A stretch of 64,000 nt of DNA from Phenylobacterium sp. (GTDB lineage: Bacteria; Pseudomonadota; Alphaproteobacteria; Caulobacterales; Caulobacteraceae): contig NZ_JAUXSP010000015.1 in the NCBI RefSeq assembly GCF_030679875.1, positions 186,001 through 250,000 of the forward strand, in the 5' to 3' direction. Made by a program: the position numbers and the translations under genes. The notes under the pieces are model-generated. The model was given only the letters and a program-made list of their open reading frames with translations, was not told the DNA's origin and searched no databases. This document shows positions 1 through 64,000 of the stretch, one piece after another (within the stretch, counting starts at the first letter, position 1; each line of letters begins with the position of its first letter).

Positions 1-1010
1 ACTTCTACGACCGCTATTTTTTCAATGGCTACAGCCCCGACGGAGCCACCTATTTCGCCATCGCCTTCGGGATCTATCCGCACCTGAATATCGCCGACGC
101 CCATTTCAGCGTCATCCGCGACGGCGTGCAGCATTGCCTGCACGCCTCCCGGGTCCTGCATTCAGAGCGGCTGGACATGACGGTGGGGCCCATCACCATC
201 ACAGTGGTCGAACCCCTGCAGGTCCTGAAGGTCACCGTGGCCGGCGATGAGGGCCTGGCCTGCGAGATCACCTTCACCGGCCGGGCCTTCCCCATCGAGG
301 AGCCCCGCTTCACCCGCCGGATCGGGCCGCGGGCCTTCATGGACTATACCCGCCTGACCCAGAACGTCCGCTGCACAGGCTGGATCGAGATCGACGGCGT
401 CCGCCAGGACCTGCCGGACGGGACGGTGGGCTCCCGCGACCGGTCCTGGGGCATCCGGCCGGTGGGCGCGCCAGATCCTCAGCCGCCAGTTCCCATGACC
501 ATGACCGGCTTCTTCTGGCAGTGGACGCCGTTGAACTTCGCCGACCAGAGCCTCTTCTTCCACGTCAACGCCGACCCGGACGGGACCGCCTGGAACACCC
601 GGGCGGTGGTGCTGCCCGATGGCGCTGCGCAAGGGGGCGGCTATCACACCTCGGCGGCCAGGATGACCGGGGTGGCGCTGGTCCCCGGGACCCGCCACGC
701 CCAGGGCGGCGTGCTGGAAATCCCCTCTGGAGAGGGTCTGATTAGGGTCCATTTTGAGCCATTTCTGACCTTTTTGATGCGCGGAATCGGCTATTCCGGC
801 GCCTGGCGACACGGCGCCTACAAGGGCGAGCTGGTGGTCGAGCGGGAAGACATCGACCTGGCCAGCGCCGACATGGGGGCGGCCGAGCATGTCCACATCC
901 AGGCCCTGTCCCGGGTCACCCTGACCGCGCCAGGCCAGGCGCCGCAGCAAGGCCTCGGTGTCTTCGAGCAGCTGATCGCCGGCCCCTATCAACCCTACGG
1001 CCTCGGCTGA
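1..1010 (+). CDS. Hypothetical protein, 5'-truncated by the window edge
   Basis: The reading frame is open from base 3, upstream of the first internal start, so the gene begins outside the window and at least 335 residues are present. The C-terminal half carries a DRSWGIRPVG motif. I associate this motif with lipocalin-like/AttH-like uncharacterised proteins (DUF7064/7065 type) often found beside lipid and aromatic catabolism genes in Caulobacterales and sphingomonads. No catalytic motif or membrane segment is evident. An alpha/beta hydrolase follows 70 bp downstream on the same strand. The family assignment is from memory of one motif and is tentative; the gene itself is well supported by its long uninterrupted frame. 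Confidence 0.75.
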   Translation, partial: FYDRYFFNGYSPDGATYFAIAFGIYPHLNIADAHFSVIRDGVQHCLHASRVLHSERLDMTVGPITITVVEPLQVLKVTVAGDEGLACEITFTGRAFPIEEPRFTRRIGPRAFMDYTRLTQNVRCTGWIEIDGVRQDLPDGTVGSRDRSWGIRPVGAPDPQPPVPMTMTGFFWQWTPLNFADQSLFFHVNADPDGTAWNTRAVVLPDGAAQGGGYHTSAARMTGVALVPGTRHAQGGVLEIPSGEGLIRVHFEPFLTFLMRGIGYSGAWRHGAYKGELVVEREDIDLASADMGAAEHVHIQALSRVTLTAPGQAPQQGLGVFEQLIAGPYQPYGLG

Positions 1011-1079
1011 GGCCCCGCAGGGCTTGCCAAGGCGGCGCCGGACTGATGGGCTGGGCGCCATCCCAGACAGAGGTGAACC

Positions 1080-2045
1080 ATGCGGCGGTTTCTTGCTCAG
1101 CTCTTCGGTCCGGCGCCCACGGCGGCGGCGCCATCTGACACGACGACGGCGGCGGCCCCGCGAGCGCCAGCAGCCGGCGTCGAGCGCACCTGGACTTCCA
1201 GCGATGGGCTGAGCCTGTCGGCCCGGGACTACGACGGCGCAGGCGGCCCCGCCCGGCTGCCGGTGATCTGCATCCACGGCCTGACCCGCAATTCCCGGGA
1301 CTTCGAGGACGTGGCGCCGGCCATGGCCGCCACCGGCCGCCGCGTGCTGGCCCTCGACATCCGGGGGCGCGGCCGTTCGGCCTATGACCCCAACCCGACC
1401 AACTACAACCCCGCCGTCTATGCCGGGGACGTGGCCGCCCTGATGAGTGAGGCCGGAATCGCCCGGGGGATCTTCCTGGGCACCTCCATGGGGGGGCTGA
1501 TCACCATGACGCTCGCCACGATGCGCCCGGACCTGATCGCCGGCGCCGTCCTCAATGACATCGGCCCGGAGATCGCCACCGAGGGCCTGACCCGGATCAG
1601 CGGCTATGTGGGGTCGGGCGAGCCGGCGGCCAGCTGGGCCGAGGCGGCCGAACGGACCCGGGCGATCAATGGCTCAGCCCAGCCGCATCTCAGCCCCGCC
1701 GACTGGGACCGGTTCGCCCGGCGCACCTGGCGCGAAGCTGAGCCGGGCAAGCTTGTCCTCGACTACGATCCGGCCATCGCCCAGGCCTTCGCCGGAACGC
1801 CGGCCGGCGCGCCGCAGACCAGCCCCGACCTCTGGCCCCTGTTCATGGCCCTGGCGATCAACCGGCCGATGCTGCTGGTGCGCGGCGGCGCCTCGGACCT
1901 GCTGGCCGAGGGCACGGCTAGCCGGATGCAGGCCCTGGCGCCGCAGATGCGCCGGGTGGATATCGAGGGCGTCGGCCACGCCCCCACCCTGGACGAGCCG
2001 GCCGCCCGCAAGGCGATCACCGACTTCCTGTCCGACGCCCCGTAA
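1080..2045 (+). CDS. Alpha/beta-fold hydrolase
   Basis: This 321-residue protein is an alpha/beta hydrolase of unknown substrate. The oxyanion-region motif ICIHGLTRN is followed by the nucleophile elbow GTSMGG (catalytic Ser) and a C-terminal GHAP that supplies the catalytic His; an Asp lies in the RGGASDLL segment. The start ATG is preceded by AGAGGTGA, a usable ribosome-binding site. The first 40 residues are Ala/Thr-rich and poorly conserved-looking, possibly a linker or weak membrane association. The gene ends five bases from the convergent globin gene. The substrate could be an ester, lactone or ring-cleavage product; nothing in the sequence decides. Confidence 0.85.
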   Translation: MRRFLAQLFGPAPTAAAPSDTTTAAAPRAPAAGVERTWTSSDGLSLSARDYDGAGGPARLPVICIHGLTRNSRDFEDVAPAMAATGRRVLALDIRGRGRSAYDPNPTNYNPAVYAGDVAALMSEAGIARGIFLGTSMGGLITMTLATMRPDLIAGAVLNDIGPEIATEGLTRISGYVGSGEPAASWAEAAERTRAINGSAQPHLSPADWDRFARRTWREAEPGKLVLDYDPAIAQAFAGTPAGAPQTSPDLWPLFMALAINRPMLLVRGGASDLLAEGTASRMQALAPQMRRVDIEGVGHAPTLDEPAARKAITDFLSDAP

Positions 2046-2049
2046 GCCT

Positions 2050-2556
2050 CTAGCGTTCGACCACGTCGCCCTTCATGGGGGCGAGCCTGGCTAGAAGTCG
2101 GTTCTGGGCGCGGAAGGGGACGCCCGCATCGTCCATGGCGCCTTGCAGGTTCTCCACCAGGGCGTTGAACTCAGCGGTGGTGATCCCGAGGTCCTTGTGG
2201 GCGGCGGCCATGTCGCGACCACTGTAGGCGCAGGGCCCGCCCAGGATGAAGCAGACCTGCTCCTTCAGGGTCCGGCGCAGGCGCGCCAGGTCGGTAGGCT
2301 TGAAGATCTCCTCCAGCCGCGGATCACGCACCGAGCGGTCGACCAGATCATCGATGATCCGGCTGACCCCTTGCACACCGCCCAAGGCCTCGAAGACGGC
2401 GTCCTCGGCCATGGGGGCCGCCCCGGCGTTGGCGTCGTCTACGGCGTAGGGGTCGATGGCCTCTTCTCCCGGGTGCGCCCAGGGGGTCGGCTGGGCGGCG
2501 GCCGGGAGGGGCAGAATGAGGACGGCGGCCAGAGAGAGCGCGAAGATCGGTCGCAT
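2050..2556 (-). CDS. Exported group 1 truncated hemoglobin
   Basis: This 168-residue protein has a truncated-globin domain from about residue 50 (EDAVFEALGG) to the C-terminus. The expected proximal haem ligand is H120 in MAAAHKDLGIT, and the GGP and YSGRDM motifs of group 1 truncated hemoglobins are present. The chosen start gives a clear signal peptide (MRPIFALSLAAVLI...AAAQ), so the globin is predicted to be periplasmic. Longer upstream in-frame codons read into the neighbouring gene and give no sensible leader. Two cysteines (C102, C109) flank the haem region and could form a disulfide. The start overlaps the stop of the DUF3034 gene (TGATG), so translation is probably coupled. Truncated globins bind O2, NO or related ligands; the role here is unknown. 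Confidence 0.87.
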   Translation of the reverse strand: MRPIFALSLAAVLILPLPAAAQPTPWAHPGEEAIDPYAVDDANAGAAPMAEDAVFEALGGVQGVSRIIDDLVDRSVRDPRLEEIFKPTDLARLRRTLKEQVCFILGGPCAYSGRDMAAAHKDLGITTAEFNALVENLQGAMDDAGVPFRAQNRLLARLAPMKGDVVER

Positions 2557-3431
2557 CAGAAGCCCGCCTGGATCGAGAGATAGAGACCGCGCTGATCCTC
2601 GAAGGTGGCGATGTCGCCGAGATCGGCATAGGCGGCGGTGATGGAAAGGTTCTTGTTCACCGCATAGGCGGCGAAGAGGTCGAACCAATCGTCCTCCCGG
2701 GCGAAGCCGAGATTGTCGGGCTTGGTCCGGTATTCCGCGCCGACCAGCAGCCGCTTGGTGAGCAGCACCCCGGCCGAGCCTTCGAACTGCAGGCTGTAGT
2801 CGTCATTGCGGTCACCGCCAAAGCCCAGCAGACCGCCCTGATTGGCCCGGGTGGCGCGCACGGTTCCGTTCAGCAGCACGCTCTGGTCCAGCAGGATCTT
2901 GGTGGCGGCCACATAGTAGTCGACGCCCTCATGGTCGCGTCCGCCGATGGCGGCGATCACGCCGGGCTGATTGTTGGACTTCCACTGGGCGCCGATGGCC
3001 ACCTGCGGCGTCCAGCGGTCCTGGTCATAGACGGCGTCGCCGAAGACCCGCAGCTTGGCGCCCAGGACATCCTGGCGAAAGGTGAAGCCCTCGCCCAGAC
3101 CCAGGCGTGCGCCCGTGGGGCCGGTGTCGAAGGTCTGCCGGGCATAGGACAGCTCCAGCCGGTCCTGAACGCCCAGGGCGATGCCGCCCGAGCGAAACTG
3201 GTAGTCCGGCAGGTCGACGACCGTGGCGTGCGCATTGGCGCCCACCTGGCCCTGGCTGCCATAGCCTGTGATCATCGCCCAAGGCGCAAGGCCGCCGCCG
3301 CCAGCCCCCTCCACGCTGGAGACGCCGCCGGTCAGCAACAACTTGCCGCTCCGATCCGCCTCCTGCGCGCCAGCCGCCCCAGTTGTAAGGGCCAGCCACA
3401 ACCCAGTGACCGCTGTCAAACGTCTGAACAA
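2556..3431 (-). CDS. DUF3034 family exported protein
   Basis: The sequence looks like a DUF3034 protein, an exported family of about 290 residues rich in amphipathic beta strands and ending in an aromatic C-terminus (YLSIQAGF), as outer-membrane barrels do. I place the start at a TTG (position 3431), because it gives a convincing signal peptide beginning FRRLTAVTGLWLALTTGAAGAQ and follows an AGCGGGGG purine-rich site. The ATG at 3581 would add 50 residues of non-signal sequence. The gene is translationally coupled to the exported globin downstream and divergent from the cupredoxin-like gene. An outer-membrane location is inferred from sequence character only. Confidence 0.8.
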   Translation of the reverse strand: MFRRLTAVTGLWLALTTGAAGAQEADRSGKLLLTGGVSSVEGAGGGGLAPWAMITGYGSQGQVGANAHATVVDLPDYQFRSGGIALGVQDRLELSYARQTFDTGPTGARLGLGEGFTFRQDVLGAKLRVFGDAVYDQDRWTPQVAIGAQWKSNNQPGVIAAIGGRDHEGVDYYVAATKILLDQSVLLNGTVRATRANQGGLLGFGGDRNDDYSLQFEGSAGVLLTKRLLVGAEYRTKPDNLGFAREDDWFDLFAAYAVNKNLSITAAYADLGDIATFEDQRGLYLSIQAGF

Positions 3432-3626
3432 GAGACCCCCGCTGATGATGCATTGCGCCGAACCCGGCGCCGCACCCGGTATTTTCGCAGGGGAAGTGTT
3501 TATGAAATATTCACCACAGCCGCACGCAGACTTCATGCCTGGACGATCAGGCCCTATGCCGAAGTATATCCACCCGTTCACGCCCTCAGGTGGTGTTGAA
3601 ATATCGCTACATCTGAAAGCTTAGTC

Positions 3627-4250
3627 ATGCCCAAGGCCCGCATTCTTCTGGCCAGCCTCCTGGTCTCCGCCGTCTGCGCCTTCGCCGCCCAGGCCGCAGA
3701 CCTGCAAGTGACTGTGACCAATCTGGCCGGGGCGCCGGTCCGAGACGCCGTAGTGACGGTCAAGCCGGCGGTGGGGGGATGGGCCGTCAACAGCCGCACC
3801 AAGTTTTCCTGGGACTACCAGATGGTCCAGCACAACATCATCTTTGACCCGCATGTGCTGGTGGTTCCGACGGGCGCGGAGGTGACCTTTCCCAACCGGG
3901 ACAAGGTGCGGCACCATGTCTATTCCTTCTCTCCGGCCAAGACCTTTGAGATCAAGCTGTATGGGCGCGAGGAGAACCGCAAGGTGGTGTTCGACAAGGC
4001 CGGCGTGGTCTCCGTCGGCTGCAACATCCACGACGGGATGATCGCCTACGTCTTCGTCTCCGACACCGTTCACGTGGCCAAGACCGGCGCCGATGGGGTG
4101 GCGGTTGTACGCGGCCTGCCGGCCGGCGCCGCGCGCCTGGCGGTCTGGCAGCCGAAGCTGCGCGCCGCAGGGGCTGAGAAGGTCCAGTCCGTCACCCTTC
4201 CGGCCCAGGGGGTCCTGCGCCAGACCGTAGCGGTCAATATTCGACCCTAG
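3627..4250 (+). CDS. Cupredoxin-like periplasmic protein ('methylamine utilization protein' type)
   Basis: This 207-residue protein has a signal peptide ending around AAQAADLQ. A cupredoxin-like core contains HHVYSF (H96/H97) and GCNIHDGM (C132, H135, M138), the His/Cys/His/Met arrangement expected of a type 1 copper site. A C-terminal Ig/carboxypeptidase-regulatory-like strand region follows. Similar proteins are often labelled methylamine utilization protein, although no amine dehydrogenase genes are present here, so that name should not be read as a function. It is divergent from the DUF3034/globin pair. Its stop overlaps the stop of the convergent EAL gene by three bases. Electron transfer or copper/redox sensing in the periplasm is an inference. 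Confidence 0.82.
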   Translation: MPKARILLASLLVSAVCAFAAQAADLQVTVTNLAGAPVRDAVVTVKPAVGGWAVNSRTKFSWDYQMVQHNIIFDPHVLVVPTGAEVTFPNRDKVRHHVYSFSPAKTFEIKLYGREENRKVVFDKAGVVSVGCNIHDGMIAYVFVSDTVHVAKTGADGVAVVRGLPAGAARLAVWQPKLRAAGAEKVQSVTLPAQGVLRQTVAVNIRP

Positions 4251-6628
4251 GCTGACTGGCGGGTCCGCAGGGCGTCGTCGGCCAGGAAGGCGCCCAGGGC
4301 CTCCAGCGTCATGGGCCGGGCGATCAGATAGCCCTGGGCGCTATCGCACCCCAGCGCGCCCAGCAGGGCGAAGACGGCCTCGGTCTCAACCCCTTCGGCG
4401 ACAACCTTCATCCCCAGGCCGTGGGCCAGGTCGATGGTGGAGCGAACGATCAGGGCGTCGCGGCGACTGTCGGCCAGGCCGCTGATCAGGGCCCGGTCGA
4501 TCTTCAGCTCATGGCCGCGGATCTGCTTGAGATAGGCCAGGGACGACAGGCCCGACCCGAAGTCGTCGATGGAGATCTCGATGCCCGCCTCGGCGAAGCG
4601 GTCGATGATCTTCAGGGCTAGGTCCGGGTTCTCGATGACCGCCGTCTCAGTAATCTCGAAGCACAGACGGCCCCGGGCCTTGGCGGCGGCGGCCAGGGCG
4701 AAGTCGGCGAAGTCGCTGTCCCCCAGCAGGCGGCCCGACACATTGACTGAAAAGGCCAGGTCATGGCCCTGGTCCAGCAGGACCCCCTGGTCCTCGATAG
4801 CCTGGTTGATCACCCAGTCGGTCAGGGCGCGGATATGGCCGGTCTCCTCGGCCATGGGAATGAACAGGTCCGGCCGGATCAGGCTTCCGTCCTCCCGCCG
4901 CCAGCGGATCAGGCTTTCGACGGCGTTCACCTGGCCGGCCCGCAGGTCGAACTTGGGCTGGTGGTGGAGCAGCATGTGGCCAGACTCGATGGCCCCCAGC
5001 ATCCGGCTCATCAAGGCCAGGGAGGCCGAGGGATCGCCATAGGCCAGCCCGTCAAAGGCCGCCACCTTGACCCGGGCGACCCGGGCCTGGTCGAGCGCGA
5101 TATTGGCCCGGTCTACGGCGAAGGCGCTGGTCTGGTCTTCCAGCCGCGGCGCTAGGCCGATGGTCAGGTCGACATCGATGGCCTCGCCTTCCACGGAGAC
5201 CGGCGATTGCAGCGCCTCAAGCAGCTGGTGCGCCTCGGCCAGGGCCGCCTCGGCGTCCCGTGAGCGCAGGACCAGCCCCAGGGCTTCGCTGGAGACCCGG
5301 GCGGCATGCCCCTCGGGAGCTGCGCCCTGCAGGCGTTCGCCGATCTTCTGGACCATGAGGCCGGCCAGCCGGTAGCCGATGGCGCTACGGACCTGGGCGA
5401 AGCGTTCGACCCCGACCACGGCCACATAGGTGTCCCTAGCCGAGGTGCGGTCCAGGGCCTGTTCGAGGGCCAGGCGGTTGGGCAGGCCGGTCTCGCTGTC
5501 ATGCATGGCCATGTGCAGGATCCGCCGCTCCCGCTCGCGGATCTCGTCAGCCATGGTGTTGAAGCTTGAGGCCAGGCGGCCGATTTCGTCGTCCCCGGCC
5601 ACGTCCACATGGGCCTCCTCCCCGCGGCTGAGCCGCTGGGCGGCCAGGTCGAGGTCGGCGATGGGGCGGGCCAGGCTGGAGGCCAGCATCCAGCTGCCCC
5701 CGGCCATGATGGCGAGGCCCGCAAGGCCAAGGGCCGCCAGCCAGGCCATCAGGGCGTGATAGGGCGCCAGCGCCAGACGCAGGGGATAGCTGAGCACCAG
5801 GACCGTCCTGTCGCCGGGTATCAGCGGCGGCAGGGTCTTGACCACCGCCAGGGAGCGGACCCCCTCGGTCCGCATGACGCGAACCGAACGCTCCTGATCT
5901 TGCAGGGTGGCGGCGATCCCGGCGATTTCCGAGGGCGAGAGGTCGCCAGCCTCGCCCCGCCACGTCCCGGCTGTCTGGCGGCGGACGGCGGCGGTAAGGG
6001 GAATGGCGGCCAGCGCCTCGAGCTGGCGCATCTGGGCGGCGTCCAGTCGCGCGGCGAACACCACCCAGCCCCGCAGGTCAGGCGCCAGGATCGGCGCGGC
6101 GACCATCTGATAGGGCTGATCGCCGACCACCAGCACGCCGGCGGCGTTCTCGTCGGCATAGAGGGCGTCCAGCAGACCAGAGGCGCGATCCCCAAGGGCT
6201 GCGGACTCATCGCCCAGCAGGCGGCCGTCAGCGGTGAGGATGAAGGCCTCGTCCAACTCCAGGCGGCTGCGGAGGTTTTCCATGGCCGAGACGACGGTGG
6301 CGGTGTCCTCCGTCGCCACGGCGGCGCGGAAACCGAAATCCCGGGCCAGCAGGGAGGCGCCCTGGCGCAACTGATCAGATCGGAGGGACCAGATGCGGTC
6401 AAAGACCGTACCGCTGGCCTCGAGTTCGGCGCGGACCTGCCGTTGGGCGCTGGCCGAGGTGGCCGCGAAGACCGCCACGGCGACCAGGGCCAGGATCAGA
6501 CCAAACAGGCCCGCATAGAGCACCGCCAGCCGGGTGCGCAGGCGGCTGAAGCCCCGGTGCGGGCCGTGGGCCGCGCGCCACAGCCCTCGCAGACGAACAG
6601 GGATCTGGCGGATCTGTAGGCCCTTCAT
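4247..6628 (-). CDS. Membrane dCache-HAMP-GGDEF(degenerate)-EAL c-di-GMP phosphodiesterase
   Basis: This 793-residue protein has transmembrane segments at about 33-58 and 292-315, enclosing a periplasmic sensor of about 230 residues that resembles a double-Cache (dCache_3-like) domain. A HAMP linker follows at about 316-368, then a GGDEF-fold domain at about 370-530 in which the signature is lost (SSEAL near 446-450). The EAL domain (about 545-785) reads ESL instead of EAL but keeps N629, the FEITE glutamates, DDFG (688-691), K709, AEGVE (744-748) and the QGY glutamine. It is therefore expected to hydrolyse c-di-GMP but not to synthesise it. It converges on the cupredoxin-like gene with overlapping stops. 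The sensed ligand is unknown. Confidence 0.9.
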   Translation of the reverse strand: MKGLQIRQIPVRLRGLWRAAHGPHRGFSRLRTRLAVLYAGLFGLILALVAVAVFAATSASAQRQVRAELEASGTVFDRIWSLRSDQLRQGASLLARDFGFRAAVATEDTATVVSAMENLRSRLELDEAFILTADGRLLGDESAALGDRASGLLDALYADENAAGVLVVGDQPYQMVAAPILAPDLRGWVVFAARLDAAQMRQLEALAAIPLTAAVRRQTAGTWRGEAGDLSPSEIAGIAATLQDQERSVRVMRTEGVRSLAVVKTLPPLIPGDRTVLVLSYPLRLALAPYHALMAWLAALGLAGLAIMAGGSWMLASSLARPIADLDLAAQRLSRGEEAHVDVAGDDEIGRLASSFNTMADEIRERERRILHMAMHDSETGLPNRLALEQALDRTSARDTYVAVVGVERFAQVRSAIGYRLAGLMVQKIGERLQGAAPEGHAARVSSEALGLVLRSRDAEAALAEAHQLLEALQSPVSVEGEAIDVDLTIGLAPRLEDQTSAFAVDRANIALDQARVARVKVAAFDGLAYGDPSASLALMSRMLGAIESGHMLLHHQPKFDLRAGQVNAVESLIRWRREDGSLIRPDLFIPMAEETGHIRALTDWVINQAIEDQGVLLDQGHDLAFSVNVSGRLLGDSDFADFALAAAAKARGRLCFEITETAVIENPDLALKIIDRFAEAGIEISIDDFGSGLSSLAYLKQIRGHELKIDRALISGLADSRRDALIVRSTIDLAHGLGMKVVAEGVETEAVFALLGALGCDSAQGYLIARPMTLEALGAFLADDALRTRQSA

Positions 6629-6791
6629 GGGCCAAGCCTAGGCCATGGGCCATGAAAGTCCGGTAAAGCTCGGCCGGGCCCTGCGGTGTTGCGGCTTGCC
6701 TTTGGGGCGCGGGGCTTGGCACTATCAAAAGATTGCACCGAAAGAGGCCGCGATTTTCAGCCGCCGGCCCAAATTTTGAGAGATTGAGACT

Positions 6792-7766
6792 TTGACGATT
6801 TTGGCTCAGGCGGCGAAGGCTTCGCCGTCGATGGATTCAGACGCCTTCGCCTCGGTCGACGCGGTCGTCCAGGGACTGGCCAGCGTGGGCTATATCGCCT
6901 CGCGCCGCATCGCCACGGCGCTCTACATGTCGGTCCACCTGCAAAAGCCGATCCTGGTCGAGGGTGTGGCCGGCGTCGGCAAGACGGAACTGGCCCTGTC
7001 GACCGCCACCCTGCTCGACCTGCCGCTGATCCGCATGCAGTGCTACGAGGGCCTGGACGAGTCCAAGGCCCTGTACGAGTGGAAGTACGGCAAGCAGCTC
7101 CTCTACACCCAGATCCTCAAGGACCGCATGGGCGCCGAACTGGCCGACGCGGCCGGCATGGACGAGGCCATGGAGCGCCTGCACGGCATGGGCGACATGT
7201 TCTTCTCCGAGCCCTTCCTGGAGCCCCGGCCCCTGATGAAGGCTCTGCGGGAGGATGATGGCTGCGTCCTCCTGATCGACGAGATCGACAAGTCCGACGA
7301 GGCCTTCGAGGCCTTCCTGCTGGAGGTGCTGTCGGCCTATCAGGCCTCGGTGCCTGAGCTGGGCGTCATCAAGGCCAAGACCCCGCCGATCGTCTTCCTG
7401 ACCTCCAACAATGTGCGCGACCTGGGCGACGCCCTGAAGCGCCGCTGCCTGCACCTGCACATCCCCCTGCCCGAGGCGAGCCTGGAGCGCCGCATCGTCG
7501 CCAGCCGGGTGCCGAACATCGAGGAGCGCCTGACCCACCAACTGGTCGGCTTCGTCCATGCCCTGCGCGAGATGGACCTGCGCAAGTCGCCCTCGATCTC
7601 CGAGACCGTCGACTGGGCCCGGGCGCTGATCCTGATGCACGCCGACAGCCTGGACGCGGCCATGGTCCGCGACACCCTGAACGTGATCCTGAAGTACGAG
7701 CAGGACATCCAGATGGTCGAGCCGCAGGTGAGCGAACTGCTGCGGACGGCCCAGGCGACTCCGTAG
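6792..7766 (+). CDS. MoxR-family AAA+ ATPase
   Basis: This is a 324-residue AAA+ ATPase of the MoxR family. Walker A is GVAGVGKTE, Walker B is CVLLIDEIDKSDEAFE, sensor 1 lies in FLTSNNVRDLGDALKRR, and a C-terminal lid follows. MoxR proteins act as chaperone-like ATPases that work with von Willebrand A (VWA) proteins in maturation of enzyme complexes. The start used is TTG after GAGAG; an ATG 39 bp downstream (position 6831) is an alternative that would trim 13 poorly conserved residues. A CoxE-like VWA gene follows eight bases later, forming a typical MoxR/VWA operon. The client complex cannot be told from this window. Confidence 0.92.
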   Translation: MTILAQAAKASPSMDSDAFASVDAVVQGLASVGYIASRRIATALYMSVHLQKPILVEGVAGVGKTELALSTATLLDLPLIRMQCYEGLDESKALYEWKYGKQLLYTQILKDRMGAELADAAGMDEAMERLHGMGDMFFSEPFLEPRPLMKALREDDGCVLLIDEIDKSDEAFEAFLLEVLSAYQASVPELGVIKAKTPPIVFLTSNNVRDLGDALKRRCLHLHIPLPEASLERRIVASRVPNIEERLTHQLVGFVHALREMDLRKSPSISETVDWARALILMHADSLDAAMVRDTLNVILKYEQDIQMVEPQVSELLRTAQATP

Positions 7767-7774
7767 GCGCCGCC

Positions 7775-9157
7775 ATGCAGCACCAGATGGAGGACTTCAT
7801 CCGCGCGCTCCGGGCCGCCGATGTGCGGGTCTCGCCGGTGGAGTCCATCGACGCCCACGAGGCCGTGGCCCGCATCGGCTATGCCGACCGCGAGCTGTTG
7901 AAGGACGCGCTCTGCGCCACGCTGGCCAAGAGCGAGGACGAGGTTCGGCGGTTCGACCGGGCCTTCGACGCCTTCTTCGCCCGCGACCCCTTCGACTTCG
8001 CCACCCCGCCCCCGCCGCCGGAGGGGGGCGAGGCCGCCCCGCCGGAGGCGAAGCTGGAGGACGTCTCCGAAGAGGCTGCCGGTTCGGAGCTGGCCCAGAT
8101 CATCCTGGCCGGAGATTCCACCGCGCTCAGCCAGGCCATGGAGAAGGCCGCCCAGGCCGCCCAGGTCTCGGAGATCAGGCTGTCGACCCAGAGGAGCCGC
8201 CTGACCCGGCGGCTGCTGGACGAGATGGGGGTGGCCGAGATCGAGAAGATCATCAGCCAGGCCCGAAGGCTCGAGGGCGAGGGCGGAGCCGCCCTGGCCG
8301 ACCGGCTGGAGGCCGGCCGCAAGATCGTGGCGGCCGAGGCCCAGCGCTATGTCCAGCGCCAGCACGACCTCTATGCCGCCGAGAGCGGCCGCCAGCTGCG
8401 CGAGGAGCTGTTGGCGCGCAAGGCGCTGAACGCCGAGGGGGGCATCGATCCTGTCGACCTGCAGGTGATGCAGGCCCTGGTGCGCAAGATGGCCAAGCGC
8501 CTGGCCGACCGATACTCCCGGCGGCGCAACCGGGCCCGCCGGGGCCACCTGGATGTCCGCCGGACGCTGCGCCAATCGATGGCCTATGGGGGCGTGCCGT
8601 TCAACGTGGTCTGGAAGACCGAGCGCGTCGACAAGCCCAAGATCATCGCCATCTGCGACGTCTCCAAGTCGGTGGCCGCGGCCGCCCAGTTCCTGCTGAC
8701 CTTCCTCTACAGCCTCAATGAGGTGGTCGACCGGATGGACGCCTACGCCTTCTCCGGCCGCATGATCCCGGTGAACCAGATCCTGGACGAGCACGGGGTG
8801 GACAAGGCGATCCTGGAGGTCCTCAAGCTGATCGGCTTCCAGCAGACCGACTATGGCCGCGCCCTGCAGGACTTCGCCGAGAACCATCTCGACAAGCTCG
8901 ATCGCCACACCACGGTGATCTTCCTGGGCGACGCCCGGTCCAACTATGCCGATCCGCGCCTGGACATCATGCGCACCATCCACGAGCGGTCCCGCTCAGT
9001 GATCTGGCTGAACCCGGAGCCGGAGAGCTACTGGAACCAGGGCGACAGCGTCATGAACCGCTACCTGCCCTTCTGCCACCTGGCCAAGACCTGCAACACG
9101 CTCGACCAGCTCGAACGCATCATCGAAGACGTCCTGCGCCAGTATGTGCCTCACTGA
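7775..9157 (+). CDS. CoxE-like VWA domain-containing protein
   Basis: This 460-residue protein has a C-terminal von Willebrand factor A domain. Its metal-ion-dependent adhesion motif is ICDVSKSVAA (DxSxS), with a second conserved acidic stretch at FLGDARSNYADPR. The N-terminal half is helical and charged, as in CoxE proteins, which partner MoxR/CoxD ATPases in Mo/Cu carbon monoxide dehydrogenase maturation and other systems. The middle carries an Arg-rich stretch (YSRRRNRARRG) seen in this family. It is coupled to the upstream MoxR ATPase. No CO dehydrogenase subunit is adjacent, although a Mo-hydroxylase (IorBA) lies about 1 kb further on the opposite strand. Confidence 0.9.
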   Translation: MQHQMEDFIRALRAADVRVSPVESIDAHEAVARIGYADRELLKDALCATLAKSEDEVRRFDRAFDAFFARDPFDFATPPPPPEGGEAAPPEAKLEDVSEEAAGSELAQIILAGDSTALSQAMEKAAQAAQVSEIRLSTQRSRLTRRLLDEMGVAEIEKIISQARRLEGEGGAALADRLEAGRKIVAAEAQRYVQRQHDLYAAESGRQLREELLARKALNAEGGIDPVDLQVMQALVRKMAKRLADRYSRRRNRARRGHLDVRRTLRQSMAYGGVPFNVVWKTERVDKPKIIAICDVSKSVAAAAQFLLTFLYSLNEVVDRMDAYAFSGRMIPVNQILDEHGVDKAILEVLKLIGFQQTDYGRALQDFAENHLDKLDRHTTVIFLGDARSNYADPRLDIMRTIHERSRSVIWLNPEPESYWNQGDSVMNRYLPFCHLAKTCNTLDQLERIIEDVLRQYVPH

Positions 9158-9288
9158 GGGGGGTTAGATGCGGCGGGGCCAGCGGCCAGTGATGTGGATG
9201 CCATCATCCGTGGGTCGACGACAGCAGCCGCGACCCCTTCCAGGACCATTCCCAGCCGCCCAAGAAGCGTACCTGAAAGGCGATCCGG
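9158..9288. other. Intergenic remnant between coxE and the DUF3800 gene
   Basis: This 131-bp spacer holds no intact gene. A short plus-strand frame from 9214 to the stop at 9276 reads like the polar tail of a protein (ends DPFQDHSQPPKKRT), but an in-frame stop lies close upstream and no start or body is present. It may be the 3' end of a gene whose remainder was lost when the DUF3800 gene arrived. This reading is speculative. Confidence 0.3.
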
Positions 9289-10029
9289 TCAAGCACCCCA
9301 TCCGCCGACGCGGGTAATTGCCTCCTCAAGCTCGATCAAGAGCGGGCGTCGATAGGCAATGGTCTTGTCCAGCGGCCGAACAAGCGCCACGAGGTCGGCG
9401 CGGCTCACCCGCACATTATTCATTCCACGAATAAAGTCGTTCCGCCAAAGCCACGCCAGGAGATCAGCCGACTGCAGCGGGACGACCTTAGTCTTCTCGA
9501 CGAAGGTGTGATTCCCGTAGGCGAAGCGCCGACGCGCCTCTTCATGCTGGAACACCTCGTGCATGATCCGGTTCGCTTCGCTTTGGTCACGGTGGCCTGC
9601 CTCAAAGAAGTAGGCGATCTCGCCGCGGAAGTTGGTGCGCTTCCGCCAATCGCTTATCGCTGCAAGGCAGCCCCGAAGGCAGAACGAGTATGCCCCACCG
9701 ATGCTTGGCTTCGGGGTGATAATTTCGTTGTACTCTCGCTCATCCACTGTGACTGAAAAGCCGAACACGGCGCAGTCATGGATCGTAGCAATCAACTCCT
9801 TCTCGACCTCGATGCGCTTCTGTTTGTGCATGTGGTCAAATGGGGAATTGCCGGGCGCGAAGTCCACCATGTGGAAAAAGGGAATCTTCTCCCGCTTCAG
9901 GACTTTTCCCCATTTCTTAGTGAAGCGGTTGGCCCCTGCCTTCAGGAAAAGATATCCGGCCACGCACATGACCGGCGACCCGTCGTGGGTCCCGCTCTCA
10001 TCAATATAGACCTCTGCAAACGCCGCCAA
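9289..10029 (-). CDS. DUF3800 domain-containing protein
   Basis: This 246-residue protein has the hallmarks of DUF3800: an N-terminal YIDESG motif and a C-terminal LQSADLLAW motif, with conserved Asp/Glu residues consistent with an RNase H-like nuclease fold. Base composition and codon use are visibly lower in GC than both neighbours (AAT, AAA, ATA and TTT codons are frequent). It stands alone with no operon partner, between a possible gene remnant and IorB. These points suggest recent horizontal acquisition. DUF3800 genes are frequently found in mobile or defence-like contexts; no molecular activity is claimed here. Confidence 0.85.
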   Translation of the reverse strand: MAAFAEVYIDESGTHDGSPVMCVAGYLFLKAGANRFTKKWGKVLKREKIPFFHMVDFAPGNSPFDHMHKQKRIEVEKELIATIHDCAVFGFSVTVDEREYNEIITPKPSIGGAYSFCLRGCLAAISDWRKRTNFRGEIAYFFEAGHRDQSEANRIMHEVFQHEEARRRFAYGNHTFVEKTKVVPLQSADLLAWLWRNDFIRGMNNVRVSRADLVALVRPLDKTIAYRRPLLIELEEAITRVGGWGA

Positions 10030-10094
10030 AGCTTCCCACCCCGAGACAAGTACAAAAATGGAATGCGTAGCGGTTGGTTGTTCGGGGTAGCGAC

Positions 10095-12269
10095 CTACCC
10101 CGCCGCCAGCTCCGACGCCTTCAGCGGCAGGCTCCGCACCCGCTTGCCCGTGGCGGCGAAGATGGCGTTGGTGACGGCTGGCACCACCGGCGGCAGGGCG
10201 GGTTCGCCCAGGCCCGTGGGCGGGTTGTCGGACTTGATGAAGTGGGTCTCGATCACCGGCGCATCAGCGATGCGCAGCAGGGGGAAGGTGTCGAAATTGG
10301 CCTGTTCCACCTGGCCGTCCTTGATGGTGATCTCGCCGAACATTTCGGAAATGCCGTCGATCACCGAGCCCTCGATCTGGTTGAGCGCGCCGAGCGGATT
10401 GATGATCTGGCGGCCGACATCGGCGGCGACCCAGACCTTCTCAACCTTCACCGTCCCGTCCTGCGCGACGGCCACCTGGGCCACCTCGGCAAAATAGCCC
10501 AGATGGCTGTAGTGGAAGGCGATGCCCTGGCCCTGGCGGGGGCCGAGCGTGGTCTTGCCCCAACGGGCCTTTTCGGCGGCCAGACGCACGACGCCGGCCA
10601 TGCGTTCGGCGTCAAAGGCGCCGCCGCTGGACTGGGCCAGCAGGCGCAGGCGCATCTCCACCGGATCGACGCCGCCGGCATGGGCCAGTTCGTCGATGAA
10701 GGACTGCACCACAAAGGCGATGGCGTTGCTGCCCGGGGCGCGCAAGGGGCCGGTGGGCACGCCCAGCGGCATCATGGAGACGTCGAGCTTGTAGTTGGGA
10801 AGGAACTGGGCGGGGAATTCGGTGGCCGCCATGCCGGCGCTGCGGGCCGTGGCCTCACCTTCGCCAAAGGTGACGAAGTGGTTGGCCCAGGCGGTGATGT
10901 TCCCCGCAGAGTCGACCCCGCCGCGGAAGTGGTGGAAGCCCGCCGGCCGATAGAAGTCGTGGCGCATGTCGTCTTCGCGGGTCCAGACCAGCTTGACCGG
11001 GGCGCCGGCCTCCCGGGCGATCCAGGCGGCCTCGACCATGTAGTCGTTCATCAGCCGGCGACCAAAGCCGCCGCCTGAGCGGGTCATGTGGACGATGACG
11101 TTTTCCGGCGCGATCCCCAGGGTCTTGGCGACCAGCTGGCGGCCGGGCTCGGGCAGCTGGGTCGGGGCCCAGATCTCCATCTTGCCGTCATGGAAGTGCG
11201 CCGTGCAGTTCTGCGGCTCCAGCGTGGCGTGGCTGAGGAAGGGATAGAAGTAGTCGGCCTCCACCGTCTTGGCCGAGCCCGACAGCGCGGCCTCGACATC
11301 GCCGTCGCTGCGCAGGGACTTGCCGCCCTTGGCCGCGACGAGGCTGCGGGCCTGGCCGGCATAGCCCGGTGTGGACTGGCTGGAGGTCGGATGATCCGCC
11401 CACTGAACTTTTAGCGCCTGACGGCCCTTGTTGGCGGCCCACCAACTGTCGGCGACCACGGCGACGCCGGGCAGCAGGCCGTCGAGTTCGGTCCCGCCCT
11501 CGACCACGAAGGCCTTGCGCACGCCCTTGACGGCTTGCGCCGCGGCGAGGTCGGCGCCGGCCACCTTTGCGGCGAACACGGGCGCCTTTTCATAGGCGGC
11601 GTAGAGCATGCCCGGCAGGCGCATATCGATGCCGAACAGGGGCTGGCCGGTGACGATGGCGGCGGTGTCTACCTGGGGGATGGGCTGGCCGATGATGCGG
11701 TAGTTCGCGGCGTCCTTGAGCTTCAGGCTCGAAAGTTCCGGCGCGGTCTGGGTGGCGGCCTTGGCGGCGAGCGCGCCATAGGTCGCCCGGCGGCGGCTGG
11801 CGGCATGGACGACCACGCCGGGCTCCGTCGTCAGGCTGGCGACATCGACGCTCCAGTCGGCGGCGGCCGCGGCCATCAGCATGGCGCGCCCGGCCGCGCC
11901 GACCTGGCGCAGCTGGTCCCAATGCAGGGGGGTGGCCATGCTGCCGCCGGCGAACTGGCGGCCATAGGCTTGCGGATCATTGCCGGCCTGGACCGTGCGG
12001 ACATTGGCCCAGTCCACGTCCAGCTCCTCGGCGATCAGCATGGGCAGGGAGGTCTTGATCCCCTGGCCGATCTCCGGGTTCTTCGACACGATGGTGATGA
12101 TCCCATCCGGGGCGATCTGCACATAGGCGTTGAGCTTGGCGGGGCCATCGGCCGCTGCGCCCTTGCCGGCGAAGGAGAAGGCCAGGACCAGACCGCCGGC
12201 GCCGCCGCCAGCCAGCACGGCCCGGCGGGAGGGGGAGAAGCCCTGAGTGATGTTGGTGATCATGCCCAT
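10095..12269 (-). CDS. iorB: Isoquinoline 1-oxidoreductase-type molybdopterin subunit (IorB-like)
   Basis: This 724-residue large subunit belongs to the xanthine-oxidase/aldehyde-oxidase family and lacks an associated FAD subunit, like IorB. It begins with a twin-arginine leader (SRRAVLAGGGAGGLVLAFSF), so the folded heterodimer should be exported by Tat. Cofactor-region motifs include GQGIKTSLPMLIAEELDVDW and SGGGFGRR. The start at 12269 lies in GGAGGCCTGAAGACC-ATG, five bases after the IorA stop; the upstream in-frame extension overlaps IorA in another frame and is rejected. IorAB of Brevundimonas diminuta hydroxylates N-heterocycles, but related enzymes oxidise aldehydes, so the substrate is open. 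Confidence 0.9.
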   Translation of the reverse strand: MGMITNITQGFSPSRRAVLAGGGAGGLVLAFSFAGKGAAADGPAKLNAYVQIAPDGIITIVSKNPEIGQGIKTSLPMLIAEELDVDWANVRTVQAGNDPQAYGRQFAGGSMATPLHWDQLRQVGAAGRAMLMAAAAADWSVDVASLTTEPGVVVHAASRRRATYGALAAKAATQTAPELSSLKLKDAANYRIIGQPIPQVDTAAIVTGQPLFGIDMRLPGMLYAAYEKAPVFAAKVAGADLAAAQAVKGVRKAFVVEGGTELDGLLPGVAVVADSWWAANKGRQALKVQWADHPTSSQSTPGYAGQARSLVAAKGGKSLRSDGDVEAALSGSAKTVEADYFYPFLSHATLEPQNCTAHFHDGKMEIWAPTQLPEPGRQLVAKTLGIAPENVIVHMTRSGGGFGRRLMNDYMVEAAWIAREAGAPVKLVWTREDDMRHDFYRPAGFHHFRGGVDSAGNITAWANHFVTFGEGEATARSAGMAATEFPAQFLPNYKLDVSMMPLGVPTGPLRAPGSNAIAFVVQSFIDELAHAGGVDPVEMRLRLLAQSSGGAFDAERMAGVVRLAAEKARWGKTTLGPRQGQGIAFHYSHLGYFAEVAQVAVAQDGTVKVEKVWVAADVGRQIINPLGALNQIEGSVIDGISEMFGEITIKDGQVEQANFDTFPLLRIADAPVIETHFIKSDNPPTGLGEPALPPVVPAVTNAIFAATGKRVRSLPLKASELAAG

Positions 12270-12274
12270 GGTCT

Positions 12275-12736
12275 TCAGGCCTCCTGGCCGGCGGCGCGCT
12301 TGATGGCTGCGCGGATGCGAACATAGGTGGCGCAGCGGCAGATGTTGCCCGCCATGGCCGCGTCGATGTCGTCGTCGGTGGGGGCCGGGTTCTGGGACAG
12401 GAGCGCGGTGGCCGACATGATCTGGCCGGGCTGGCAGTAGCCGCACTGGGCCACGTCAAGCTCGCTCCAGGCCTTCTGGACCCGGGCGCCGACCTCAAGC
12501 GCGCTGGCGCCTTCGATGGTGGTGATCTTGGCGTCGCCGATGGCTTCGATGGGGGTCATGCAGGCGCGGATCGGGGCGCCGTCCGCATGGACGGTGCAGG
12601 CGCCGCACTGGGCGATCCCACAGCCGAACTTGGTGCCCACCAAACCCAGGGTGTCGCGCAGCACCCACAGCAGCGGGGTGTCGGGATCCACGTCGGCGTT
12701 CATCGTCACGCCGTTGACGTTGAGCTCGTAGGCCAT
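12275..12736 (-). CDS. iorA: [2Fe-2S] subunit of IorAB-type hydroxylase
   Basis: This 153-residue protein carries two [2Fe-2S] clusters. The N-terminal plant-type ferredoxin cluster has ligands in [10 protein letters not shown] and a following Cys (IRAC). The C-terminal helical cluster has ligands in CGYCQPG and NICRC. It passes electrons from the Mo cofactor in the downstream subunit to an external acceptor, probably a cytochrome. The ATG at 12736 is preceded by AAGGGGACGGGG and gives the usual MAYELNVNG start; the ATG 36 bp upstream adds a charged, atypical extension. It forms an operon with iorB. No adjacent cytochrome or maturation (XdhC) gene is seen. Confidence 0.93.
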
Positions 12737-12815
12737 GCCCCGTCCCCTTGTTCTGGTTTCCTCAGATACCAAGAGTACGGGCGACGGGGGCGGAGGTAAA
12801 CGGTTGTTCGAACTT

Positions 12816-12876
12816 CGCTCTAGCCCGGGGCGCGTTTCATCCGATCACCGGTTCCCCCTTATCGGAACGCGCTCTA
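12816..12876. repeat. Palindromic intergenic element
   Basis: An imperfect inverted repeat pairs GCGCGTTTCATCCGAT (12830-12845) with ATCGGAACGCGC (12861-12872), with four extra bases in the left arm. CGCTCTAG occurs at both outer ends (12816-12823 and 12869-12876) as a direct repeat. The sequence resembles the GCGTTCCGAT-type palindromes scattered between genes in many alphaproteobacteria. It overlaps the stop codon of the TPM-domain gene and may act as its transcript end. Copy number in the genome cannot be judged from here. Confidence 0.55.
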
Positions 12877-13569
12877 GAGGCGGGGGATCAGGAGCACCGC
12901 GTCTGGCAGCTCATTGGGGTTGTCGGTGGGGTCGGCGGGGAAGTGCTCGGCCAGGATGTCGCCCACCTGGGTGATGGCGGCCACCAGGCCTTCGCCGGTG
13001 CGCCCGGCCTTGGCGCCCGCCACCAGGGCGGCGATGGCGTCATCCCAGCGCTTCTGATCGACCACCGCGGCGATGCCCTCGTCGGCGATCAGTTCTGCGC
13101 CATGCTCGGCCAGGGAGACGAAGATCAGCACGCCGGTCCGCTCCCGGGTCTGGTGCAGGTTGCGGGCCAGGAACAGCTCCTGGGCGTGGCGCCGGGTGCG
13201 GTCGAGCTTGACGCTGCGGGGCGTCATGAAGCGGCGCACAGGACCCAGCGAGCCCACCACCGCGACCAGGATGAAGAGGACCGCCTGCAGGACCAGGGTG
13301 GCGGTCAGCGCCCCGCGCACCGCCATCTCGGCGGCTGCGCCCGCCTGGGCCGCCGTCCAGGGGGCGAAGGCGTCGGGGACCGACACCTGGACGCCGGCCA
13401 GCAGCAGGATGGCCGGGGCCGCCAGCGCGGTCAGGCCCGCCCACAGGAAGGGGGTTTCGCGATAGTCCGAGGACTCCTCGGCGATGACGCAATAGAGCTC
13501 GCCCCGGGTGCGGGTCTCGGCGGCGCGGACGGCGGCCTTGACCGCCTGGGTCTCCTGATCGTTCAGCAT
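12874..13569 (-). CDS. TPM domain membrane protein
   Basis: This 231-residue protein has an N-terminal segment with RGELYCVIAEES, two hydrophobic segments (about residues 45-60 and 85-110), then a TPM (repair phosphatase-like) domain with HAQELFLARNLHQTRERTGVLIFVSLAEHGAELIADEGI. TPM proteins commonly sit beside LemA and YgcG in this order. The start ATG is separated by one base from the stop of the upstream YgcG-like gene (TGA-G-ATG), so expression is coupled. The stop lies inside the palindromic element. A role in envelope protein quality control is inferred from family context only. Confidence 0.85.
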   Translation of the reverse strand: MLNDQETQAVKAAVRAAETRTRGELYCVIAEESSDYRETPFLWAGLTALAAPAILLLAGVQVSVPDAFAPWTAAQAGAAAEMAVRGALTATLVLQAVLFILVAVVGSLGPVRRFMTPRSVKLDRTRRHAQELFLARNLHQTRERTGVLIFVSLAEHGAELIADEGIAAVVDQKRWDDAIAALVAGAKAGRTGEGLVAAITQVGDILAEHFPADPTDNPNELPDAVLLIPRL

Positions 13570-13570
13570 C

Positions 13571-14374
13571 TCACCAGCTCCCCGAGGATCCGCCGCCACC
13601 GAAGCCGCCGCCGCCGCCGGAGAAACCTCCCCCGCCGAAGCCGCCGCCGCCACCGAAGCCGCCCCCGCCGCGGCCGCTGCTGCTGGAGATCAGCAGGGGC
13701 AGGAGCCACCAGAGGCTGGAGCCCCGGCGTCCGCGGCCACGGCCGCGACCAAAGGCGCCCATGAAGCCGCCGATGATCCAGAAGACGATGAACAGCACGA
13801 AGATGATCGGGGCGATCAGGCCCTCTTCGCCTTGCGATTGTTCAGCCGCGGCTGCGGCCCGGGCCAGGGCCTCGTCTTCCGGCAGGGCCAGCTGATCAAT
13901 GATCGCCCCCGTGCCGGCGATGACGCCGGCCTCCATCTCACCCTCGCGAAACTGCGGCAGGACGACAGCCTGGAGGATAGTGGAGGACAGGGCGTCGGTG
14001 AGGATCGGCTCCAGCCCGTAGCCCACCTCGATGCGGACCTTGCGCTGGTTCGGCGCGACGATGAACAGGGCGCCGGAATCGGTCTCGGCCTCGCCGATCC
14101 CCCAGTGGCGGCCGAGCTGATAGCCGTAGTCCTCGATCTCATAGCCCTGCAGATCGGGCAGGGTGACCACCACCAGCTGGCGGCCGCTGGCGCTCTCCAG
14201 GGCGGCGAGCTGCTCGGTGAGCTGGGCCTCGGTCTGGGGCGAGAGCATGTTTGCGCCGTCGACCACGCGGCCGCTCAACGCCGGGAAGCTGGGCGCGGTC
14301 TGGGCCTGTCCCGTCCCGGCCAAGGCCAGGACGAGACCGAAGGCCAGGGCGCAGGCGGCGCCGAACGACCTCAT
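13571..14374 (-). CDS. YgcG-like TPM domain protein with Gly-rich tail
   Basis: This 267-residue protein has a signal peptide (to about GTGQAQ), a periplasmic TPM domain (about 30-160) and a transmembrane segment around APIIFVLFIVFWIIGGFMG. The C-terminus is extremely Gly/Ser-rich (repeated GGGGFGG blocks). This matches the YgcG/TPM family, in which the Gly-rich tail is a known feature. Its start overlaps the LemA stop (ATGA), and it is followed by a second TPM gene, giving the common lemA-TPM-TPM arrangement. Cellular function of the family is poorly defined. Confidence 0.9.
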   Translation of the reverse strand: MRSFGAACALAFGLVLALAGTGQAQTAPSFPALSGRVVDGANMLSPQTEAQLTEQLAALESASGRQLVVVTLPDLQGYEIEDYGYQLGRHWGIGEAETDSGALFIVAPNQRKVRIEVGYGLEPILTDALSSTILQAVVLPQFREGEMEAGVIAGTGAIIDQLALPEDEALARAAAAAEQSQGEEGLIAPIIFVLFIVFWIIGGFMGAFGRGRGRGRRGSSLWWLLPLLISSSSGRGGGGFGGGGGFGGGGFSGGGGGFGGGGSSGSW

Positions 14375-15060
14375 TGGGCGGGCGCAGGCTCAATGGCAGG
14401 CGCAGGCGCAGGCGCCGGCAGCGGCGCGGGAACCGGCGCGGGGGCCGGAGCAGCCGGCTGCTCGAAGGTCACAGTCGGCGCCGTCTGGGCCGAGGCTGTG
14501 GCTTCGAAGGTCTGCATGGGCTCGGCCCAGCCATGGACGGTGTTGGCCCAGATGGCGCCGGGGAAGGTGCGGATCTCGGTATTGTAGTCGCGCACGGCCT
14601 CATTGTAGTCGCGCCGGGCGATGGCGATCCGGTTTTCGGTGCCTTCCAGCTGGCTCTGCAGGGCCAGGAAGTTCTGGTTGGACTTCAGCTCCGGATAGCG
14701 CTCCTGGATCATCATCAGTCGGCCCAGCACCCCTGACAGCTGGTTCTGCGCCTGGGCGAAGCGCTCGAACTGGGCCGGATCGGTGATGGTGTCGGCGTTG
14801 ACCTGGACCTGGGTCGCCGAGGCCCGCGCCTCGGTGACGGCCACCAGGACCTCGCGCTCCTGGGCGGCGAAGCCCTGGACGGTGGAGACCAGGTTGGGGA
14901 TCAGGTCCGAACGGCGCTGGTACTGGTTCTGCACCTCGGCCCAGGCGGCCTTGGCCCGCTCGTCCTTGGTGGGAATGGTGTTGATGCCGCAGCCGGCGAG
15001 CGCCAGCGGAACGGCGATCAGGACGGCGGCGCGGGCGAGGCGGGCGAACAGTCTGGACAA
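14371..15060 (-). CDS. LemA family lipoprotein
   Basis: LemA family proteins have one N-terminal membrane anchor and a long helical domain. Here the domain spans KAAWAEVQNQYQRRSDLIPNLV, typical of the family, to about residue 190, followed by a Pro/Ala-rich tail. The N-terminus carries a lipobox (PLALAGC), indicating a lipoprotein. I favour the TTG at 15060, which follows GGAG with good spacing and gives a compact signal peptide. The ATG at 15129 would add 23 residues rich in basic and polar amino acids. It is the first gene of the LemA-TPM-TPM operon. Confidence 0.88.
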   Translation of the reverse strand: MSRLFARLARAAVLIAVPLALAGCGINTIPTKDERAKAAWAEVQNQYQRRSDLIPNLVSTVQGFAAQEREVLVAVTEARASATQVQVNADTITDPAQFERFAQAQNQLSGVLGRLMMIQERYPELKSNQNFLALQSQLEGTENRIAIARRDYNEAVRDYNTEIRTFPGAIWANTVHGWAEPMQTFEATASAQTAPTVTFEQPAAPAPAPVPAPLPAPAPAPAIEPAPAQ

Positions 15061-15144
15061 GGCGGGCGCTCCGAAGTGGTGATGGCGCAGTTTCGGCGCG
15101 AATGTGGGCTGCGCCTTGATCCTGCGCAATGGGCGCCGCGCGCG

Positions 15145-15747
15145 TCAGGCCGCCAAAGCCTCCTCGACCTGGCCCAGGCGATCCTTGCCGAAGAACATCT
15201 CCTGGCCCACGAAGAAGGTGGGGATCCCAAAGGCGCCACGGGCGGCGGCGGCCTCCGTGCCCGCCATCAGCTCGGCTTTCACGGCCGGGTCCTGTGTGGC
15301 CTCCAGCAGCCCTTGGGCGTCAAGCCCGGCGGCGGTGAGCACCTCGGCGACTACCGCCGGATCATCCATCTTGCGCCCCTGCTCCCACATGGCGACCAGC
15401 ACCGCTTCGATATAGGGCGTTTCGACACCGGCCCGCCGGGCGGCGACCAGGCCACGCATGATCAGCAGCGTGTTGACCGGAAAGTGCGGATTCATCTGGA
15501 AGGCGGTCAGCCCGTGGCGGGCCACAAAGCGCCGCGTCTCCAGGTTCTCATAGGCGAGCTTGCCCTTGACCTCGGCGAAGGCCTCCATGGGCGAGCGGTT
15601 GGAGGTCAGCTTGAAGAGACCGCCCAGCAGCACCGGCGTCACCTTCACCACAGCGCCGGTGCGCGCCAGGATCGCCGGCAGGGCGCGCCAGGACAGGTAG
15701 GCGTTGGGACTGCCGAAATCGAACAGGAATTCCAGGGTGGCGGCCAT
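15145..15747 (-). CDS. DsbA-family 2-hydroxychromene-2-carboxylate isomerase-like protein
   Basis: This 200-residue protein matches the thioredoxin-fold isomerase family named for 2-hydroxychromene-2-carboxylate isomerase (NahD), a glutathione-dependent enzyme. The N-terminus reads LEFLFDFGSPNAYLSW, with the family Ser in place of the DsbA CxxC, and the C-terminal half contains GAFGIPTFFVGQEMFFGKDRL. The ATG follows AAGGAGAG, which decides it over an ATG 36 bp upstream. It lies downstream of an SDR gene in a likely two-gene operon controlled by the divergent HxlR regulator. The real substrate is unknown, since no naphthalene pathway genes are present. Confidence 0.88.
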   Translation of the reverse strand: MAATLEFLFDFGSPNAYLSWRALPAILARTGAVVKVTPVLLGGLFKLTSNRSPMEAFAEVKGKLAYENLETRRFVARHGLTAFQMNPHFPVNTLLIMRGLVAARRAGVETPYIEAVLVAMWEQGRKMDDPAVVAEVLTAAGLDAQGLLEATQDPAVKAELMAGTEAAAARGAFGIPTFFVGQEMFFGKDRLGQVEEALAA

Positions 15748-15764
15748 CGGGCGTCTCTCCTTGC

Positions 15765-16505
15765 TCACCAACTCTCCGACCACGGACGAAGATCGAGCTC
15801 ATGGGTCCAGGCCGAGCGGGCCTGGCGATGAAGGGCCACATAGGTGGCGGCGATATCGGCGGGCTTGAGGACCCGATCCTCGACCAGGCGCTGTTCGATG
15901 TCGGGCATGTTGGCGCGGCTGAAGACCCCGTCGATGGCGCCGTCGACCACCACGTGGGCCACATGGACCCCCTGGGGCGCCAGTTCGCGGGCCAGGCTCT
16001 GGGCGACGGCTCGCAGGCCATGCTTGGCGGCTGCGAAGGCGGCAAAGCCTTCCCGGCCCCGTACTGACGCCGTGGCGCCGGTGAACAGGATCGTGCCTCG
16101 GCCCCGGGGCAGCATCACGCGCGCGGCCTCACGGCCGGTCAGGAAGCCCGCGAAACAGGCCATCTCCCAGACCTTGGTGAAGACCCGGCTGGTGGTCTCC
16201 AGGATGGGGAAACGGACATTGGCCCCGATGTTGAACACCACCACCTCGATGGGGCCCACCTCGGCCTCGATGCGGTCGAACAGGGCGGCCATCTCGGCCT
16301 CTTCCCGGGCGTCGACGCCGTAGGCCCGGGCCTGCCCGCCGGCCGCGAGGATCTCGTCCGCCAAGGCCTGGAGCTGATCCTCGTGGCGGGGCCGCCGGGT
16401 CACGCAGGCGATCAGGCCTTCGGCCGCGAAAGCCTTGGCGATCGCCCCGCCGACGCCGTCACCGGCGCCGATGACCACGCAGGCGCCTTTGGGTTCGTCT
16501 GCCAT
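15765..16505 (-). CDS. SDR-family protein lacking the catalytic tyrosine
   Basis: This 246-residue Rossmann protein has a nucleotide-binding VIGAGDGVGG motif and a Ser in GATAS (S147), so the short-chain dehydrogenase fold is clear. The expected YxxxK motif reads FAAAK (F157, K161), so the catalytic Tyr is replaced by Phe. The NNAG-type motif is FNIGAN. It may bind NAD(P) without normal dehydrogenase chemistry, or use another residue. It is divergent from an HxlR regulator across an operator-like inverted repeat and is followed by a DsbA-like isomerase gene, suggesting co-induction. Confidence 0.88.
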   Translation of the reverse strand: MADEPKGACVVIGAGDGVGGAIAKAFAAEGLIACVTRRPRHEDQLQALADEILAAGGQARAYGVDAREEAEMAALFDRIEAEVGPIEVVVFNIGANVRFPILETTSRVFTKVWEMACFAGFLTGREAARVMLPRGRGTILFTGATASVRGREGFAAFAAAKHGLRAVAQSLARELAPQGVHVAHVVVDGAIDGVFSRANMPDIEQRLVEDRVLKPADIAATYVALHRQARSAWTHELDLRPWSESW

Positions 16506-16511
16506 GGACCC

Positions 16512-16557
16512 CTCCGTTCAAAATTCGAACTCAGGTTCGTATTGAATTTGAACGGAG
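16512..16557. promoter_or_regulatory. Inverted-repeat operator between SDR and hxlR genes
   Basis: A perfect 11-bp inverted repeat, CTCCGTTCAAA (16512-16522) and TTTGAACGGAG (16547-16557), encloses further AT-rich symmetry (TTCGAAC and GTTCG). It lies in the 91-bp gap between divergent SDR and HxlR genes. The position and symmetry fit a dimeric regulator site that would control both promoters. It is notably AT-rich in a GC-rich background. Confidence 0.7.
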
Positions 16558-16596
16558 TCAATCGCATTATCGGCGGGCAGCAGGAGGTCGCCGCCG

Positions 16597-17070
16597 ATGA
16601 AATGGGATGAGCTGGCCCGGGAGCCCTGTTCGGTGGCCCGATCCCTGGCGGTGATCGGCGACCGCTGGACCCTGATGATCCTGCGCGACGTCTTCCTGGG
16701 CGTCCGCCGGTTCGAGACCTTTCAGGCCCGTCTGGGCATTTCGCGCAGCATCGTCACCGAACGGCTGAACCTGCTGGTGGCCGAAGGCGTGCTGGAGCGC
16801 AGGCCCTATCAGGACCGGCCGGTGCGTCACGAATACCGCCTGACCGCCAAGGGCCTCGACCTGCATCCGGTGATCATGGCCATCGTTGACTGGGGCGACC
16901 GCCACTATGCCGGTGCGAGCGGGCCCCCGATCCTGCGTCGGCACAAGGGCTGCGGCTGCGACTTCCACGCCGTCCAGGTCTGTTCCGAATGCGGCGACCC
17001 CGTCACCGCCCGCGACGTCGAGGCGAGGCCGGGGCCCGGCGCGGCGGCAAGGGCCGCGCTCGCCCCCTGA
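16597..17070 (+). CDS. HxlR-family winged-helix transcriptional regulator
   Basis: This 157-residue regulator has the HxlR winged helix: IGDRWTLMILRDVFLGVRRFETFQARLGISRSIVTERL spans helices 2-4 of the DNA-binding domain, followed by the wing GVLERRPYQDRPVRHEYRLT. The C-terminus has a small Cys-rich segment (CGCDFH then CSECG) that could bind a metal or react with electrophiles. It is divergent from the SDR/isomerase operon with a strong inverted repeat between them, so it probably regulates that operon and itself. HxlR proteins often sense aldehydes, quinones or other reactive compounds. Confidence 0.92.
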   Translation: MKWDELAREPCSVARSLAVIGDRWTLMILRDVFLGVRRFETFQARLGISRSIVTERLNLLVAEGVLERRPYQDRPVRHEYRLTAKGLDLHPVIMAIVDWGDRHYAGASGPPILRRHKGCGCDFHAVQVCSECGDPVTARDVEARPGPGAAARAALAP

Positions 17071-17081
17071 CCCATTCGCCT

Positions 17082-18965
17082 CTACGTCCTCGTCGCGAAT
17101 TCGGCGTCGCCCGTGGCGGCCACCTGGGCGTCGTCGAAGGAGGCGTGGGCTGAGGTGTAGAGCCGGGAATAGAGACCCTGGTTGGCCATCAGCACGTCGT
17201 GGGGCCCCTGCTCCAGGATGTGACCCTGCTGGAGGACGATAATCTTGTCAGCGTCGCGGATGGTCGCCAGCCGGTGGGCGATGACGATGCAGGTCCGCCC
17301 CGCAAACAGCACCTTCAGCGCCTTCTGGATCGCCTGTTCGGTGAAGGAGTCGATATTGGCCGTGGCCTCGTCGAGGATCAGGATCTGCGGATCGGCGACC
17401 AGGGCCCGGGCGAAGGACAGCAACTGCCGCTGTCCAAGGGAGATGTTGCGTCCCCGCTGGCCGAGCTGGGTGTCGTAACCCTCGGGCAGACGCATGATGA
17501 AGTCATGGGCCGAGACCGACCTGGCCGCCGAGATCACATCCTCGCGGGTGGCGCCTGAGGTATTGTAGCGGATGTTCTCCTCGATGGTGCCGCTGAACAG
17601 GAAGGGCTCCTGCAGCACCATGCCGATATTGCGGCCCAGGGATTCCAGCGTCACGTCGCGGACGTCGCGCCCGCCGATCAGCACCTGGCCCTGGTCCACC
17701 TCGTAGAAGCGGTGGGCGAGCGCGATGATGCTGGTCTTGCCCGAGCCCGTGGGGCCCACCAGCGCCACCACCTGACGGGGCTGAACCTCGAAGCTCACAT
17801 CGTGCAGCACGGGGCGGGCGGGGTCATAGCCGAAGGTGACATTGCGGAATTCGACGGTGGGCGCGAAGTTCGCCAGGGGTTCGGCGTCGGGCTTGTCGAC
17901 GATGGTCACCGGCACATCGAGCACCTCGAAGATCCGGTGCCCCGCGGCCATGGCCCGCTGCATGATGGTGTATTGCATCGACAGCATGCGGACCGGGTCG
18001 AAGAACCGCTGCACATAGAAGATGAAGGCGACCATGACGCCGACGTCCAGCCGGCCCCCCAGCACCGCATTGCCGCCAACCACGATGACGATGCCCATGG
18101 CCAGCCCGGTCAGGACATCGACCGTGGGGACCATCACCTGGGTCATGGCCGCCGAGCCGTTCTGGGCGGCCATGTTTTCCCGGGCCTTCTCCTCATAGAG
18201 CTTGAAGTTCATCGCCTCGCGGCGGCTCTCCTGCACCGTGCGAACCCCCTGGATGTTCTCGGCCAGCGCGCTGTTGGCGGTGGAGGAGGCGTCGCGCGCT
18301 TCCCGGAACGTCTTCTTGGAGAAGGGCAGCCAGATGGCGCGGACGACGATCAGGGCGGGGATCACCGTCAAGGTCAGAAGGCCAAGCTGCAGGTCCATGC
18401 TGAGCAGGGCGACCGTGATGCCGATCAGCAGGGCGATGTCGCCGACCGCGCCGGTGGTGCTCTCCAGGAACTCCTGCAGGGCGTTCACGTCGCCTTGCAG
18501 CCTGGCCATGATCCGACCCACATGGGTCTTGTCCATGAAGGACAGGGATACGTCCTGGAAGTGGCTGAACATGGCGCGGCGGACGTCGAAGATGACCCGC
18601 TGGGCCAGCCGCGAACTCATCCACTGTTCGAGGAAGAAGGCGCCGGCGTTCAGGATCACCACGCCGACGAAGATGGCGATGATCTGGTCCAGCCGCGCAT
18701 TGTCGCCGCCGCCAACCGCGGCGTTCACCGCCTGGCCGATCATGTAGGGAATGGCGATGGCCGTGGCCGCCGAGATCAGCACGGCGATCTGTGCGCCGAT
18801 GACGAAGGTCTTGTGGGGTTTGAGGAACGGGATGAACCGGCCCAGGATCTTGGGGTTGATCGAGGCGAAAATCTCTTCGGCGTCATCGCTGCCGAGGGTG
18901 GCCCGGGGCTTGCGGGGGGTCTGAGAGGCGACGTCGGTCCCGCGGTCGAAGACGAAATCGCTCAT
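17082..18965 (-). CDS. ABC exporter half-transporter, catalytically competent ATP site subunit
   Basis: This 627-residue type IV ABC half-transporter has an N-terminal transmembrane domain (about 50-340) and a nucleotide-binding domain. Walker A is GPTGSGKT (404-411). The signature is degenerate (NISLGQ, 507-512), Walker B is intact with the catalytic Glu (ILILDE, 528-533), and the H-loop is IAHRL. Its start overlaps the stop of the upstream half-transporter (ATGA), so the two form a heterodimeric exporter of the BmrCD/TM287-288 type. The exported substrate, lipid or drug, cannot be deduced. It converges on the hxlR gene. Confidence 0.92.
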   Translation of the reverse strand: MSDFVFDRGTDVASQTPRKPRATLGSDDAEEIFASINPKILGRFIPFLKPHKTFVIGAQIAVLISAATAIAIPYMIGQAVNAAVGGGDNARLDQIIAIFVGVVILNAGAFFLEQWMSSRLAQRVIFDVRRAMFSHFQDVSLSFMDKTHVGRIMARLQGDVNALQEFLESTTGAVGDIALLIGITVALLSMDLQLGLLTLTVIPALIVVRAIWLPFSKKTFREARDASSTANSALAENIQGVRTVQESRREAMNFKLYEEKARENMAAQNGSAAMTQVMVPTVDVLTGLAMGIVIVVGGNAVLGGRLDVGVMVAFIFYVQRFFDPVRMLSMQYTIMQRAMAAGHRIFEVLDVPVTIVDKPDAEPLANFAPTVEFRNVTFGYDPARPVLHDVSFEVQPRQVVALVGPTGSGKTSIIALAHRFYEVDQGQVLIGGRDVRDVTLESLGRNIGMVLQEPFLFSGTIEENIRYNTSGATREDVISAARSVSAHDFIMRLPEGYDTQLGQRGRNISLGQRQLLSFARALVADPQILILDEATANIDSFTEQAIQKALKVLFAGRTCIVIAHRLATIRDADKIIVLQQGHILEQGPHDVLMANQGLYSRLYTSAHASFDDAQVAATGDAEFATRT

Positions 18966-20863
18966 GCCCGCACCCCTTCGGTCTGGCTGGCGGCGGGGGC
19001 CTCTGCTGACGCCTCGGGCGCCAGGTCCTCGGACAGCCCCCCCCCATCGGCCCGGGTCTGCAGGGCGTAGAGCTCGGCATAGACGCCGCCGGCGGCGACC
19101 AGGCTGCGATGGTCGCCGCGTTCGACCACCCGGCCCTCGTCCAGCACGATGATCTGGTCGGCGTGCATCAGGGAGGACAGGCGATGGGCGATGATCACCG
19201 TGGCCTTGGTCTCGGTGGCGCTGGCCAGGGCGTCCCGGACCTTGCGCTCAGTGACGGCGTCAATGGCGGCGGTCGAGTCATCGAAAATCATGACGCCCGG
19301 CCCCGGCACCACGCCCCGGGCGATGGACATCCGCTGGCGCTGGCCCCCGGACAGGGCCACGCCGCGCTCACCCACCCGGGTCGTGTAGCCGACCGGCAGG
19401 CCGGCGATATAGTCGTGCAATTGGGCGGTGCGGGCGGCGCCGACGATGCGGTCCTCCTCGGCCCAGGGATCGGCATAGGCGACATTGTTGGTCACCGTGG
19501 TGTCGAACAAGAAGGCCTCCTGCTGCACCAGACCGATATATTCCCGCAGAGTGGCCAGGCTGACCTCGCGGATGTCCTGACCATCGATGGTGATGCGGCC
19601 GCCGCTCACGTCGTAGAAGCGGGGGATCAGGTTGGCGATGGTCGACTTGCCGCTGCCCGGCGCGCCGACGACCCCCAGGGTCTGGCCCGGGCGGACTTCG
19701 AAGCTGACGTCGCTCAGCACCGGCCGGCCCTCGTCATAGGAGAAGTCCACATGCTCGAAGCGCAGGATTCCTTGCGTGGGCGCCAGGGGCCGGGCGCCGG
19801 GCGCGTCGGCGATCTCGGGCGCCAGATCGAGGACCTCGAACACCCGACCGCCCGATGAGGTGGCCCGGGCCGCCGAGGCGAAGATCATGGCGATCTGCCG
19901 GATCGGGGCCTGCAGCAGGGTCATATAGGTGAGGAATTCGGTGAGCCGCCCCACCGACATGGCGCCGGCGATCACCTGGTGGCCGCCGTACCAGAGCAGC
20001 ATCGCCATGGAGCCGTAATAGCTGAGCGTCATGGCGGTGATCGCCCGAAAACGCAGGGTGATGCGCTTGAACGAGTATTGCAGGGCGTTGTCGGCGGCGA
20101 CGTCGAACTTGCCCATCTCAAAGGCCTTGGCCGAGAAGGCGCGCACCACCCGGATGCCCTGGAGATTCTCCTCCATGGTGAGCGTCAGGACCGACATCAG
20201 CTGCTGGACCCGCAGCCAGGTCACCCGCAAGAGAAAGCCCATCCGCGCCAGGAACCAGCCGGCGATGGGCACGAAGGCCAGGGCCAGGAAGGCCATGGTG
20301 ACGTCGGTGGAGAACATCATGAAGGCCGAGACCGACAGCAGCATGACCAGGGTCAGGGTCTGCATCATCCCGCCCTGGATGAAGGCTCTCGTGCCTTCCA
20401 GGTCGAGCATGCCGCGGGTCACCAGGTCGCCGGAATGGATCTTGTCATGGAAGCCGAAGGACAGGCGCTGGAGCTGCTGGAAGAAGGACAGCCGCAGGTC
20501 ATAGGCCACCTTCTGGCTGACCTTCTCGGCCACATAGCCCCCATAGCCGGTGAGCAGTCCGCGCAGGCTGGCCGCGCCCAGAACAAGCAGGGCTGTGTTG
20601 ATCAGGGCGCGCTGCACATCGTCGGCGCTGGCGCTCCCGCCCGCCAGCAGCAGGTGAGCCTGATCCACCGCCTGGCCAAACAGACGCGGCAGGGTGAGGC
20701 TGAACAGGGCCGCCCCGATGGAGCAACCGACGGCCAGGGCGACCAGACCCGGATAGCGCAGGGCCAATCCCATGATTCTGCGCAGCACTCGGGGCATGGC
20801 CGAGACGTCAATCGACACAGAATCCGCCGCCGCATCCCTGGGGGAGGGGCGTGAATCACTCAT
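18962..20863 (-). CDS. ABC exporter half-transporter with degenerate Walker B
   Basis: This 633-residue partner of the downstream half-transporter has six predicted transmembrane helices (about 40-340) and a nucleotide-binding domain. Walker A is GAPGSGKS (400-407), the signature is canonical LSGGQ (504-508), and Walker B is IFDDS (526-530), in which Asp replaces the catalytic Glu. Together with the SLGQ signature of its partner, this forms one non-hydrolysing and one hydrolysing ATP site, the known asymmetric heterodimer design. It is the first gene of the two-gene operon; the promoter must lie in the 144-bp gap upstream. Confidence 0.92.
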   Translation of the reverse strand: MSDSRPSPRDAAADSVSIDVSAMPRVLRRIMGLALRYPGLVALAVGCSIGAALFSLTLPRLFGQAVDQAHLLLAGGSASADDVQRALINTALLVLGAASLRGLLTGYGGYVAEKVSQKVAYDLRLSFFQQLQRLSFGFHDKIHSGDLVTRGMLDLEGTRAFIQGGMMQTLTLVMLLSVSAFMMFSTDVTMAFLALAFVPIAGWFLARMGFLLRVTWLRVQQLMSVLTLTMEENLQGIRVVRAFSAKAFEMGKFDVAADNALQYSFKRITLRFRAITAMTLSYYGSMAMLLWYGGHQVIAGAMSVGRLTEFLTYMTLLQAPIRQIAMIFASAARATSSGGRVFEVLDLAPEIADAPGARPLAPTQGILRFEHVDFSYDEGRPVLSDVSFEVRPGQTLGVVGAPGSGKSTIANLIPRFYDVSGGRITIDGQDIREVSLATLREYIGLVQQEAFLFDTTVTNNVAYADPWAEEDRIVGAARTAQLHDYIAGLPVGYTTRVGERGVALSGGQRQRMSIARGVVPGPGVMIFDDSTAAIDAVTERKVRDALASATETKATVIIAHRLSSLMHADQIIVLDEGRVVERGDHRSLVAAGGVYAELYALQTRADGGGLSEDLAPEASAEAPAASQTEGVRA

Positions 20864-21007
20864 CTGAAAATGTCCAATCTTGGTATGACGCCATCATGCG
20901 GCGCCACCAGGGGTCGCGCCACCGTCTTTTGACGCCGCCGCCAATTAGTCCATCTGCGTGACATCCGTCCGGGTCTCGGGACCGGGATCGACCAGACAAC
21001 CTTGGCC

Positions 21008-21799
21008 TCAGGCGGACAGGGGCCGCGCCCTGGGAGCCACGGTCACCGCCATAGTCGGCGGCCTGGGTCGCGGCCGCAATCGCCCGCCCTTCAGCCAGAT
21101 CTTGAGGGCTTCCCAATGGATGGCGCCCATGACCCCGAGGGTCATCCAGGGGTGGGTGAGCCACGCCGTCAACAGGGCGCGATCGGTCAGGGGTCGCCGG
21201 CCGCCGGCGAAGCCGGCCGACAGCAGGGGCCCCTCCCCGTCGGACACCTCGATGCTGACCGCCACCTTCTCGCCTGGGGGGCGGATGGTGAAGGCGTAGG
21301 TCAGGTCCATGTCCATGAAGGGCGAGACATAGAACCCCTTGTCGATGGCTTGGCGCAGGGTTTCGCCCTCTATGGCCGGGGCTGGGATCAGATAGCTGTG
21401 CCGGTCGCCGAAGGTGTTGTTCACCTCATAGAGGATGGCGCTGAGGCCGCCGTCGGCGCGGTGGCAGAAGAAGACGCTCAACGGATTGAACACCCCCCCC
21501 AGCACCCGGGGCATGCAGAGCAGGCGGATGGGGCCCCCCGTCTCAAGCCCCGCCTGCGCCAGGTGGGCCTCCACCTGGGTCTTGAGGGGACGAGCCGTGC
21601 CATCCCCATGGTCCCGGCTCTGGAAGCTGAACAGACCGGGGGCGTCGAACCCGAAGAGGCGAAGGCCCCGGCCCAGGGCCGGGGCTTCATCGAGGTCCAC
21701 CAGCAACATGAAGATGCGGTAGCGCAGGCTATGCGCCTTGGGACGCGTCCGGGCGTGGAGGACCAGCCCCGGATAGAGGCCCGAGGCGGACGGGCTCAC
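21008..21799 (-). CDS. DUF1365 family protein
   Basis: This 263-residue protein matches DUF1365, seen in YPGLVLHARTRPKAHSLRYRIFMLLVDLDE at the start and FFCHRADGGLSAILYEVNNTFGDRHSYL in the middle. DUF1365 genes regularly accompany a FAD-dependent amine-oxidase-like protein and a cyclopropane-fatty-acid-synthase-like methyltransferase, including in the singlet-oxygen (RpoE/ChrR) response of Rhodobacter. Here it overlaps the stop of the FAD oxidoreductase by four bases (ATGA). A role in membrane lipid modification is inferred from this association. Its biochemical activity is not established to my knowledge. Confidence 0.92.
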   Translation of the reverse strand: MSPSASGLYPGLVLHARTRPKAHSLRYRIFMLLVDLDEAPALGRGLRLFGFDAPGLFSFQSRDHGDGTARPLKTQVEAHLAQAGLETGGPIRLLCMPRVLGGVFNPLSVFFCHRADGGLSAILYEVNNTFGDRHSYLIPAPAIEGETLRQAIDKGFYVSPFMDMDLTYAFTIRPPGEKVAVSIEVSDGEGPLLSAGFAGGRRPLTDRALLTAWLTHPWMTLGVMGAIHWEALKIWLKGGRLRPRPRPPTMAVTVAPRARPLSA

Positions 21800-23145
21800 G
21801 CGGCGGCCTCGGCCGGGGCTGCGGTGGGGACCGGGCGCAGGCGGATTCGCCCGGATTCGCCGTCCACCGACCAGGGCCGGCGCACGCCGCCGAGCTGCTC
21901 GGCCACCGCCAGCCCCGACTGCAGCCCGTCCTCATGGAAGCCGTGGCCGAAATACGATCCGCAGAACCAGGTCCGGTTGGCGCCTTGGAGGGACCACAGC
22001 TCGTCCTGGGCGGCCAGGGCGCCGGCGTCGAACAGGGGATGCTCATAGACCTCGGTGCGGATCACCGCCTCCGGCGCGATCTCCCGGTTCGGGTTGAGGG
22101 TGACGAAGAGCTCAGGCTTGGACGGCAGGCTCTGCAGCTTGTTCATCCAGTAGGTGACGCAGCCCTCCTCCGGCGCGCCGCGACGGCCGAGGTGATTCCA
22201 GGCGGTCCAGGCCGCGCGGCGCTTCGGCATCAGGGCGGGGTCTGTGTGAAGGACAGTGAGGTTGCGGCTGTAGCGAAAGGCCGACAACAGGCGGGTCTCC
22301 TCCGCGCCCGGATCCTCCAGGAGGGCCAGGGCCTGATCGCCGTGGGTCGCGATCACCACCTCGTCGAACCGCTCGACCTGGCCATTGGCCAGCCGGATAT
22401 CGACGCCGCCAGCCTCACGGCGAACGCCGACCACCCGGACGCCTGAGCGGACCTCCCCCTGGAAGGCCGCGGCCAGACGCGACACATAGGTGCGGCTGCC
22501 CCCCTCCACAGTCCGCCACAGCCCTCGCCCGAAGACGCTCATCATGCCGTGGTTCTGGAAGAAGCGGATCAGGGCCGCGGCCGGATAGGCGCCGATGGCG
22601 CCCAGCGGCGTCGACCAGATCGCCGCAGCCTGGGGCAGCAGGTGGTCGTCCCGGAAGGCCTGGCAGTAGCCCTTCTGCTTCAGATAGTCGTCGAGGCTGG
22701 TGAGAGGAGCCTCCAGGGCCGCAAGGTCCCGGGGGCCATGGCGATAGAAGCGGGTGACGTCCCGCAGCATCCCCCAATAGCGGGCGCTGAAGACATTGCG
22801 CTTCTGAGCGAACAGGGACTGTGAGGAGTACTCGAAGGCGCCGTCATCCAGGGAGACGCTGAGCGCCATGTCAGCGTCCAGGGTCGAGACGCCCAGGTGG
22901 GCCAGCAGGGCCGTGAAATTGGGATAGTTTTCCTCGTTATAGACAATGAAGCCCGTATCGACGGCGACGATCCCATCGGGGCCACCAGGCGCCTCGACGG
23001 TGTTGGCGTGGCCGCCCAGCCGGCTGTCGCCCTCGAACAGGGTCACCTTGTGCTTTGCGCCCAGCAGCCAGGCCGCCGAGAGGCCGGAGACGCCCCCCCC
23101 GACCACGGCGATCCGCAACGGCCTGGAACTGTTGTCTGCGCCCAC
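21796..23145 (-). CDS. NAD(P)/FAD-dependent oxidoreductase (amine-oxidase-like)
   Basis: This 449-residue flavoprotein has an N-terminal FAD-binding motif (RIAVVGGGVSGLSAAWLL) and a following FEGDSRLGGHANT, typical of the amine-oxidase/desaturase-like family that partners DUF1365 and Cfa. I choose a GTG start at 23145, because AAGGAG precedes it with good spacing. The ATG at 23205 would add 20 unrelated residues. It is the first gene of a two-gene unit divergent from cfa. It probably acts on membrane fatty acyl chains, but its substrate is unknown. Confidence 0.88.
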   Translation of the reverse strand: MGADNSSRPLRIAVVGGGVSGLSAAWLLGAKHKVTLFEGDSRLGGHANTVEAPGGPDGIVAVDTGFIVYNEENYPNFTALLAHLGVSTLDADMALSVSLDDGAFEYSSQSLFAQKRNVFSARYWGMLRDVTRFYRHGPRDLAALEAPLTSLDDYLKQKGYCQAFRDDHLLPQAAAIWSTPLGAIGAYPAAALIRFFQNHGMMSVFGRGLWRTVEGGSRTYVSRLAAAFQGEVRSGVRVVGVRREAGGVDIRLANGQVERFDEVVIATHGDQALALLEDPGAEETRLLSAFRYSRNLTVLHTDPALMPKRRAAWTAWNHLGRRGAPEEGCVTYWMNKLQSLPSKPELFVTLNPNREIAPEAVIRTEVYEHPLFDAGALAAQDELWSLQGANRTWFCGSYFGHGFHEDGLQSGLAVAEQLGGVRRPWSVDGESGRIRLRPVPTAAPAEAAA

Positions 23146-23249
23146 GGGAACTCCTTGACTGCTGTTGATTTGGTCAGACCGCCGCCCCACCGGCGCCGAC
23201 CTCAAGCATTACGGGGCGAGTGACAGGGCGGATGCAGCCCCAGGCCGAC

Positions 23250-23278
23250 GCATCCGAACTCTCCGGTCTCGCGTAACC
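23250..23278 (+). promoter_or_regulatory. Candidate ECF (RpoE/ChrR-type) promoter upstream of cfa
   Basis: GCATCC (23250-23255), an 18-bp spacer and TAACC (23274-23278) resemble the Rhodobacter RpoE consensus TGATCC-N18-TAA, with two mismatches in the -35 element. It lies about 100 bp upstream of the cfa-like gene, whose homologues belong to that regulon. No rpoE or chrR gene is in the window, so this is a weak, context-driven call. Confidence 0.35.
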
Positions 23279-23325
23279 AGATGGTCGAACATGGACCGGC
23301 GCGGCGCGGCGGCGTCGCAGAACAG

Positions 23326-23361
23326 CCCGCAATGCAGCCCGGAATACAGCCCGGAATACAG
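23326..23361. repeat. Three 12-bp tandem repeats in the cfa leader
   Basis: Three consecutive 12-bp units occur: CCCGCAATGCAG, CCCGGAATACAG and CCCGGAATACAG. The last two are identical and the first differs at two positions. They end 16 bp before the cfa start codon, inside the probable 5' untranslated region. The length is a multiple of three and the upstream frame is open, so an N-terminal extension including the repeat cannot be fully excluded. Confidence 0.75.
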
Positions 23362-23377
23362 AAGGAACACCGCCTCG

Positions 23378-24406
23378 ATGAGCTTTATCGGTTCGGCCAT
23401 CCAGGCCTTTGAAGGGGCCCCGGCGCCCGACCTCATGCGACGGGCGGCCATCGAGCTGCTGGTCGCCAACGCCCGGCGGCAACTGGGCAAGGCAGGCCCT
23501 GACGCCGAGGCGAAGTTCGCCCGCGAAATGAGCGAACGCCCTATCGCCGAACACGCCGCCGCGGCCAATGATCAGCACTACGAACTGCCCGCGGCCTTCT
23601 TCCAGAAGGTGCTTGGGCCGCAGCTCAAATACTCCAGCAGCCTCTACGATCCCGGCGTCGCCGACCTCGCCTCGGCGGAGGAGAACGCCCTGTCGGAGAC
23701 CGCCGATCACGCCGGTCTTCAGGACGGCCAGGAGATTCTGGAGCTTGGCTGCGGCTGGGGATCCCTCACCCTGTGGATGGCCCGCGCCCTGCCCCGGGCC
23801 CGGATCACCGCGGTGTCCAACTCGGCCAGCCAGGGCGAATATATTCGCGAGCAGGCCCGGGCGGCCGGCCTGACCAATGTCACGGTGCTGACCGCCGATA
23901 TGAACACCTTTTCCGCACCGGGCCAGTTCGACCGGGTGGTCTCGGTGGAGATGTTCGAGCACATGGCCAACTGGCGGGCCCTGCTGACCCAGGTGCGCGG
24001 CTGGCTGAAGCCGGACGGCCGGGCCTTCATCCATGTGTTCACCCATCGCACCACCCCCTACCGGTTTGAACTGGAGGACGAGTCGGACTGGATCGGCCAG
24101 CACTTCTTCTCCGGCGGGGTCATGCCCAGCCATGGGCTGATGAGCCAGTTCCCCGACCTGTTCGAGGTCGAGGCCGACTGGCGCTGGTCGGGCCGCCACT
24201 ATGAGCGCACCGCCCTGGACTGGCTGGCCAATTTCGACCGAAACGACGCGGCCATTCGCGACGTGCTTCGGGAGGTCTATGGTGACGCCGCCCCGCTGTG
24301 GCGGCGGCGCTGGCGGCTGTTCTTCCTGGCCACGGCGGGCCTGTTCGGCCACCGGGGCGGCGCGGAATGGGGCGTCAGCCACTATCGTCTCAAGCCGGCC
24401 CTCTGA
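23378..24406 (+). CDS. cfa: Cyclopropane-fatty-acyl-phospholipid synthase-like methyltransferase
   Basis: This 342-residue SAM-dependent methyltransferase of the Cfa family has SAM-binding motif I at ILELGCGWGSLTLWMA and the family segments YSSSLYDPG, VSVEMFEHM, and FIHVFTHRTTPYRFE. It is shorter than E. coli Cfa, with a reduced N-terminal domain, like the proteins encoded beside DUF1365 and DUF2177. The ATG at 23378 follows AAGGAAC; a longer frame from 23165 would run through the tandem repeats and lacks a good ribosome-binding site. It presumably modifies unsaturated membrane phospholipid acyl chains. DUF2177 follows 11 bases downstream. Confidence 0.92.
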   Translation: MSFIGSAIQAFEGAPAPDLMRRAAIELLVANARRQLGKAGPDAEAKFAREMSERPIAEHAAAANDQHYELPAAFFQKVLGPQLKYSSSLYDPGVADLASAEENALSETADHAGLQDGQEILELGCGWGSLTLWMARALPRARITAVSNSASQGEYIREQARAAGLTNVTVLTADMNTFSAPGQFDRVVSVEMFEHMANWRALLTQVRGWLKPDGRAFIHVFTHRTTPYRFELEDESDWIGQHFFSGGVMPSHGLMSQFPDLFEVEADWRWSGRHYERTALDWLANFDRNDAAIRDVLREVYGDAAPLWRRRWRLFFLATAGLFGHRGGAEWGVSHYRLKPAL

Positions 24407-24417
24407 AGGAGCTCGCC

Positions 24418-24828
24418 ATGCTGAAATACGTCATCGGCTATCTGGGCGCGGGTCTGGCCTTCGCCCTCATCGACGCGGTCTGGCTGACCACGGTGGGACC
24501 AAAGCTCTATCGTCCGACCCTCGATGAGGTGCTGGCCGATCAGTTCGCCCTGGGTCCGGCGATCGCCTTCTATCTGATCTATATCGCCGGCATCATGATC
24601 CTCGCGGTCAGCCCGGCGGTCCGCGACGGCGGATGGACCCAGGCCCTGACCACCGGGGCGATCCTCGGCTTCCTCTGCTACGCCACCTATGACCTGACCA
24701 ACCAGGCGACGCTCAAGGTGTGGGCGACACACATCACCCTGGCCGACATCGCCTGGGGCACCTTCCTGACCGGCGCCTCAGCCACCGCCGGCTACTTCGT
24801 CACCCGCTGGGCTGAACGCACCTTCTAG
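24418..24828 (+). CDS. DUF2177 family membrane protein
   Basis: This 136-residue integral membrane protein has about four transmembrane helices. The DUF2177 pattern is visible in ALIDAVWLTTVGPKLYRPTL, SPAVRDGGW, and LCYATYDLTNQATL. Members occur at the end of cfa/DUF1365/flavoprotein clusters, as here. The ATG at 24418 follows GAAGGAG; an upstream in-frame start lies inside cfa and is rejected. A strong terminator hairpin follows ten bases after the stop, marking the end of the operon. Confidence 0.93.
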   Translation: MLKYVIGYLGAGLAFALIDAVWLTTVGPKLYRPTLDEVLADQFALGPAIAFYLIYIAGIMILAVSPAVRDGGWTQALTTGAILGFLCYATYDLTNQATLKVWATHITLADIAWGTFLTGASATAGYFVTRWAERTF

Positions 24829-24837
24829 ACCTTCCCC

Positions 24838-24876
24838 CGGCCGCCCGATCCGACCCTTGTTCGGATTGGGCGGCCG
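24838..24876 (+). terminator. Terminator hairpin after DUF2177
   Basis: A 16-bp nearly perfect stem pairs CGGCCGCCCGATCCGA (24838-24853) with TCGGATTGGGCGGCCG (24861-24876) across a 7-base loop, with one G-T pair. TTGTCGTTG follows, a weak U-rich tail. It sits immediately downstream of the cfa/DUF2177 operon. Confidence 0.75.
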
Positions 24877-25037
24877 TTGTCGTTGCGGAATTCCGCTGTC
24901 ATTGTGCGGCCAAGGACGGCCCAGGCGGCGGTCGGGCATATTTCGCCCGATCCCCCCGGAGCCACGCCGTCCCCCAACGATAATCAGACGCGCCCTGCGC
25001 CCGGGACTCCCGGTCAGCAGACGCCGGGAGGAATTTG

Positions 25038-26621
25038 ATGGAAGATTTGAAAGAGCGCGTGGGCCTGGACAACCGGCTGGACGAAGCCGCAGTCAATGGC
25101 ATGACCATGGCCGTGTGGGCCGACGTCCAGCCCGACAAGACCGCCGTGGTCGACGCCTATGGCAAGTCGCGGACCTTCGCCGAGGTCAACGCCAACGCCA
25201 ACCGGCTCGCGCGCCTCTTCCGTCAACATGGAGTCCAGCCCGGCGACAGCCTGGCGCTGGTCTGCTCGAACCGGGCTGAATTCATCGAGGTCCTGGCCGC
25301 CACCATGCGCGCCGGCGTGCGCATCACCCCGGTTAACTGGCACCTCAACGCCGACGAAATCGCCTATATCATCAACGATTGCGAGGCCAAGGTCCTGGTC
25401 GGCGACGTCCGGGTGGCGGTGATCGGCGAGGTGGCGACCCATTGCCCGCACCTGACGCTGAAGCTGTCGGTGGGCGGGGATATCGACGGCTTCGTCGACT
25501 ATGACACCGCGCTGGGGCCGCTGGACGGGTCGGACATTCCCGACCCCATTCTGGGCAATCAGATGATGTACACCTCGGGCACCACCGGGCGTCCGAAGGG
25601 CGTCTTCCGCCCCGCGCCGGTGGTCACCCCGGTCAGCATCCTGGCCGGCCGCGGCTATGATGACACCTCGATCCAGCTTTGCGCCGGCCCGGCCTATCAC
25701 GCCGCCCCTCTGGCCTTTGACGTGCGGGCGGCCATGGGCACCGGTTCGACCCTGATCTTCATGGACAAGTGGGACTCTGAAACTGTCCTGCGCAATATCA
25801 GCGAGCAGAAGGTCACCCACCTGCACATGGTGCCGATCATGTTCCAGCGCCTGCTGGACCTGCCCGCCGAGGTGAAGGCCAAGTACCCCGTGGACCATGT
25901 GCGCTACATCGTCCACGGCGCAGCGCCCTGCCCGCCCGAGGTCAAGCAGGCCATGATCGAGTGGTTCGGCCCGGTGCTCAGCGAATACTATGCCGGCTCC
26001 GAAGGCGGCGCGGGCTTCACCATCAATTCCGACGAATGGCTGCAGAAGCCGGGCAGCGTCGGCAAGCGCCCGGCCCTGCTGCAGGTCCGCATCATCGACG
26101 AACAGGGCAACGACTGCCCCAACGGCGTGCCCGGCACCATCTATCACCAGCTGCCCCCCGGCGGCGGGTTCCAGTACTACAAGGACGAGGCCAAGACCCA
26201 GGCCTCCCGGGTGGGCGAGTTCTTCACCATGGGCGACGTCGGCTATTTCGATGAGGACGACTATCTGTTCCTCACCGGCCGCAGCGCCGAAACCATCATC
26301 TCCGGCGGCGTGAACGTCTATCCGCAGGAGATCGACAACGAGCTGATCAAGCATCCAGCCGTGGCCGATTCCTCCACCGTCGGCATCCCGCATCCCGAAT
26401 GGGGCGAACAGGTCAAGGCGGTCATCATGCTCAATGAGGGCTATGAGGCGAGCGACGAACTGGCCCACGAAATCCTCGACTTCGCCCGCAAGGCCCTGCC
26501 CGGCTTCAAGGTCCCCCGTAGCCTGGACTTCGTCACCGAGCTGCCCCGCAGCGAGGCCGGCAAGATTCAGCGCAACAAGGTCCGCGCCCCCTATTGGGAA
26601 GGCCGCGCCCGACAGATCTGA
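25038..26621 (+). CDS. Acyl-CoA synthetase (AMP-dependent ligase)
   Basis: This 527-residue member of the ANL superfamily has the AMP-binding P-loop YTSGTTGRPKGV, the aromatic/acid motif SEYYAGSEG, the hinge motif GDVGYFDEDDYLFLTGRS, and the C-terminal catalytic Lys in RSEAGKIQRNKVR. It activates a carboxylate, probably a fatty or aromatic acid, to its CoA thioester through an acyl-AMP. The start ATG follows GGGAGGAATTT; a TTG immediately before it is not needed. It is monocistronic, bounded upstream by the cfa-operon terminator and downstream by its own hairpin. Its specific substrate is unknown. Confidence 0.92.
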   Translation: MEDLKERVGLDNRLDEAAVNGMTMAVWADVQPDKTAVVDAYGKSRTFAEVNANANRLARLFRQHGVQPGDSLALVCSNRAEFIEVLAATMRAGVRITPVNWHLNADEIAYIINDCEAKVLVGDVRVAVIGEVATHCPHLTLKLSVGGDIDGFVDYDTALGPLDGSDIPDPILGNQMMYTSGTTGRPKGVFRPAPVVTPVSILAGRGYDDTSIQLCAGPAYHAAPLAFDVRAAMGTGSTLIFMDKWDSETVLRNISEQKVTHLHMVPIMFQRLLDLPAEVKAKYPVDHVRYIVHGAAPCPPEVKQAMIEWFGPVLSEYYAGSEGGAGFTINSDEWLQKPGSVGKRPALLQVRIIDEQGNDCPNGVPGTIYHQLPPGGGFQYYKDEAKTQASRVGEFFTMGDVGYFDEDDYLFLTGRSAETIISGGVNVYPQEIDNELIKHPAVADSSTVGIPHPEWGEQVKAVIMLNEGYEASDELAHEILDFARKALPGFKVPRSLDFVTELPRSEAGKIQRNKVRAPYWEGRARQI

Positions 26622-26627
26622 TCGCGT

Positions 26628-26657
26628 CGCCGCGCCGGGACCGGTTCCGGCGCGGCG
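26628..26657 (+). terminator. Terminator-like hairpin after acyl-CoA synthetase
   Basis: A perfect 11-bp stem pairs CGCCGCGCCGG (26628-26638) with CCGGCGCGGCG (26647-26657) around an 8-base loop, seven bases after the stop codon. The following bases (AAATCTTGC) are only weakly U-rich. Confidence 0.55.
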
Positions 26658-26742
26658 AAATCTTGCGAAAACATCCGTGTTTGGCGTGACCTCCGGGGCC
26701 GTGGCATGTACCGCCGCCTTAACGACCCCACGAGTAGCCGCC

Positions 26743-27909
26743 ATGCCGATCCCCTTCATCGACCTGCAGGCCCAGCGCCTGCGCCTCGGCGAGCCCCTGG
26801 AGGCCGCCATCCTCGAGGTGGTGCGCTCGGGCGCCTATGTCATGGGCCCGCAGGTGGCGGCCTTCGAAGCCGCCCTCGGCGCCTTCGGTCAGGCGCCGCA
26901 TGTGCTGTCCTGCGGCTCCGGCACCGAGGCGCTGATCCTGCCGCTGATGGCCTGGGGAATCGGGCCCGGGGACGCGGTCTTCTGCCCCTCCTTCACCTTT
27001 GCGGCCACAGCCGAGGTCGTGCCCCTGGTCGGCGCCTCGCCGGTCTTCGTGGACATATTGCCCGACACCTACAACATGGACGCCGCCCATCTGGACGCCG
27101 CCATCGCCGCGGTGAAGGCAGAAGGCAAGCTGACGCCCCGGGCGGTGATCGCCGTCGACCTGTTTGGCCAGCCCGCCGACTATCCGGCGATCAGCGCGGT
27201 CTGCCAGAAGCATGGGCTGAAGCTCATCGCCGATTCCGCGCAAGGGTTCGGCTGCACCCTGGGTGGCCATCACCCGCTGCACTGGGCCGACGTCGCCACC
27301 ACCAGCTTCTTTCCCGCCAAGCCGCTGGGCTGCTACGGCGACGGCGGGGCGGTGCTGTGCAAGGACGCCCGTCTCCACGACATCCTGGTCTCCCTGCGGG
27401 TGCATGGCCAGGCGGTGAAGTCGGACCTTGAAGGGCGAACCTTCGACCACGATCCCAAATATCTGAACATGCGGATCGGCATGAACGCCCGGATGGACAC
27501 GGTCCAGGCCGCCGTCCTGCTGCAGAAGCTCTCCATCTTCGCTGACGAGATCGCGGCCCGAAACCGCGTCGCCGACCGATATGCCGAGGGACTGTCCGAC
27601 GTCGTGCGCACGCCCCGGGTGATCGAGGGCGGGATCTCGGTCTGGGCCCAGTACACCATCGAGACCGACGCCCGGGACGGCTTGGCCGCCTATCTGAAGG
27701 CCGCCGAAATCCCCACCGCCGTCTACTATCCGATCCCGATTCACAAGCAGGGGGTCTATTCTGGATATCCGGTGGGACCCGGCGGATTGCCGGTGACGAT
27801 GGCTGCCGCCGAGCGGGTCATCAGCCTGCCCATGCATCCCTATCTGGAGCCCGACGTGCAGGAACAGATCATCGCCGCCATCCGAGCCTTCGCCGGTCGC
27901 AACGCATGA
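26743..27909 (+). CDS. DegT/DnrJ/EryC1/StrS-family sugar aminotransferase
   Basis: This 388-residue PLP enzyme begins MPIPFIDLQAQ, the usual N-terminus of WbpE/WlbC-type aminotransferases. The PLP-binding Lys is in TSFFPAKPLGCYGDGGA, and the substrate-binding LNMRIGMNARMDTVQAAVL follows. It transfers an amino group to a keto-sugar nucleotide. The chosen ATG lies 122 bp after the acyl-CoA synthetase; longer in-frame starts lie inside that gene. The stop overlaps the start of the nucleotide-sugar dehydrogenase (ATGA), so the pair is coupled, as in pathways to amino uronic acids. No glycosyltransferase is adjacent. Confidence 0.92.
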   Translation: MPIPFIDLQAQRLRLGEPLEAAILEVVRSGAYVMGPQVAAFEAALGAFGQAPHVLSCGSGTEALILPLMAWGIGPGDAVFCPSFTFAATAEVVPLVGASPVFVDILPDTYNMDAAHLDAAIAAVKAEGKLTPRAVIAVDLFGQPADYPAISAVCQKHGLKLIADSAQGFGCTLGGHHPLHWADVATTSFFPAKPLGCYGDGGAVLCKDARLHDILVSLRVHGQAVKSDLEGRTFDHDPKYLNMRIGMNARMDTVQAAVLLQKLSIFADEIAARNRVADRYAEGLSDVVRTPRVIEGGISVWAQYTIETDARDGLAAYLKAAEIPTAVYYPIPIHKQGVYSGYPVGPGGLPVTMAAAERVISLPMHPYLEPDVQEQIIAAIRAFAGRNA

Positions 27910-29279
27910 GCGGCGCCGGCGCCACAGGAGATCGTCCGACCCCGGATCAAATGGCCGAGGCCTTCGAGGCCCGCGCCGAGTCGCGGGATCTGGTGATCGG
28001 CGTCATCGGCATGGGCTATGTCGGCCTGCCGCTGTCCGAAGGCTTCATCGGCAAGGGCTTCCGGGTCCTGGCCTATGATCCAGACGCCGCCAAGATCGAA
28101 GCCCTCAACTCAGGCCGCAGCTATATCAAGCACATCTCTGACGACCGGGTGGCGGCCATGGCCGCGACGGGACGCCTGGAGGCGACCACCGATGAGGCCC
28201 GCCTGGCCCACGTCGACGCCCTACTGATGTGCGTGCCGACGCCGCTCAATGTCCACCGTGAGCCTGACCTGTCCTATGTGGCCGACTGCGCGACCACCAT
28301 CTCGCGTCATCTGCGCCAGGGTCAGCTGGTGGTGCTGGAATCGACCACCTATCCCGGCACCAGCGAGGAGCTGATCCGGCCGATCCTGGAGGCCGCCTCC
28401 GGCCTGAAGTCCGGGATCGACTTCGCCATCGCCTACAGCCCCGAGCGCGAGGACCCCGGCAATATCGATTTCGGGGCCACCACCATCCCCAAGGTGGTGG
28501 GCGCCGACACCGAGGCTGAGCGGCGGATGGCCATCGCGGTCTATTCGCCCCTGACCCAGGTGGTGCCGGTCAGCGACCTGAAGACGGCCGAGGCGGTCAA
28601 GCTGACCGAGAACATCTTCCGGCTGGTCAATATCGCCCTGGTGAACGAGCTGAAGGTCGTCTTCGAGAGCATGGGCATCGACATCTGGGAGGTGATCGAT
28701 GCGGCCAAGACCAAGCCCTTTGGCTATATGCCCTTCTATCCGGGGCCGGGGCTCGGCGGGCACTGCATCGCCATCGATCCCTTCTACCTGACCTGGAAGG
28801 CCCGGGCGCACGGAGAGGCGACCCGATTCATCGAATTGGCTGGCGACGTGGTCGCCGCCCTGCCCCGCCGGGTGGTGGAGGCCGTGGCCGAGTCGCTGTC
28901 CAGCCGCGAGGGCAAGGCGGTGAACGGCGCGCGCATCCTGGTGGTGGGGCTGGCCTACAAGAAAAACGTCGACGACATGCGCGAGAGTCCGTCGCTGCAT
29001 GTGATCCGCCTGCTGCGCGAACGGGGCGGCCTGGTCGACTACTACGACCCGCACATCCCGGTGGCGCCCGACAATGGCGAGCATCCCGAGGTGGCCGGCA
29101 TGGCCTCCATAGGCTGGGACGAAGCCGCGCTGGCGACCTATGACTGCGCCGTCATCTGCACCGATCACGACATGGTGGACTATGCGACCCTGACCCGGGT
29201 CGTGCCCCTGGTGATCGACACCCGCAACGCCGTCGGCCGCCTCGCGCCTGACTTCGCCGACCAGGTCCGAAAGGCCTGA
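27906..29279 (+). CDS. Nucleotide sugar dehydrogenase (WbpA/WecC-like)
   Basis: This 457-residue UDP-glucose/GDP-mannose dehydrogenase family protein has an N-terminal NAD-binding motif VIGVIGMGYVGLPLSE, catalytic Cys in GLGGHCIAIDPFYLTWKA, and a C-terminal domain beginning ILVVGLAYKKNVDDMRESP. The PFYLTWKA context is typical of UDP-HexNAc C6 dehydrogenases such as WbpA, so the product is probably a UDP-N-acetyl uronic acid. It is translationally coupled to the preceding aminotransferase. The pair could supply an amino uronate for O-antigen, capsule or holdfast-like polysaccharide; the exact sugar is inferred, not shown. Confidence 0.92.
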   Translation: MSGAGATGDRPTPDQMAEAFEARAESRDLVIGVIGMGYVGLPLSEGFIGKGFRVLAYDPDAAKIEALNSGRSYIKHISDDRVAAMAATGRLEATTDEARLAHVDALLMCVPTPLNVHREPDLSYVADCATTISRHLRQGQLVVLESTTYPGTSEELIRPILEAASGLKSGIDFAIAYSPEREDPGNIDFGATTIPKVVGADTEAERRMAIAVYSPLTQVVPVSDLKTAEAVKLTENIFRLVNIALVNELKVVFESMGIDIWEVIDAAKTKPFGYMPFYPGPGLGGHCIAIDPFYLTWKARAHGEATRFIELAGDVVAALPRRVVEAVAESLSSREGKAVNGARILVVGLAYKKNVDDMRESPSLHVIRLLRERGGLVDYYDPHIPVAPDNGEHPEVAGMASIGWDEAALATYDCAVICTDHDMVDYATLTRVVPLVIDTRNAVGRLAPDFADQVRKA

Positions 29280-29295
29280 GGCCCGGCCTGCCGTC

Positions 29296-29374
29296 ATGCT
29301 CGCCCTAGTGGCGAGCATCCCTGTCGAGGGCAGGCGCGAGCGTCTCGAGGGATTCTCGGCACAAGGCCGAGAAT
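29296..29374. repeat. Double-hairpin intergenic repeat element
   Basis: Two hairpins of identical geometry occur: ATGCTCGCC/GGCGAGCAT (29296-29318) and ATTCTCGGC/GCCGAGAAT (29352-29374), each a perfect 9-bp stem with a 5-base loop. The outer flanks GTCAT and ATGAC are also complementary, giving overall symmetry. Its design resembles dispersed REP/MITE-like repeats in Caulobacterales intergenic regions. It fills the gap between convergent genes and could also end both transcripts. Confidence 0.65.
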
Positions 29375-29400
29375 GACGAGGGGTGGGTGAGTGATCGCCC

Positions 29401-30213
29401 CTATTTGAACCAGCAGAGCTGTTCGGTGGTCGCCAGCAGGACGCCGTCGCGGGACCAGAGCGCGCCGTGCTGGTCGAAGAAGCCGCTTTCGAAGCGCCGC
29501 GCCTGGGCGTGCGCCAGAACGAAGTCGCCCCCCACCGCCGCCAGTTCGGCCGGCGTGGCGTGGAAATAGACGCTCATGCTCACCGTCGAGGCCGGGCGGC
29601 GCTCTGGGCTGCGATAGAAGATGCGCGGGGCGAACACGTCAGCCAGGCCCGCCAGCAGCGGATAGTCCAGCGGCCGCGCCTGGTGGTCACGAACCCAGGT
29701 CGTCGTCAGGCTGTCGTCATTGGCCTGCAGGGGAGCCGACCCCGAGACCTGACGGGTCTCGAACATGGCGGTGAAGAAGCCGGGCCGGCCGGGCACGCCC
29801 GCGATCGCTTCCGGCGCGGTCACACCCTCGGGAAAGCTCGCCTCGTGGGTCGAGAACGTCTCGCGCCTTTGACCGAGGGTCACCATGGCCATGGCCACCG
29901 CGGCCTTGTTCTGGATCAGCTCGGAGGTCCAGAATTCCACCGACTTCCCCTGTCTCGCGGGGCGCGTGGACAGGCTGAGCGGCGACTCATCGAGGCCGCC
30001 CATCAGGTTGACCGTCATGGCCACCGGCGTACCCCCGTGATCGCCCTCGGCAAGGACCGCCTTCAGCAGCAGGGCCGCCGTCCAGCCGCCCCAGGGGCCG
30101 ATCATGTTCCAGTAGCGCTTGTCGATCCGGGAGTCCCAGAGCCGGGGACCGGCGGGGCTGAGCGGCAGGGCCTCATCAAAATCGTGCAGGCGCACGGGCG
30201 CGGCGGCGTCCAT
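29401..30213 (-). CDS. Acyl-CoA thioesterase family protein (double hotdog)
   Basis: This 270-residue protein resembles the TesB-like/4HBT_3 thioesterase family: an N-terminal hotdog with YWNMIGPWGGWTAALLLKAVL and VNLMGGLDESPL, and a C-terminal hotdog with RPASTVSMSVYFHATPAELA and a final LLATTEQLCWFK. It would hydrolyse acyl-CoA esters. It is a single gene flanked by the double-hairpin element downstream and a patatin-like gene upstream, 90 bp away and on the same strand. The substrate chain length cannot be inferred. Confidence 0.82.
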   Translation of the reverse strand: MDAAAPVRLHDFDEALPLSPAGPRLWDSRIDKRYWNMIGPWGGWTAALLLKAVLAEGDHGGTPVAMTVNLMGGLDESPLSLSTRPARQGKSVEFWTSELIQNKAAVAMAMVTLGQRRETFSTHEASFPEGVTAPEAIAGVPGRPGFFTAMFETRQVSGSAPLQANDDSLTTTWVRDHQARPLDYPLLAGLADVFAPRIFYRSPERRPASTVSMSVYFHATPAELAAVGGDFVLAHAQARRFESGFFDQHGALWSRDGVLLATTEQLCWFK

Positions 30214-30303
30214 GGAAAGTCCCTCAAATGAATGCAGGCGCGGCGGGGAGGCCGCAGTAATTCCCGCCTTCTAGGAAGGACGCCCTAAGGGAAGGCTAGC
30301 AGG

Positions 30304-31197
30304 TCAGTTCCACACTGTGGCGATCCGGGCGGCCTCGGCGCGGCCCTGCTCAAGACCTGCGCGGACGGCGTCGGGTCGGCGGGCGAAGTTCATCAGGTTG
30401 ACGCCCATGGCCCCGGCGCTGCCGGCGTCAGGGCTGATCAGGACCACCTGCGCGCCCGAGGCGTTGAGCGCAGCGATCTCCTCGTCCAGCTGCCTCGCCA
30501 TGGCCTCGGCCGCCGGCCCGGCGGACGCCCCGCCGCGCACCTGGACGAGGACCACCAGATCATGGCCCTTGGCCATGTCGGCGTTGAGCGACGAGCGCAT
30601 GCCGCCGTCGATATAGCGCCGTCCCTTCAGGGTCACAGGGGGATAGACCCCTGGCACCGAGCAGGACGAGGCGACCGCCCGCGTCACGCCAACGCCTGAC
30701 TCGCTCGTCCAGAGTTGAAACGCGCCCGTCAGGGCGTCCACTGCGGTGCAGGCGAAGCCGCGCTCGGGCCAGGCGTCCTCGGCGAGGCCGGCGAAGGAAC
30801 GTCCAAAGGAGGCGATGAAGGCCGCCTCATCCACCGTCTCGGCGGCCAGTGCGAAGGCGCCGATATCGGCGCGCACGGATTCGGCCGGGCGGGCGCCGGA
30901 GCGGGCCTCCTGCATCATCTTCATCAGCGGCGTCATGTCCGGCGCGGCGCGTGGGCCTGTGTCGGTCTTGACCGGCGCCGGGCGGGGCCGGTCCGCTTCG
31001 GCCAGGATCGGGGCCGCAAGGTCACCGGCCGGGTCGCCAAGCGCCAGCCTCGCGCCGACAAACGACCCCGCTGAGGTGCCGAGAATGAAATCTGCGACGC
31101 CGAGGTCGACGCCCGCCTGGGCGAGGCCTGCGATCAATCCCGATTCCCAGGCGATCCCCACCGGACCGCCGCCGCCCAACACCAGCGCCTTGCTCAT
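30304..31197 (-). CDS. Patatin-like phospholipase
   Basis: This 297-residue patatin-family lipase has an oxyanion-hole motif GGGGPVGIAWESG, the nucleophile elbow GTSAGS, and the catalytic Asp in a DGGMRS motif, giving a complete Ser-Asp dyad. The ATG at 31197 follows GGGGAGA and leads directly into the family N-terminus; an ATG 99 bp upstream adds an unrelated His/Arg-rich stretch. No signal peptide is visible, so a cytoplasmic or membrane-peripheral role is likely. Its substrate is probably a membrane lipid or storage ester. Confidence 0.9.
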   Translation of the reverse strand: MSKALVLGGGGPVGIAWESGLIAGLAQAGVDLGVADFILGTSAGSFVGARLALGDPAGDLAAPILAEADRPRPAPVKTDTGPRAAPDMTPLMKMMQEARSGARPAESVRADIGAFALAAETVDEAAFIASFGRSFAGLAEDAWPERGFACTAVDALTGAFQLWTSESGVGVTRAVASSCSVPGVYPPVTLKGRRYIDGGMRSSLNADMAKGHDLVVLVQVRGGASAGPAAEAMARQLDEEIAALNASGAQVVLISPDAGSAGAMGVNLMNFARRPDAVRAGLEQGRAEAARIATVWN

Positions 31198-31374
31198 GGA
31201 AGTCTCCCCAGCCGTGTTCTGTCTTTCCGGCGAGGATCGCCCGCCATGGCGGGCATGTCCATGAGAGGCGCCCGAAACGAACGAGAGCGCAGCCAAGGAC
31301 TGCGCTCTCTCCGTCAGGATGAGACCGGAACTCCCCCAAGCCCGGCCGACGCCCCCACAGGGGTAGGGACGCTC

Positions 31375-31938
31375 CTAACAGGCCTTTTCGCGGTAGAGAC
31401 CAAGCAGGTGGTTCATCCGCTGTTGTTGGGGCGACACGCTCGGCGCCGCGACTTCACCGCCTGCGGCGACCGCTTGACCCACAGCCTGGGAGCTGGAGTC
31501 CGCCACCGCGCTCAGGGCCTGGGCGGCGAAGGGGCTGAAGGCCCCACCCACCATGCCGCGGGCCAGCCCGTATCGGGCCGCGCCGCCCAGGACGCCGCTG
31601 GCCAGACCGCCGGCCATACCCCGACCTTGCTTGGCGCGCTGGGCCTGCTTGGCGGCTTCGGCCTGCTCGGCCATCAGCTGCGCGTTCAGCGTATTGGCCT
31701 CCGCGCCGATCTGTTCACAGCTCATGGCCCGGTCGCCAGAGCGAAGCACCTGATAGACATTGGGGTCGACCACCGGGGCGAGGGGCGCTGTCGGAGCCGC
31801 GGCTGGCGCTTCGGCGGCGGGATGGGCGGCCAGGGGCTGAGCTTCCGCCGCGGGCGGCGGGGCGGCTTCGGTGGTCTGGGCGACCGCGCCGGTGGCGGCC
31901 AGCACCAGGGCGGCCGTGGCGCAAAGCAAACGCTTCAT
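31375..31938 (-). CDS. Exported protein of unknown function with glycine-zipper-like segment
   Basis: This 187-residue protein has a signal peptide (MKRLLCATAALVLAATGAVAQ), an Ala/Pro-rich linker (about 22-60), then LRSGDRAMSCEQIGAEANTLNAQL, a Cys-Glu motif found in several exported hypothetical families. A glycine-zipper-like stretch (GRGMAGGLASGVLGGAARYGLARG) could embed in or oligomerise at a membrane. A C-terminal Cys (REKAC) could pair with the earlier one. It follows another exported unknown protein on the same strand after 38 bp, so the two are probably co-transcribed. I do not recognise the family. Confidence 0.78.
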   Translation of the reverse strand: MKRLLCATAALVLAATGAVAQTTEAAPPPAAEAQPLAAHPAAEAPAAAPTAPLAPVVDPNVYQVLRSGDRAMSCEQIGAEANTLNAQLMAEQAEAAKQAQRAKQGRGMAGGLASGVLGGAARYGLARGMVGGAFSPFAAQALSAVADSSSQAVGQAVAAGGEVAAPSVSPQQQRMNHLLGLYREKAC

Positions 31939-31976
31939 GGTTCAAGTCTCCATTGCAAGGGAAGGGACGGAAGAGG

Positions 31977-33149
31977 TCACTGGCCGCGCGCCTTGCGGAT
32001 TTCGGTCACCAGGGCCGCATTGAATCCCTGGACGGCCGCCCGGCTCAGGGCGGCGTAGCGCTTGGGTGAGATCTCGGCGTCGTAGACAAGGCTCTGGCGG
32101 TAGATCGACCCAAAGCCGATGGTCACCAGGGCGTTGTGCGTGGCGATGGAGTCCGACCGATCGGCCGTCTGGGCCAGGATTCCGAAGGGCTGGGGGGTAA
32201 AGGCGCCCTTGGTGGTGAACCAGCCGGGCATGGCGCCACCGCCATTATTGCCCCACACAAAGTCGATCCGGGAAGTCGGGTTGATGCCGAAGCGCAACTC
32301 AGCGTCCACCGAGGCCGAGCCGCTGTAGGTTCTCTGCCCTGTGCTCTCCATGTCGATGTAGTCGATCAGCAGGCGCGGCACGATGATGACGGCGTCCAGG
32401 TCACGGCTGGCCCGGCCAAAGCTCATCAAGGCGCCCGAGGCTGCGATCGCCCCCATACCGGTCTCGAAGGCATAGCCCTTGATGGGCGCAAGGGACCTGG
32501 GGCCATAGACAATCCACGCCTTGGTGGCCCGACTGTCGATGATGCCTTTGCCGCCGAACGCGTCCCCGTGGCGGGCGAGGCCCCGCACCTGGTCGGAAGA
32601 CTGCAACTGGGCGGGATCGATCACCTCAAAGCCCGCGGCCTCAAGTTGGGCGACCAGGTCAGCATAGGCCATGTCGGCCAGATCCCGGGCCATCTCGTCC
32701 GTCAGACCGACCAGTCGGGTGGCGATCTGGGTCCGGCGCTGGCTGGTGTCGAGCCCGGCGCCGCCACCGAACGCGCTGGCGCTGGCGCCCTGGACGAAGG
32801 CCAGGCTGTAGCCGGGAATGGCGATCTTCGGCCGATTGGCGAGGTAGCGGGTCGCGTGGCCCTGCAAGGCGACCGGCAGGGGCGGCGCCATGTCGGGCAT
32901 CATGTCCAGCTGCGCCAGACTGACCTGACCGCCGGCCTGCGCCCCCACATAGCTGCGGCCCACCGCCCCGCTGATCGAGGTCGAGCCTGTTCGTCCCGAC
33001 GAAGCGTCCTTGGCCGGCGGGGCCCCGGGCGGAGGCCCATAGAGGGCGCCGAACGGATCGGCCTGGGCGAAGGCGGAGCCCGCGAGGGCGAGGAGGGCGA
33101 CCGCCATGGCGGTCAAGCCCGTCGATCCGTGGCGCATGGGGGGGCGCAT
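31977..33149 (-). CDS. Exported protein of unknown function
   Basis: This protein of about 390 residues has a signal peptide (hydrophobic AMAVALLALAGSAFAQ). Its mature part contains MAYADLVAQLEAAGFEVIDPAQL, reminiscent of CsgG/GNA1162-like periplasmic proteins, followed by strand-rich sequence with DLDAVIIVPRLLIDYIDM. I place the start at the ATG at 33149; a second ATG 12 bp later is equally possible and the longer frame to 33227 gives no leader. It is upstream of and probably co-transcribed with another exported unknown gene. Function is not known and the CsgG resemblance is weak. Confidence 0.75.
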   Translation of the reverse strand: MRPPMRHGSTGLTAMAVALLALAGSAFAQADPFGALYGPPPGAPPAKDASSGRTGSTSISGAVGRSYVGAQAGGQVSLAQLDMMPDMAPPLPVALQGHATRYLANRPKIAIPGYSLAFVQGASASAFGGGAGLDTSQRRTQIATRLVGLTDEMARDLADMAYADLVAQLEAAGFEVIDPAQLQSSDQVRGLARHGDAFGGKGIIDSRATKAWIVYGPRSLAPIKGYAFETGMGAIAASGALMSFGRASRDLDAVIIVPRLLIDYIDMESTGQRTYSGSASVDAELRFGINPTSRIDFVWGNNGGGAMPGWFTTKGAFTPQPFGILAQTADRSDSIATHNALVTIGFGSIYRQSLVYDAEISPKRYAALSRAAVQGFNAALVTEIRKARGQ

Positions 33150-33332
33150 GGGGGAATGGCCTGGTTTGAGGACGGAAGCGGTTGTTGCGCCAACCTGACC
33201 CCTGCGACCTCCCGCCGCATGATCCAAACGGACTAGAGTCGCCCGTGGGGTCGACGCCCACGGCTTGCGATCCGTCCCGACCCATGGGAAGGCTCGTCAA
33301 ACACATGTTTTAAGTGATTAGGGAGATGCGAG

Positions 33333-34298
33333 ATGAAGGCTGCGGTCTATTACGAGAACGGCGGTCCCGAGGTCCTGAAATATGAGGAAATCCCGGACCC
33401 CACCTGCCATCCCAAGGGCGTTATCATCCGGGTCGAGGCCATCGCCATCGAAGGCGGCGACACCCTGAACCGCTGGCGCGGCCCGCTGATGACCAATCCG
33501 CATGTGGTCGGCTATCAGGCCGCCGGCGAGATCATCGAGATCGGCGACCAGGTCACCAATGTGAAGGTCGGCCAGAAGGTCGCCACGGTGAACAACTGGG
33601 GCAGCCACGCTGAGCTGCGCTCGGTGCCGGCGCGCAACTGCTGGCCCATCCCCGACGGCTTCGATGTGCGCAAGGCCGCCGCCATTCCGGTGACCTTCGG
33701 CACGGCCCATGACTGCCTGTTCGAGTTTGGCCGCATGAAGAAGGGCGAGACCGTCCTGGTCCAGGCCGGCGCCTCAGGCGTGGGCGTGGCCGCCATCCAG
33801 CTGGCCAAGCGGGCCGGCGCGGGCCTGATCCTGGCCACCGCCTCGTCTGACGAACGTCTCGAGAAGCTGAAGCGTCTCGGCCTCGACCACGGCATCAACT
33901 ACACCCGCGACGACGTGGCCAAGGAGGCCAAGCGCCTGACCGACAACAAGGGGGTCGACGTGGTCGTCGATTCCGTCGGCGGCTCGACCCTGCAGGGCTC
34001 GATCAACGCGCTCGCCTATCGGGGTCGGGTCTCCATGGTCGGCGCCGCGGGCCGCGAGCCCATGGTGGTCGATGTCGGCTCCATGATGGGCGGCAACCGT
34101 GCGCTGTCCGGGGTCTTCCTGGGCGCAGAGATCGGCACCGACCGGGTGCACGACAACATCCAGCAACTGATCGAGGACGCCGCCAAGGGCGAGCTGGAAG
34201 TGATCATCGACAAGGAGTTCTCCCTGTCGGACGCCGCCGCCGCCCACGCCTATATCGAAAGCCGCCAGGCTGTCGGTCGGGTGGTGCTGGTCCCCTGA
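33333..34298 (+). CDS. Zinc-independent quinone oxidoreductase-like alcohol dehydrogenase (MDR family)
   Basis: This 321-residue medium-chain dehydrogenase/reductase has an N-terminal GroES-like domain (MKAAVYYENGGPEVLKYEEIPDP) and a Rossmann domain with GASGVGVAAIQLAKRAGA. It lacks the Cys-rich structural zinc loop of zinc alcohol dehydrogenases, fitting the NADPH:quinone reductase branch. The start follows AGGGAGATGCGAG. It is followed by an alpha/beta hydrolase and an SDR on the same strand with gaps of 87 and 24 bp, possibly a small catabolic group. The substrate is unknown. Confidence 0.9.
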   Translation: MKAAVYYENGGPEVLKYEEIPDPTCHPKGVIIRVEAIAIEGGDTLNRWRGPLMTNPHVVGYQAAGEIIEIGDQVTNVKVGQKVATVNNWGSHAELRSVPARNCWPIPDGFDVRKAAAIPVTFGTAHDCLFEFGRMKKGETVLVQAGASGVGVAAIQLAKRAGAGLILATASSDERLEKLKRLGLDHGINYTRDDVAKEAKRLTDNKGVDVVVDSVGGSTLQGSINALAYRGRVSMVGAAGREPMVVDVGSMMGGNRALSGVFLGAEIGTDRVHDNIQQLIEDAAKGELEVIIDKEFSLSDAAAAHAYIESRQAVGRVVLVP

Positions 34299-34311
34299 TC
34301 GCCTGATGATC

Positions 34312-34342
34312 GGACGGCGCGGGCCCCAGGTCAGCGCCGTCC
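34312..34342 (+). terminator. Hairpin after the MDR oxidoreductase gene
   Basis: A perfect 9-bp stem, GGACGGCGC (34312-34320) and GCGCCGTCC (34334-34342), lies 13 bases after the stop codon. No U-tract follows, so it may be a weak terminator or a transcript-stabilising hairpin. Confidence 0.4.
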
Positions 34343-34385
34343 ACCCTCCGCCCGCGCCCACAGTTGAAACGACAGGGAGGCCGCC

Positions 34386-35222
34386 ATGCCCCGCGCCGCC
34401 GTCAATGGCATCGAGATCGAGTACGAGACCTTCGGACCGGACGACGCTACAGCCGTCCTGCTGATCAACGGACTCGGGTCGCAGATGACCCGCTGGCCCG
34501 TCCCCTTCTGCGAGAAGCTGGTCGCCCAGGGCTACCATGCAATCCGGTTCGACAACCGCGACGCCGGCCTGTCCACCTGGTTCCAGTCCGGCGACCGCTA
34601 CACCCTGTCGGACATGGCCGCCGACGCCGCCGGCCTGCTGGACCACCTGAAGATCGAGGCGGCCCATGTGGTCGGGGTCTCCATGGGCGGCATGATCGCC
34701 CAGACCGTGGCCATCGAGCATCCGGACCGCGTGCGGTCGCTGACCTCCATCATGTCGGCCACCGGGGCGCCCGGAACCATGGACGCGACACCCGAGGCCG
34801 CCGCCGTCCTGACCCAGGTCGCGCCCGACCCGACCGTCGACGAAGACGCCTTCATCGCCCACGGCATGAAGAACGCGCGGACCATCGGCAGCCCCGACTA
34901 TCCGTGGTCGGACGAAGCCCTGCGCGAGCGGGTGCGGTCGGAGATGCGCCGGGCCTTCAATCCCAAGGGCGTGCAGCGCCAACGGGGCGCCATCGGCGCC
35001 AGCGGCGATCGGACCGAGAAACTCGCAAAGCTGAGCGTGCCCACCGTCGTCCTGCACGGCGAGGCCGATCCCTTGGTTCCCAAGGCTGGCGGCGAGGCCA
35101 CCGCCAGGGCGATTCCAGGCGCTGAGCTGCGCATCATTCCGGGCATGGGCCACGACCTGCCGGAAGCCCTTTACGACACCATCATCGACGCCATTGTCGC
35201 CGCCGCCGAGCGGGCGCGCTGA
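34386..35222 (+). CDS. Alpha/beta hydrolase
   Basis: This 278-residue alpha/beta hydrolase has LLINGLGSQMTRWP at the oxyanion position, the nucleophile elbow GVSMGGMIAQ, Asp in LHGEADPLVP and His in IPGMGHDLPE, so the full triad is present. The start follows an AGGGAGG site. It sits between an MDR oxidoreductase and an SDR. Related proteins are commonly annotated as carboxylesterases or 3-oxoadipate enol-lactonase-like; nothing here distinguishes these. Confidence 0.92.
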   Translation: MPRAAVNGIEIEYETFGPDDATAVLLINGLGSQMTRWPVPFCEKLVAQGYHAIRFDNRDAGLSTWFQSGDRYTLSDMAADAAGLLDHLKIEAAHVVGVSMGGMIAQTVAIEHPDRVRSLTSIMSATGAPGTMDATPEAAAVLTQVAPDPTVDEDAFIAHGMKNARTIGSPDYPWSDEALRERVRSEMRRAFNPKGVQRQRGAIGASGDRTEKLAKLSVPTVVLHGEADPLVPKAGGEATARAIPGAELRIIPGMGHDLPEALYDTIIDAIVAAAERAR

Positions 35223-35246
35223 CCCCACCGCCAAAAGGAGAATTTC

Positions 35247-36038
35247 ATGGGACGTCTCGAAGGCTTTTCGGCCGTGGTCACCGGCGCGGCCAGCGGCATT
35301 GGTCGCGCCAGCGCCAGCCTGTTCGCCCGTGAGGGCGCGCGGGTCGTCTGCGTCGACCGGGCCGAGACGGTCGAAGAGACCGCCGCCTCCATCCAGGCCC
35401 ATGGGGGCCAGGCGGTGGCCATGACCGGGGATGCCGGCGACGAGGCCTTTGTCCAGTCCTACATCCAGCGGGCGGTGGACGAGTTTGGCGGCCTGGACGT
35501 GGTCTACGCCAATGCCGGGATCACCGGCGGGCCCACCCCCTTCTTCGAACTGACGCCGGAGATCTGGGCCGAGGTGCTGCGGATCAACCTGATCGGCCCG
35601 TTCCTGGCGATCAAGCACGCCAGCAAGATCATGGTCCCCAAGGGCAAGGGCTCGATCGTCTGCACCGCCTCGGTGGCCGGCATCCGCTCAGGCGCAGGGC
35701 CGGCCTCCTATTCGGCGTCCAAGGCCGGCGTCATCAATCTGGCCACCACGGCGGCCAACGAACTCTACGGCACGGGCGTTCGCGTCAACGCTGTCTGCCC
35801 GGGTCTGATCGAGACCGGCATGACCCAGGGCGTCTTCGACTATGCCCGTTCCCGGGGCAGCGAGGACAGGATCGGCCAGCTCAATCCGCTGAAGCGCGCG
35901 GGCGTCCCTGACGAGATCGCCCACATGGCGTTGTTCCTCGCCAGCGACGAGGCCTCCTATGTGAACGGCCAGGCCATCGCCGTGGACGGCGGCCTTTCCT
36001 CCTCCCACCCCGTGGGTAAACGCGGCGGACCTCGGTAG
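35247..36038 (+). CDS. SDR-family oxidoreductase
   Basis: This 263-residue short-chain dehydrogenase has the classical cofactor motif TGAASGIG, the NAG motif (YANAGITGG), catalytic Ser in CTASVAG and a YSASK catalytic motif, so it should be active. The C-terminus reads [18 protein letters not shown], usual for classical SDRs. The start follows AAAAGGAGAA. It closes the three-gene group that begins with the MDR oxidoreductase and is followed by a terminator hairpin. The substrate is unknown. Confidence 0.93.
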
Positions 36039-36053
36039 ACGAGACTGGCCCTT

Positions 36054-36080
36054 GGGGCGCAGGGTTTTGCCTTGCGCCCC
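36054..36080 (+). terminator. Terminator hairpin after the SDR gene
   Basis: An 11-bp stem GGGGCGCAGGG/CCTTGCGCCCC (with one G-T pair) encloses a TTTTG loop, 15 bases after the SDR stop and 59 bases before the yebC start. No clear U-tract follows. Confidence 0.55.
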
Positions 36081-36138
36081 ACCGAGCGCTAGAAGCGGCG
36101 CTCAATCGCTGCAGACCAGCCCAAGACCTCCAGGACCC

Positions 36139-36885
36139 ATGGCCGGACATTCAAAGTTCAAGAACATCATGCACCGCAAGGGCCGCGCCGATGCGGTGCG
36201 GTCCAAGCTGTTTTCCAAGCTCAGTCGCGAGATCACCGTGGCGGCCAAGTCAGGCATGCCCGATCCGGCGATGAACTCCCGCCTGCGGCTGGCCGTGGCC
36301 AACGCCAAGGCCGAGTCCATGCCCAAGGACAATATCGACCGGGCGATCAAGAAGGCCTCGGGCGCCGACGCCGAGGCCTATGAGGAGATCCGCTATGAGG
36401 GCTTCGGCCCCGGGGGCGTGGGCCTGATCATTGAGGCCCTGACCGACAATCGCAACCGGGCCGCGGCCAATGTGCGGGCGATCTTCTCCAAGAACGGCGG
36501 CAATCTCGGGGAGACCGGCGCGGTCTCCTTCATGTTCGACCGGGTCGGCCAGATCGTCTATCCGGCCGCCGCCGGCTCAGAGGACAAGGTCATGGAGGCG
36601 GCCATCGAGGCCGGCGCCGAGGACGTGGAGTCCGACGAGGACACCCACACCATCTACACCGCCTTCGAAGACCTCTCCGAGGTGGCCCAGACCCTGGAAG
36701 CCGCGCTCGGCGAGCCGAAGTCCACCACCATCGCCTGGCGACCCAAGACGTTGACGCCTGTCGAGGGTGAGCCCGTCGCCACCCTGATGAAGCTGATCGA
36801 CGCCCTGGAAGACGATGACGACGTCCAGAACGTCTACGGCAATTACGATGTCTCCGACGAGGACCTGGAGACCTATGCGGGCTGA
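36139..36885 (+). CDS. yebC: YebC/PmpR family protein
   Basis: This 248-residue protein begins [19 protein letters not shown], the highly conserved YebC N-terminus, and continues with [19 protein letters not shown] and the family C-terminus [10 protein letters not shown]. YebC proteins were described as transcription regulators and more recently linked to translation elongation through proline stretches. The ATG at 36139 is fixed by the family start; the in-frame ATG at 36052 precedes it by 29 unrelated residues. In many genomes yebC lies directly upstream of ruvC; here two genes intervene. Confidence 0.97.
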
Positions 36886-36937
36886 GGCCTGAGCATTTCG
36901 GCGTGAAGCTCCCTGCCGGCTGGCGCGTTGATCGGCC

Positions 36938-37639
36938 ATGGAATGGTTGACTGGATATGTTGTCCCGGTTCTCGGCGCGGTGCTCGCCGGCGGTCTGATC
37001 GGGCTGGAACGGGAATATCGCGGCCGGCCGGCCGGTTTCCGCACCCACATCCTGGTGGCCCTGACCTCATCCCTGCTGATGCTGGCGGCGATCCACCAGC
37101 TGGAATGGATGGGCGATGTGGAGGGCGATGTGATCCGCATCGACCCCACCCGCATGGCGCACGGCATCCTGACCGGCATCGGCTTTCTCTGCGGCGGCGT
37201 GATCTTCCGCCATGGCTTAAGCGTCCACGGCCTGACCACCGCGGCCTCCCTCTGGATCACCTCGGCCCTGGGGACTCTCTACGGCGTAGGATTTTACGGC
37301 CTGGCGATCGGCGGCACAGCCGTCACCTTGTTGGTCCTGGGCGTTCTCCGCTGGGCCGACCGGCGCATTCCCCAGCTTCGCATCCTGGACGTGAAGGTCC
37401 GCTACCGCCGGGCCGAAGCGATGACGGAAGAGGAATTCCGGACTCTGGTCGGCGAGTTCAACCTGGAGGCCGGCGCGGTCAGCGAGCGTCTGTGGTCTGG
37501 AGAAAACGAGGACCAGGCCCGGGTGGAGCATCGGGCCACCCTGCGGGGCACCGGCGCCGCCAATATGGCCCGGCTGGCCGAACATCTGCGGGAGGATCGT
37601 CGGGTCGTCGAGTACAGCCTGTCGCCCCGCAAGGACTGA
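36938..37639 (+). CDS. MgtC/SapB family membrane protein
   Basis: This 233-residue protein has an N-terminal MgtC/SapB membrane domain with five predicted helices (AVLAGGLIGLEREYRGRPAGFRTH is the family signature, followed by ILTGIGFLCGGVIF) and a soluble ACT-like C-terminal domain from about residue 145. MgtC relatives modulate F-type ATPase or Mg2+ homeostasis in some pathogens; for this subfamily the role is unproven. The gene stands between yebC and an RNase H-like gene, all on the same strand. No Mg2+ riboswitch is apparent in the 52-bp upstream spacer. Confidence 0.93.
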   Translation: MEWLTGYVVPVLGAVLAGGLIGLEREYRGRPAGFRTHILVALTSSLLMLAAIHQLEWMGDVEGDVIRIDPTRMAHGILTGIGFLCGGVIFRHGLSVHGLTTAASLWITSALGTLYGVGFYGLAIGGTAVTLLVLGVLRWADRRIPQLRILDVKVRYRRAEAMTEEEFRTLVGEFNLEAGAVSERLWSGENEDQARVEHRATLRGTGAANMARLAEHLREDRRVVEYSLSPRKD

Positions 37640-37684
37640 GGCAGGCGACAAGGGCCGCCTCAGGGTGCTAGAGACCGCGCCCTC

Positions 37685-38173
37685 ATGACCCTGAAAATCT
37701 GGATCGAAATCAATCATCAGGCCCCCTACCGCACCGGGGGCTGGGCCTGGCTTCGTCAGGACGGCAAGTCGATCAGCGGCGCCGCGGGCGGTGATCGGGA
37801 TGTCGACGCCGAAGCCTTCTGCGTCCGCGCCCTGCTGGCGGCCCTGGCCGCCCTGCCGTCTGAGGCCGCCATCATCCTGCATCTGTCCGAGCCTCTGCTG
37901 ATCGAGGGCGTCCGCACCATGTCCGCAAGGCGGGCGGCGGGCTGGCTGAATGAGAGCGGGCAGCCAGCGCCTGAGGCTGAAACCTGGGAGGCGGTCGCCA
38001 AGGCCCTGACCGGACGACCGCTCAGCCTGGTCCGCACCCAGCCCACCGACGCCCGCAGCCCGGCCGGCTTCGCTGCGGCCTGGGCGGAGCTTGGCCGGGA
38101 CAAGGCCAAGACCAAGGGGACGTTCAAGAACCTGATCCCCCGCCCCAACCTGGCCAAGATCCGCGGGCTCTAA
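37685..38173 (+). CDS. Degenerate RNase H-like protein
   Basis: This 162-residue protein looks like an RNase HI fold: TGGWAWLRQDG corresponds to the GGWG strand turn, DVDAEAFCVRALLAAL to the Glu-bearing helix, and IILHLSEPLLIEGV to the DSxYV segment. However, the first Asp region reads WIEINHQ and the DS position reads LSE, so at least two metal-binding acids are altered. It may be a nucleic-acid-binding derivative without nuclease activity. It lies 84 bp upstream of ruvC on the same strand. The fold assignment is my inference from pattern, not a confirmed match. Confidence 0.7.
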   Translation: MTLKIWIEINHQAPYRTGGWAWLRQDGKSISGAAGGDRDVDAEAFCVRALLAALAALPSEAAIILHLSEPLLIEGVRTMSARRAAGWLNESGQPAPEAETWEAVAKALTGRPLSLVRTQPTDARSPAGFAAAWAELGRDKAKTKGTFKNLIPRPNLAKIRGL

Positions 38174-38257
38174 GGCTAGGCGTAAACACCCCCTTAACCC
38201 CGCCTCGGGCTATTCGGCTGGTAGGAACAATCCCCGAACACGCCTATAGAGTCGCTC

Positions 38258-38776
38258 ATGGCCGCCGTGCGCATCCTTGGACTGGACCCCGGCCTCCGCC
38301 GCACCGGCTGGGGGGTGATCACCATTGAGGGCGCGCGCCTGACCCATGTGGCCCACGGGGTGATCGCGCCCAAGGACTCCCTGCCCTTTTCCGAACGCCT
38401 GCTGGTCCTGTTCGAGGCGATCAGCGCCATCGTCGCCGACCACGGGCCTGACGAGGCCGCGGTGGAGGAGACCTTCATGAACAACAACGCCGCCTCCGCC
38501 CTGAAGCTGGGACATGCCCGCGCCATGGCGCTCGTGGCGCCGGCCCGGGCCGGCCTGCCGGTGGCCGAATATGCCGCCACCGTGGTCAAGAAGGCCGTGG
38601 TCGGGACCGGCGGCGCCGATAAGGACCAGGTGGCCTTCATGATCGCCCGTCTGCTGCCGGCCGCTGGCGCCGTCACCGCGGACGCCGCCGACGCCCTGGC
38701 CGTGGCCATCGCCCATGCGCACGCCCGAACGGCGCGCAGCCTCTTGGCCCGCACGCCTTCGAGGAAGGTGGCGTGA
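38258..38776 (+). CDS. ruvC: Holliday junction resolvase RuvC
   Basis: RuvC is the endonuclease that cleaves Holliday junctions together with RuvAB. This 172-residue protein retains the acidic catalytic residues: Asp in [13 protein letters not shown], Glu in VEETFM, and the Asp pair in [15 protein letters not shown]. Length and motif order are standard. The stop overlaps the ruvA start (TGATG), so the ruvCAB genes are translationally linked. A SOS box was not recognised upstream. Confidence 0.98.
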
Positions 38777-39393
38777 TGATCGGCCGGCTGCGGGGAATGG
38801 TCGCCGAGATCGGCGAGGAAGACGCCCTGATCGACGTCCTGGGGGTCGGCTATGTGGTCCGCTGCGGCGCCCGCACGCTGGCGCGCCTGCCGCCCGTGGG
38901 CGAAGAGGCCCTGCTGCACATTGAGACCCAGTGGAGCGAGCAGGCGGGCATGCGCCTCTATGGCTTTCTCACCCGGGACGAGCGGCGCACCTTCCTGATC
39001 CTCAAGGAGATCCAGGGGGTTGGGCCCAAGGCTGCGCTCTCCGTGCTGGATGTGCTGCCGCCGGCCGAACTGGCCGCCGCCGCCGGACGTCAGGACAAGG
39101 CCGCCATCGCCCGGGCGCAGGGTGTGGGACCAAAGCTCGCCCTGCGCATCGCCACTGAACTCAAGGACAAGCCGCTGACCGACCTGTCCGTCAGCGGCTT
39201 TGCGCCGGGCCCCGGCGCAGCTGAGCCAACGCCAGCCCCCTCAGCCTCGGGCGAGGCGGTCGCCGCCCTGATGGGCCTGGGCGTCGCCGAACCCCAGGCC
39301 AGACGGCTGGTGGAGGCTGCGGCCCTGCGGCTCGGTGAGGCGGCGGAGGCCGGCGCCCTGATCAAGGCCGCCTTGCAGGAGCTGGGCCGGTGA
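38776..39393 (+). CDS. ruvA: Holliday junction branch migration protein RuvA
   Basis: RuvA binds four-way junctions and loads RuvB. This 205-residue protein begins [12 protein letters not shown], the standard RuvA start, and has the helix-hairpin-helix motifs in [14 protein letters not shown] and [16 protein letters not shown], with a C-terminal RuvB-binding domain after a Pro/Ala linker (about 140-160). The ATG at 38776 overlaps the ruvC stop; a GTG codon just before it is ignored. The stop overlaps the GTG start of ruvB. Confidence 0.98.
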
Positions 39394-40421
39394 CCCGGCT
39401 GGTCAGCGGCGAGGCCGCGCCGGCCGAGGGAACCGACCGGGCCTATCGGCCCCAGACGCTGGCAGAGTTCGTCGGCCAGGAGCAGTCCAAGGCCAACCTG
39501 CGCATCTTCATCCAGGCCGCCCGGGACCGGGGCGACACCCTGGACCACGTCCTGTTGTTTGGGCCGCCTGGGCTGGGCAAGACGACGCTCGCCCAGATCA
39601 TCGCCCGGGAGATGGGTGTCAACTTCCGCGCCACCTCCGGTCCGGTCCTGGCCAAGGCCGGGGATCTGGCCGCCATCCTGACCAATCTCGAGGCCGGCGA
39701 CGTCCTCTTTATCGACGAGATCCACCGCCTGGCGGCCAATGTGGAGGAAATCCTCTATCCCGCCATGGAGGATCACGTGCTGGATCTGATCATCGGCGAG
39801 GGGCCCTCGGCCCGGTCGATCCGCATCGATCTGGCGCCCTTCACCCTTGTGGCCGCCACCACCCGGGCGGGCCTGCTGGCGACCCCCTTGCGTGACCGGT
39901 TCGGGATTCCGGTGCGGCTGGAATTCTACACCACCGATGAGCTGATCAAGGTGCTGGCCCATGCGGCGGGCAAGATGGGCGTCAATCTGACCCGTGACGG
40001 CGCGGCCGAGATCGCCGCCCGGGCCCGAGGCACGCCCAGGGTGGCGGGGCGCCTCCTGCGCCGGGTGCGGGACTTCGCCGCCGCCGAGGGGTCAGCCGCC
40101 ATCGACAAAGGCGCGGCGGGCCGGGGCCTGGCGCGGCTGGAGGTGGACGAGGTGGGCCTCGACTCCCTCGACCGGCGCTACCTGCGCGCGCTGATCGACA
40201 ACTACGGCGGCGGGCCAGCCGGGGTGGAGACCATCGCCTACGCCATCGCCGAGGCTCGCGACGCCGTCGAGGACGTCATCGAGCCCTATCTGATGCAACA
40301 GGGCTTCATCCAGCGCACGCCCCGGGGCCGGGTGGCCTGCGCCAAGGCCTATGCGCATCTCGGCCTGACCCCGCCGCCTCAGCCGCCGGCCGCTGGCCAA
40401 GCGACCCTGTTTGACGAATAG
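39390..40421 (+). CDS. ruvB: Holliday junction branch migration ATPase RuvB
   Basis: RuvB is the hexameric AAA+ motor of branch migration. The 343-residue protein has Walker [13 protein letters not shown], Walker [11 protein letters not shown], sensor 1 VAATTRAG, arginine finger region LRDRFG and the winged-helix C-terminus ending [11 protein letters not shown]. It starts at GTG, overlapping the ruvA stop. A 12-bp gap leads to ybgC, so ruvCAB and the tol-pal genes appear to be one transcription unit or share read-through, as in other alphaproteobacteria. Confidence 0.98.
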
Positions 40422-40433
40422 CGGAGGCCGTCC

Positions 40434-40898
40434 ATGACCCCTGCCCCTGGCGAGCCTTCCGCCGGCTGGATCGAAGGCCGCGAACACGTCCTGCCGGTCC
40501 GCATCTATTACGAGGACACCGACTTCACCGGGGTCGTCTATCACGGCAACTATCTGCGCTATTTCGAGCGCGGGCGGTCGGATTTCCTGCGGCTGGCCGG
40601 CGTCCGGCATGCCGAGCTGCTGGATCAGGAGACGCCGAGCGCCTTCACCATCGTGCGCATGGAGCTGGATTTCAAAGCCCCGGCCCGCATCGATGACGCC
40701 CTGCAGGTGCGGACCACCTATGACCGGGTCAAGGGCCCCCGGCTGTTCATCAGCCAGAGGGTTGTGCGCGGGGAGACCCTGATCGCCCAGGCCGCGGTGA
40801 TGGCCGCCTGTATCGGCATGGACGGCCGCCCGCGCAGGCCACCCCCGGGCATGGCCGCAGCCCTGGCTCCCTATTTTGCGCCCGACGACGGATCCTGA
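40434..40898 (+). CDS. ybgC: Tol-Pal system-associated acyl-CoA thioesterase YbgC
   Basis: This 154-residue single-hotdog thioesterase of the YbgC/4HBT class has the active-site segment YYEDTDFTGVVYHGNYLRYFERGR, with the catalytic Asp in DTDFTG. YbgC proteins hydrolyse acyl-CoA or acyl-ACP and are linked to phospholipid metabolism at the tol locus. It sits 12 bp after ruvB and 185 bp before tolQ, the usual context. The 185-bp gap could hold a tol-specific promoter. Confidence 0.95.
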   Translation: MTPAPGEPSAGWIEGREHVLPVRIYYEDTDFTGVVYHGNYLRYFERGRSDFLRLAGVRHAELLDQETPSAFTIVRMELDFKAPARIDDALQVRTTYDRVKGPRLFISQRVVRGETLIAQAAVMAACIGMDGRPRRPPPGMAAALAPYFAPDDGS

Positions 40899-41083
40899 CT
40901 TTCGAAATCCGCCGAGCCATCGCCGGGTCTTCGATCCGCGGGCAGACTTCAGTAACCCTAATGTTGTTCCACTCCTGGGGGTACGGGCGTGTTCGTCACG
41001 ACCTGGCGCCTTAAGTTCGCCACCGCAGCGTTTCACTTCAGCCTTGGGCGTCTCCGCCCGATCGACAACGGAGCCCACACCGC

Positions 41084-41794
41084 ATGGACCCCGCCGCCTC
41101 CGCCACCCTGACGGCCGAGAGTTTCTCCATGGTCGCGCTGTTCATGCGCGCGGACTGGGTGATCAAGACTGTGATGATCGGTCTGGCCCTGGCCTCTCTG
41201 TTCTCCTGGGCGGTGATCATCGACAAGCTGCTGCGGTTCGGGGCGCTGAACCGCCACGCCGATCAGTTCGAAGACCAGGTCTCCTCTGGCCGCTCCCTGG
41301 AGGAGATCGCCAATGAGGCCGGTGACCGGCCCCGCCACGCCCTGCCGCGCATGCTGCAGGCCGCCCTTCGGGAATGGCGCGAAGCGCGCGCCAAGGGCCT
41401 GTCCAGCGACAGCCAGGCCGGGTTCCTGATTCAGCGGATCGACCGGGTGCTGGACGCCATCATCGCCCGGGAAAGCGCCCGGGTTGAAGAGGGGCTTCCT
41501 CTTCTGGCCATCGTCGCCACCGCCTCGCCCTTTGTCGGCCTGTTCGGAACGGTCTGGGGGATCATGGACGCCTTCCAGGCGATCGCCATCCAGCAGAACA
41601 CCAACCTGACCGTCGTGGCGCCAGCCATCGCCGAGGCGCTGTTCGCCACCGCCATAGGTCTGGCCGCCGCCATTCCGGCCTACATCGCCTACAACAAGTT
41701 CTCGTCCGACGCCGCGCGCTATGGCGGACGGCTTGAAGGGTTCGCCGACGACCTCGCCACCGCGATCCAGCGTCGCCTAAGCGACCGGGCCTGA
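41084..41794 (+). CDS. tolQ: TolQ, inner-membrane proton channel subunit
   Basis: TolQ, an ExbB/MotA-family protein of 236 residues, has three transmembrane segments: [44 protein letters not shown] and a third around [22 protein letters not shown]. The conserved Thr/Gly residues of the channel are visible in the last two. With TolR it harvests the proton gradient to drive TolA, supporting outer-membrane constriction at division. TolR follows after four bases. Confidence 0.96.
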
Positions 41795-41798
41795 GCCG

Positions 41799-42281
41799 AT
41801 GGCCCTCTCATCCCACGACGCCTATTCGGCTGGCGGCGGCGCGCGCCGACGGCGGCGCTCAAGCCGCCGGGGCGCCCTGTCGGAAATCAATGTCACGCCC
41901 CTGGTGGATGTGATGCTGGTTCTGCTGATCGTGTTCATGATCTCCGCGCCCCTGCTGACCGTCGGCGTGCCGCTGGAGCTGCCCAAGACCGAGGCCAGCG
42001 CCATTCCCGACCAGTCCGAGCCGCTCACCGTGTCGGTGCGGGCGGACGGGGCCATCTTCATCGACGAGGAGGAGACAGCCTTCTCCAGCCTTTCGCCACG
42101 GCTGATCGCCATGGCCGACGGAGCGACCGACCGCCCCATCTATGTGCGGGCCGATGGGCGGACCAACTATGCGCAGGTGGCCCAGGTCATGGCCGCCCTG
42201 GCCAGCTCAGGCTTCACCTCCATCAACCTGCTCACCGAGACCGGCGGCCCCTCTTCGGGCGCGGATCAAGCAGCGCGCTGA
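41799..42281 (+). CDS. tolR: TolR, inner-membrane proton channel subunit
   Basis: TolR, an ExbD-family protein of 160 residues, has one N-terminal transmembrane helix. It carries the proton-carrying Asp in LSEINVTPLVDVMLVLLIVFMI and the following SAPLLTVGVPLELPKT motif. A periplasmic dimerisation domain makes up the rest. The first 25 residues are Arg/Ser-rich and cytoplasmic. It is tightly packed between tolQ and tolA. Confidence 0.96.
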   Translation: MALSSHDAYSAGGGARRRRRSSRRGALSEINVTPLVDVMLVLLIVFMISAPLLTVGVPLELPKTEASAIPDQSEPLTVSVRADGAIFIDEEETAFSSLSPRLIAMADGATDRPIYVRADGRTNYAQVAQVMAALASSGFTSINLLTETGGPSSGADQAAR

Positions 42282-42290
42282 GGACAGCCC

Positions 42291-43193
42291 ATGCGCGGCG
42301 AGCGGTCTGACCTGGGCACAGCCCTCATGTTCTCGGCCATCCTGCACGCCGTCGTGCTGGGCGCGGCGCTGATCCCCTGGCCATGGGCCCGTGAACTGAA
42401 GGTGGGCGCGGTCGTTCCGATCAACATTGTGAGCTCGATCCCCGCCAACCCCCGACCCGCTGTCCAGGGTCCGCAGGAACAGACCGCCCAGACCGAGGCG
42501 CCTGAGCCCGACGCGCCGCTGGAGGCCCCGGTGGCGGCCCCTGAGCCCCAACCTCAACCTCAGCCGGCGCCGCAACCGACCCCGACACCGCCGGCGCCCC
42601 AGCCTGCACCGAAGGCCCCGGCCCCGAAGCCGGCCCCGACCCCGACACCCAAACCCGCACCCACGCCGACGCCCAAACCGGCTCCGGCGCCCGCCCCGAC
42701 CCCGGCCCCGGCCCCCAAGGCGCCCGCGCCAAAGCCCGCCGCGGCCGCCCCGCCGAAGAAGGCCGACAGCCTCGACCTCGACGCCCTGGCCTCGAGCCTG
42801 AAGGGCTCGCAGAGCTCGTCGGCGGCCCGCGGCGCGGCGCGGCCCGAAACCGCCAGTCAGGCGAGGCCCACCACAGGCAGCGGCCTGTCCGGCGCGGCCA
42901 TGTCGGGCCTGGCTGAGGAACTCCAACGGCGCTGGAACCCCAATTGCGAGGTCGAAGCCGCCCGCAATGTCCGGGTCCGAGTCACCTTCCGGCTGGGCAG
43001 CGACGGCCGCGTGGTTGGCGATGTCCGGGCCGGCGGTCAGGAAAACTCGTCCGATCCCGTCACCCGCGCCGCCGCCGAGCGGGCCATTCGGGCGGTTTAC
43101 AGCGCCGCGCCCTTCACCACACTTCCCCGGGAGTTCTACGGCGACCAGATCGCCGTCAGCTTCAACGCCGCCCAGGCGTGCGCCGATAATTGA
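42291..43193 (+). CDS. tolA: TolA-like cell envelope integrity protein
   Basis: This 300-residue protein has one N-terminal transmembrane helix (ALMFSAILHAVVLGAALI). A long Pro/Ala/Lys-rich periplasmic arm (about 60-170) includes near-repeats of the type PTPKPAPTP. The C-terminal TonB/TolA-type domain (about 205-300) has EELQRRWNPNCEVEAARNVRVRV. TolA links the TolQR motor to Pal and TolB. The arm is Pro-rich rather than the long alpha-helix of E. coli TolA, as is usual in alphaproteobacteria. Confidence 0.93.
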   Translation: MRGERSDLGTALMFSAILHAVVLGAALIPWPWARELKVGAVVPINIVSSIPANPRPAVQGPQEQTAQTEAPEPDAPLEAPVAAPEPQPQPQPAPQPTPTPPAPQPAPKAPAPKPAPTPTPKPAPTPTPKPAPAPAPTPAPAPKAPAPKPAAAAPPKKADSLDLDALASSLKGSQSSSAARGAARPETASQARPTTGSGLSGAAMSGLAEELQRRWNPNCEVEAARNVRVRVTFRLGSDGRVVGDVRAGGQENSSDPVTRAAAERAIRAVYSAAPFTTLPREFYGDQIAVSFNAAQACADN

Positions 43194-43207
43194 GGAGCAA
43201 CTAGCCC

Positions 43208-44506
43208 ATGCGACTGCGGACCCTGTTCGTCGCCCTGACAGCGGCCCTGCTGTCGGCCGGCGCCCTCGCGGGCCCCGCCCGCGCCCAGATCGAGGTGGAC
43301 GTCAATCGCGGCGATATCCAGCCCCTGCCGGTCGCCGTCCCGGGATTCCGCGGCGAGCGCGGCGCCGAGATCGCTCAGGTCATCACCAGCAATCTTGAGC
43401 GTTCGGGTCTGTTCCGGCCCATCGACCAGGCCGCCTTCATCGAGCGCGACCTGGATATTCGCTACCAGCCAAGGTTCGCCGACTGGAAGACGATCAACGC
43501 CCAGGGTCTGGTCAATGGCGAGGTGACCGTTGACGCCACCGGCCGGCTGACGGTCAATTTCCGCCTCTGGGATGTCTTCGCCGAGCAGCAGCTGCTGGGC
43601 ATGCAGTTCACCTCCACCTCCGAGAACTGGCGCCGGGTGGCGCACAAGATCTCCGACGCGGTCTATGAGCGCCTGACGGGCGAGAAGGGCTATTTCGATA
43701 CCCGCGTGGTGTTCGTGGCCGAGAGCGGCGGGCGGATCGACCGGATCAAGCGTCTGGCGATCATGGACCAGGACGGCGCCAATCCCAGCTACCTGACCGA
43801 TGGCTCCTACATCGTCATGACGCCGCGCTTCTCTTCCACCAGCCAGGAGATCACCTACATGGCCCTGCGGCCGGAGGGGTCGTCGATCTATCTGTTCAAT
43901 CTGGAGACGGGTCGGCGGGAGAGCCTGGGGTCGTTCAACGGCATGGTCTTCGCGCCGCGGTTCTCCCATGACGGCGGCAAGGTGGCCTTCTCCGTCGAGC
44001 GGGGCGGCAACACCGACATCCATGTGATGGACCTGCGCAGTCGCGCCTCCAGCCGGCTGACCAGCGACCCGTCCATCGACACCTCGCCATCCTTTTCGCC
44101 CGACGGGCGCCAGATCACCTTCAATTCAGACCGGGGCGGGTCCCCGCAGATCTATGTGATGAACGCGGACGGCTCGGGCGCGCGGCGGATTTCCTTTGGT
44201 TCAGGCCGCTACATGACGCCGGTCTGGAGCCCGACCGGTGAGTTCATCGCCTTCACCAAGCAGGCCGGCGGGCAGTTCCACATCGGCGTCATGCGTCCCG
44301 ACGGCTCCGGGGAGCGGCTGCTGACCACCAGCTATCTCGACGAGGGGCCGACCTGGGCCCCCAATGGCAGAGTTTTGATGTTCACCCGTGAAACGCCTGG
44401 TGGCGCTGCGCGTTTGTGGACGGTTGACGTGACGGGACGCATCGTGCGGCCGGCCCCCTACCCACAGTCAGGGTCGGACCCGGCCTGGTCGCCGCTACTC
44501 AACTGA
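43208..44506 (+). CDS. tolB: TolB, periplasmic beta-propeller of the Tol-Pal system
   Basis: TolB, 432 residues, has a signal peptide ending at ARAQ, an N-terminal alpha/beta domain beginning [18 protein letters not shown], and a C-terminal six-bladed propeller. The propeller repeats are of the type [20 protein letters not shown] and [20 protein letters not shown]. It binds Pal and is displaced by TolA. It lies between tolA and pal, with a 134-bp gap before pal that could hold an additional promoter for the abundant lipoprotein. Confidence 0.97.
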
Positions 44507-44640
44507 TAAGTGAATGCAGGAGCAGGCGAATAGTATTGTTGGCTTAGTTCAGAGTCGTCATAAAGCCAGTGCGCAGATCCATTGTTTTCGGCGCTCGGCG
44601 CGCCGCCCGTAAGAACCGTATAACAAGGAACGACCTCGAA

Positions 44641-45189
44641 ATGACCACACTCACCCTCACAAAGCGCGCCGCGCAGTTCGCGGTCATCGCCTTGGCGGCG
44701 GCCTCTGTCACCGCTTGCGCCTCGCGGCCCAAGCCCGACACCATGCCGCCGGGTCCGCCCGCGCCGCCGCCGGCGACCCAGCCCTCGACCCCGGCCCCGC
44801 CGGTCGGCCAGGGCGCCCTGCCCGGCACGATGCAGGACTTCGTGATCAATGTCGGCGATCGGGTCTATTTCGACTTCGACTCCTACTCGGTCCGCGGCGA
44901 CGCCGCCCCGGTGCTGGAAGCCCAGGCCGCCTGGCTGAACCGCTATCCGTCGGTGATGATCCGCCTCGAAGGCAATGCCGACGAACGCGGCACCCGCGAG
45001 TACAACCTGGCGCTGGGCGCCCGCCGCGCCAACGCCGTGCGGGACTTCCTGGTCTCCCGCGGGGTGTCCTCCAGCCGGATCACCACCGTCTCCTACGGCA
45101 AGGAGCGCCCGATCGATCCAGGCACCTCGGAAGACGCCTATCAGCGTAACCGGAACGCCCACACCGCGATCACGTCCGGCGCGCGCTAA
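44641..45189 (+). CDS. pal: Peptidoglycan-associated lipoprotein Pal
   Basis: Pal, 182 residues, begins with a lipoprotein signal (lipobox SVTAC, Cys about residue 26), then a Pro-rich linker and an OmpA-like domain with VYFDFDSYSV and LEGNADERGTREYNLALGARRANAVRDFL, which binds peptidoglycan. The ATG at 44641 follows AAGGAACGACC; the in-frame ATG 72 bp upstream would not give a signal peptide. A good terminator follows 26 bases after the stop. Confidence 0.97.
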   Translation: MTTLTLTKRAAQFAVIALAAASVTACASRPKPDTMPPGPPAPPPATQPSTPAPPVGQGALPGTMQDFVINVGDRVYFDFDSYSVRGDAAPVLEAQAAWLNRYPSVMIRLEGNADERGTREYNLALGARRANAVRDFLVSRGVSSSRITTVSYGKERPIDPGTSEDAYQRNRNAHTAITSGAR

Positions 45190-45215
45190 GCCCTCGGACG
45201 ACGTATGAAACGGCG

Positions 45216-45246
45216 AGAGGGGATCCCGGTTGGGGTCCCCTCTTTG
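45216..45246 (+). terminator. Rho-independent terminator after pal
   Basis: A 12-bp stem AGAGGGGATCCC (45216-45227) pairs with GGGGTCCCCTCT (45232-45243) around a GGTT tetraloop, with one G-T pair, and runs into TTTGC. It is the most canonical terminator in the window and would separate the highly expressed pal transcript from cpoB. Confidence 0.8.
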
Positions 45247-45347
45247 CTGAGCGCCAAGCGTCCTGACCATTGGCGCCAAGCCTGCGCCGGCCCATGGTGC
45301 GAACCGCGCCGCAATTTCGGCCCTTCGGCCCCATAGATGATCTGATC

Positions 45348-46223
45348 ATGACCTCCAGACGCCGCATCGCCCTCCCCGCCGCCCTGGTCCTGTCCCTGAG
45401 CCTGATCGGCCCGGTGGCCGCGCCCACGGTCGTTCTGGCCCAGACCTCCATGGAGGACCCGCTGGACCTGCGCGACGCCCGCCGCGTCGAGCGGATGGAG
45501 CGGGTCGTGCGTGAGCTTCGGGCCATCGTGTTCCAGGGCCGCGACACAGGTCGCCCGGTCGTGGTCCAACCCGCCGAGACCGACTACCGGATCGAGGAGT
45601 TGAACCGCCGGCTCACCGACCTGGAAAGTGTAATCACCCGCCTGAACGGGCAGATCGAGACCACCAATTTCGAACTGCGGCAGAGCCGCGACCAGAACGC
45701 CGCCCTGGAGGCGCAGATGTCGGCCTTGAACCAGAAGGTCGCCGCCCTGGAAGTCTTTACCGGCGTTCCGCCCGCCACCACCGGCGGCTCCTCCGGATTC
45801 TCGGCCCCCGTCTCAGCGCCGAACACGGGCGGCGGGGGTTCGCCCCAGGCCGACTTCGAGCGCGCCCGTGGGCTGATGCTCAGCGGCAATTATGATGGCG
45901 CAGAAACCGCCTTTGAATCTTTCGTCGCCAGGCACGGCGCCGCCAGCCTTGCGCCTGAGGCTCACTACTGGCTCGGCAAGACCCTGGTGGTGCGCGGCGC
46001 GGACGCCGAGGCCGCCAGCGCCTTTATCGCCGCCATCCGGGGCTGGCCGACCACCCCCTGGGCCCCGGACGCCGTCCTGGAGCTGTCACGCTCCCTGATC
46101 GCCCTCGACCGGTCCAGCGAGGCCTGCCAGACCCTGGCCGAACTGTCCCGCCGCTATGCCTCGGCGGCGCCGTCCATCCAGTCCCGGGCGGCGGCGGCGC
46201 GCACTCAGGCCCGGTGCGGCTGA
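45348..46223 (+). CDS. cpoB: Tol-Pal system protein CpoB (YbgF)
   Basis: CpoB, 291 residues, has a signal peptide (to about VVLAQ), an N-terminal coiled-coil trimerisation region (about 45-135, IEELNRRLTDLESVITRL) and C-terminal TPR repeats (ADFERARGLMLSGNYDGAETAFESFV onward). CpoB coordinates peptidoglycan synthesis with Tol-driven constriction. The ATG at 45348 gives the signal peptide; earlier in-frame starts do not. It overlaps the GTG start of tilS by ten bases. Confidence 0.94.
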   Translation: MTSRRRIALPAALVLSLSLIGPVAAPTVVLAQTSMEDPLDLRDARRVERMERVVRELRAIVFQGRDTGRPVVVQPAETDYRIEELNRRLTDLESVITRLNGQIETTNFELRQSRDQNAALEAQMSALNQKVAALEVFTGVPPATTGGSSGFSAPVSAPNTGGGGSPQADFERARGLMLSGNYDGAETAFESFVARHGAASLAPEAHYWLGKTLVVRGADAEAASAFIAAIRGWPTTPWAPDAVLELSRSLIALDRSSEACQTLAELSRRYASAAPSIQSRAAAARTQARCG

Positions 46224-47491
46224 GCTCAGCCCCTGAGCCGTGGGGGCCTGTCCCCAACGCCCTGTTCGACGCCCATCTGAGCCCGGCCTCGGCCGCCCCC
46301 CTGGCCGTCGCCTATTCCGGGGGTGGCGACAGCCTGGCCCTGCTGTTGGCCGCCCATACCTGGAGCCGCGCACGCGGTCGCCGGCTCGTTGTCCTGCACG
46401 TGGATCACGGCCTGCAGACCGCCGCAGGCGTCTGGGCGGCGCACTGCCAGGCCACCGCTGAACGCCTTGGCCTGCCCTTCCAGAGCCTGACTTGGACGGG
46501 ACCCAAGCCCGCCACTGGCCTGCCGGCCGCCGCCCGCGCGGCGCGGCACCGGCTGCTGGCGGACGCCGCCCGGGCCATAGGCGCCCCAGTCGTACTGTTG
46601 GGTCATACAGCCGACGATGTGCTGGAGACCCGCCAGATGCGGCGGGACGGCGCCACCACCCCTGACCCCAGACCGTGGGCGCCAAGCCCCGCCTGGCCGG
46701 AGGGTCGTGGGGTCTTTCTGCTGCGGCCGCTATTGGCCACACGCAGGTCCGAGCTGCGCGCCAGGCTTGAGGGGCAGCCCCTCACCTGGATCGAGGATCC
46801 AGCCAATGCCGACCTCGCCTATGCCCGGGCCCGGGCCCGGGCGCGGCTGGCCGGGGAGAGGGACGCCAGCCCCGAGGCGCCGGGCGCTGACCATGAAGTG
46901 AAAGCCCTCGCCCAGGCGGCGCGCCATGCCCCGGGCGGCGCGATCAACTGGGATCGCTCAATCCTGCGCGCCGCCCCCGGCCCCGCGCGCGCGCGACTGC
47001 TGTCCATCGCCTGTCTGTGCGCCGCCGGTGGCGCCCGGCCGCCCCGCCGCGAAGCCGTCGAACGGATCGCCGCCCAGGTGGCGGGCGCGTCAGATTCCAC
47101 CGCCACCCTGGCCGGGGCCCGGATCGAGATCACAGGCGCTGAGGTCTGGGTGATGCGGGAGGCGGGCGAGGCGCGCCGGGGCGGTCTGACGGAAGTCTTG
47201 CTGGCGGCGGATCAGCCCACGGTCTGGGATGGACGATTCGAGGTCCGCGCCACGGGGCCAGGTCTGAGGGCCGGTCCGTTGGCGGGGCGGCTGTCCCAAC
47301 TGGAAACCCAAGAGCGTCGGCGGCTGGCCCCCCTGCCCGCAGGGGTTCGGCGGGCCTGGCCAGCTCTGATCGATAGCCAAGACCAGGTCCGCCTGACGGT
47401 CGATGGCGTCACGGTTGAAAGCCTCGTCCAGTCCCGGTTCGACGCGGCGGCAGGTCTGGTGACGCGCGAGCCCGACCCGAACCCGGCCTGA
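46214..47491 (+). CDS. tilS: tRNA(Ile)-lysidine synthase TilS
   Basis: TilS modifies the wobble C34 of tRNA-Ile(CAU) to lysidine. The 425-residue protein has the PP-loop ATP motif VAYSGGGDSLALLLA, the LHVDHGLQ motif, and a TilS C-terminal region. It starts at GTG, ten bases before the end of cpoB, implying coupling. In many alphaproteobacteria tilS lies between the tol-pal genes and ftsH; here no ftsH follows, since an M23 peptidase gene converges five bases away. Confidence 0.94.
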   Translation: MRLSSAPEPWGPVPNALFDAHLSPASAAPLAVAYSGGGDSLALLLAAHTWSRARGRRLVVLHVDHGLQTAAGVWAAHCQATAERLGLPFQSLTWTGPKPATGLPAAARAARHRLLADAARAIGAPVVLLGHTADDVLETRQMRRDGATTPDPRPWAPSPAWPEGRGVFLLRPLLATRRSELRARLEGQPLTWIEDPANADLAYARARARARLAGERDASPEAPGADHEVKALAQAARHAPGGAINWDRSILRAAPGPARARLLSIACLCAAGGARPPRREAVERIAAQVAGASDSTATLAGARIEITGAEVWVMREAGEARRGGLTEVLLAADQPTVWDGRFEVRATGPGLRAGPLAGRLSQLETQERRRLAPLPAGVRRAWPALIDSQDQVRLTVDGVTVESLVQSRFDAAAGLVTREPDPNPA

Positions 47492-47496
47492 AAGTC

Positions 47497-48207
47497 TCAG
47501 TCCCCGGCCTCGACCCACCCTTTGGCGACCATAAGGCTGCGCTTGGACTCCGGAATGCTGGAGACCTGCGCCATGCGGACCCGGGGAGAGACCTTGGCGG
47601 CGGCCTGCACCGGCAGGTCCTCAGCCTCGGCGAACCGGCGGCCCAGAAAGTAGAGCGGGTTGAGCGGCCGGTCATGGCGATCGCGAATTTCGAAGTGGAG
47701 ATGAGGTCCGCTGGACACCCCGCTGGAGCCCACCTCGCCGAGACCATAACCCCCCTTGATGGCCTGACCCGGCTTGAGGCCGCGGGCGACAGCGCCGAGA
47801 TGGGCGTAGCGGGTCACCAGCCCCTCGGCATGGGTGATCTCGACCATGCGGCCGTAGCCGGGGAAGGATCCAGCGCGGGTGACGACCCCGTCAGCAGCGG
47901 CCAGCACCGGTTCCCCGAAGGGGGCGGCGATGTCTATGCCCGCATGCAGCCGGCCGGCGTCTTCCCACGGCATCTGGCGCAGGCCGAAGGGGGAGTTGAT
48001 GGCGTGACCCGGCAACGGCGAGTGGAAGGCCACGAGGACCACGGGCTCTGGCGGGGGCGGCTGGGGCGGATGGGTCTCGACCGCGGGCTCGGAGCGGGGA
48101 AGGGCCGCATGGGCCAGGGTGATGGCGCCAAGCGCCAGGACGGCGCCGAACACCGCGATCCCCAGACGATGCAGGCCGCCCTGGGGGACGGTGAGGGTTT
48201 CAGACAA
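47497..48207 (-). CDS. M23 family metallopeptidase (LytM-type)
   Basis: This 236-residue envelope peptidase has an N-terminal membrane anchor (GIAVFGAVLALGAITLAHAAL) and a periplasmic LytM domain. Zn ligands are in HAGIDIAAPFG (HxxxD) and HLHFEIRD, with the supporting VTRYAHLG motif, so it should be an active peptidoglycan endopeptidase. It converges on tilS. A promoter presumably lies in the 185-bp gap toward pntB, whose transcript runs in the same direction. Confidence 0.93.
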   Translation of the reverse strand: MSETLTVPQGGLHRLGIAVFGAVLALGAITLAHAALPRSEPAVETHPPQPPPPEPVVLVAFHSPLPGHAINSPFGLRQMPWEDAGRLHAGIDIAAPFGEPVLAAADGVVTRAGSFPGYGRMVEITHAEGLVTRYAHLGAVARGLKPGQAIKGGYGLGEVGSSGVSSGPHLHFEIRDRHDRPLNPLYFLGRRFAEAEDLPVQAAAKVSPRVRMAQVSSIPESKRSLMVAKGWVEAGD

Positions 48208-48392
48208 TGAGACGTCCCGACTCTTCTATCGGCGCAACGCGGCCTGGACGCTCAAGGTCCTGATCCGCGCCTGCCCTCATAGCCGGGGTCAGTTAATGAA
48301 TATTCGAGATGCCCCCCAGACGCGCGCCAGCGACAATTGGGCGCGGCCGGCACGTTCGGACCAAGTTTACCACGACGAGACGAATGGTCGCC

Positions 48393-49808
48393 TTAGAGAG
48401 ACTTGAGAATGCCCTCGACCATCTTCTTGGCGTCGCCGAACAGCATCATGGTGTTGTCCCGGAAGAACAGCTCGTTGTCGACGCCGGCATAGCCTGAGCT
48501 CATGCCGCGCTTCACGAACAGGACCGTGCGCGCCTTCTCCACGTCCAGGATCGGCATGCCATAGATGGCCGAGGTCGGATCGGTCTTGGCCGCAGGATTG
48601 GTCACGTCGTTGGCGCCGATGACGAAGGCCACATCGGCGGTGGAGAACTCCGAATTGATGTCCTCCAGCTCAAAGACCTCGTCATAGGAGACCTGGGCCT
48701 CGGCCAGCAGCACGTTCATGTGCCCCGGCATGCGGCCGGCCACCGGGTGGATGGCGTACTTGACCTCGACCCCTTCGGCCTTCAGCACATCGCCCATTTC
48801 GCGCAGGGCGTGCTGGGCCTGGGAAACCGCCATGCCGTAGCCCGGCACGATGATCACCTTGCTGGCGTTCTTCATGATGAAGGCGGCGTCCTCGGCCGAA
48901 CCTTTCTTGACCGGACGGGTCTCCACATGCCCCCCCGCCACGGCGGCGGAATCATCGGCCCCGAAGCCCCCCAGGATCACCGAGATGAAGGACCGGTTCA
49001 TGCCCTTGCACATGATGTAGGAGAGGATCGCGCCGGACGAGCCCACCAGGGCGCCGGTGATGATCAGAGTGGTGTTCTCCAGGGTGAACCCCAGAGCCGC
49101 GGCCGCCCAGCCGGAATAGGAATTCAGCATCGAGACCACGACGGGCATGTCGGCCCCGCCGATGGGGATGATCAGGGTGACGCCGATCAGCAGGGCCAGG
49201 GCGAAGATACCCCAGAAGGCCCAGACCGCGGCCCCGCCGCTGACCACCAGAACCGCGACCAGGGCGACGACGCCCACGGCGATGGCCAGGTTCAGCAGAT
49301 GGCGGGCCGGCAGCAGGATGGGCGCGCCGGACATGTTGCCGTTCAGCTTGGCGAAGGCGATCACCGAGCCGGTGAAGGTCACCGCCCCGATCGCCAGACC
49401 CAGCGACAGCTCGATCAGCGAGATCAGGTGGATCTCGCCGGCCACGCCGATGCCATAGGCTTCGGGGGTGTAGATGGCCGCCACCGCCACCAGACAGGCG
49501 GCCAGGCCCACCAGGCTGTGGAAGGCCGCCACCAGTTGCGGCATGGAGGTCATCGCCACCTTGCGGGCGATCACCGCGCCGATCCCGCCGCCGATCGCCA
49601 CGCCGCCGAGAATCAAAGCCAGCGTCAGGGTGTCCAGGGCGCCTTGGCCTAGCAGGGTGGCCATGGCGGTGCCGACGGCGATGGCCATGCCGATCATACC
49701 GTTGCGGTTGCCCGCCCGGCTGGTCTCGGGACTGGAGAGGCCGCGCAGGGCCAGGATGAAGAGAACCCCGGAAACGAGGTAGAGAATGGCCGCGAGATTG
49801 GCGTTCAT
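48393..49808 (-). CDS. pntB: NAD(P) transhydrogenase subunit beta
   Basis: PntB, 471 residues, is the beta subunit of the proton-translocating transhydrogenase. It has multiple transmembrane helices in the N-terminal part and a C-terminal NADP(H)-binding domain III with VIIVPGYGMAVSQAQHALREM and GANDVTNPAAKTDP. It transfers hydride between NADH and NADP+ coupled to proton movement. It is the last gene of the pntAA-pntAB-pntB operon. Confidence 0.98.
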   Translation of the reverse strand: MNANLAAILYLVSGVLFILALRGLSSPETSRAGNRNGMIGMAIAVGTAMATLLGQGALDTLTLALILGGVAIGGGIGAVIARKVAMTSMPQLVAAFHSLVGLAACLVAVAAIYTPEAYGIGVAGEIHLISLIELSLGLAIGAVTFTGSVIAFAKLNGNMSGAPILLPARHLLNLAIAVGVVALVAVLVVSGGAAVWAFWGIFALALLIGVTLIIPIGGADMPVVVSMLNSYSGWAAAALGFTLENTTLIITGALVGSSGAILSYIMCKGMNRSFISVILGGFGADDSAAVAGGHVETRPVKKGSAEDAAFIMKNASKVIIVPGYGMAVSQAQHALREMGDVLKAEGVEVKYAIHPVAGRMPGHMNVLLAEAQVSYDEVFELEDINSEFSTADVAFVIGANDVTNPAAKTDPTSAIYGMPILDVEKARTVLFVKRGMSSGYAGVDNELFFRDNTMMLFGDAKKMVEGILKSL

Positions 49809-49831
49809 GATCGTGCCCCCTAAGGCCGGCT

Positions 49832-50152
49832 CTACTTCTGCTTCTTCTTGTACATGGCGAGCATGCGCTGGGTGACCAGGAAGCCGCCGAAGATGTTCAC
49901 CGCCGCCAGGGCTGCAGCCAGGGCGCCGGCGCCCTTGGAGATCATCACGCTGCCGCTCAGGGCCGCGCCTTCAGCCCCGTGGGCGGCCGCGGCCAGCAGG
50001 GCCCCGACGATGATCACCGAGGAGATCGCGTTGGTCACCGCCATCAGCGGCGTGTGCAGGGCCGGCGTCACGCTCCAGACCACGTAGTAGCCCACGAAGA
50101 TGGCGAGCACGAAGATCGCCAGGCGGAACACGGTGGGATCGACAGATTCCAT
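49832..50152 (-). CDS. pntAB: NAD(P) transhydrogenase alpha subunit, membrane part
   Basis: This 106-residue protein corresponds to the C-terminal membrane portion of the alpha subunit, encoded separately in the three-subunit (Rhodospirillum-type) transhydrogenase. It has three predicted helices ([36 protein letters not shown] and [18 protein letters not shown]). Its position between pntAA and pntB is diagnostic. The C-terminus ends in a Lys-rich tail (YKKKQK). Confidence 0.96.
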
Positions 50153-50178
50153 GGAGGGCGTCCTCTCTTGATCTCAGG

Positions 50179-51306
50179 TCAGCTGGCCAGGGCGGGGTGA
50201 ACCACCGCCCCGCCGCGGGTCACCAGGGCGGCCTTGAGGATTTCATCCTCATAGTCAGGGGCGAAGGCGCCGTCCTTGTCCAGCAGCAGGCCGGCGAAGG
50301 CGAACAGGTTGCGGGCATAGAGGGCCGAGGCGTCAGCGGCGATTCGGCCGGGCAGATTGGCGTAGCCGACGATCTTTGCGCCGCCGGCGTCCACGACCTG
50401 ACCGGAGATAGCGCCCTCGACATTGCCGCCCTGCTCGACGGCCAGGTCGACGATGACCGAGCCGGGCCGCATGGAGGCCACCTGGGCGGCGCTGACCAGC
50501 CGCGGGGCTGGCCGGCCCGGGATCAGGGCCGTGGTGATGACGATGTCCTGCTTGCGGATGTGCTCGGACACCAGGGCCGCCTGCTTGGCCTGGTACTCGG
50601 CGCTCATCTCCTTGGCGTAGCCCGCGGCGGTCTCGGCGGCCTTGAACTCCTCGTCCTCGACCGCGACGAACTTGGCGCCCAGGCTTTCGACCTGTTCCTT
50701 GGCGGCGGGACGCACATCGGTGGCGGTGACCACCGCGCCCAGGCGCCGGGCGGTGGCGATGGCCTGCAGGCCCGCGACGCCGGCGCCCATGACGAAGACC
50801 TTGGCGGCGGCCACGGTGCCCGCCGCGGTCATCATCATCGGCAGGACCTTGCCGTAGGCGTTGGCGGCTTCGAGGACCGCCCGATAGCCGGCGAGATTGG
50901 CCTGGGAGGACAGGACGTCCATCACCTGGGCCCGGGTGATCCGGGGCACAAATTCCATCGTGAAGGCGCTGACGCCCTTGGCGGCCAGGATCCGGAGGGT
51001 GGCCTTGTCCTGGTGCGGATTGAGCATGCCAATGACGATGGCCTCGGCCCTCAGGCCGGCGATCTCCGGCTCCGTCGGCGCGCGCACCTTGAGCAGGACG
51101 TCGGCCTTGGCCAGGGTGGCGGCCAGGTCGGCGAGCTCCGCGCCGGCGGCGGCATAGTCGGAGTCAGGATAGGAGGAGGCCTCGCCGGCCCCGCTCTCCA
51201 CCGTCACCGCAAAGCCTGCGGCGATCAGCTTTTTTACCGTGTCCGGCGTCATGGCGACGCGGGTTTCCCCGTCGCGGCGTTCCTTGGTGACGGCGATGAC
51301 GGCCAT
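50179..51306 (-). CDS. pntAA: NAD(P) transhydrogenase alpha subunit, NAD-binding part
   Basis: PntAA, 375 residues, is the soluble domain I that binds NAD(H). It begins MAVIAVTKERRDGETRVAMTPDTV, related to alanine dehydrogenase, and has the nucleotide-binding FVMGAGVAGLQAIATARRLGA and the RPAPRLVS loop. It is the first gene of the pnt operon. The 186-bp upstream gap includes a terminator-like hairpin of the preceding small gene and presumably the pnt promoter. Confidence 0.97.
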   Translation of the reverse strand: MAVIAVTKERRDGETRVAMTPDTVKKLIAAGFAVTVESGAGEASSYPDSDYAAAGAELADLAATLAKADVLLKVRAPTEPEIAGLRAEAIVIGMLNPHQDKATLRILAAKGVSAFTMEFVPRITRAQVMDVLSSQANLAGYRAVLEAANAYGKVLPMMMTAAGTVAAAKVFVMGAGVAGLQAIATARRLGAVVTATDVRPAAKEQVESLGAKFVAVEDEEFKAAETAAGYAKEMSAEYQAKQAALVSEHIRKQDIVITTALIPGRPAPRLVSAAQVASMRPGSVIVDLAVEQGGNVEGAISGQVVDAGGAKIVGYANLPGRIAADASALYARNLFAFAGLLLDKDGAFAPDYEDEILKAALVTRGGAVVHPALAS

Positions 51307-51435
51307 GGTCGAGGTCCCCCCGGGTCGGAAAAGCCGGCGGACCTTAGGGATGTCAGGCGCCTCTTGTCCAGAAATCGATCCGCGATTTCCGAACAGATGT
51401 TTGAGCCGGCCGTGGGGACCATCCAGACGTGCGAA

Positions 51436-51465
51436 CGCCGCCCGCGCCAGACGACGGGGGCGGCG
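51436..51465 (-). terminator. Hairpin downstream of the oxidase subunit IV gene
   Basis: CGCCGCCC (51436-51443) and GGGCGGCG (51458-51465) form an 8-bp GC stem. On the minus strand this lies 28 bases after the stop codon of the small oxidase subunit gene and is followed by TTCG. It is a weak terminator candidate. Confidence 0.35.
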
Positions 51466-51492
51466 GTGGTCTGACCGAGACCTGAAGGGTCT

Positions 51493-51732
51493 TTAGTGGG
51501 CCTGCTCAGGCTTGGCGCGCAGCAGCACGAAACCGATGACGGCGGTCGCCACGGCCGAGATCAGGCCGGCCATGAAGCCGCCCGGCGTGCAGAACCAGAC
51601 GATGAACAGCAGCAGCACGGCGACGATGGCCAGGGAGCCCCACTTGGTCAGGCCCATGAACAGGTCAAAGGTGGCCAGCTGCTCCTGGATTTCCATTTCG
51701 CCGCGGTGATAGTCGGAAGCCTGTTCGCCCAT
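51493..51732 (-). CDS. aa3-type cytochrome c oxidase subunit IV
   Basis: This 79-residue protein matches the bacterial aa3-type cytochrome c oxidase subunit IV family: an amphipathic N-terminus (EMEIQEQLATFDLFMGLTKWG), one transmembrane helix (SLAIVAVLLLFIVWFCTPGGF) and a second hydrophobic segment (AVATAVIGFVLLRA). The subunit is small and non-catalytic. It is encoded apart from the main oxidase genes, just upstream of the pnt operon on the same strand, as seen in other alphaproteobacteria. Confidence 0.9.
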   Translation of the reverse strand: MGEQASDYHRGEMEIQEQLATFDLFMGLTKWGSLAIVAVLLLFIVWFCTPGGFMAGLISAVATAVIGFVLLRAKPEQAH

Positions 51733-51797
51733 GGCGGCCGGGTCTCTCTCTTACGGAAGCTGATTGACAGCGGTGCTACACGAGACCGCGCGCCGGC

Positions 51798-52856
51798 TCA
51801 AGATGGCCAGACCTTGAGCAGCGCCCGCAGGGCGGCAACCAGGGCCAGGGGCTGATCGACCATCACATGGTGGTTGGCGTCCGGGATGGCGATCTCGATC
51901 ATGTCGGCGGGCAGGGGGTTGGGGCGGCTGTCCTGACGTCTTGCGATCACCGGGGAATGCTCCCCGTGAATATGGGCGATCGGCACCTCGATCTTGGGCG
52001 GGCCATCGGTGACCAGGGCGTTCATGGCGCTGCGGTCGAGCTTGTTCCACATGGCCGGATCGAACATCCAGGTCCAGCCTTCGCCGGAGCCGTCCTCCAG
52101 CGGGGCGCGCTTCAGCGACTTCCGGGCGATGAAGTCGGCGACAAACAGGTGGCCGGCGGCCTGGGGCGGCATGAAGCGGAAACGGGCCAGGGCCTGCTCC
52201 AGGGTCGCATAGACCCGCTTGGGACGATCGGCGGTGGGGATGTTGCGCACCTGCTCCATGCGGCGCTCCATCTCCTCGCGCTCCTTGGGCGGCGGGCCGC
52301 CAAACCCGGTATCGACCAGTATGGCCGCATGCATACGCTCAGGATAACGGCTGGCGGCGTAGAAGACCTGCGAGCCGCCAAAGGAGTGGCCGATATAGAC
52401 CGGCTTGCGGCCGCCCTCGTAGAGGCCAGTGGCCTTGGCCACCGCCTCGGCATCCTCGGCGAAGTCCTGGAAGGCGTAGGTTTCGCGCCAGTCCGAAGCG
52501 CCCATGCCGGCCAGGGACATCGAGGCGACCCGGTAATCCTCGGCCAGATAGGGGGCGATGAAGCTCCACCAGTCGGCATGCGCGCTGTTGCCATGGACCA
52601 GCAGCAGGCCAGGCTTGCCCACTTCGCCCCAGGTCAGCACCTCGATCTGGGTGCCAAGCGAGGTGACGAAGCTGCGCTCAGGCGCCTTGGCGATGGCCGC
52701 CTCGAACCAGGCCGGGGCCGGCGGCTTCTCGCCCTTGAACGGGGCCAGAGGCGCCTGGATTTCCGGGGGCAGTTCGCCGGGCTTGGAGGGCACCGGTCGG
52801 TCGTCGTCAAACTCGGCGGCGGCCACGGCGGGGGAGGTCTTGCTCTGGTCGGTCAT
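51798..52856 (-). CDS. Alpha/beta hydrolase
   Basis: This 352-residue alpha/beta hydrolase has LLVHGNSAHADWWSF (oxyanion), YIGHSFGGSQ (nucleophile Ser), and a C-terminal ANHHVMVDQP that supplies the His. The N-terminal 60 residues are Pro-rich and probably extended. It follows a PaaI-like thioesterase gene by three bases, so the two are an operon with overlapping expression. The substrate is unknown; ester or epoxide hydrolase activity is possible. Confidence 0.9.
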   Translation of the reverse strand: MTDQSKTSPAVAAAEFDDDRPVPSKPGELPPEIQAPLAPFKGEKPPAPAWFEAAIAKAPERSFVTSLGTQIEVLTWGEVGKPGLLLVHGNSAHADWWSFIAPYLAEDYRVASMSLAGMGASDWRETYAFQDFAEDAEAVAKATGLYEGGRKPVYIGHSFGGSQVFYAASRYPERMHAAILVDTGFGGPPPKEREEMERRMEQVRNIPTADRPKRVYATLEQALARFRFMPPQAAGHLFVADFIARKSLKRAPLEDGSGEGWTWMFDPAMWNKLDRSAMNALVTDGPPKIEVPIAHIHGEHSPVIARRQDSRPNPLPADMIEIAIPDANHHVMVDQPLALVAALRALLKVWPS

Positions 52857-52859
52857 GGG

Positions 52860-53330
52860 TCAGGCCTGCCGCGCCTGGCGATCGCCCGGCGTCCGCTTGA
52901 TGTTGCGCAGGCCCTTGAAGACGCCGGCGCCGGTCATCAGCAGCCGGTCGTCGCACCAGATCTTGCCGCGCACCGTGAAGATGTCGTCCTGCTCGGAGAT
53001 GATCTCGCTGCCGCCCTCGACCCAGTCGCCCATCTGGGCGCCGGAGAGGAAGTCGGTGGTCAGGCGCACCGTGACCCAGCCGATCTCCCGCTGGTTGGAG
53101 ATCACCCGGCCCCAGGCCATGTCGGCGAAGCTCATCAGCATGCCGCCGTGGCAGTTGTTCATGCCGTTGGCGTGGTGCTCCTCCACGCGGAAGGCCATGA
53201 TCTCGTTATTGGCCTCGTCCCGCTTGGAATAGAAGGGGCCGACCGTGCGGCCAAAGCCACGCTGCCAGAGGTTGATCACATAGCCGTCCGGGACGACGGC
53301 GGTCTGCAGGGGGGTCAGATCATCGGACAT
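52860..53330 (-). CDS. PaaI-like hotdog thioesterase
   Basis: This 156-residue single-hotdog protein has the PaaI-type active-site segment NNCHGGMLMSFADMAWG, with the conserved HGG and the catalytic Asp. It is expected to hydrolyse acyl-CoA thioesters, perhaps aromatic ones. It sits three bases upstream of an alpha/beta hydrolase gene and downstream of pepF. A hairpin in the pepF spacer suggests it starts a separate transcript. Confidence 0.9.
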   Translation of the reverse strand: MSDDLTPLQTAVVPDGYVINLWQRGFGRTVGPFYSKRDEANNEIMAFRVEEHHANGMNNCHGGMLMSFADMAWGRVISNQREIGWVTVRLTTDFLSGAQMGDWVEGGSEIISEQDDIFTVRGKIWCDDRLLMTGAGVFKGLRNIKRTPGDRQARQA

Positions 53331-53370
53331 GCCCTGCTGACTAACGCCCGTTTGAAAAATGACAAGGCTT

Positions 53371-53387
53371 GAGGCGAGATTCGCCTC
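53371..53387 (-). terminator. Hairpin between pepF and the thioesterase gene
   Basis: A perfect 7-bp stem GAGGCGA/TCGCCTC with a 3-base loop lies 15 bases after the pepF stop on the minus strand. The following minus-strand sequence includes a T-run (CATTTTTC) about 11 bases later, which gives modest support for a terminator. Confidence 0.45.
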
Positions 53388-53402
53388 CGCCCCGTCCCCG
53401 GA

Positions 53403-55193
53403 TCAGACCAGGGCTTCGAACTCGTCCACCAGCCGCTCAAGCTGGGTCATGCCCGCCGCCCAGAAGGCCTTTTCCCGAGGGTTGAGACCGAAGGGGGCGA
53501 GCGCCTCCACATAGGTTTTGGAGCCCCCGGCGGCGAGCAGGTCCTCGTAGAGCGGCGCAAAGGCCTGCGGGTCCTCCCGACGCTTCTCCATCAGGCCGCG
53601 CACCAGCAGGTCGCCGAAGGCGTAGGCGTAGACATAGAAGGGCGCATGGGCGAAGTGGCTGACATAGGCCCAGTAGTGCTCGTAGCCGGCGTTGAGCTTG
53701 ATGGCCGGTCCCAGGCTTTCACCCATCACCTCCATCCAGATCGCCGAGATCTGATCGGTGGAGACTTCGCCCTGCTGGCGGGCGGCGTGGAAGGCGGTCT
53801 CGAACTTGTGGAAGGCGATCTGCCGGACCACGGTGTTCAGCCCGTCCTCGATCTTGCCGGCCAGCAGGCCGCGGCGCTCGGCGTCGGTAGCGCCGGCCAT
53901 CAGGCGCTCGAACACCAGACCTTCGCCGAAGATCGAGGCGGTCTCAGCCAGCGTCAGCGGCGTATCGGCCAGCAGGGTGCCGAGCGGCGCGCACAGGGTC
54001 TGGTGCACGGCATGGCCAAGCTCGTGGGCGAGCGTCAGCACGTCCCGGCGTTCGCCCATATAGTTCATGAACACATAGGGGTGCCGGTCGGCGCTGACCG
54101 GGTGGGAATAGGCGCCTGACTGTTTGCCGGCCCGGGGGCGGGCGTCGATCCAGGGCTCGGTGAAAAAGGTCTGGGCCGTGTCGGCGAACCGGGGCGCCAG
54201 CGCCGAGAAGGACTCCAGCACCATCTCCTGGGCCTGGGGCCAGGTGTAGGTCCGAGGCGCCGCCGCATCGAGGGGCGCATTGCGGTCCCAGTAGTCGAGG
54301 GTCTTGCGGCCCATGACCTTGGCCTTCAGGGCGTAGTAGCGATGGCTCACGGCGGGATAGGCCTCGGTCACCGCCTCCACCAGGGCTTCGACGGCGTCGG
54401 CGTCCACCTCGTTGGCCATGTGGCGGGAGGCGGCCGGGCTGGGGTATTTCCGCCAGCGGTCGTCCACCTGCTTTTCATAGGCCAGGGTGTTGAGGCAAAG
54501 CGCCAGCGTCGAGGTGCGCGCCTCCAGCGCCTTGGCCAGGGCCTGGGCCGCCTGTTTCCGCCGCCCGCCATCGGGGTCGGACAGCCGATTGAGAGTTTCT
54601 GGCAGGGTCAGGGTCTCGGACCCCACCTTGGCGGTCAGCTTGGCCAGGGTCTCGTCAAACAGGCGCATCCAGTTGGCCACGCCCGGCCCCCGGTCGATCA
54701 TCAACCGCTCAAGCTCGGCGCTCAGCTCGTGGGGCCGTGACAGGCGGACACGACGCAGCCAGGGCAGCCACCGACGGGCTGGCGCATGGGCGGCCAGGGC
54801 GGCGTCGAGCTCGGCTTCGTCCAGCTGGTTGATCTCCAGGGTGAAGAACAGGGTCTCGGCCCCGATCACCGCGGCCTTGGTGCGGAAATCCCCTTCGAAC
54901 TTGGCCCAGGCGGGATTGTCCCGCGCCGTGCTCGATGACAGGGACGCATAGGCGCCGACCCCATAGAGGGCGTTGGTTCCCACCTCATAAAGGGCGATGG
55001 TCTCGTTCAGCCAACGGCCGAGGGTTTCGGGCTCTCCGCGGGCGGCCACCAGCTTGCCCTGATAGGTCAGAAGCTCGGCGGCGGCCTTGCGGGCCTTGTC
55101 CAGGTCAGCCTCGATCTGCGGATCGTCGCGACCGGCATAGAGGTCGTCGAGGCGCCATTCGGGCAGGGTGTCGGTCTTGAGCGGTGCGTTCAT
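53403..55193 (-). CDS. pepF: M3 family oligoendopeptidase F
   Basis: This 596-residue zinc metallopeptidase of the M3 family has the HEXXH motif in LAHELGHAVHQTL and a downstream Glu in AETASIFGEGLVFERL, the third Zn ligand. The N-terminal region (about 1-200) is the helical PepF domain. It cleaves short peptides in the cytoplasm. No signal peptide is present. It begins a minus-strand group; an Lrp-family regulator gene lies 55 bp upstream, also on the minus strand. Confidence 0.95.
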   Translation of the reverse strand: MNAPLKTDTLPEWRLDDLYAGRDDPQIEADLDKARKAAAELLTYQGKLVAARGEPETLGRWLNETIALYEVGTNALYGVGAYASLSSSTARDNPAWAKFEGDFRTKAAVIGAETLFFTLEINQLDEAELDAALAAHAPARRWLPWLRRVRLSRPHELSAELERLMIDRGPGVANWMRLFDETLAKLTAKVGSETLTLPETLNRLSDPDGGRRKQAAQALAKALEARTSTLALCLNTLAYEKQVDDRWRKYPSPAASRHMANEVDADAVEALVEAVTEAYPAVSHRYYALKAKVMGRKTLDYWDRNAPLDAAAPRTYTWPQAQEMVLESFSALAPRFADTAQTFFTEPWIDARPRAGKQSGAYSHPVSADRHPYVFMNYMGERRDVLTLAHELGHAVHQTLCAPLGTLLADTPLTLAETASIFGEGLVFERLMAGATDAERRGLLAGKIEDGLNTVVRQIAFHKFETAFHAARQQGEVSTDQISAIWMEVMGESLGPAIKLNAGYEHYWAYVSHFAHAPFYVYAYAFGDLLVRGLMEKRREDPQAFAPLYEDLLAAGGSKTYVEALAPFGLNPREKAFWAAGMTQLERLVDEFEALV

Positions 55194-55248
55194 GGACGCG
55201 ATCTAAGCACGCCAGAAGCCGGCCGCCACCTCTCCATCGCCGAAGAAT

Positions 55249-55671
55249 TTAAAGGCGCGTGGTGGCCAGCAGGATCGAGGTCTCGGTGGCGGCGATGCCG
55301 GGGATCCGCCGGATCTCGTCAAGGGCGGCGCTGAAAGCGGCCAGGCTATCGGTGTCGAGCTCCGCCACCAGGTCCCAGCGGCCATTGGTGGTGTGGATCG
55401 CCACCACCTCGGCGAAGCCCTGCAGGGCGCGCACCACCCGAGGGCTCCCCTCGCCTTCCACCGAGAGGGTCATGATCGCCCGCACCCGCTGGGCCTCGAC
55501 ATCGGGGCGGGTGCGAACCGTAAAGCCCTGGATCACCCCGCGCTGGCGCATCTTGTCGATCCGGTTCTGCACCGTGCCGCGGGAGACCTTCAGGCGCTCG
55601 GCCAGGGCCGCCACCGAGGTCCGGGCGTCGGCGCGCAGCAGGGCGAGCAGCTGACGGTCGGTCTCATCCAT
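55249..55671 (-). CDS. Lrp/AsnC family transcriptional regulator
   Basis: This 140-residue regulator has an N-terminal helix-turn-helix (MDETDRQLLALLRADARTSVAALAERLKVSRGTVQNRI) and a C-terminal RAM ligand-binding domain (from about residue 60, GFTVRTRPDVEAQRVRAIM). It is divergent from the arginine/ornithine catabolic pair, and a perfect palindrome lies in the intervening 126 bp. By analogy with BkdR/PutR-type Lrp proteins, it probably senses an amino acid such as arginine or ornithine and activates the pair. Confidence 0.94.
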   Translation of the reverse strand: MDETDRQLLALLRADARTSVAALAERLKVSRGTVQNRIDKMRQRGVIQGFTVRTRPDVEAQRVRAIMTLSVEGEGSPRVVRALQGFAEVVAIHTTNGRWDLVAELDTDSLAAFSAALDEIRRIPGIAATETSILLATTRL

Positions 55672-55688
55672 CTCAAATCGCTATCTGC

Positions 55689-55707
55689 TTCTGACGAAAC
55701 GTCAGAA
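55689..55707. promoter_or_regulatory. Palindromic operator between Lrp regulator and arginine catabolism genes
   Basis: TTCTGACG-AAA-CGTCAGAA is a perfect 8-bp inverted repeat with a 3-base centre, 18 bases upstream of the lrp start codon and 91 bases upstream of the amidinohydrolase gene. Size and spacing fit an Lrp-family binding site. It could serve both autoregulation and control of the divergent operon. Confidence 0.72.
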
Positions 55708-55797
55708 CTATCAGCATATCTTACAAGTCTTGCGCCTTTTCGCTAGCACCGCTGCGCCCGATCCTCGACGCCACCGTGACTTTCTGGGAGGCGCGCC

Positions 55798-56673
55798 ATG
55801 GCGACCCCGCACTATCTGATGACCGATCCGGCCCATTTCGAGGTCAGCTACCAGATCAATCCGTGGATGAATCCGGCCGTCTGGCGCGCCGACGCCGGGG
55901 CCTGCGCCCGGGCCGCTGCGGCCTCGACCGAGCTCCGCCACGCCATTGAAGCGGCCGGGGGAACGGTGGAGATGATCCCCGCCGAGGCCGGCCTGCCCGA
56001 TCTGGTCTTTCCGGCCAACGCCGCCACAGTGCTGGATGGCCGCGCCCTGATGGCCCGCTTCGCCCATCCCGAACGGCGCGGCGAAGAAACGCCCTTCCTG
56101 ACGGCCTTCCAGGCCCTGCGCGACCGCGGCGTCCTGCGGGAGGTGGCCGACCTGCCGCCCGGCGTGGTGCACGAAGGCGCCGGCGACGCCCTGTGGGACG
56201 CCGCCCGCGGCTTGTTCTGGGGCGGCCATGGACAGCGCTCGACCCTGGCGGGCCTGGAGGCCCATGCCGATTTCTTCGGCCAGGAGGTGGTCGCCCTGGA
56301 GCTGGCGACCCCACACTTCTACCACCTGGACACCTGCATGCGCCCGCTCGATGGCGGTCACATCCTCTACTACCCGCCAGCCTTTACCGATCAGGCCCTG
56401 ACAACCCTGCGCGAGCGGGTCGCGCCCGAGATGCTGATTGAGGCCGACAAGGCCGCCGCAGAGGCGCTCTGCGTCAATGCGGTGAATCTGGGCGAGACCG
56501 TCATCATGGCCAAGGCCCCTGCGAGCCTGCGCGCCGCCCTGGAGGCCCGCGGCTACCGCCTGGTCGAGGTCGATCTCTCCCCCTTCATCATGTCCGGCGG
56601 CGCGGCCTTCTGCATGAGCCTGCGGCTGGACCTGACATCCCAACCCCAAGCCGCCCTTGCGGCCGCCGAATGA
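55798..56673 (+). CDS. Arginine deiminase-related amidinohydrolase (DDAH/CtlX-like)
   Basis: This 291-residue member of the guanidino-group-modifying superfamily (dimethylarginine dimethylaminohydrolase, arginine deiminase) has [22 protein letters not shown], the catalytic His in [11 protein letters not shown], and a C-terminal nucleophilic Cys in [10 protein letters not shown]. It would convert arginine or a methylated derivative to citrulline or ornithine-related products. It is followed by rocD eight bases downstream and faces an Lrp regulator. This suggests an arginine to ornithine to glutamate route; the precise substrate is uncertain. Confidence 0.9.
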
Positions 56674-56681
56674 GGTTTCCC

Positions 56682-57917
56682 ATGACCGACAACATCTTTC
56701 TCGAGCGCCCCGTCCTGTCGACCCCACAGGACTATATCGCCGCCGAGGCGCGGCTGGGCGCGCGCAACTACAAGCCGCTCGACGTGGTGCTGAGCCGCGG
56801 CGAGGGGGTCTATGTCTGGGATGTCGAGGGCAAGCGCTATCTGGACGGGCTTTCGGCCTATTCAGCGGTCAACCAGGGCCATTGCCATCCGAAGATCCTG
56901 GCGGCCATGACCGAGCAGGCCGGCAAGCTGACCCTGACCAGCCGGGCCTTCCGCAACGACCAGCTGGCCCTCTTCTATGAGGAAATCTGCGCGCTGACGG
57001 GGTCTCATCGCGCCCTGCCGATGAACTCGGGCGCCGAAGCCGTCGAAAGCGCCCTGAAGGTGGCCCGCAAGTGGGGCTATGAGGTCAAGGGCGTGCCCGC
57101 CGGCCAGGCCGAGATCATCGTCTGCTCGGAGAACTTCCACGGGCGGACGCTGGCCATCGTCGGCTTCTCCACCGACGCGCAGGCCCGGGGCGGCTTTGGC
57201 CCCTTCGCGCCAGGCTTCAAGGTCGTCCCCTTCGGCGACGCTGCGGCCCTGGAAGCGGCCATCACCCCCAACACCGTCGCCTTCCTGGTCGAGCCGATCC
57301 AGGGGGAGGCGGGCGTCATCATCCCACCGGCCGGCTATCTGAAGAGCGCCCGCGAGCTCTGCACCCGCCACAACGTCGTCCTGATCCTTGATGAGATCCA
57401 GACGGGCCTTGGCCGCACCGGCAAGCTGCTGGCCGAGGAGCATGAGGGGGTCGAGGCCGACCTGACCCTGGTGGGCAAGGCGCTGTCGGGGGGCTTCTAC
57501 CCCGTCTCTGCGGTGCTCTCGAACGACGCGGTCGTGGGTGTGCTGAAGCCCGGCGAACACGGCTCGACCTTTGGCGGCAACCCCCTGGCCTGCGCGGTGG
57601 CCCGGGCCGCCCTGAAGGTGCTGGTGGAAGAGGACATGATCGGCAACGCTCAGCGGGTCGGCGACCGCCTGCGGGCCTCGCTGGCCTCGATCCGCCACGA
57701 GGCGATCAAGGAGGTCCGCGGCCGGGGCCTGATGCTGGCCGTCGAACTGCACCCAGAAGCCGGCGGCGCCCGGAAGGTCTGCGAGAACCTCCAGCGCCGC
57801 GGCCTGCTGTGCAAGGAGACCCACGACCACACCATCCGTATCGCCCCGCCCCTGGTCCTGAGCTCCGATCAGGCCGACTGGATCGCCGAGCAGTTCGAAG
57901 CCGCGCTTGGGAGCTGA
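56682..57917 (+). CDS. rocD: Ornithine-oxo-acid transaminase
   Basis: RocD, 411 residues, is a class III PLP aminotransferase converting ornithine and 2-oxoglutarate to glutamate-5-semialdehyde and glutamate. The PLP Lys is in [16 protein letters not shown], and [13 protein letters not shown] and the N-terminal [21 protein letters not shown] are typical of ornithine aminotransferases. The ATG at 56682 follows GAGGTTTCCC; an ATG 12 bp earlier overlaps the previous stop. It converges on the quinoprotein dehydrogenase with a 5-bp gap. Confidence 0.95.
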
Positions 57918-57922
57918 CCTGC

Positions 57923-60034
57923 CTACCTGGACGCGGCCTGGATAGGCGTCGGGGTTGCGCCCTTGCGCGCCTCCGTCAGCACATAGGCGCGGATGTTCTC
58001 GGCCTCGGCGGCGGAAAGGAAGCGGGAGAAACTGGCCATGCCCCGCGGGGCCAGGGCCCCGTCGAGCACCACCGACGACCAGTTTTCCGCTGACAGCAGC
58101 ATCTGGGATCGCTTCAGATCGGGCAGATACCGGCCCGAAGCGTTGGACCCGTGGCAGACCTGGCAATACTGCTGGAAGCTCTCAAAGCCCGCCTTGGCGC
58201 TCCCCCTTGAGCTGACTCCCGTCAGGTCCAGGGGCTGGATCTCCGGCAGGTCATAGGCTGGCGCGGTCGCCGCGCCCCCAAGCTTGAAGACCAGCAGCCG
58301 GCCGGGAAGACGCGAACGATCCGGCAACAGGGCGGGCGAAGATAAAGCTCCGGCGCCCCCATAGCCGACCATCAGGGCCACATACTGCTCGCCATTGATC
58401 TCATAGGTCGAGGGCGGGGCGATGACCCCGTTCACCGTCTCATAGGACCACAGCTTGGCGCCGGTGGCCGCGTCATAGGCCGAGAAGGTCCCCTCGGCGG
58501 CGCCCTGGAAGACCAGGCCCCCGGCCGTGGTCATGACGCCGGCGTTCCAGAAGAACGGATGCTCGACGGTCCAGCGGGCCTTCTGGGCCACCGGGTCCCA
58601 GGCGATCAGCTGCCCCTTCACCATCGCCTTCAATCCGGCCATCTGGGCGGCGTCATCGGGAAGGGCGTTGGCCAGGAAGTCTGTGCCGATGTTCCAGGCG
58701 CCGGGCTGGTGGCGATATTTGGGGTCATCCCCATAGGCGAAGGGCACCACCTGGGCGGGGATATAGACCAGCCCCGTCTGCGGATTGAACGCCATGGGAT
58801 GCCAGTTGTGGGCCCCGAACGGCGCGGGGATCTGCAGCGTTGGCGCGTCGCGATAGCGGGCGCCCGGCGCCTCAATGGGCCGCCCAGTGGCCTTGTCGAC
58901 ACCGGTGGCCCAGGTGATCGGCACATAGGCCTCGGCCGAGATCAGCTCGCCGGTGGCGCGGTCCAGCACATAGAAGAAGCCGTTCTTGGGGGCCTGCATC
59001 AGGACCTGACGCGACTGGCCCTCAATGGTCAGGTCCGACAGGATGATGTGCTGCGTGGCCGTATAGTCCCAGCTCTCGCCGGGCGTGGTCTGATAGTGCC
59101 AGACGTATTGGCCGGTGTCGGGCTTGAGCGCCAGGATCGAGGAGACGAACAGGTTGTCGCCCTTTCCGTCCGAGCGCTTCTCGTGGTTCCAGGGCGTACC
59201 ATTGCCGACCCCCACATAGAGCAGGTCGAGCTTGGGGTCGTAGGCCATGGCGTCCCAGACCGTGGCCCCGCCGCCGGTGGCCTTCCAGCCCTCGCCAAAC
59301 CAGGTGCCGGCCGCCTTCTCCGCCAGGATGGCGTCCGAGGCCGCACCGTCCGGCTGGCCATCGGGATTGGGGGCTGTGAAAAAGCGCCAGACCAGGGCGC
59401 CGGTCTCCGCGTCGAAAGCCGACAGATAGCCGCGCACGCCATATTCAGCGCCGCCATTGCCGATCAGCACCTTGCCCTTGATGACCCGCGGGGCGCCGGT
59501 GATGGTGTAGGGCTTGGCGGTATCTGTGGTCTGCACTGACCAGGCCTCGGCGCCGGTGGCCGCGTCCAGGGCGATCAGCCGGCCATCGAGGGCGCCGACA
59601 AAGACCTTGCCGCCCCAGACCGCGACCCCGCGATTGACCACGTCGCAGCAGGCGTCGAAGGCCTTCTCTCCGGCCACCTTGGGGTCATAGGACCATTTCA
59701 GCGCGCCGGTGGCCGCATCGAAGGCATAGACCTTTGACCAGGCCGTGGTGGTGTAGAGCATCCCGTCCTTGACGATGGGCGTGGCCTCCTGACCGCGATC
59801 AGTGTCGAACTCGTAGGACCAGGCGAGTCCGAGTTCGCCCACCGACTCGGTGTTGATCTGGGTAAGCGGGCTGAACCGCTGCTCGGAATAGGACCGGCCA
59901 TAGGAGAGCCACTCGGCATTGGTCTCGGCGGCCTCCAGGCGCGCCTGATCGACGTCCTTGGAGCCTGCGGCCTCCTGGCAGGCGCTGAGCAGGGTGGCGC
60001 AGGCGAGCGCGATCAGGGTGAACTTGAGTTGCAT
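57923..60034 (-). CDS. PQQ-dependent quinohemoprotein alcohol dehydrogenase (lipoprotein)
   Basis: This 703-residue periplasmic enzyme has an eight-bladed PQQ propeller (about 35-590) with tryptophan-docking repeats, the unusual adjacent-cysteine disulfide (DACCDVVNRGVAVW) near the PQQ site, and the catalytic Asp in SWDYTATQH. A C-terminal cytochrome c domain has CQVCHGS (CxxCH), so it is a type II quinohemoprotein. Its leader ends in LSAC, a lipobox, which would anchor it to a membrane. It oxidises alcohols and passes electrons to the respiratory chain. No PQQ biosynthesis genes are in the window. Confidence 0.95.
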   Translation of the reverse strand: MQLKFTLIALACATLLSACQEAAGSKDVDQARLEAAETNAEWLSYGRSYSEQRFSPLTQINTESVGELGLAWSYEFDTDRGQEATPIVKDGMLYTTTAWSKVYAFDAATGALKWSYDPKVAGEKAFDACCDVVNRGVAVWGGKVFVGALDGRLIALDAATGAEAWSVQTTDTAKPYTITGAPRVIKGKVLIGNGGAEYGVRGYLSAFDAETGALVWRFFTAPNPDGQPDGAASDAILAEKAAGTWFGEGWKATGGGATVWDAMAYDPKLDLLYVGVGNGTPWNHEKRSDGKGDNLFVSSILALKPDTGQYVWHYQTTPGESWDYTATQHIILSDLTIEGQSRQVLMQAPKNGFFYVLDRATGELISAEAYVPITWATGVDKATGRPIEAPGARYRDAPTLQIPAPFGAHNWHPMAFNPQTGLVYIPAQVVPFAYGDDPKYRHQPGAWNIGTDFLANALPDDAAQMAGLKAMVKGQLIAWDPVAQKARWTVEHPFFWNAGVMTTAGGLVFQGAAEGTFSAYDAATGAKLWSYETVNGVIAPPSTYEINGEQYVALMVGYGGAGALSSPALLPDRSRLPGRLLVFKLGGAATAPAYDLPEIQPLDLTGVSSRGSAKAGFESFQQYCQVCHGSNASGRYLPDLKRSQMLLSAENWSSVVLDGALAPRGMASFSRFLSAAEAENIRAYVLTEARKGATPTPIQAASR

Positions 60035-60116
60035 GGCGGCCCTCCCCGGCCCGGCCGCGTGCCCGGCCCTTGAGCGCCACTATGGCCACCTCTGGCCCAG
60101 AGGCAAATCCCCCGCC

Positions 60117-60770
60117 TCAGCCAGCCGGTGGGCGGACGGGACGGTCGGCGAAGGCCGCCATCAGGGTCACGACGAGAAAGGCGACGATCGCCGAGACGCC
60201 CATCCCCACCGGATCACCATCGGCCGGCAGCAGCATGGCGACGATCTGCAGGGCGACCAGGAAACCAATGAAGGCCGGCGCGGCGACGAGGCCGAGCCCC
60301 TGCCGGCCACGGCTCCAGGCCCAGGCGGCGCCGGCCATGGCGATCAGACCGATCTCCACCGCCTGCTCGGGCACAGGATAGTCCCACAGCCCCAGCCCAA
60401 CCTTGGGTCCGCCGAACCACAGGGCGAGATCAGGCCGGTGGACCAGAAAATCCAGCAGCCAGTGGGAGAAGACCACCGCACCAACCATCATCGCAGCGGC
60501 CCAGGGCAGCCGCAGGACAAGCCTTGCAGCCAGGCCGCCCAACACGGACCAAGCCGCCGCCGCGGGCAGGGAATGGGTATAGGGCATGTGCTCGAGGACC
60601 AGGGCGCTGCCGGGCAGGTCCGGATCGACCGAGACCCGCTCGACGCCTGTGATGATCAGCGCGCCCCACGCGACATCCACCAGCTGGGCGGCGAGGACGT
60701 AGACCCATAATGGCCCGCGGGGTTCGATCGCCTTGGCGGCGATGGCGGCGGCATAGTGGCCCACGAACAT
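60117..60770 (-). CDS. Membrane protein resembling YdjM/DUF457 family
   Basis: This 217-residue protein has about six transmembrane segments. His/Asp motifs FVGHYAAAIAAK, EHMPYTHSLP and FSHWLLDFLVHRPDL match the YdjM-like membrane-bound hydrolase family (DUF457), in which they may bind metal. The ATG at 60770 follows GGAGGG; an upstream ATG at 60824 adds an unconvincing extension. It is divergent from the tacA-like regulator. The biochemical role of the family is unresolved. Confidence 0.8.
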   Translation of the reverse strand: MFVGHYAAAIAAKAIEPRGPLWVYVLAAQLVDVAWGALIITGVERVSVDPDLPGSALVLEHMPYTHSLPAAAAWSVLGGLAARLVLRLPWAAAMMVGAVVFSHWLLDFLVHRPDLALWFGGPKVGLGLWDYPVPEQAVEIGLIAMAGAAWAWSRGRQGLGLVAAPAFIGFLVALQIVAMLLPADGDPVGMGVSAIVAFLVVTLMAAFADRPVRPPAG

Positions 60771-60947
60771 GACAAGTCCCTCCCCAGGGAGGTTCATCAA
60801 GGGCCCCGACGGCGCCACGGTCAAGCCTTGGCCGTTAACCCCTGACTCAGGTCTGGGAAACCCCGCCTTTACCGGCGACCTGTATCAATCCGCGACAAGT
60901 GAGCCCCACCCGGAGAGGTGGGCGTCCGGTACAGGTGGTGTCTTCCA

Positions 60948-62441
<1,494 letters not shown>

Positions 62442-62519
62442 GGCGGGTCCAGAAATCCAGAGGCGCAAGGCCCCGGATGACGGTGTGGGGTGGCGGCCGC
62501 GCCGGCGTCTCGGGCGCCG

Positions 62520-62834
62520 CTATTCCTCCGCCTCGCGCGGTTTGCGGCTGAAGCCCCGGCGGGCCATCTGGGGCTTCTCACCCTTGGCCTTGGCCGAGAT
62601 TTCCTTGAGCTTCCGGTGCTGCAGGGCCGACAGCGCCTGGCCCGGCGCACCCTTTTCGGGGTCGCCAAAGGCCCGGCCATAGGTGTTCACCCGATCCTCC
62701 ACCGATCCCAGGAACTCGCCCTCCCATTCGGAGAGCTCAACGCCGGTTCGTGCGGCCTCACGCTGAACGCGCTTGAGCGCATTCAGCGCGGCCCGCTTGG
62801 CCTGGGCCCTCGGGTCTGGCGGTTTGCGCTTCAA
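62520..62834 (-). CDS. Small basic protein coupled to gapR
   Basis: This 104-residue, highly charged protein is rich in Lys, Arg, Ala and Glu, with no signal peptide or membrane segment. It starts at TTG, overlapping the gapR stop (TTGA), with GGAGA just upstream inside gapR, so translation is probably coupled. The C-terminus is strongly basic ([12 protein letters not shown]). It could bind nucleic acid or ribosomes, but I do not recognise a family and the suggestion rests only on charge. Confidence 0.7.
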
Positions 62835-63097
62835 ATCTCTCCGAGCGCCGAGAGATAGAGGTCGAGGATCGCCTCTTCCTCCTGCCGCTTGGCGCGGTCC
62901 TGTTTGCGCAGGCGGACCACCTTGCGCAGCACCTTGACGTCGAAGCCGTTGCCCTTGGCCTCGGCGAAGACTTCCTTGATCTGCTCGGCCACCTCGGACT
63001 TTTCCAGCTCCAGGCGCTCGATGCGCTCGATGATGCTCTTCAGCTGCCCCTGGGCGGTGGTGTTGAGAATGTCGATGTGGGCGCTGTCGTCAGCCAT
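62831..63097 (-). CDS. gapR: Nucleoid-associated protein GapR (DUF2312)
   Basis: GapR, 88 residues, begins [22 protein letters not shown] and continues into [21 protein letters not shown], a coiled-coil, with a C-terminal DNA-binding part rich in Lys/Arg ([17 protein letters not shown]). This is almost the Caulobacter GapR sequence as I recall it. GapR binds overtwisted DNA ahead of forks and polymerases and is required for normal replication and topology. It is followed by a small basic gene and preceded by an HAD hydrolase on the same strand. Confidence 0.96.
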
Positions 63098-63180
63098 GGG
63101 AAAAGCGTCTTCCGAGTCGAGGGTGGTTTGAAGCGGCGGACCCTACCGCGCATCGGCGACGAACGAAATCCGTCTGAGGC

Positions 63181-63783
63181 CTAGAGGAGCCCGTGGGCCT
63201 CCAGCGCGGGGCGCAGGGCGGCAGGGTCGGTGAAGTGATGGGTCTGCAGGCCAAAGGCCTTCGCCGCGGCGATATTGGTCGCGCTGTCGTCCACGAACAG
63301 GATGTCGCCCGGCGCATGGCCGAACCGCGCGCAGGCGATGGCGTAGATGCGCGGATCGGGCTTGATCAGCTTTTCTTCCGCCGAAACCACATAGCCTTCC
63401 AGGCGGGCGAAGGCCGGGCTCATGGCGATGACCCCGTCAAAGACCTCGTGGGACATGTTGGTCAGGCCAAACTGCGGCACGCCCCGGGCATGCAGCGCCT
63501 CAATGGCGGCCTCGGTCTCGGGGATGGTTCCGGAGAACATCTCCCACCACCGGGTCTCCCAGGCGAGGATCTCAGCCTCGTACTCAGGGAAGCGTTCAAC
63601 CAGGGCCTTGCGGTTCTCCGCGAAGGTGACGCCCAGGTCGTGGTTCACATGCCAGATCATGGTGCAGACATGCGAAAGGAACCGGTCCAGATCGGCCGGC
63701 TCCTGAAAAATCTTCGCATAGAGCGTCTTCGGGTCCCAGCGGACCACGACATTGCCGATATCCCAGAGGACCGCCTGGGCCAT
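63181..63783 (-). CDS. HAD superfamily hydrolase
   Basis: This 200-residue HAD hydrolase has the nucleophile motif LWDIGNVVVRWD, a Thr/Ser motif II region in FGLTNMSHE, a Lys in SAEEKLIKPD, and motif IV FVDDSATNIAAAK. The subfamily resembles haloacid dehalogenase/epoxide hydrolase-like HADs with a helical cap. It lies upstream of gapR on the same strand with an 83-bp gap. The substrate is not evident. Confidence 0.92.
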   Translation of the reverse strand: MAQAVLWDIGNVVVRWDPKTLYAKIFQEPADLDRFLSHVCTMIWHVNHDLGVTFAENRKALVERFPEYEAEILAWETRWWEMFSGTIPETEAAIEALHARGVPQFGLTNMSHEVFDGVIAMSPAFARLEGYVVSAEEKLIKPDPRIYAIACARFGHAPGDILFVDDSATNIAAAKAFGLQTHHFTDPAALRPALEAHGLL

Positions 63784-63801
63784 CTCCGGGGACCGGCGCG
63801 C

Positions 63802-63927
63802 CTAGCCTTGCTTGGCTTTAAAGCGCGGGTCCGTCTTGTTGATGACGTAGACCACGCCCTTGCGGCGAACGAGCTTGCAGTCGCGGTGACGCGTCTTCAG
63901 CGACTTCAGCGAGCTTCTGACCTTCAT
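63802..63927 (-). CDS. rpmJ: 50S ribosomal protein L36
   Basis: This 41-residue protein starts [19 protein letters not shown] and ends [10 protein letters not shown], a recognisable L36. Only one Cys remains of the four zinc ligands found in the classical form, so this is the zinc-independent version that predominates in alphaproteobacteria. It is encoded on the minus strand, 18 bp upstream of the HAD hydrolase gene. It is too short for ordinary ORF cut-offs, but its sequence is unambiguous. Confidence 0.97.
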
Positions 63928-64000
63928 GAGCTTGTCTTCGCGCGTCGCCGCGCGCCGTCTTCCAGAGGGTTACCAACAGAGCCGGCGCATATACGGGCCA

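Follow-up and report, generated by a model that had tools for sequence, protein, structure and literature searches.

A gene cluster encoding an exported globin, a DUF3034 protein, a cupredoxin and a membrane receptor probably constitutes a single envelope-spanning signalling module in which the cupredoxin acts as the input subunit of the receptor; we infer the signal and its direction and put the probability of this reading at about 0.6. The four genes are probably one signalling device because they stay together across the whole phylum Pseudomonadota.

Gene content of the cluster

The window analysed is a stretch of 64,000 nucleotides from Phenylobacterium sp. (contig NZ_JAUXSP010000015.1, positions 186,001 to 250,000). 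The first-pass annotation had described four genes with interlocked ends at positions 2050-6628. Direct reading of the sequence established that the genes and their overlaps are real, confirming the coordinates, the TGATG overlap and the two-base overlap of stop codons. The features are:

2050..2556, minus strand: exported group-1-like truncated haemoglobin (PF01152, E 9e-17; start ATG at 2556, end at 2050)
2554..2558, minus strand: TGATG overlap of the DUF3034 stop codon (2558-2556) with the globin ATG (2556-2554), from the sequence
2556..3431, minus strand: DUF3034 protein, a predicted outer-membrane beta-barrel of 12 strands with a C-terminal Phe; a TTG start is presumed (PF11231, E 2e-106)
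3432..3626, no strand: divergent intergenic region of about 195 bp between the DUF3034 and cupredoxin genes, from the gene layout
3627..4250, plus strand: periplasmic cupredoxin inserted in a carboxypeptidase-regulatory-like domain (AF2 fold; ligands H96, C132, H135 and M138)
4247..4250, no strand: convergent stop codons of the cupredoxin (4248-4250) and EAL (4247-4249) genes sharing 2 bases, from the sequence
4247..6628, minus strand: inner-membrane receptor with the order TM, dCache_3/CHASE4-like periplasmic sensor, TM, HAMP, degenerate GGDEF, EAL (Pfam)

Judging from the layout, the region 3432..3626 may be the site of promoters for both divergent transcripts. No sigma-70 consensus was found in positions 1900-6900 of the window, and Rfam gave no match in positions 1-12000.

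The four families co-occur across Pseudomonadota

Comparative genomics shows that the four families form a set made up of two tightly linked pairs that join: DUF3034 with the globin, and the cupredoxin with the receptor sensor domain. The association greatly exceeds chance expectation. Among 398 Pseudomonadota genomes, DUF3034 was present in 39. An exported globin was adjacent to it in 39/39, a long cupredoxin was found in 38/39 (Fisher 1e-39; the tests ignore kinship) and the sensor domain in 37/39. Cupredoxin was also found in 47 of the 48 genomes with the sensor, giving 47 genomes with both, and DUF3034 was missing from 15/53 cupredoxin genomes. At most 6, 8 or 11 candidates were scored per genome, depending on the search, so these counts may be low. 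By a hand count of taxon group codes, co-occurrence held in 27/28 genera and 12/13 families, and a five-fold, 14-genome control for DUF3034 gave a signal in 0/14.

The association did not depend on a fixed arrangement. Sensors lay within 3.5 kb of a cupredoxin at 46/55 places and apart from one at 9/55, while 15/59 cupredoxin places were apart from a sensor; seven genomes (G480, G398, G646, G492, G527, G412, G513) contained all four families though partly unlinked. A quick DUF3034 tree implied no fewer than 10 changes of gene layout among receptor-bearing loci. Caballeronia plasmids carried all four genes in a single run, and the compact layout of the window was a minority rearrangement, with the EAL gene convergent with the cupredoxin in 8/128 DUF3034 loci; in 2 of these 8 a second cupredoxin lay ahead of the EAL gene. 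Partial arrangements among the 128 loci comprised a globin but no cupredoxin or receptor inside 4 kb (26), a cupredoxin without a recognised receptor (8), a sensor without a cupredoxin (1) and neither globin nor other partner (3). The first-pass annotation had named the lack of a conserved neighbourhood in other genomes as refuting its reading; instead, the neighbourhood proved to be conserved throughout the phylum, beyond Alphaproteobacteria alone.

Cupredoxin type matches receptor sensor type

The window cupredoxin scored below the cut-offs of the Pfam copper families (Copper-bind 15.4 bits versus 21.2). Its AF2 model (pLDDT 91) aligned with 5fc9 (VIA Z 13.6, 82 aligned, rmsd 1.8), and in structure comparison residues 61-146 matched cupredoxins and residues 24-206 carboxypeptidase regulatory domains. 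The residues H96, C132, H135 and M138 were invariant in a 34-row alignment, and the type 1 ligand columns were kept in 132/132 ungapped rows. By modelled fold and His-Cys-His-Met ligands the protein is a type 1 cupredoxin with a predicted copper site. It shares the fold of amicyanin, pseudoazurin and plastocyanin, and its H...C-x2-H-x2-M ligands align with those of amicyanin; unlike them, it is inserted in a carboxypeptidase-regulatory-like domain, and the NCBI name of its relatives, 'methylamine utilization protein', is a label only. Cupredoxins are usually electron carriers, as type 1 sites usually carry electrons.

At receptor-bearing DUF3034 loci, long cupredoxins were accompanied by a dCache_3/CHASE4 sensor in 74/74 cases and short cupredoxins by a 4HB-like sensor in 16/16. 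The 4HB profile was built without HAMP and gave 17 ORF matches (126 with HAMP included), and three of the 74 loci (L078, L085, L089) were assigned by weak matches only (1e-10, 1e-9 and 9e-5), with CHASE4 below the Pfam cut-off and no output domain. This matched pairing rests on few events, because 3 changes on the tree suffice to explain the switch in receptor type. The outputs coupled to the cupredoxin and sensor varied between EAL, nucleotide cyclase, Ser/Thr protein kinase and histidine kinase. Four loci with a cyclase or kinase output and a dCache/CHASE4-like sensor (L184, L186, L195, L216) had no DUF3034 in the stretch, and the sensor matches were weak in L195 (3e-11) and L216 (4e-14).

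In one genome a cupredoxin and a 4HB histidine kinase occupied a single open frame, an apparent gene fusion; separate initiation is possible at a GTG that lies in frame before the hydrophobic segment, and signal peptidase could cleave the fused product. Another candidate fusion of cupredoxin and sensor (L032) was discounted, since the way its ORFs overlap makes a frameshift likely.

The window receptor contains two TM segments (residues 36-54 and 292-310) and matched EAL (1e-64), GGDEF (5e-13), dCache_3 (7.5e-12), CHASE4 (1.7e-7) and HAMP in Pfam, the sensor scoring above the gathering threshold for both dCache_3 (45.8 bits versus 25.7) and CHASE4 (31.9 versus 26.2). Within the sensor family no Cys, His or Met column exceeded 36%, consistent with metal sensing having been handed to a partner protein. 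Comparison of the sensor profile with solved structures gave no confident match (best E 0.68). By analogy with PA14_37690, whose CHASE4 domain binds copper, the sensor itself may be a ligand binder.

Proposed mechanism

In the proposed module, DUF3034 would form an outer-membrane channel or platform, and the exported globin and blue-copper protein would reside in the periplasm. The copper protein would dock on the periplasmic sensor domain of the receptor, and its metal or redox state would depend on the substance that passes through DUF3034 or is bound by the globin, whether copper, NO, O2 or another oxidant. That state would be relayed via HAMP to the EAL domain, leading to c-di-GMP hydrolysis. 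In other lineages the front end of metalloproteins, or the copper protein alone, would have been retained with a different sensor or output in the receptor. The first-pass annotation had suggested that a periplasmic gas, redox or copper signal feeds c-di-GMP turnover; this link finds support as an association, through the cupredoxin-sensor pairing, the varying outputs, the matched types and the one apparent fusion, and not as a mechanism.

A broader and distinctly tentative extension is that the haem-copper front end (DUF3034, globin and cupredoxin) serves as an exchangeable input subunit, for redox state or ligand, that docks on different inner-membrane receptors. The signal would then be the electron or metal state of the blue-copper protein, not a small ligand, and would set c-di-GMP, cAMP/cGMP or phosphorylation outputs; signal transduction across the envelope in this way would be a class of its own, and a new one.

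Should the copper protein prove to be the input, a dedicated protein would read periplasmic redox or metal state and hand it on to exchangeable outputs. A shared context emerges for DUF3034, for truncated globins that are exported and for the 'methylamine utilization protein', probably a misnomer, and candidate input proteins become available for orphan c-di-GMP receptors, which form a large class. Among open-licence papers no description of the four-gene cluster was found, and the mentions of DUF3034 found in the accessible text were incidental.

Alternative explanations

The globin and cupredoxin could instead be redox partners in an envelope redox or detoxification machine, the copper protein re-reducing the globin haem. 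Together they would consume a small molecule that enters via DUF3034, such as NO or peroxide, and the receptor would sense that molecule directly. We consider this unlikely. The export and co-inheritance of a haem protein and a blue-copper protein argue for it, as does the usual role of cupredoxins in electron transfer. The window globin (PF01152, 61.8 bits versus a cut-off of 21) has a signal peptide, a proximal His, two conserved Cys and an apolar distal pocket; among its relatives a crude scan found a signal-like N-terminus in 122/125, the proximal His was conserved in 125/125 aligned and Cys occupied each of the two columns in 120/125. Its nearest solved chains are M. tuberculosis HbN, a group I truncated haemoglobin; the two belong to one sequence family, have the proximal His in common and align without gaps (1idr, E 5e-22). 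Unlike HbN, the window protein is exported and has the two conserved Cys. TyrB10 and GlnE11, the HbN distal pair tied to NO dioxygenation, were each found in 0/125 relatives in an alignment framed on HbN, so the family does not qualify as an HbN-type NO dioxygenase, which speaks against the redox machine. So do the matching of cupredoxin type to sensor type and the co-occurrence of cupredoxin and sensor without DUF3034 (47 genomes with cupredoxin and sensor versus 37 with DUF3034 and sensor). In its favour, relatives of the sensor fold bind metal or haem themselves: CHASE4 domains in proteins of c-di-GMP signalling have iron, haem or copper as ligand (PMC10904736, PMC13277305).

Acquisition of copper or another metal, with DUF3034 importing, the cupredoxin carrying the metal and the receptor reporting supply, is improbable. 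The DUF3034 protein matched the whole PF11231 model (positions 1-255, 355.6 bits versus a cut-off of 25), and its 12-stranded AF2 model (pLDDT 79) aligned with FapF (VIA Z 19.5, 217 aligned, rmsd 2.9) and a COG4313 channel (Z 17.9, 220 aligned, rmsd 3.2). It resembles many outer-membrane channels, including PcoB (Z 13.1, 181 aligned, rmsd 3.8), and in several loci away from DUF3034 the cupredoxin adjoins other exported barrel-like proteins, as judged by eye. However, none of the 24 neighbour clusters listed (each in at least 5 of 90 loci, within 7 kb) resembled a copper transporter or chaperone by eye, metal acquisition leaves the globin without explanation, and the usual business of type 1 sites is electron transfer.

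Inside-out signalling as in LapD, in which a degenerate GGDEF-EAL protein would detect c-di-GMP in the cytoplasm and govern the metalloproteins of the periplasm, is very unlikely. The receptor does combine HAMP with a periplasmic domain, the window protein has SSEAL where GGDEF is expected and thus does not carry a diguanylate cyclase motif, and GG[DE]EF is intact in only 24/87 relatives and not in the other 63. However, all nine catalytic columns of the window EAL domain are intact (E, N, E, D, D, K, E, E, Q), and in the relatives eight of the nine are intact in 87/87 ungapped rows and the ninth in 86/87. A count of EAL motifs by simple regular expression (18/87 with all motifs) was misleading, and profile columns were used instead. 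The intact EAL columns, with GG[DE]EF in only 24/87, point to a phosphodiesterase output. Related receptors with cyclase or kinase outputs and the score of 84.9 against the LapD NCBIfam equivalog cut-off of 1020 also count against a LapD-like role.

Chance neighbours, or common regulation without a functional link, can be practically dismissed, since linkage survives rearrangement, co-occurrence survives unlinking and the 398-genome counts contradict it.

Comparison with known systems

The proposed signalling module resembles several described systems in part; the metal- and haem-binding CHASE4 domains and DbfQ serve as precedents for it. IsmP/ImcA and other P. aeruginosa CHASE4 transducers (PA2072, PA14_37690, PA0847) are membrane proteins of GGDEF-EAL or GGDEF type whose periplasmic CHASE4 sensor itself binds iron, haem or copper (PMC10904736, PMC13277305); here, in contrast, the receptor is encoded together with distinct copper and haem proteins, and the sensor family lacks conserved Cys/His/Met and a confident match among solved structures. 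YfiBNR likewise unites an outer-membrane protein, a periplasmic protein and an inner-membrane c-di-GMP enzyme (PMC4887326), whereas the predicted output here is a phosphodiesterase and not a cyclase, and metalloproteins replace YfiR. The four proteins of the window gave no OmpA or YfiR domain at E <= 1, which sets them apart from YfiBNR. In DbfQ-DbfRS, a small periplasmic protein encoded beside a membrane sensor kinase binds its sensor domain (PMC12714742), a likeness of description; the abstract mentions no metal, barrel or globin.

Beyond the four families, the recurrent neighbour clusters were mostly antisense shadow ORFs in appearance. Also recurrent, as named by eye, were an ECF-sigma-like gene (10 loci) and a small secreted protein (8 loci).

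Gene content and layout

The first-pass annotation had described four genes within window positions 2050-6628, and the gene layout and Pfam searches, together with an AF2 model of the cupredoxin, bear this out:

2050-2556, minus strand: exported truncated haemoglobin (from sequence; globin family confirmed by Pfam)
2556-3431, minus strand: DUF3034 protein (TTG start inferred; confirmed by Pfam)
3627-4250, plus strand: cupredoxin-like protein (AF2 model; score under the Pfam cut-offs)
4247-6628, minus strand: EAL protein (Pfam: EAL, GGDEF, HAMP and dCache_3/CHASE4)

The interlocked gene ends are likewise present in the window sequence: the globin ATG overlaps the DUF3034 stop in a TGATG, and the convergent stops of the cupredoxin and EAL genes overlap by 2 bases. 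Adjoining the EAL gene in divergent orientation are genes for an AAA ATPase and then a CoxE-like VWA protein (6792-9157, plus strand); beyond these lie a DUF3800 protein (9289-10029, minus strand) and a molybdopterin hydroxylase large subunit (MoCoBD_1, MoCoBD_2; 10095-12446, minus strand).

Conservation of the neighbourhood

The four genes very probably form a functional unit (probability about 0.9). Species genomes were scanned with a DUF3034 alignment, and the best 80 of 242 confirmed places, ten further loci and the window gave a set of 91 (90 without one duplicate). The globin adjoins DUF3034 in 88 of the 91 loci, which by record titles span Caulobacter, Phenylobacterium, Sphingomonas, Rhodospirillales, Arenimonas, Rhodanobacter, Frateuria, Zoogloea and others.

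Each family was also searched separately in 398 drawn Pseudomonadota genomes. DUF3034 was found in 39, a strong globin (at least 106 bits) in 41, a strong long cupredoxin of the window's type (at least 116 bits) in 53 (59 places, one joined from two weaker pieces) and the sensor in 48 (55 places). The co-occurrence count proposed by the first-pass annotation, run on these genomes at 3.5 kb, revealed a conserved neighbourhood: within this distance of DUF3034, the globin was found in 39/39 genomes, the cupredoxin in 33/39 and the sensor in 31/39. At any distance, cupredoxin was present in 38/39 DUF3034 genomes and sensor in 37/39, and 47/48 sensor genomes had a cupredoxin. Sensors lay within 3.5 kb of a cupredoxin at 46/55 places, and cupredoxins within 3.5 kb of a sensor at 44/59. 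Fisher values, which ignore kinship, ranged from 1e-37 to 3e-53. Relaxing the threshold to E <= 0.001 gave cupredoxin-like matches in at least 94 genomes and globin matches in at least 120.

The cupredoxin was absent from one of the 28 DUF3034 genera (by group codes), represented by genome G354 with DUF3034-globin only, and genome G303 carried DUF3034-globin-cupredoxin with no sensor match. Linkage was incomplete in seven genomes containing all four families (G480, G398, G646, G492, G527, G412, G513); in G398 the sensor-EAL gene was together with DUF3034-globin and the cupredoxin at a separate site, while in G412 and G513 the sensor was apart from DUF3034-globin-cupredoxin. Both drawn genomes of the window's genus lacked matches to DUF3034, cupredoxin and sensor at E <= 0.001, and one had a weak globin match.

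Pairing of cupredoxin and receptor

The cupredoxin remains with the sensor domain of the receptor while the output differs. EAL was the output in 87/96 sensor ORFs, the remainder including fragments; at four loci lacking DUF3034 within the stretch, the output was an adenylate/guanylate cyclase (L184, L186), a Ser/Thr kinase (L195) or a histidine kinase hybrid ~1 kb off (L216), with weak sensor matches in L195 and L216.

Among 128 DUF3034 loci, long cupredoxins accompanied a dCache/CHASE4 sensor in 74/74 receptor-bearing loci (three via weak matches), and short, single-domain cupredoxins adjoined a receptor with a different, 4HB-like sensor in 16/16. Eight loci had a cupredoxin without a recognised receptor, and one (L223) a sensor without a cupredoxin. 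The short-cupredoxin loci were alphaproteobacterial wherever record titles named them, several being Rhodospirillales. Eleven of their receptors were scanned: nine ended in a histidine kinase and two (L068, L079) in PAS-GGDEF-EAL, the 4HB label exceeding the Pfam cut-off in 3/11 and otherwise coming from a profile built here. On a quick DUF3034 tree (SH-aLRT support only; one copy per locus where two exist), receptor type changed at least three times, and because the switches may be as few as three, the pairing rule rests on few independent events.

At locus L013, one open frame encodes a 4HB histidine kinase with a C-terminal cupredoxin behind a third hydrophobic segment, apparently a natural fusion, seen once. 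No ATG was found ahead of this segment; an in-frame GTG lies upstream, from which the cupredoxin could be initiated separately.

Protein families and structure models

The barrel part of the proposed outer-membrane barrel was recovered for DUF3034, whose AF2 model (pLDDT 79) has 12 strands and a C-terminal Phe and resembles FapF (VIA Z 19.5, 217 aligned, rmsd 2.9). In the cupredoxin model, residues 61-146 matched 5fc9 (Z 13.6, 82 aligned, rmsd 1.8) and residues 24-206 matched carboxypeptidase N (Z 11.8, 79 aligned, rmsd 1.9); as modelled, the copper protein is a cupredoxin inserted into a carboxypeptidase-regulatory-like domain. The type 1 copper ligands reported by the first-pass annotation were found, as H, C, H and M, in 132/132 ungapped cupredoxin rows, one duplicate genome counted in.

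All 125 aligned globins have the proximal His, and Cys occupies each of two columns in 120/125. Tyr at B10 and Gln at E11, the distal pair linked to NO dioxygenation in HbN, were each found in 0/125; V, L, M and I predominate at B10, and E11 carries L, F or I. These residues indicate a group-I-like globin with a predicted apolar distal pocket rather than an NO dioxygenase of the HbN type. A crude scan detected a signal-like N-terminus in 122/125 globins and 119/131 cupredoxins; judged by eye, the three globins that it missed are also likely to be exported.

Eight of nine EAL catalytic columns were intact in all 87 ungapped sensor-EAL rows (one further row was gapped) and the ninth in 86, while GG[DE]EF was intact in 24/87. 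No Cys, His or Met column of the periplasmic sensor alignment exceeded 36%.

Proposed signalling route

We lean slightly towards the cupredoxin being an input subunit of the receptor. Globin and cupredoxin would be periplasmic, holding haem and copper, and DUF3034 would form the outer-membrane end of the system. The cupredoxin would contact the sensor domain, its state passing through HAMP to EAL activity; copper, redox, NO and O2 are all candidate signals. An outside-in direction is favoured, since the EAL domain is intact and kinase and cyclase outputs occur.

P. aeruginosa CHASE4 proteins directly bind iron, haem or copper (PMC10904736, PMC13277305), YfiBNR joins outer membrane, periplasm and c-di-GMP enzyme through component proteins other than those of the cluster (PMC4887326), and DbfQ is a periplasmic protein, encoded adjacently, that binds a sensor domain (PMC12714742). 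None of these descriptions includes a globin, cupredoxin and DUF3034 barrel together, and a search of open-licence papers found no description of the four-gene cluster.

Possible alternative partners, gene order and plasmids

Away from DUF3034, cupredoxins adjoin other exported proteins that look barrel-like by eye (L188:6670-7914, L192:6646-7911, L182:8350-9606, L190:987-1859; no Pfam match in L188, L182 or L190), and may have more than one type of outer-membrane partner. On a Comamonas aquatica plasmid (L230:4949-8903), a DUF4394 protein (Pfam) is encoded directly upstream of cupredoxin-EAL, and a gene similar-looking by eye precedes the cupredoxin at L185:6734-8291.

At three of the 128 loci (L017, L021, L049), DUF3034 stands without a neighbouring globin, cupredoxin or receptor, and the barrel may serve another purpose there; two genomes with such a locus (G169, G266) gave no cupredoxin match. 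An ECF sigma-factor-like gene (by eye) lies near DUF3034-globin at ten loci (L028, L044, L051, L057, L065, L069, L074, L078, L085, L089), 7/10 without cupredoxin and receptor nearby, hinting at another regulatory input.

The most frequent layouts with partners were cupredoxin-receptor divergent from DUF3034-globin (37/128), cupredoxin-receptor-DUF3034-globin in one direction (22/128) and DUF3034-globin-cupredoxin-4HB receptor (12/128). The window's layout was seen at 8/128 loci, and 26/128 had DUF3034-globin alone, without cupredoxin and receptor. Layout of receptor-bearing loci changed at least 10 times on the same quick tree. DUF3034 occurs on 13 plasmid records; on two Caballeronia plasmids the genes for DUF3034, globin, cupredoxin and EAL form a single run, and a Novosphingobium plasmid has the divergent form. 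At loci L027 and L033, the EAL gene lies between two long cupredoxins, one preceding it and the other next to DUF3034; loss of one copy from such a two-cupredoxin state may have given rise to the convergent layout of the window.
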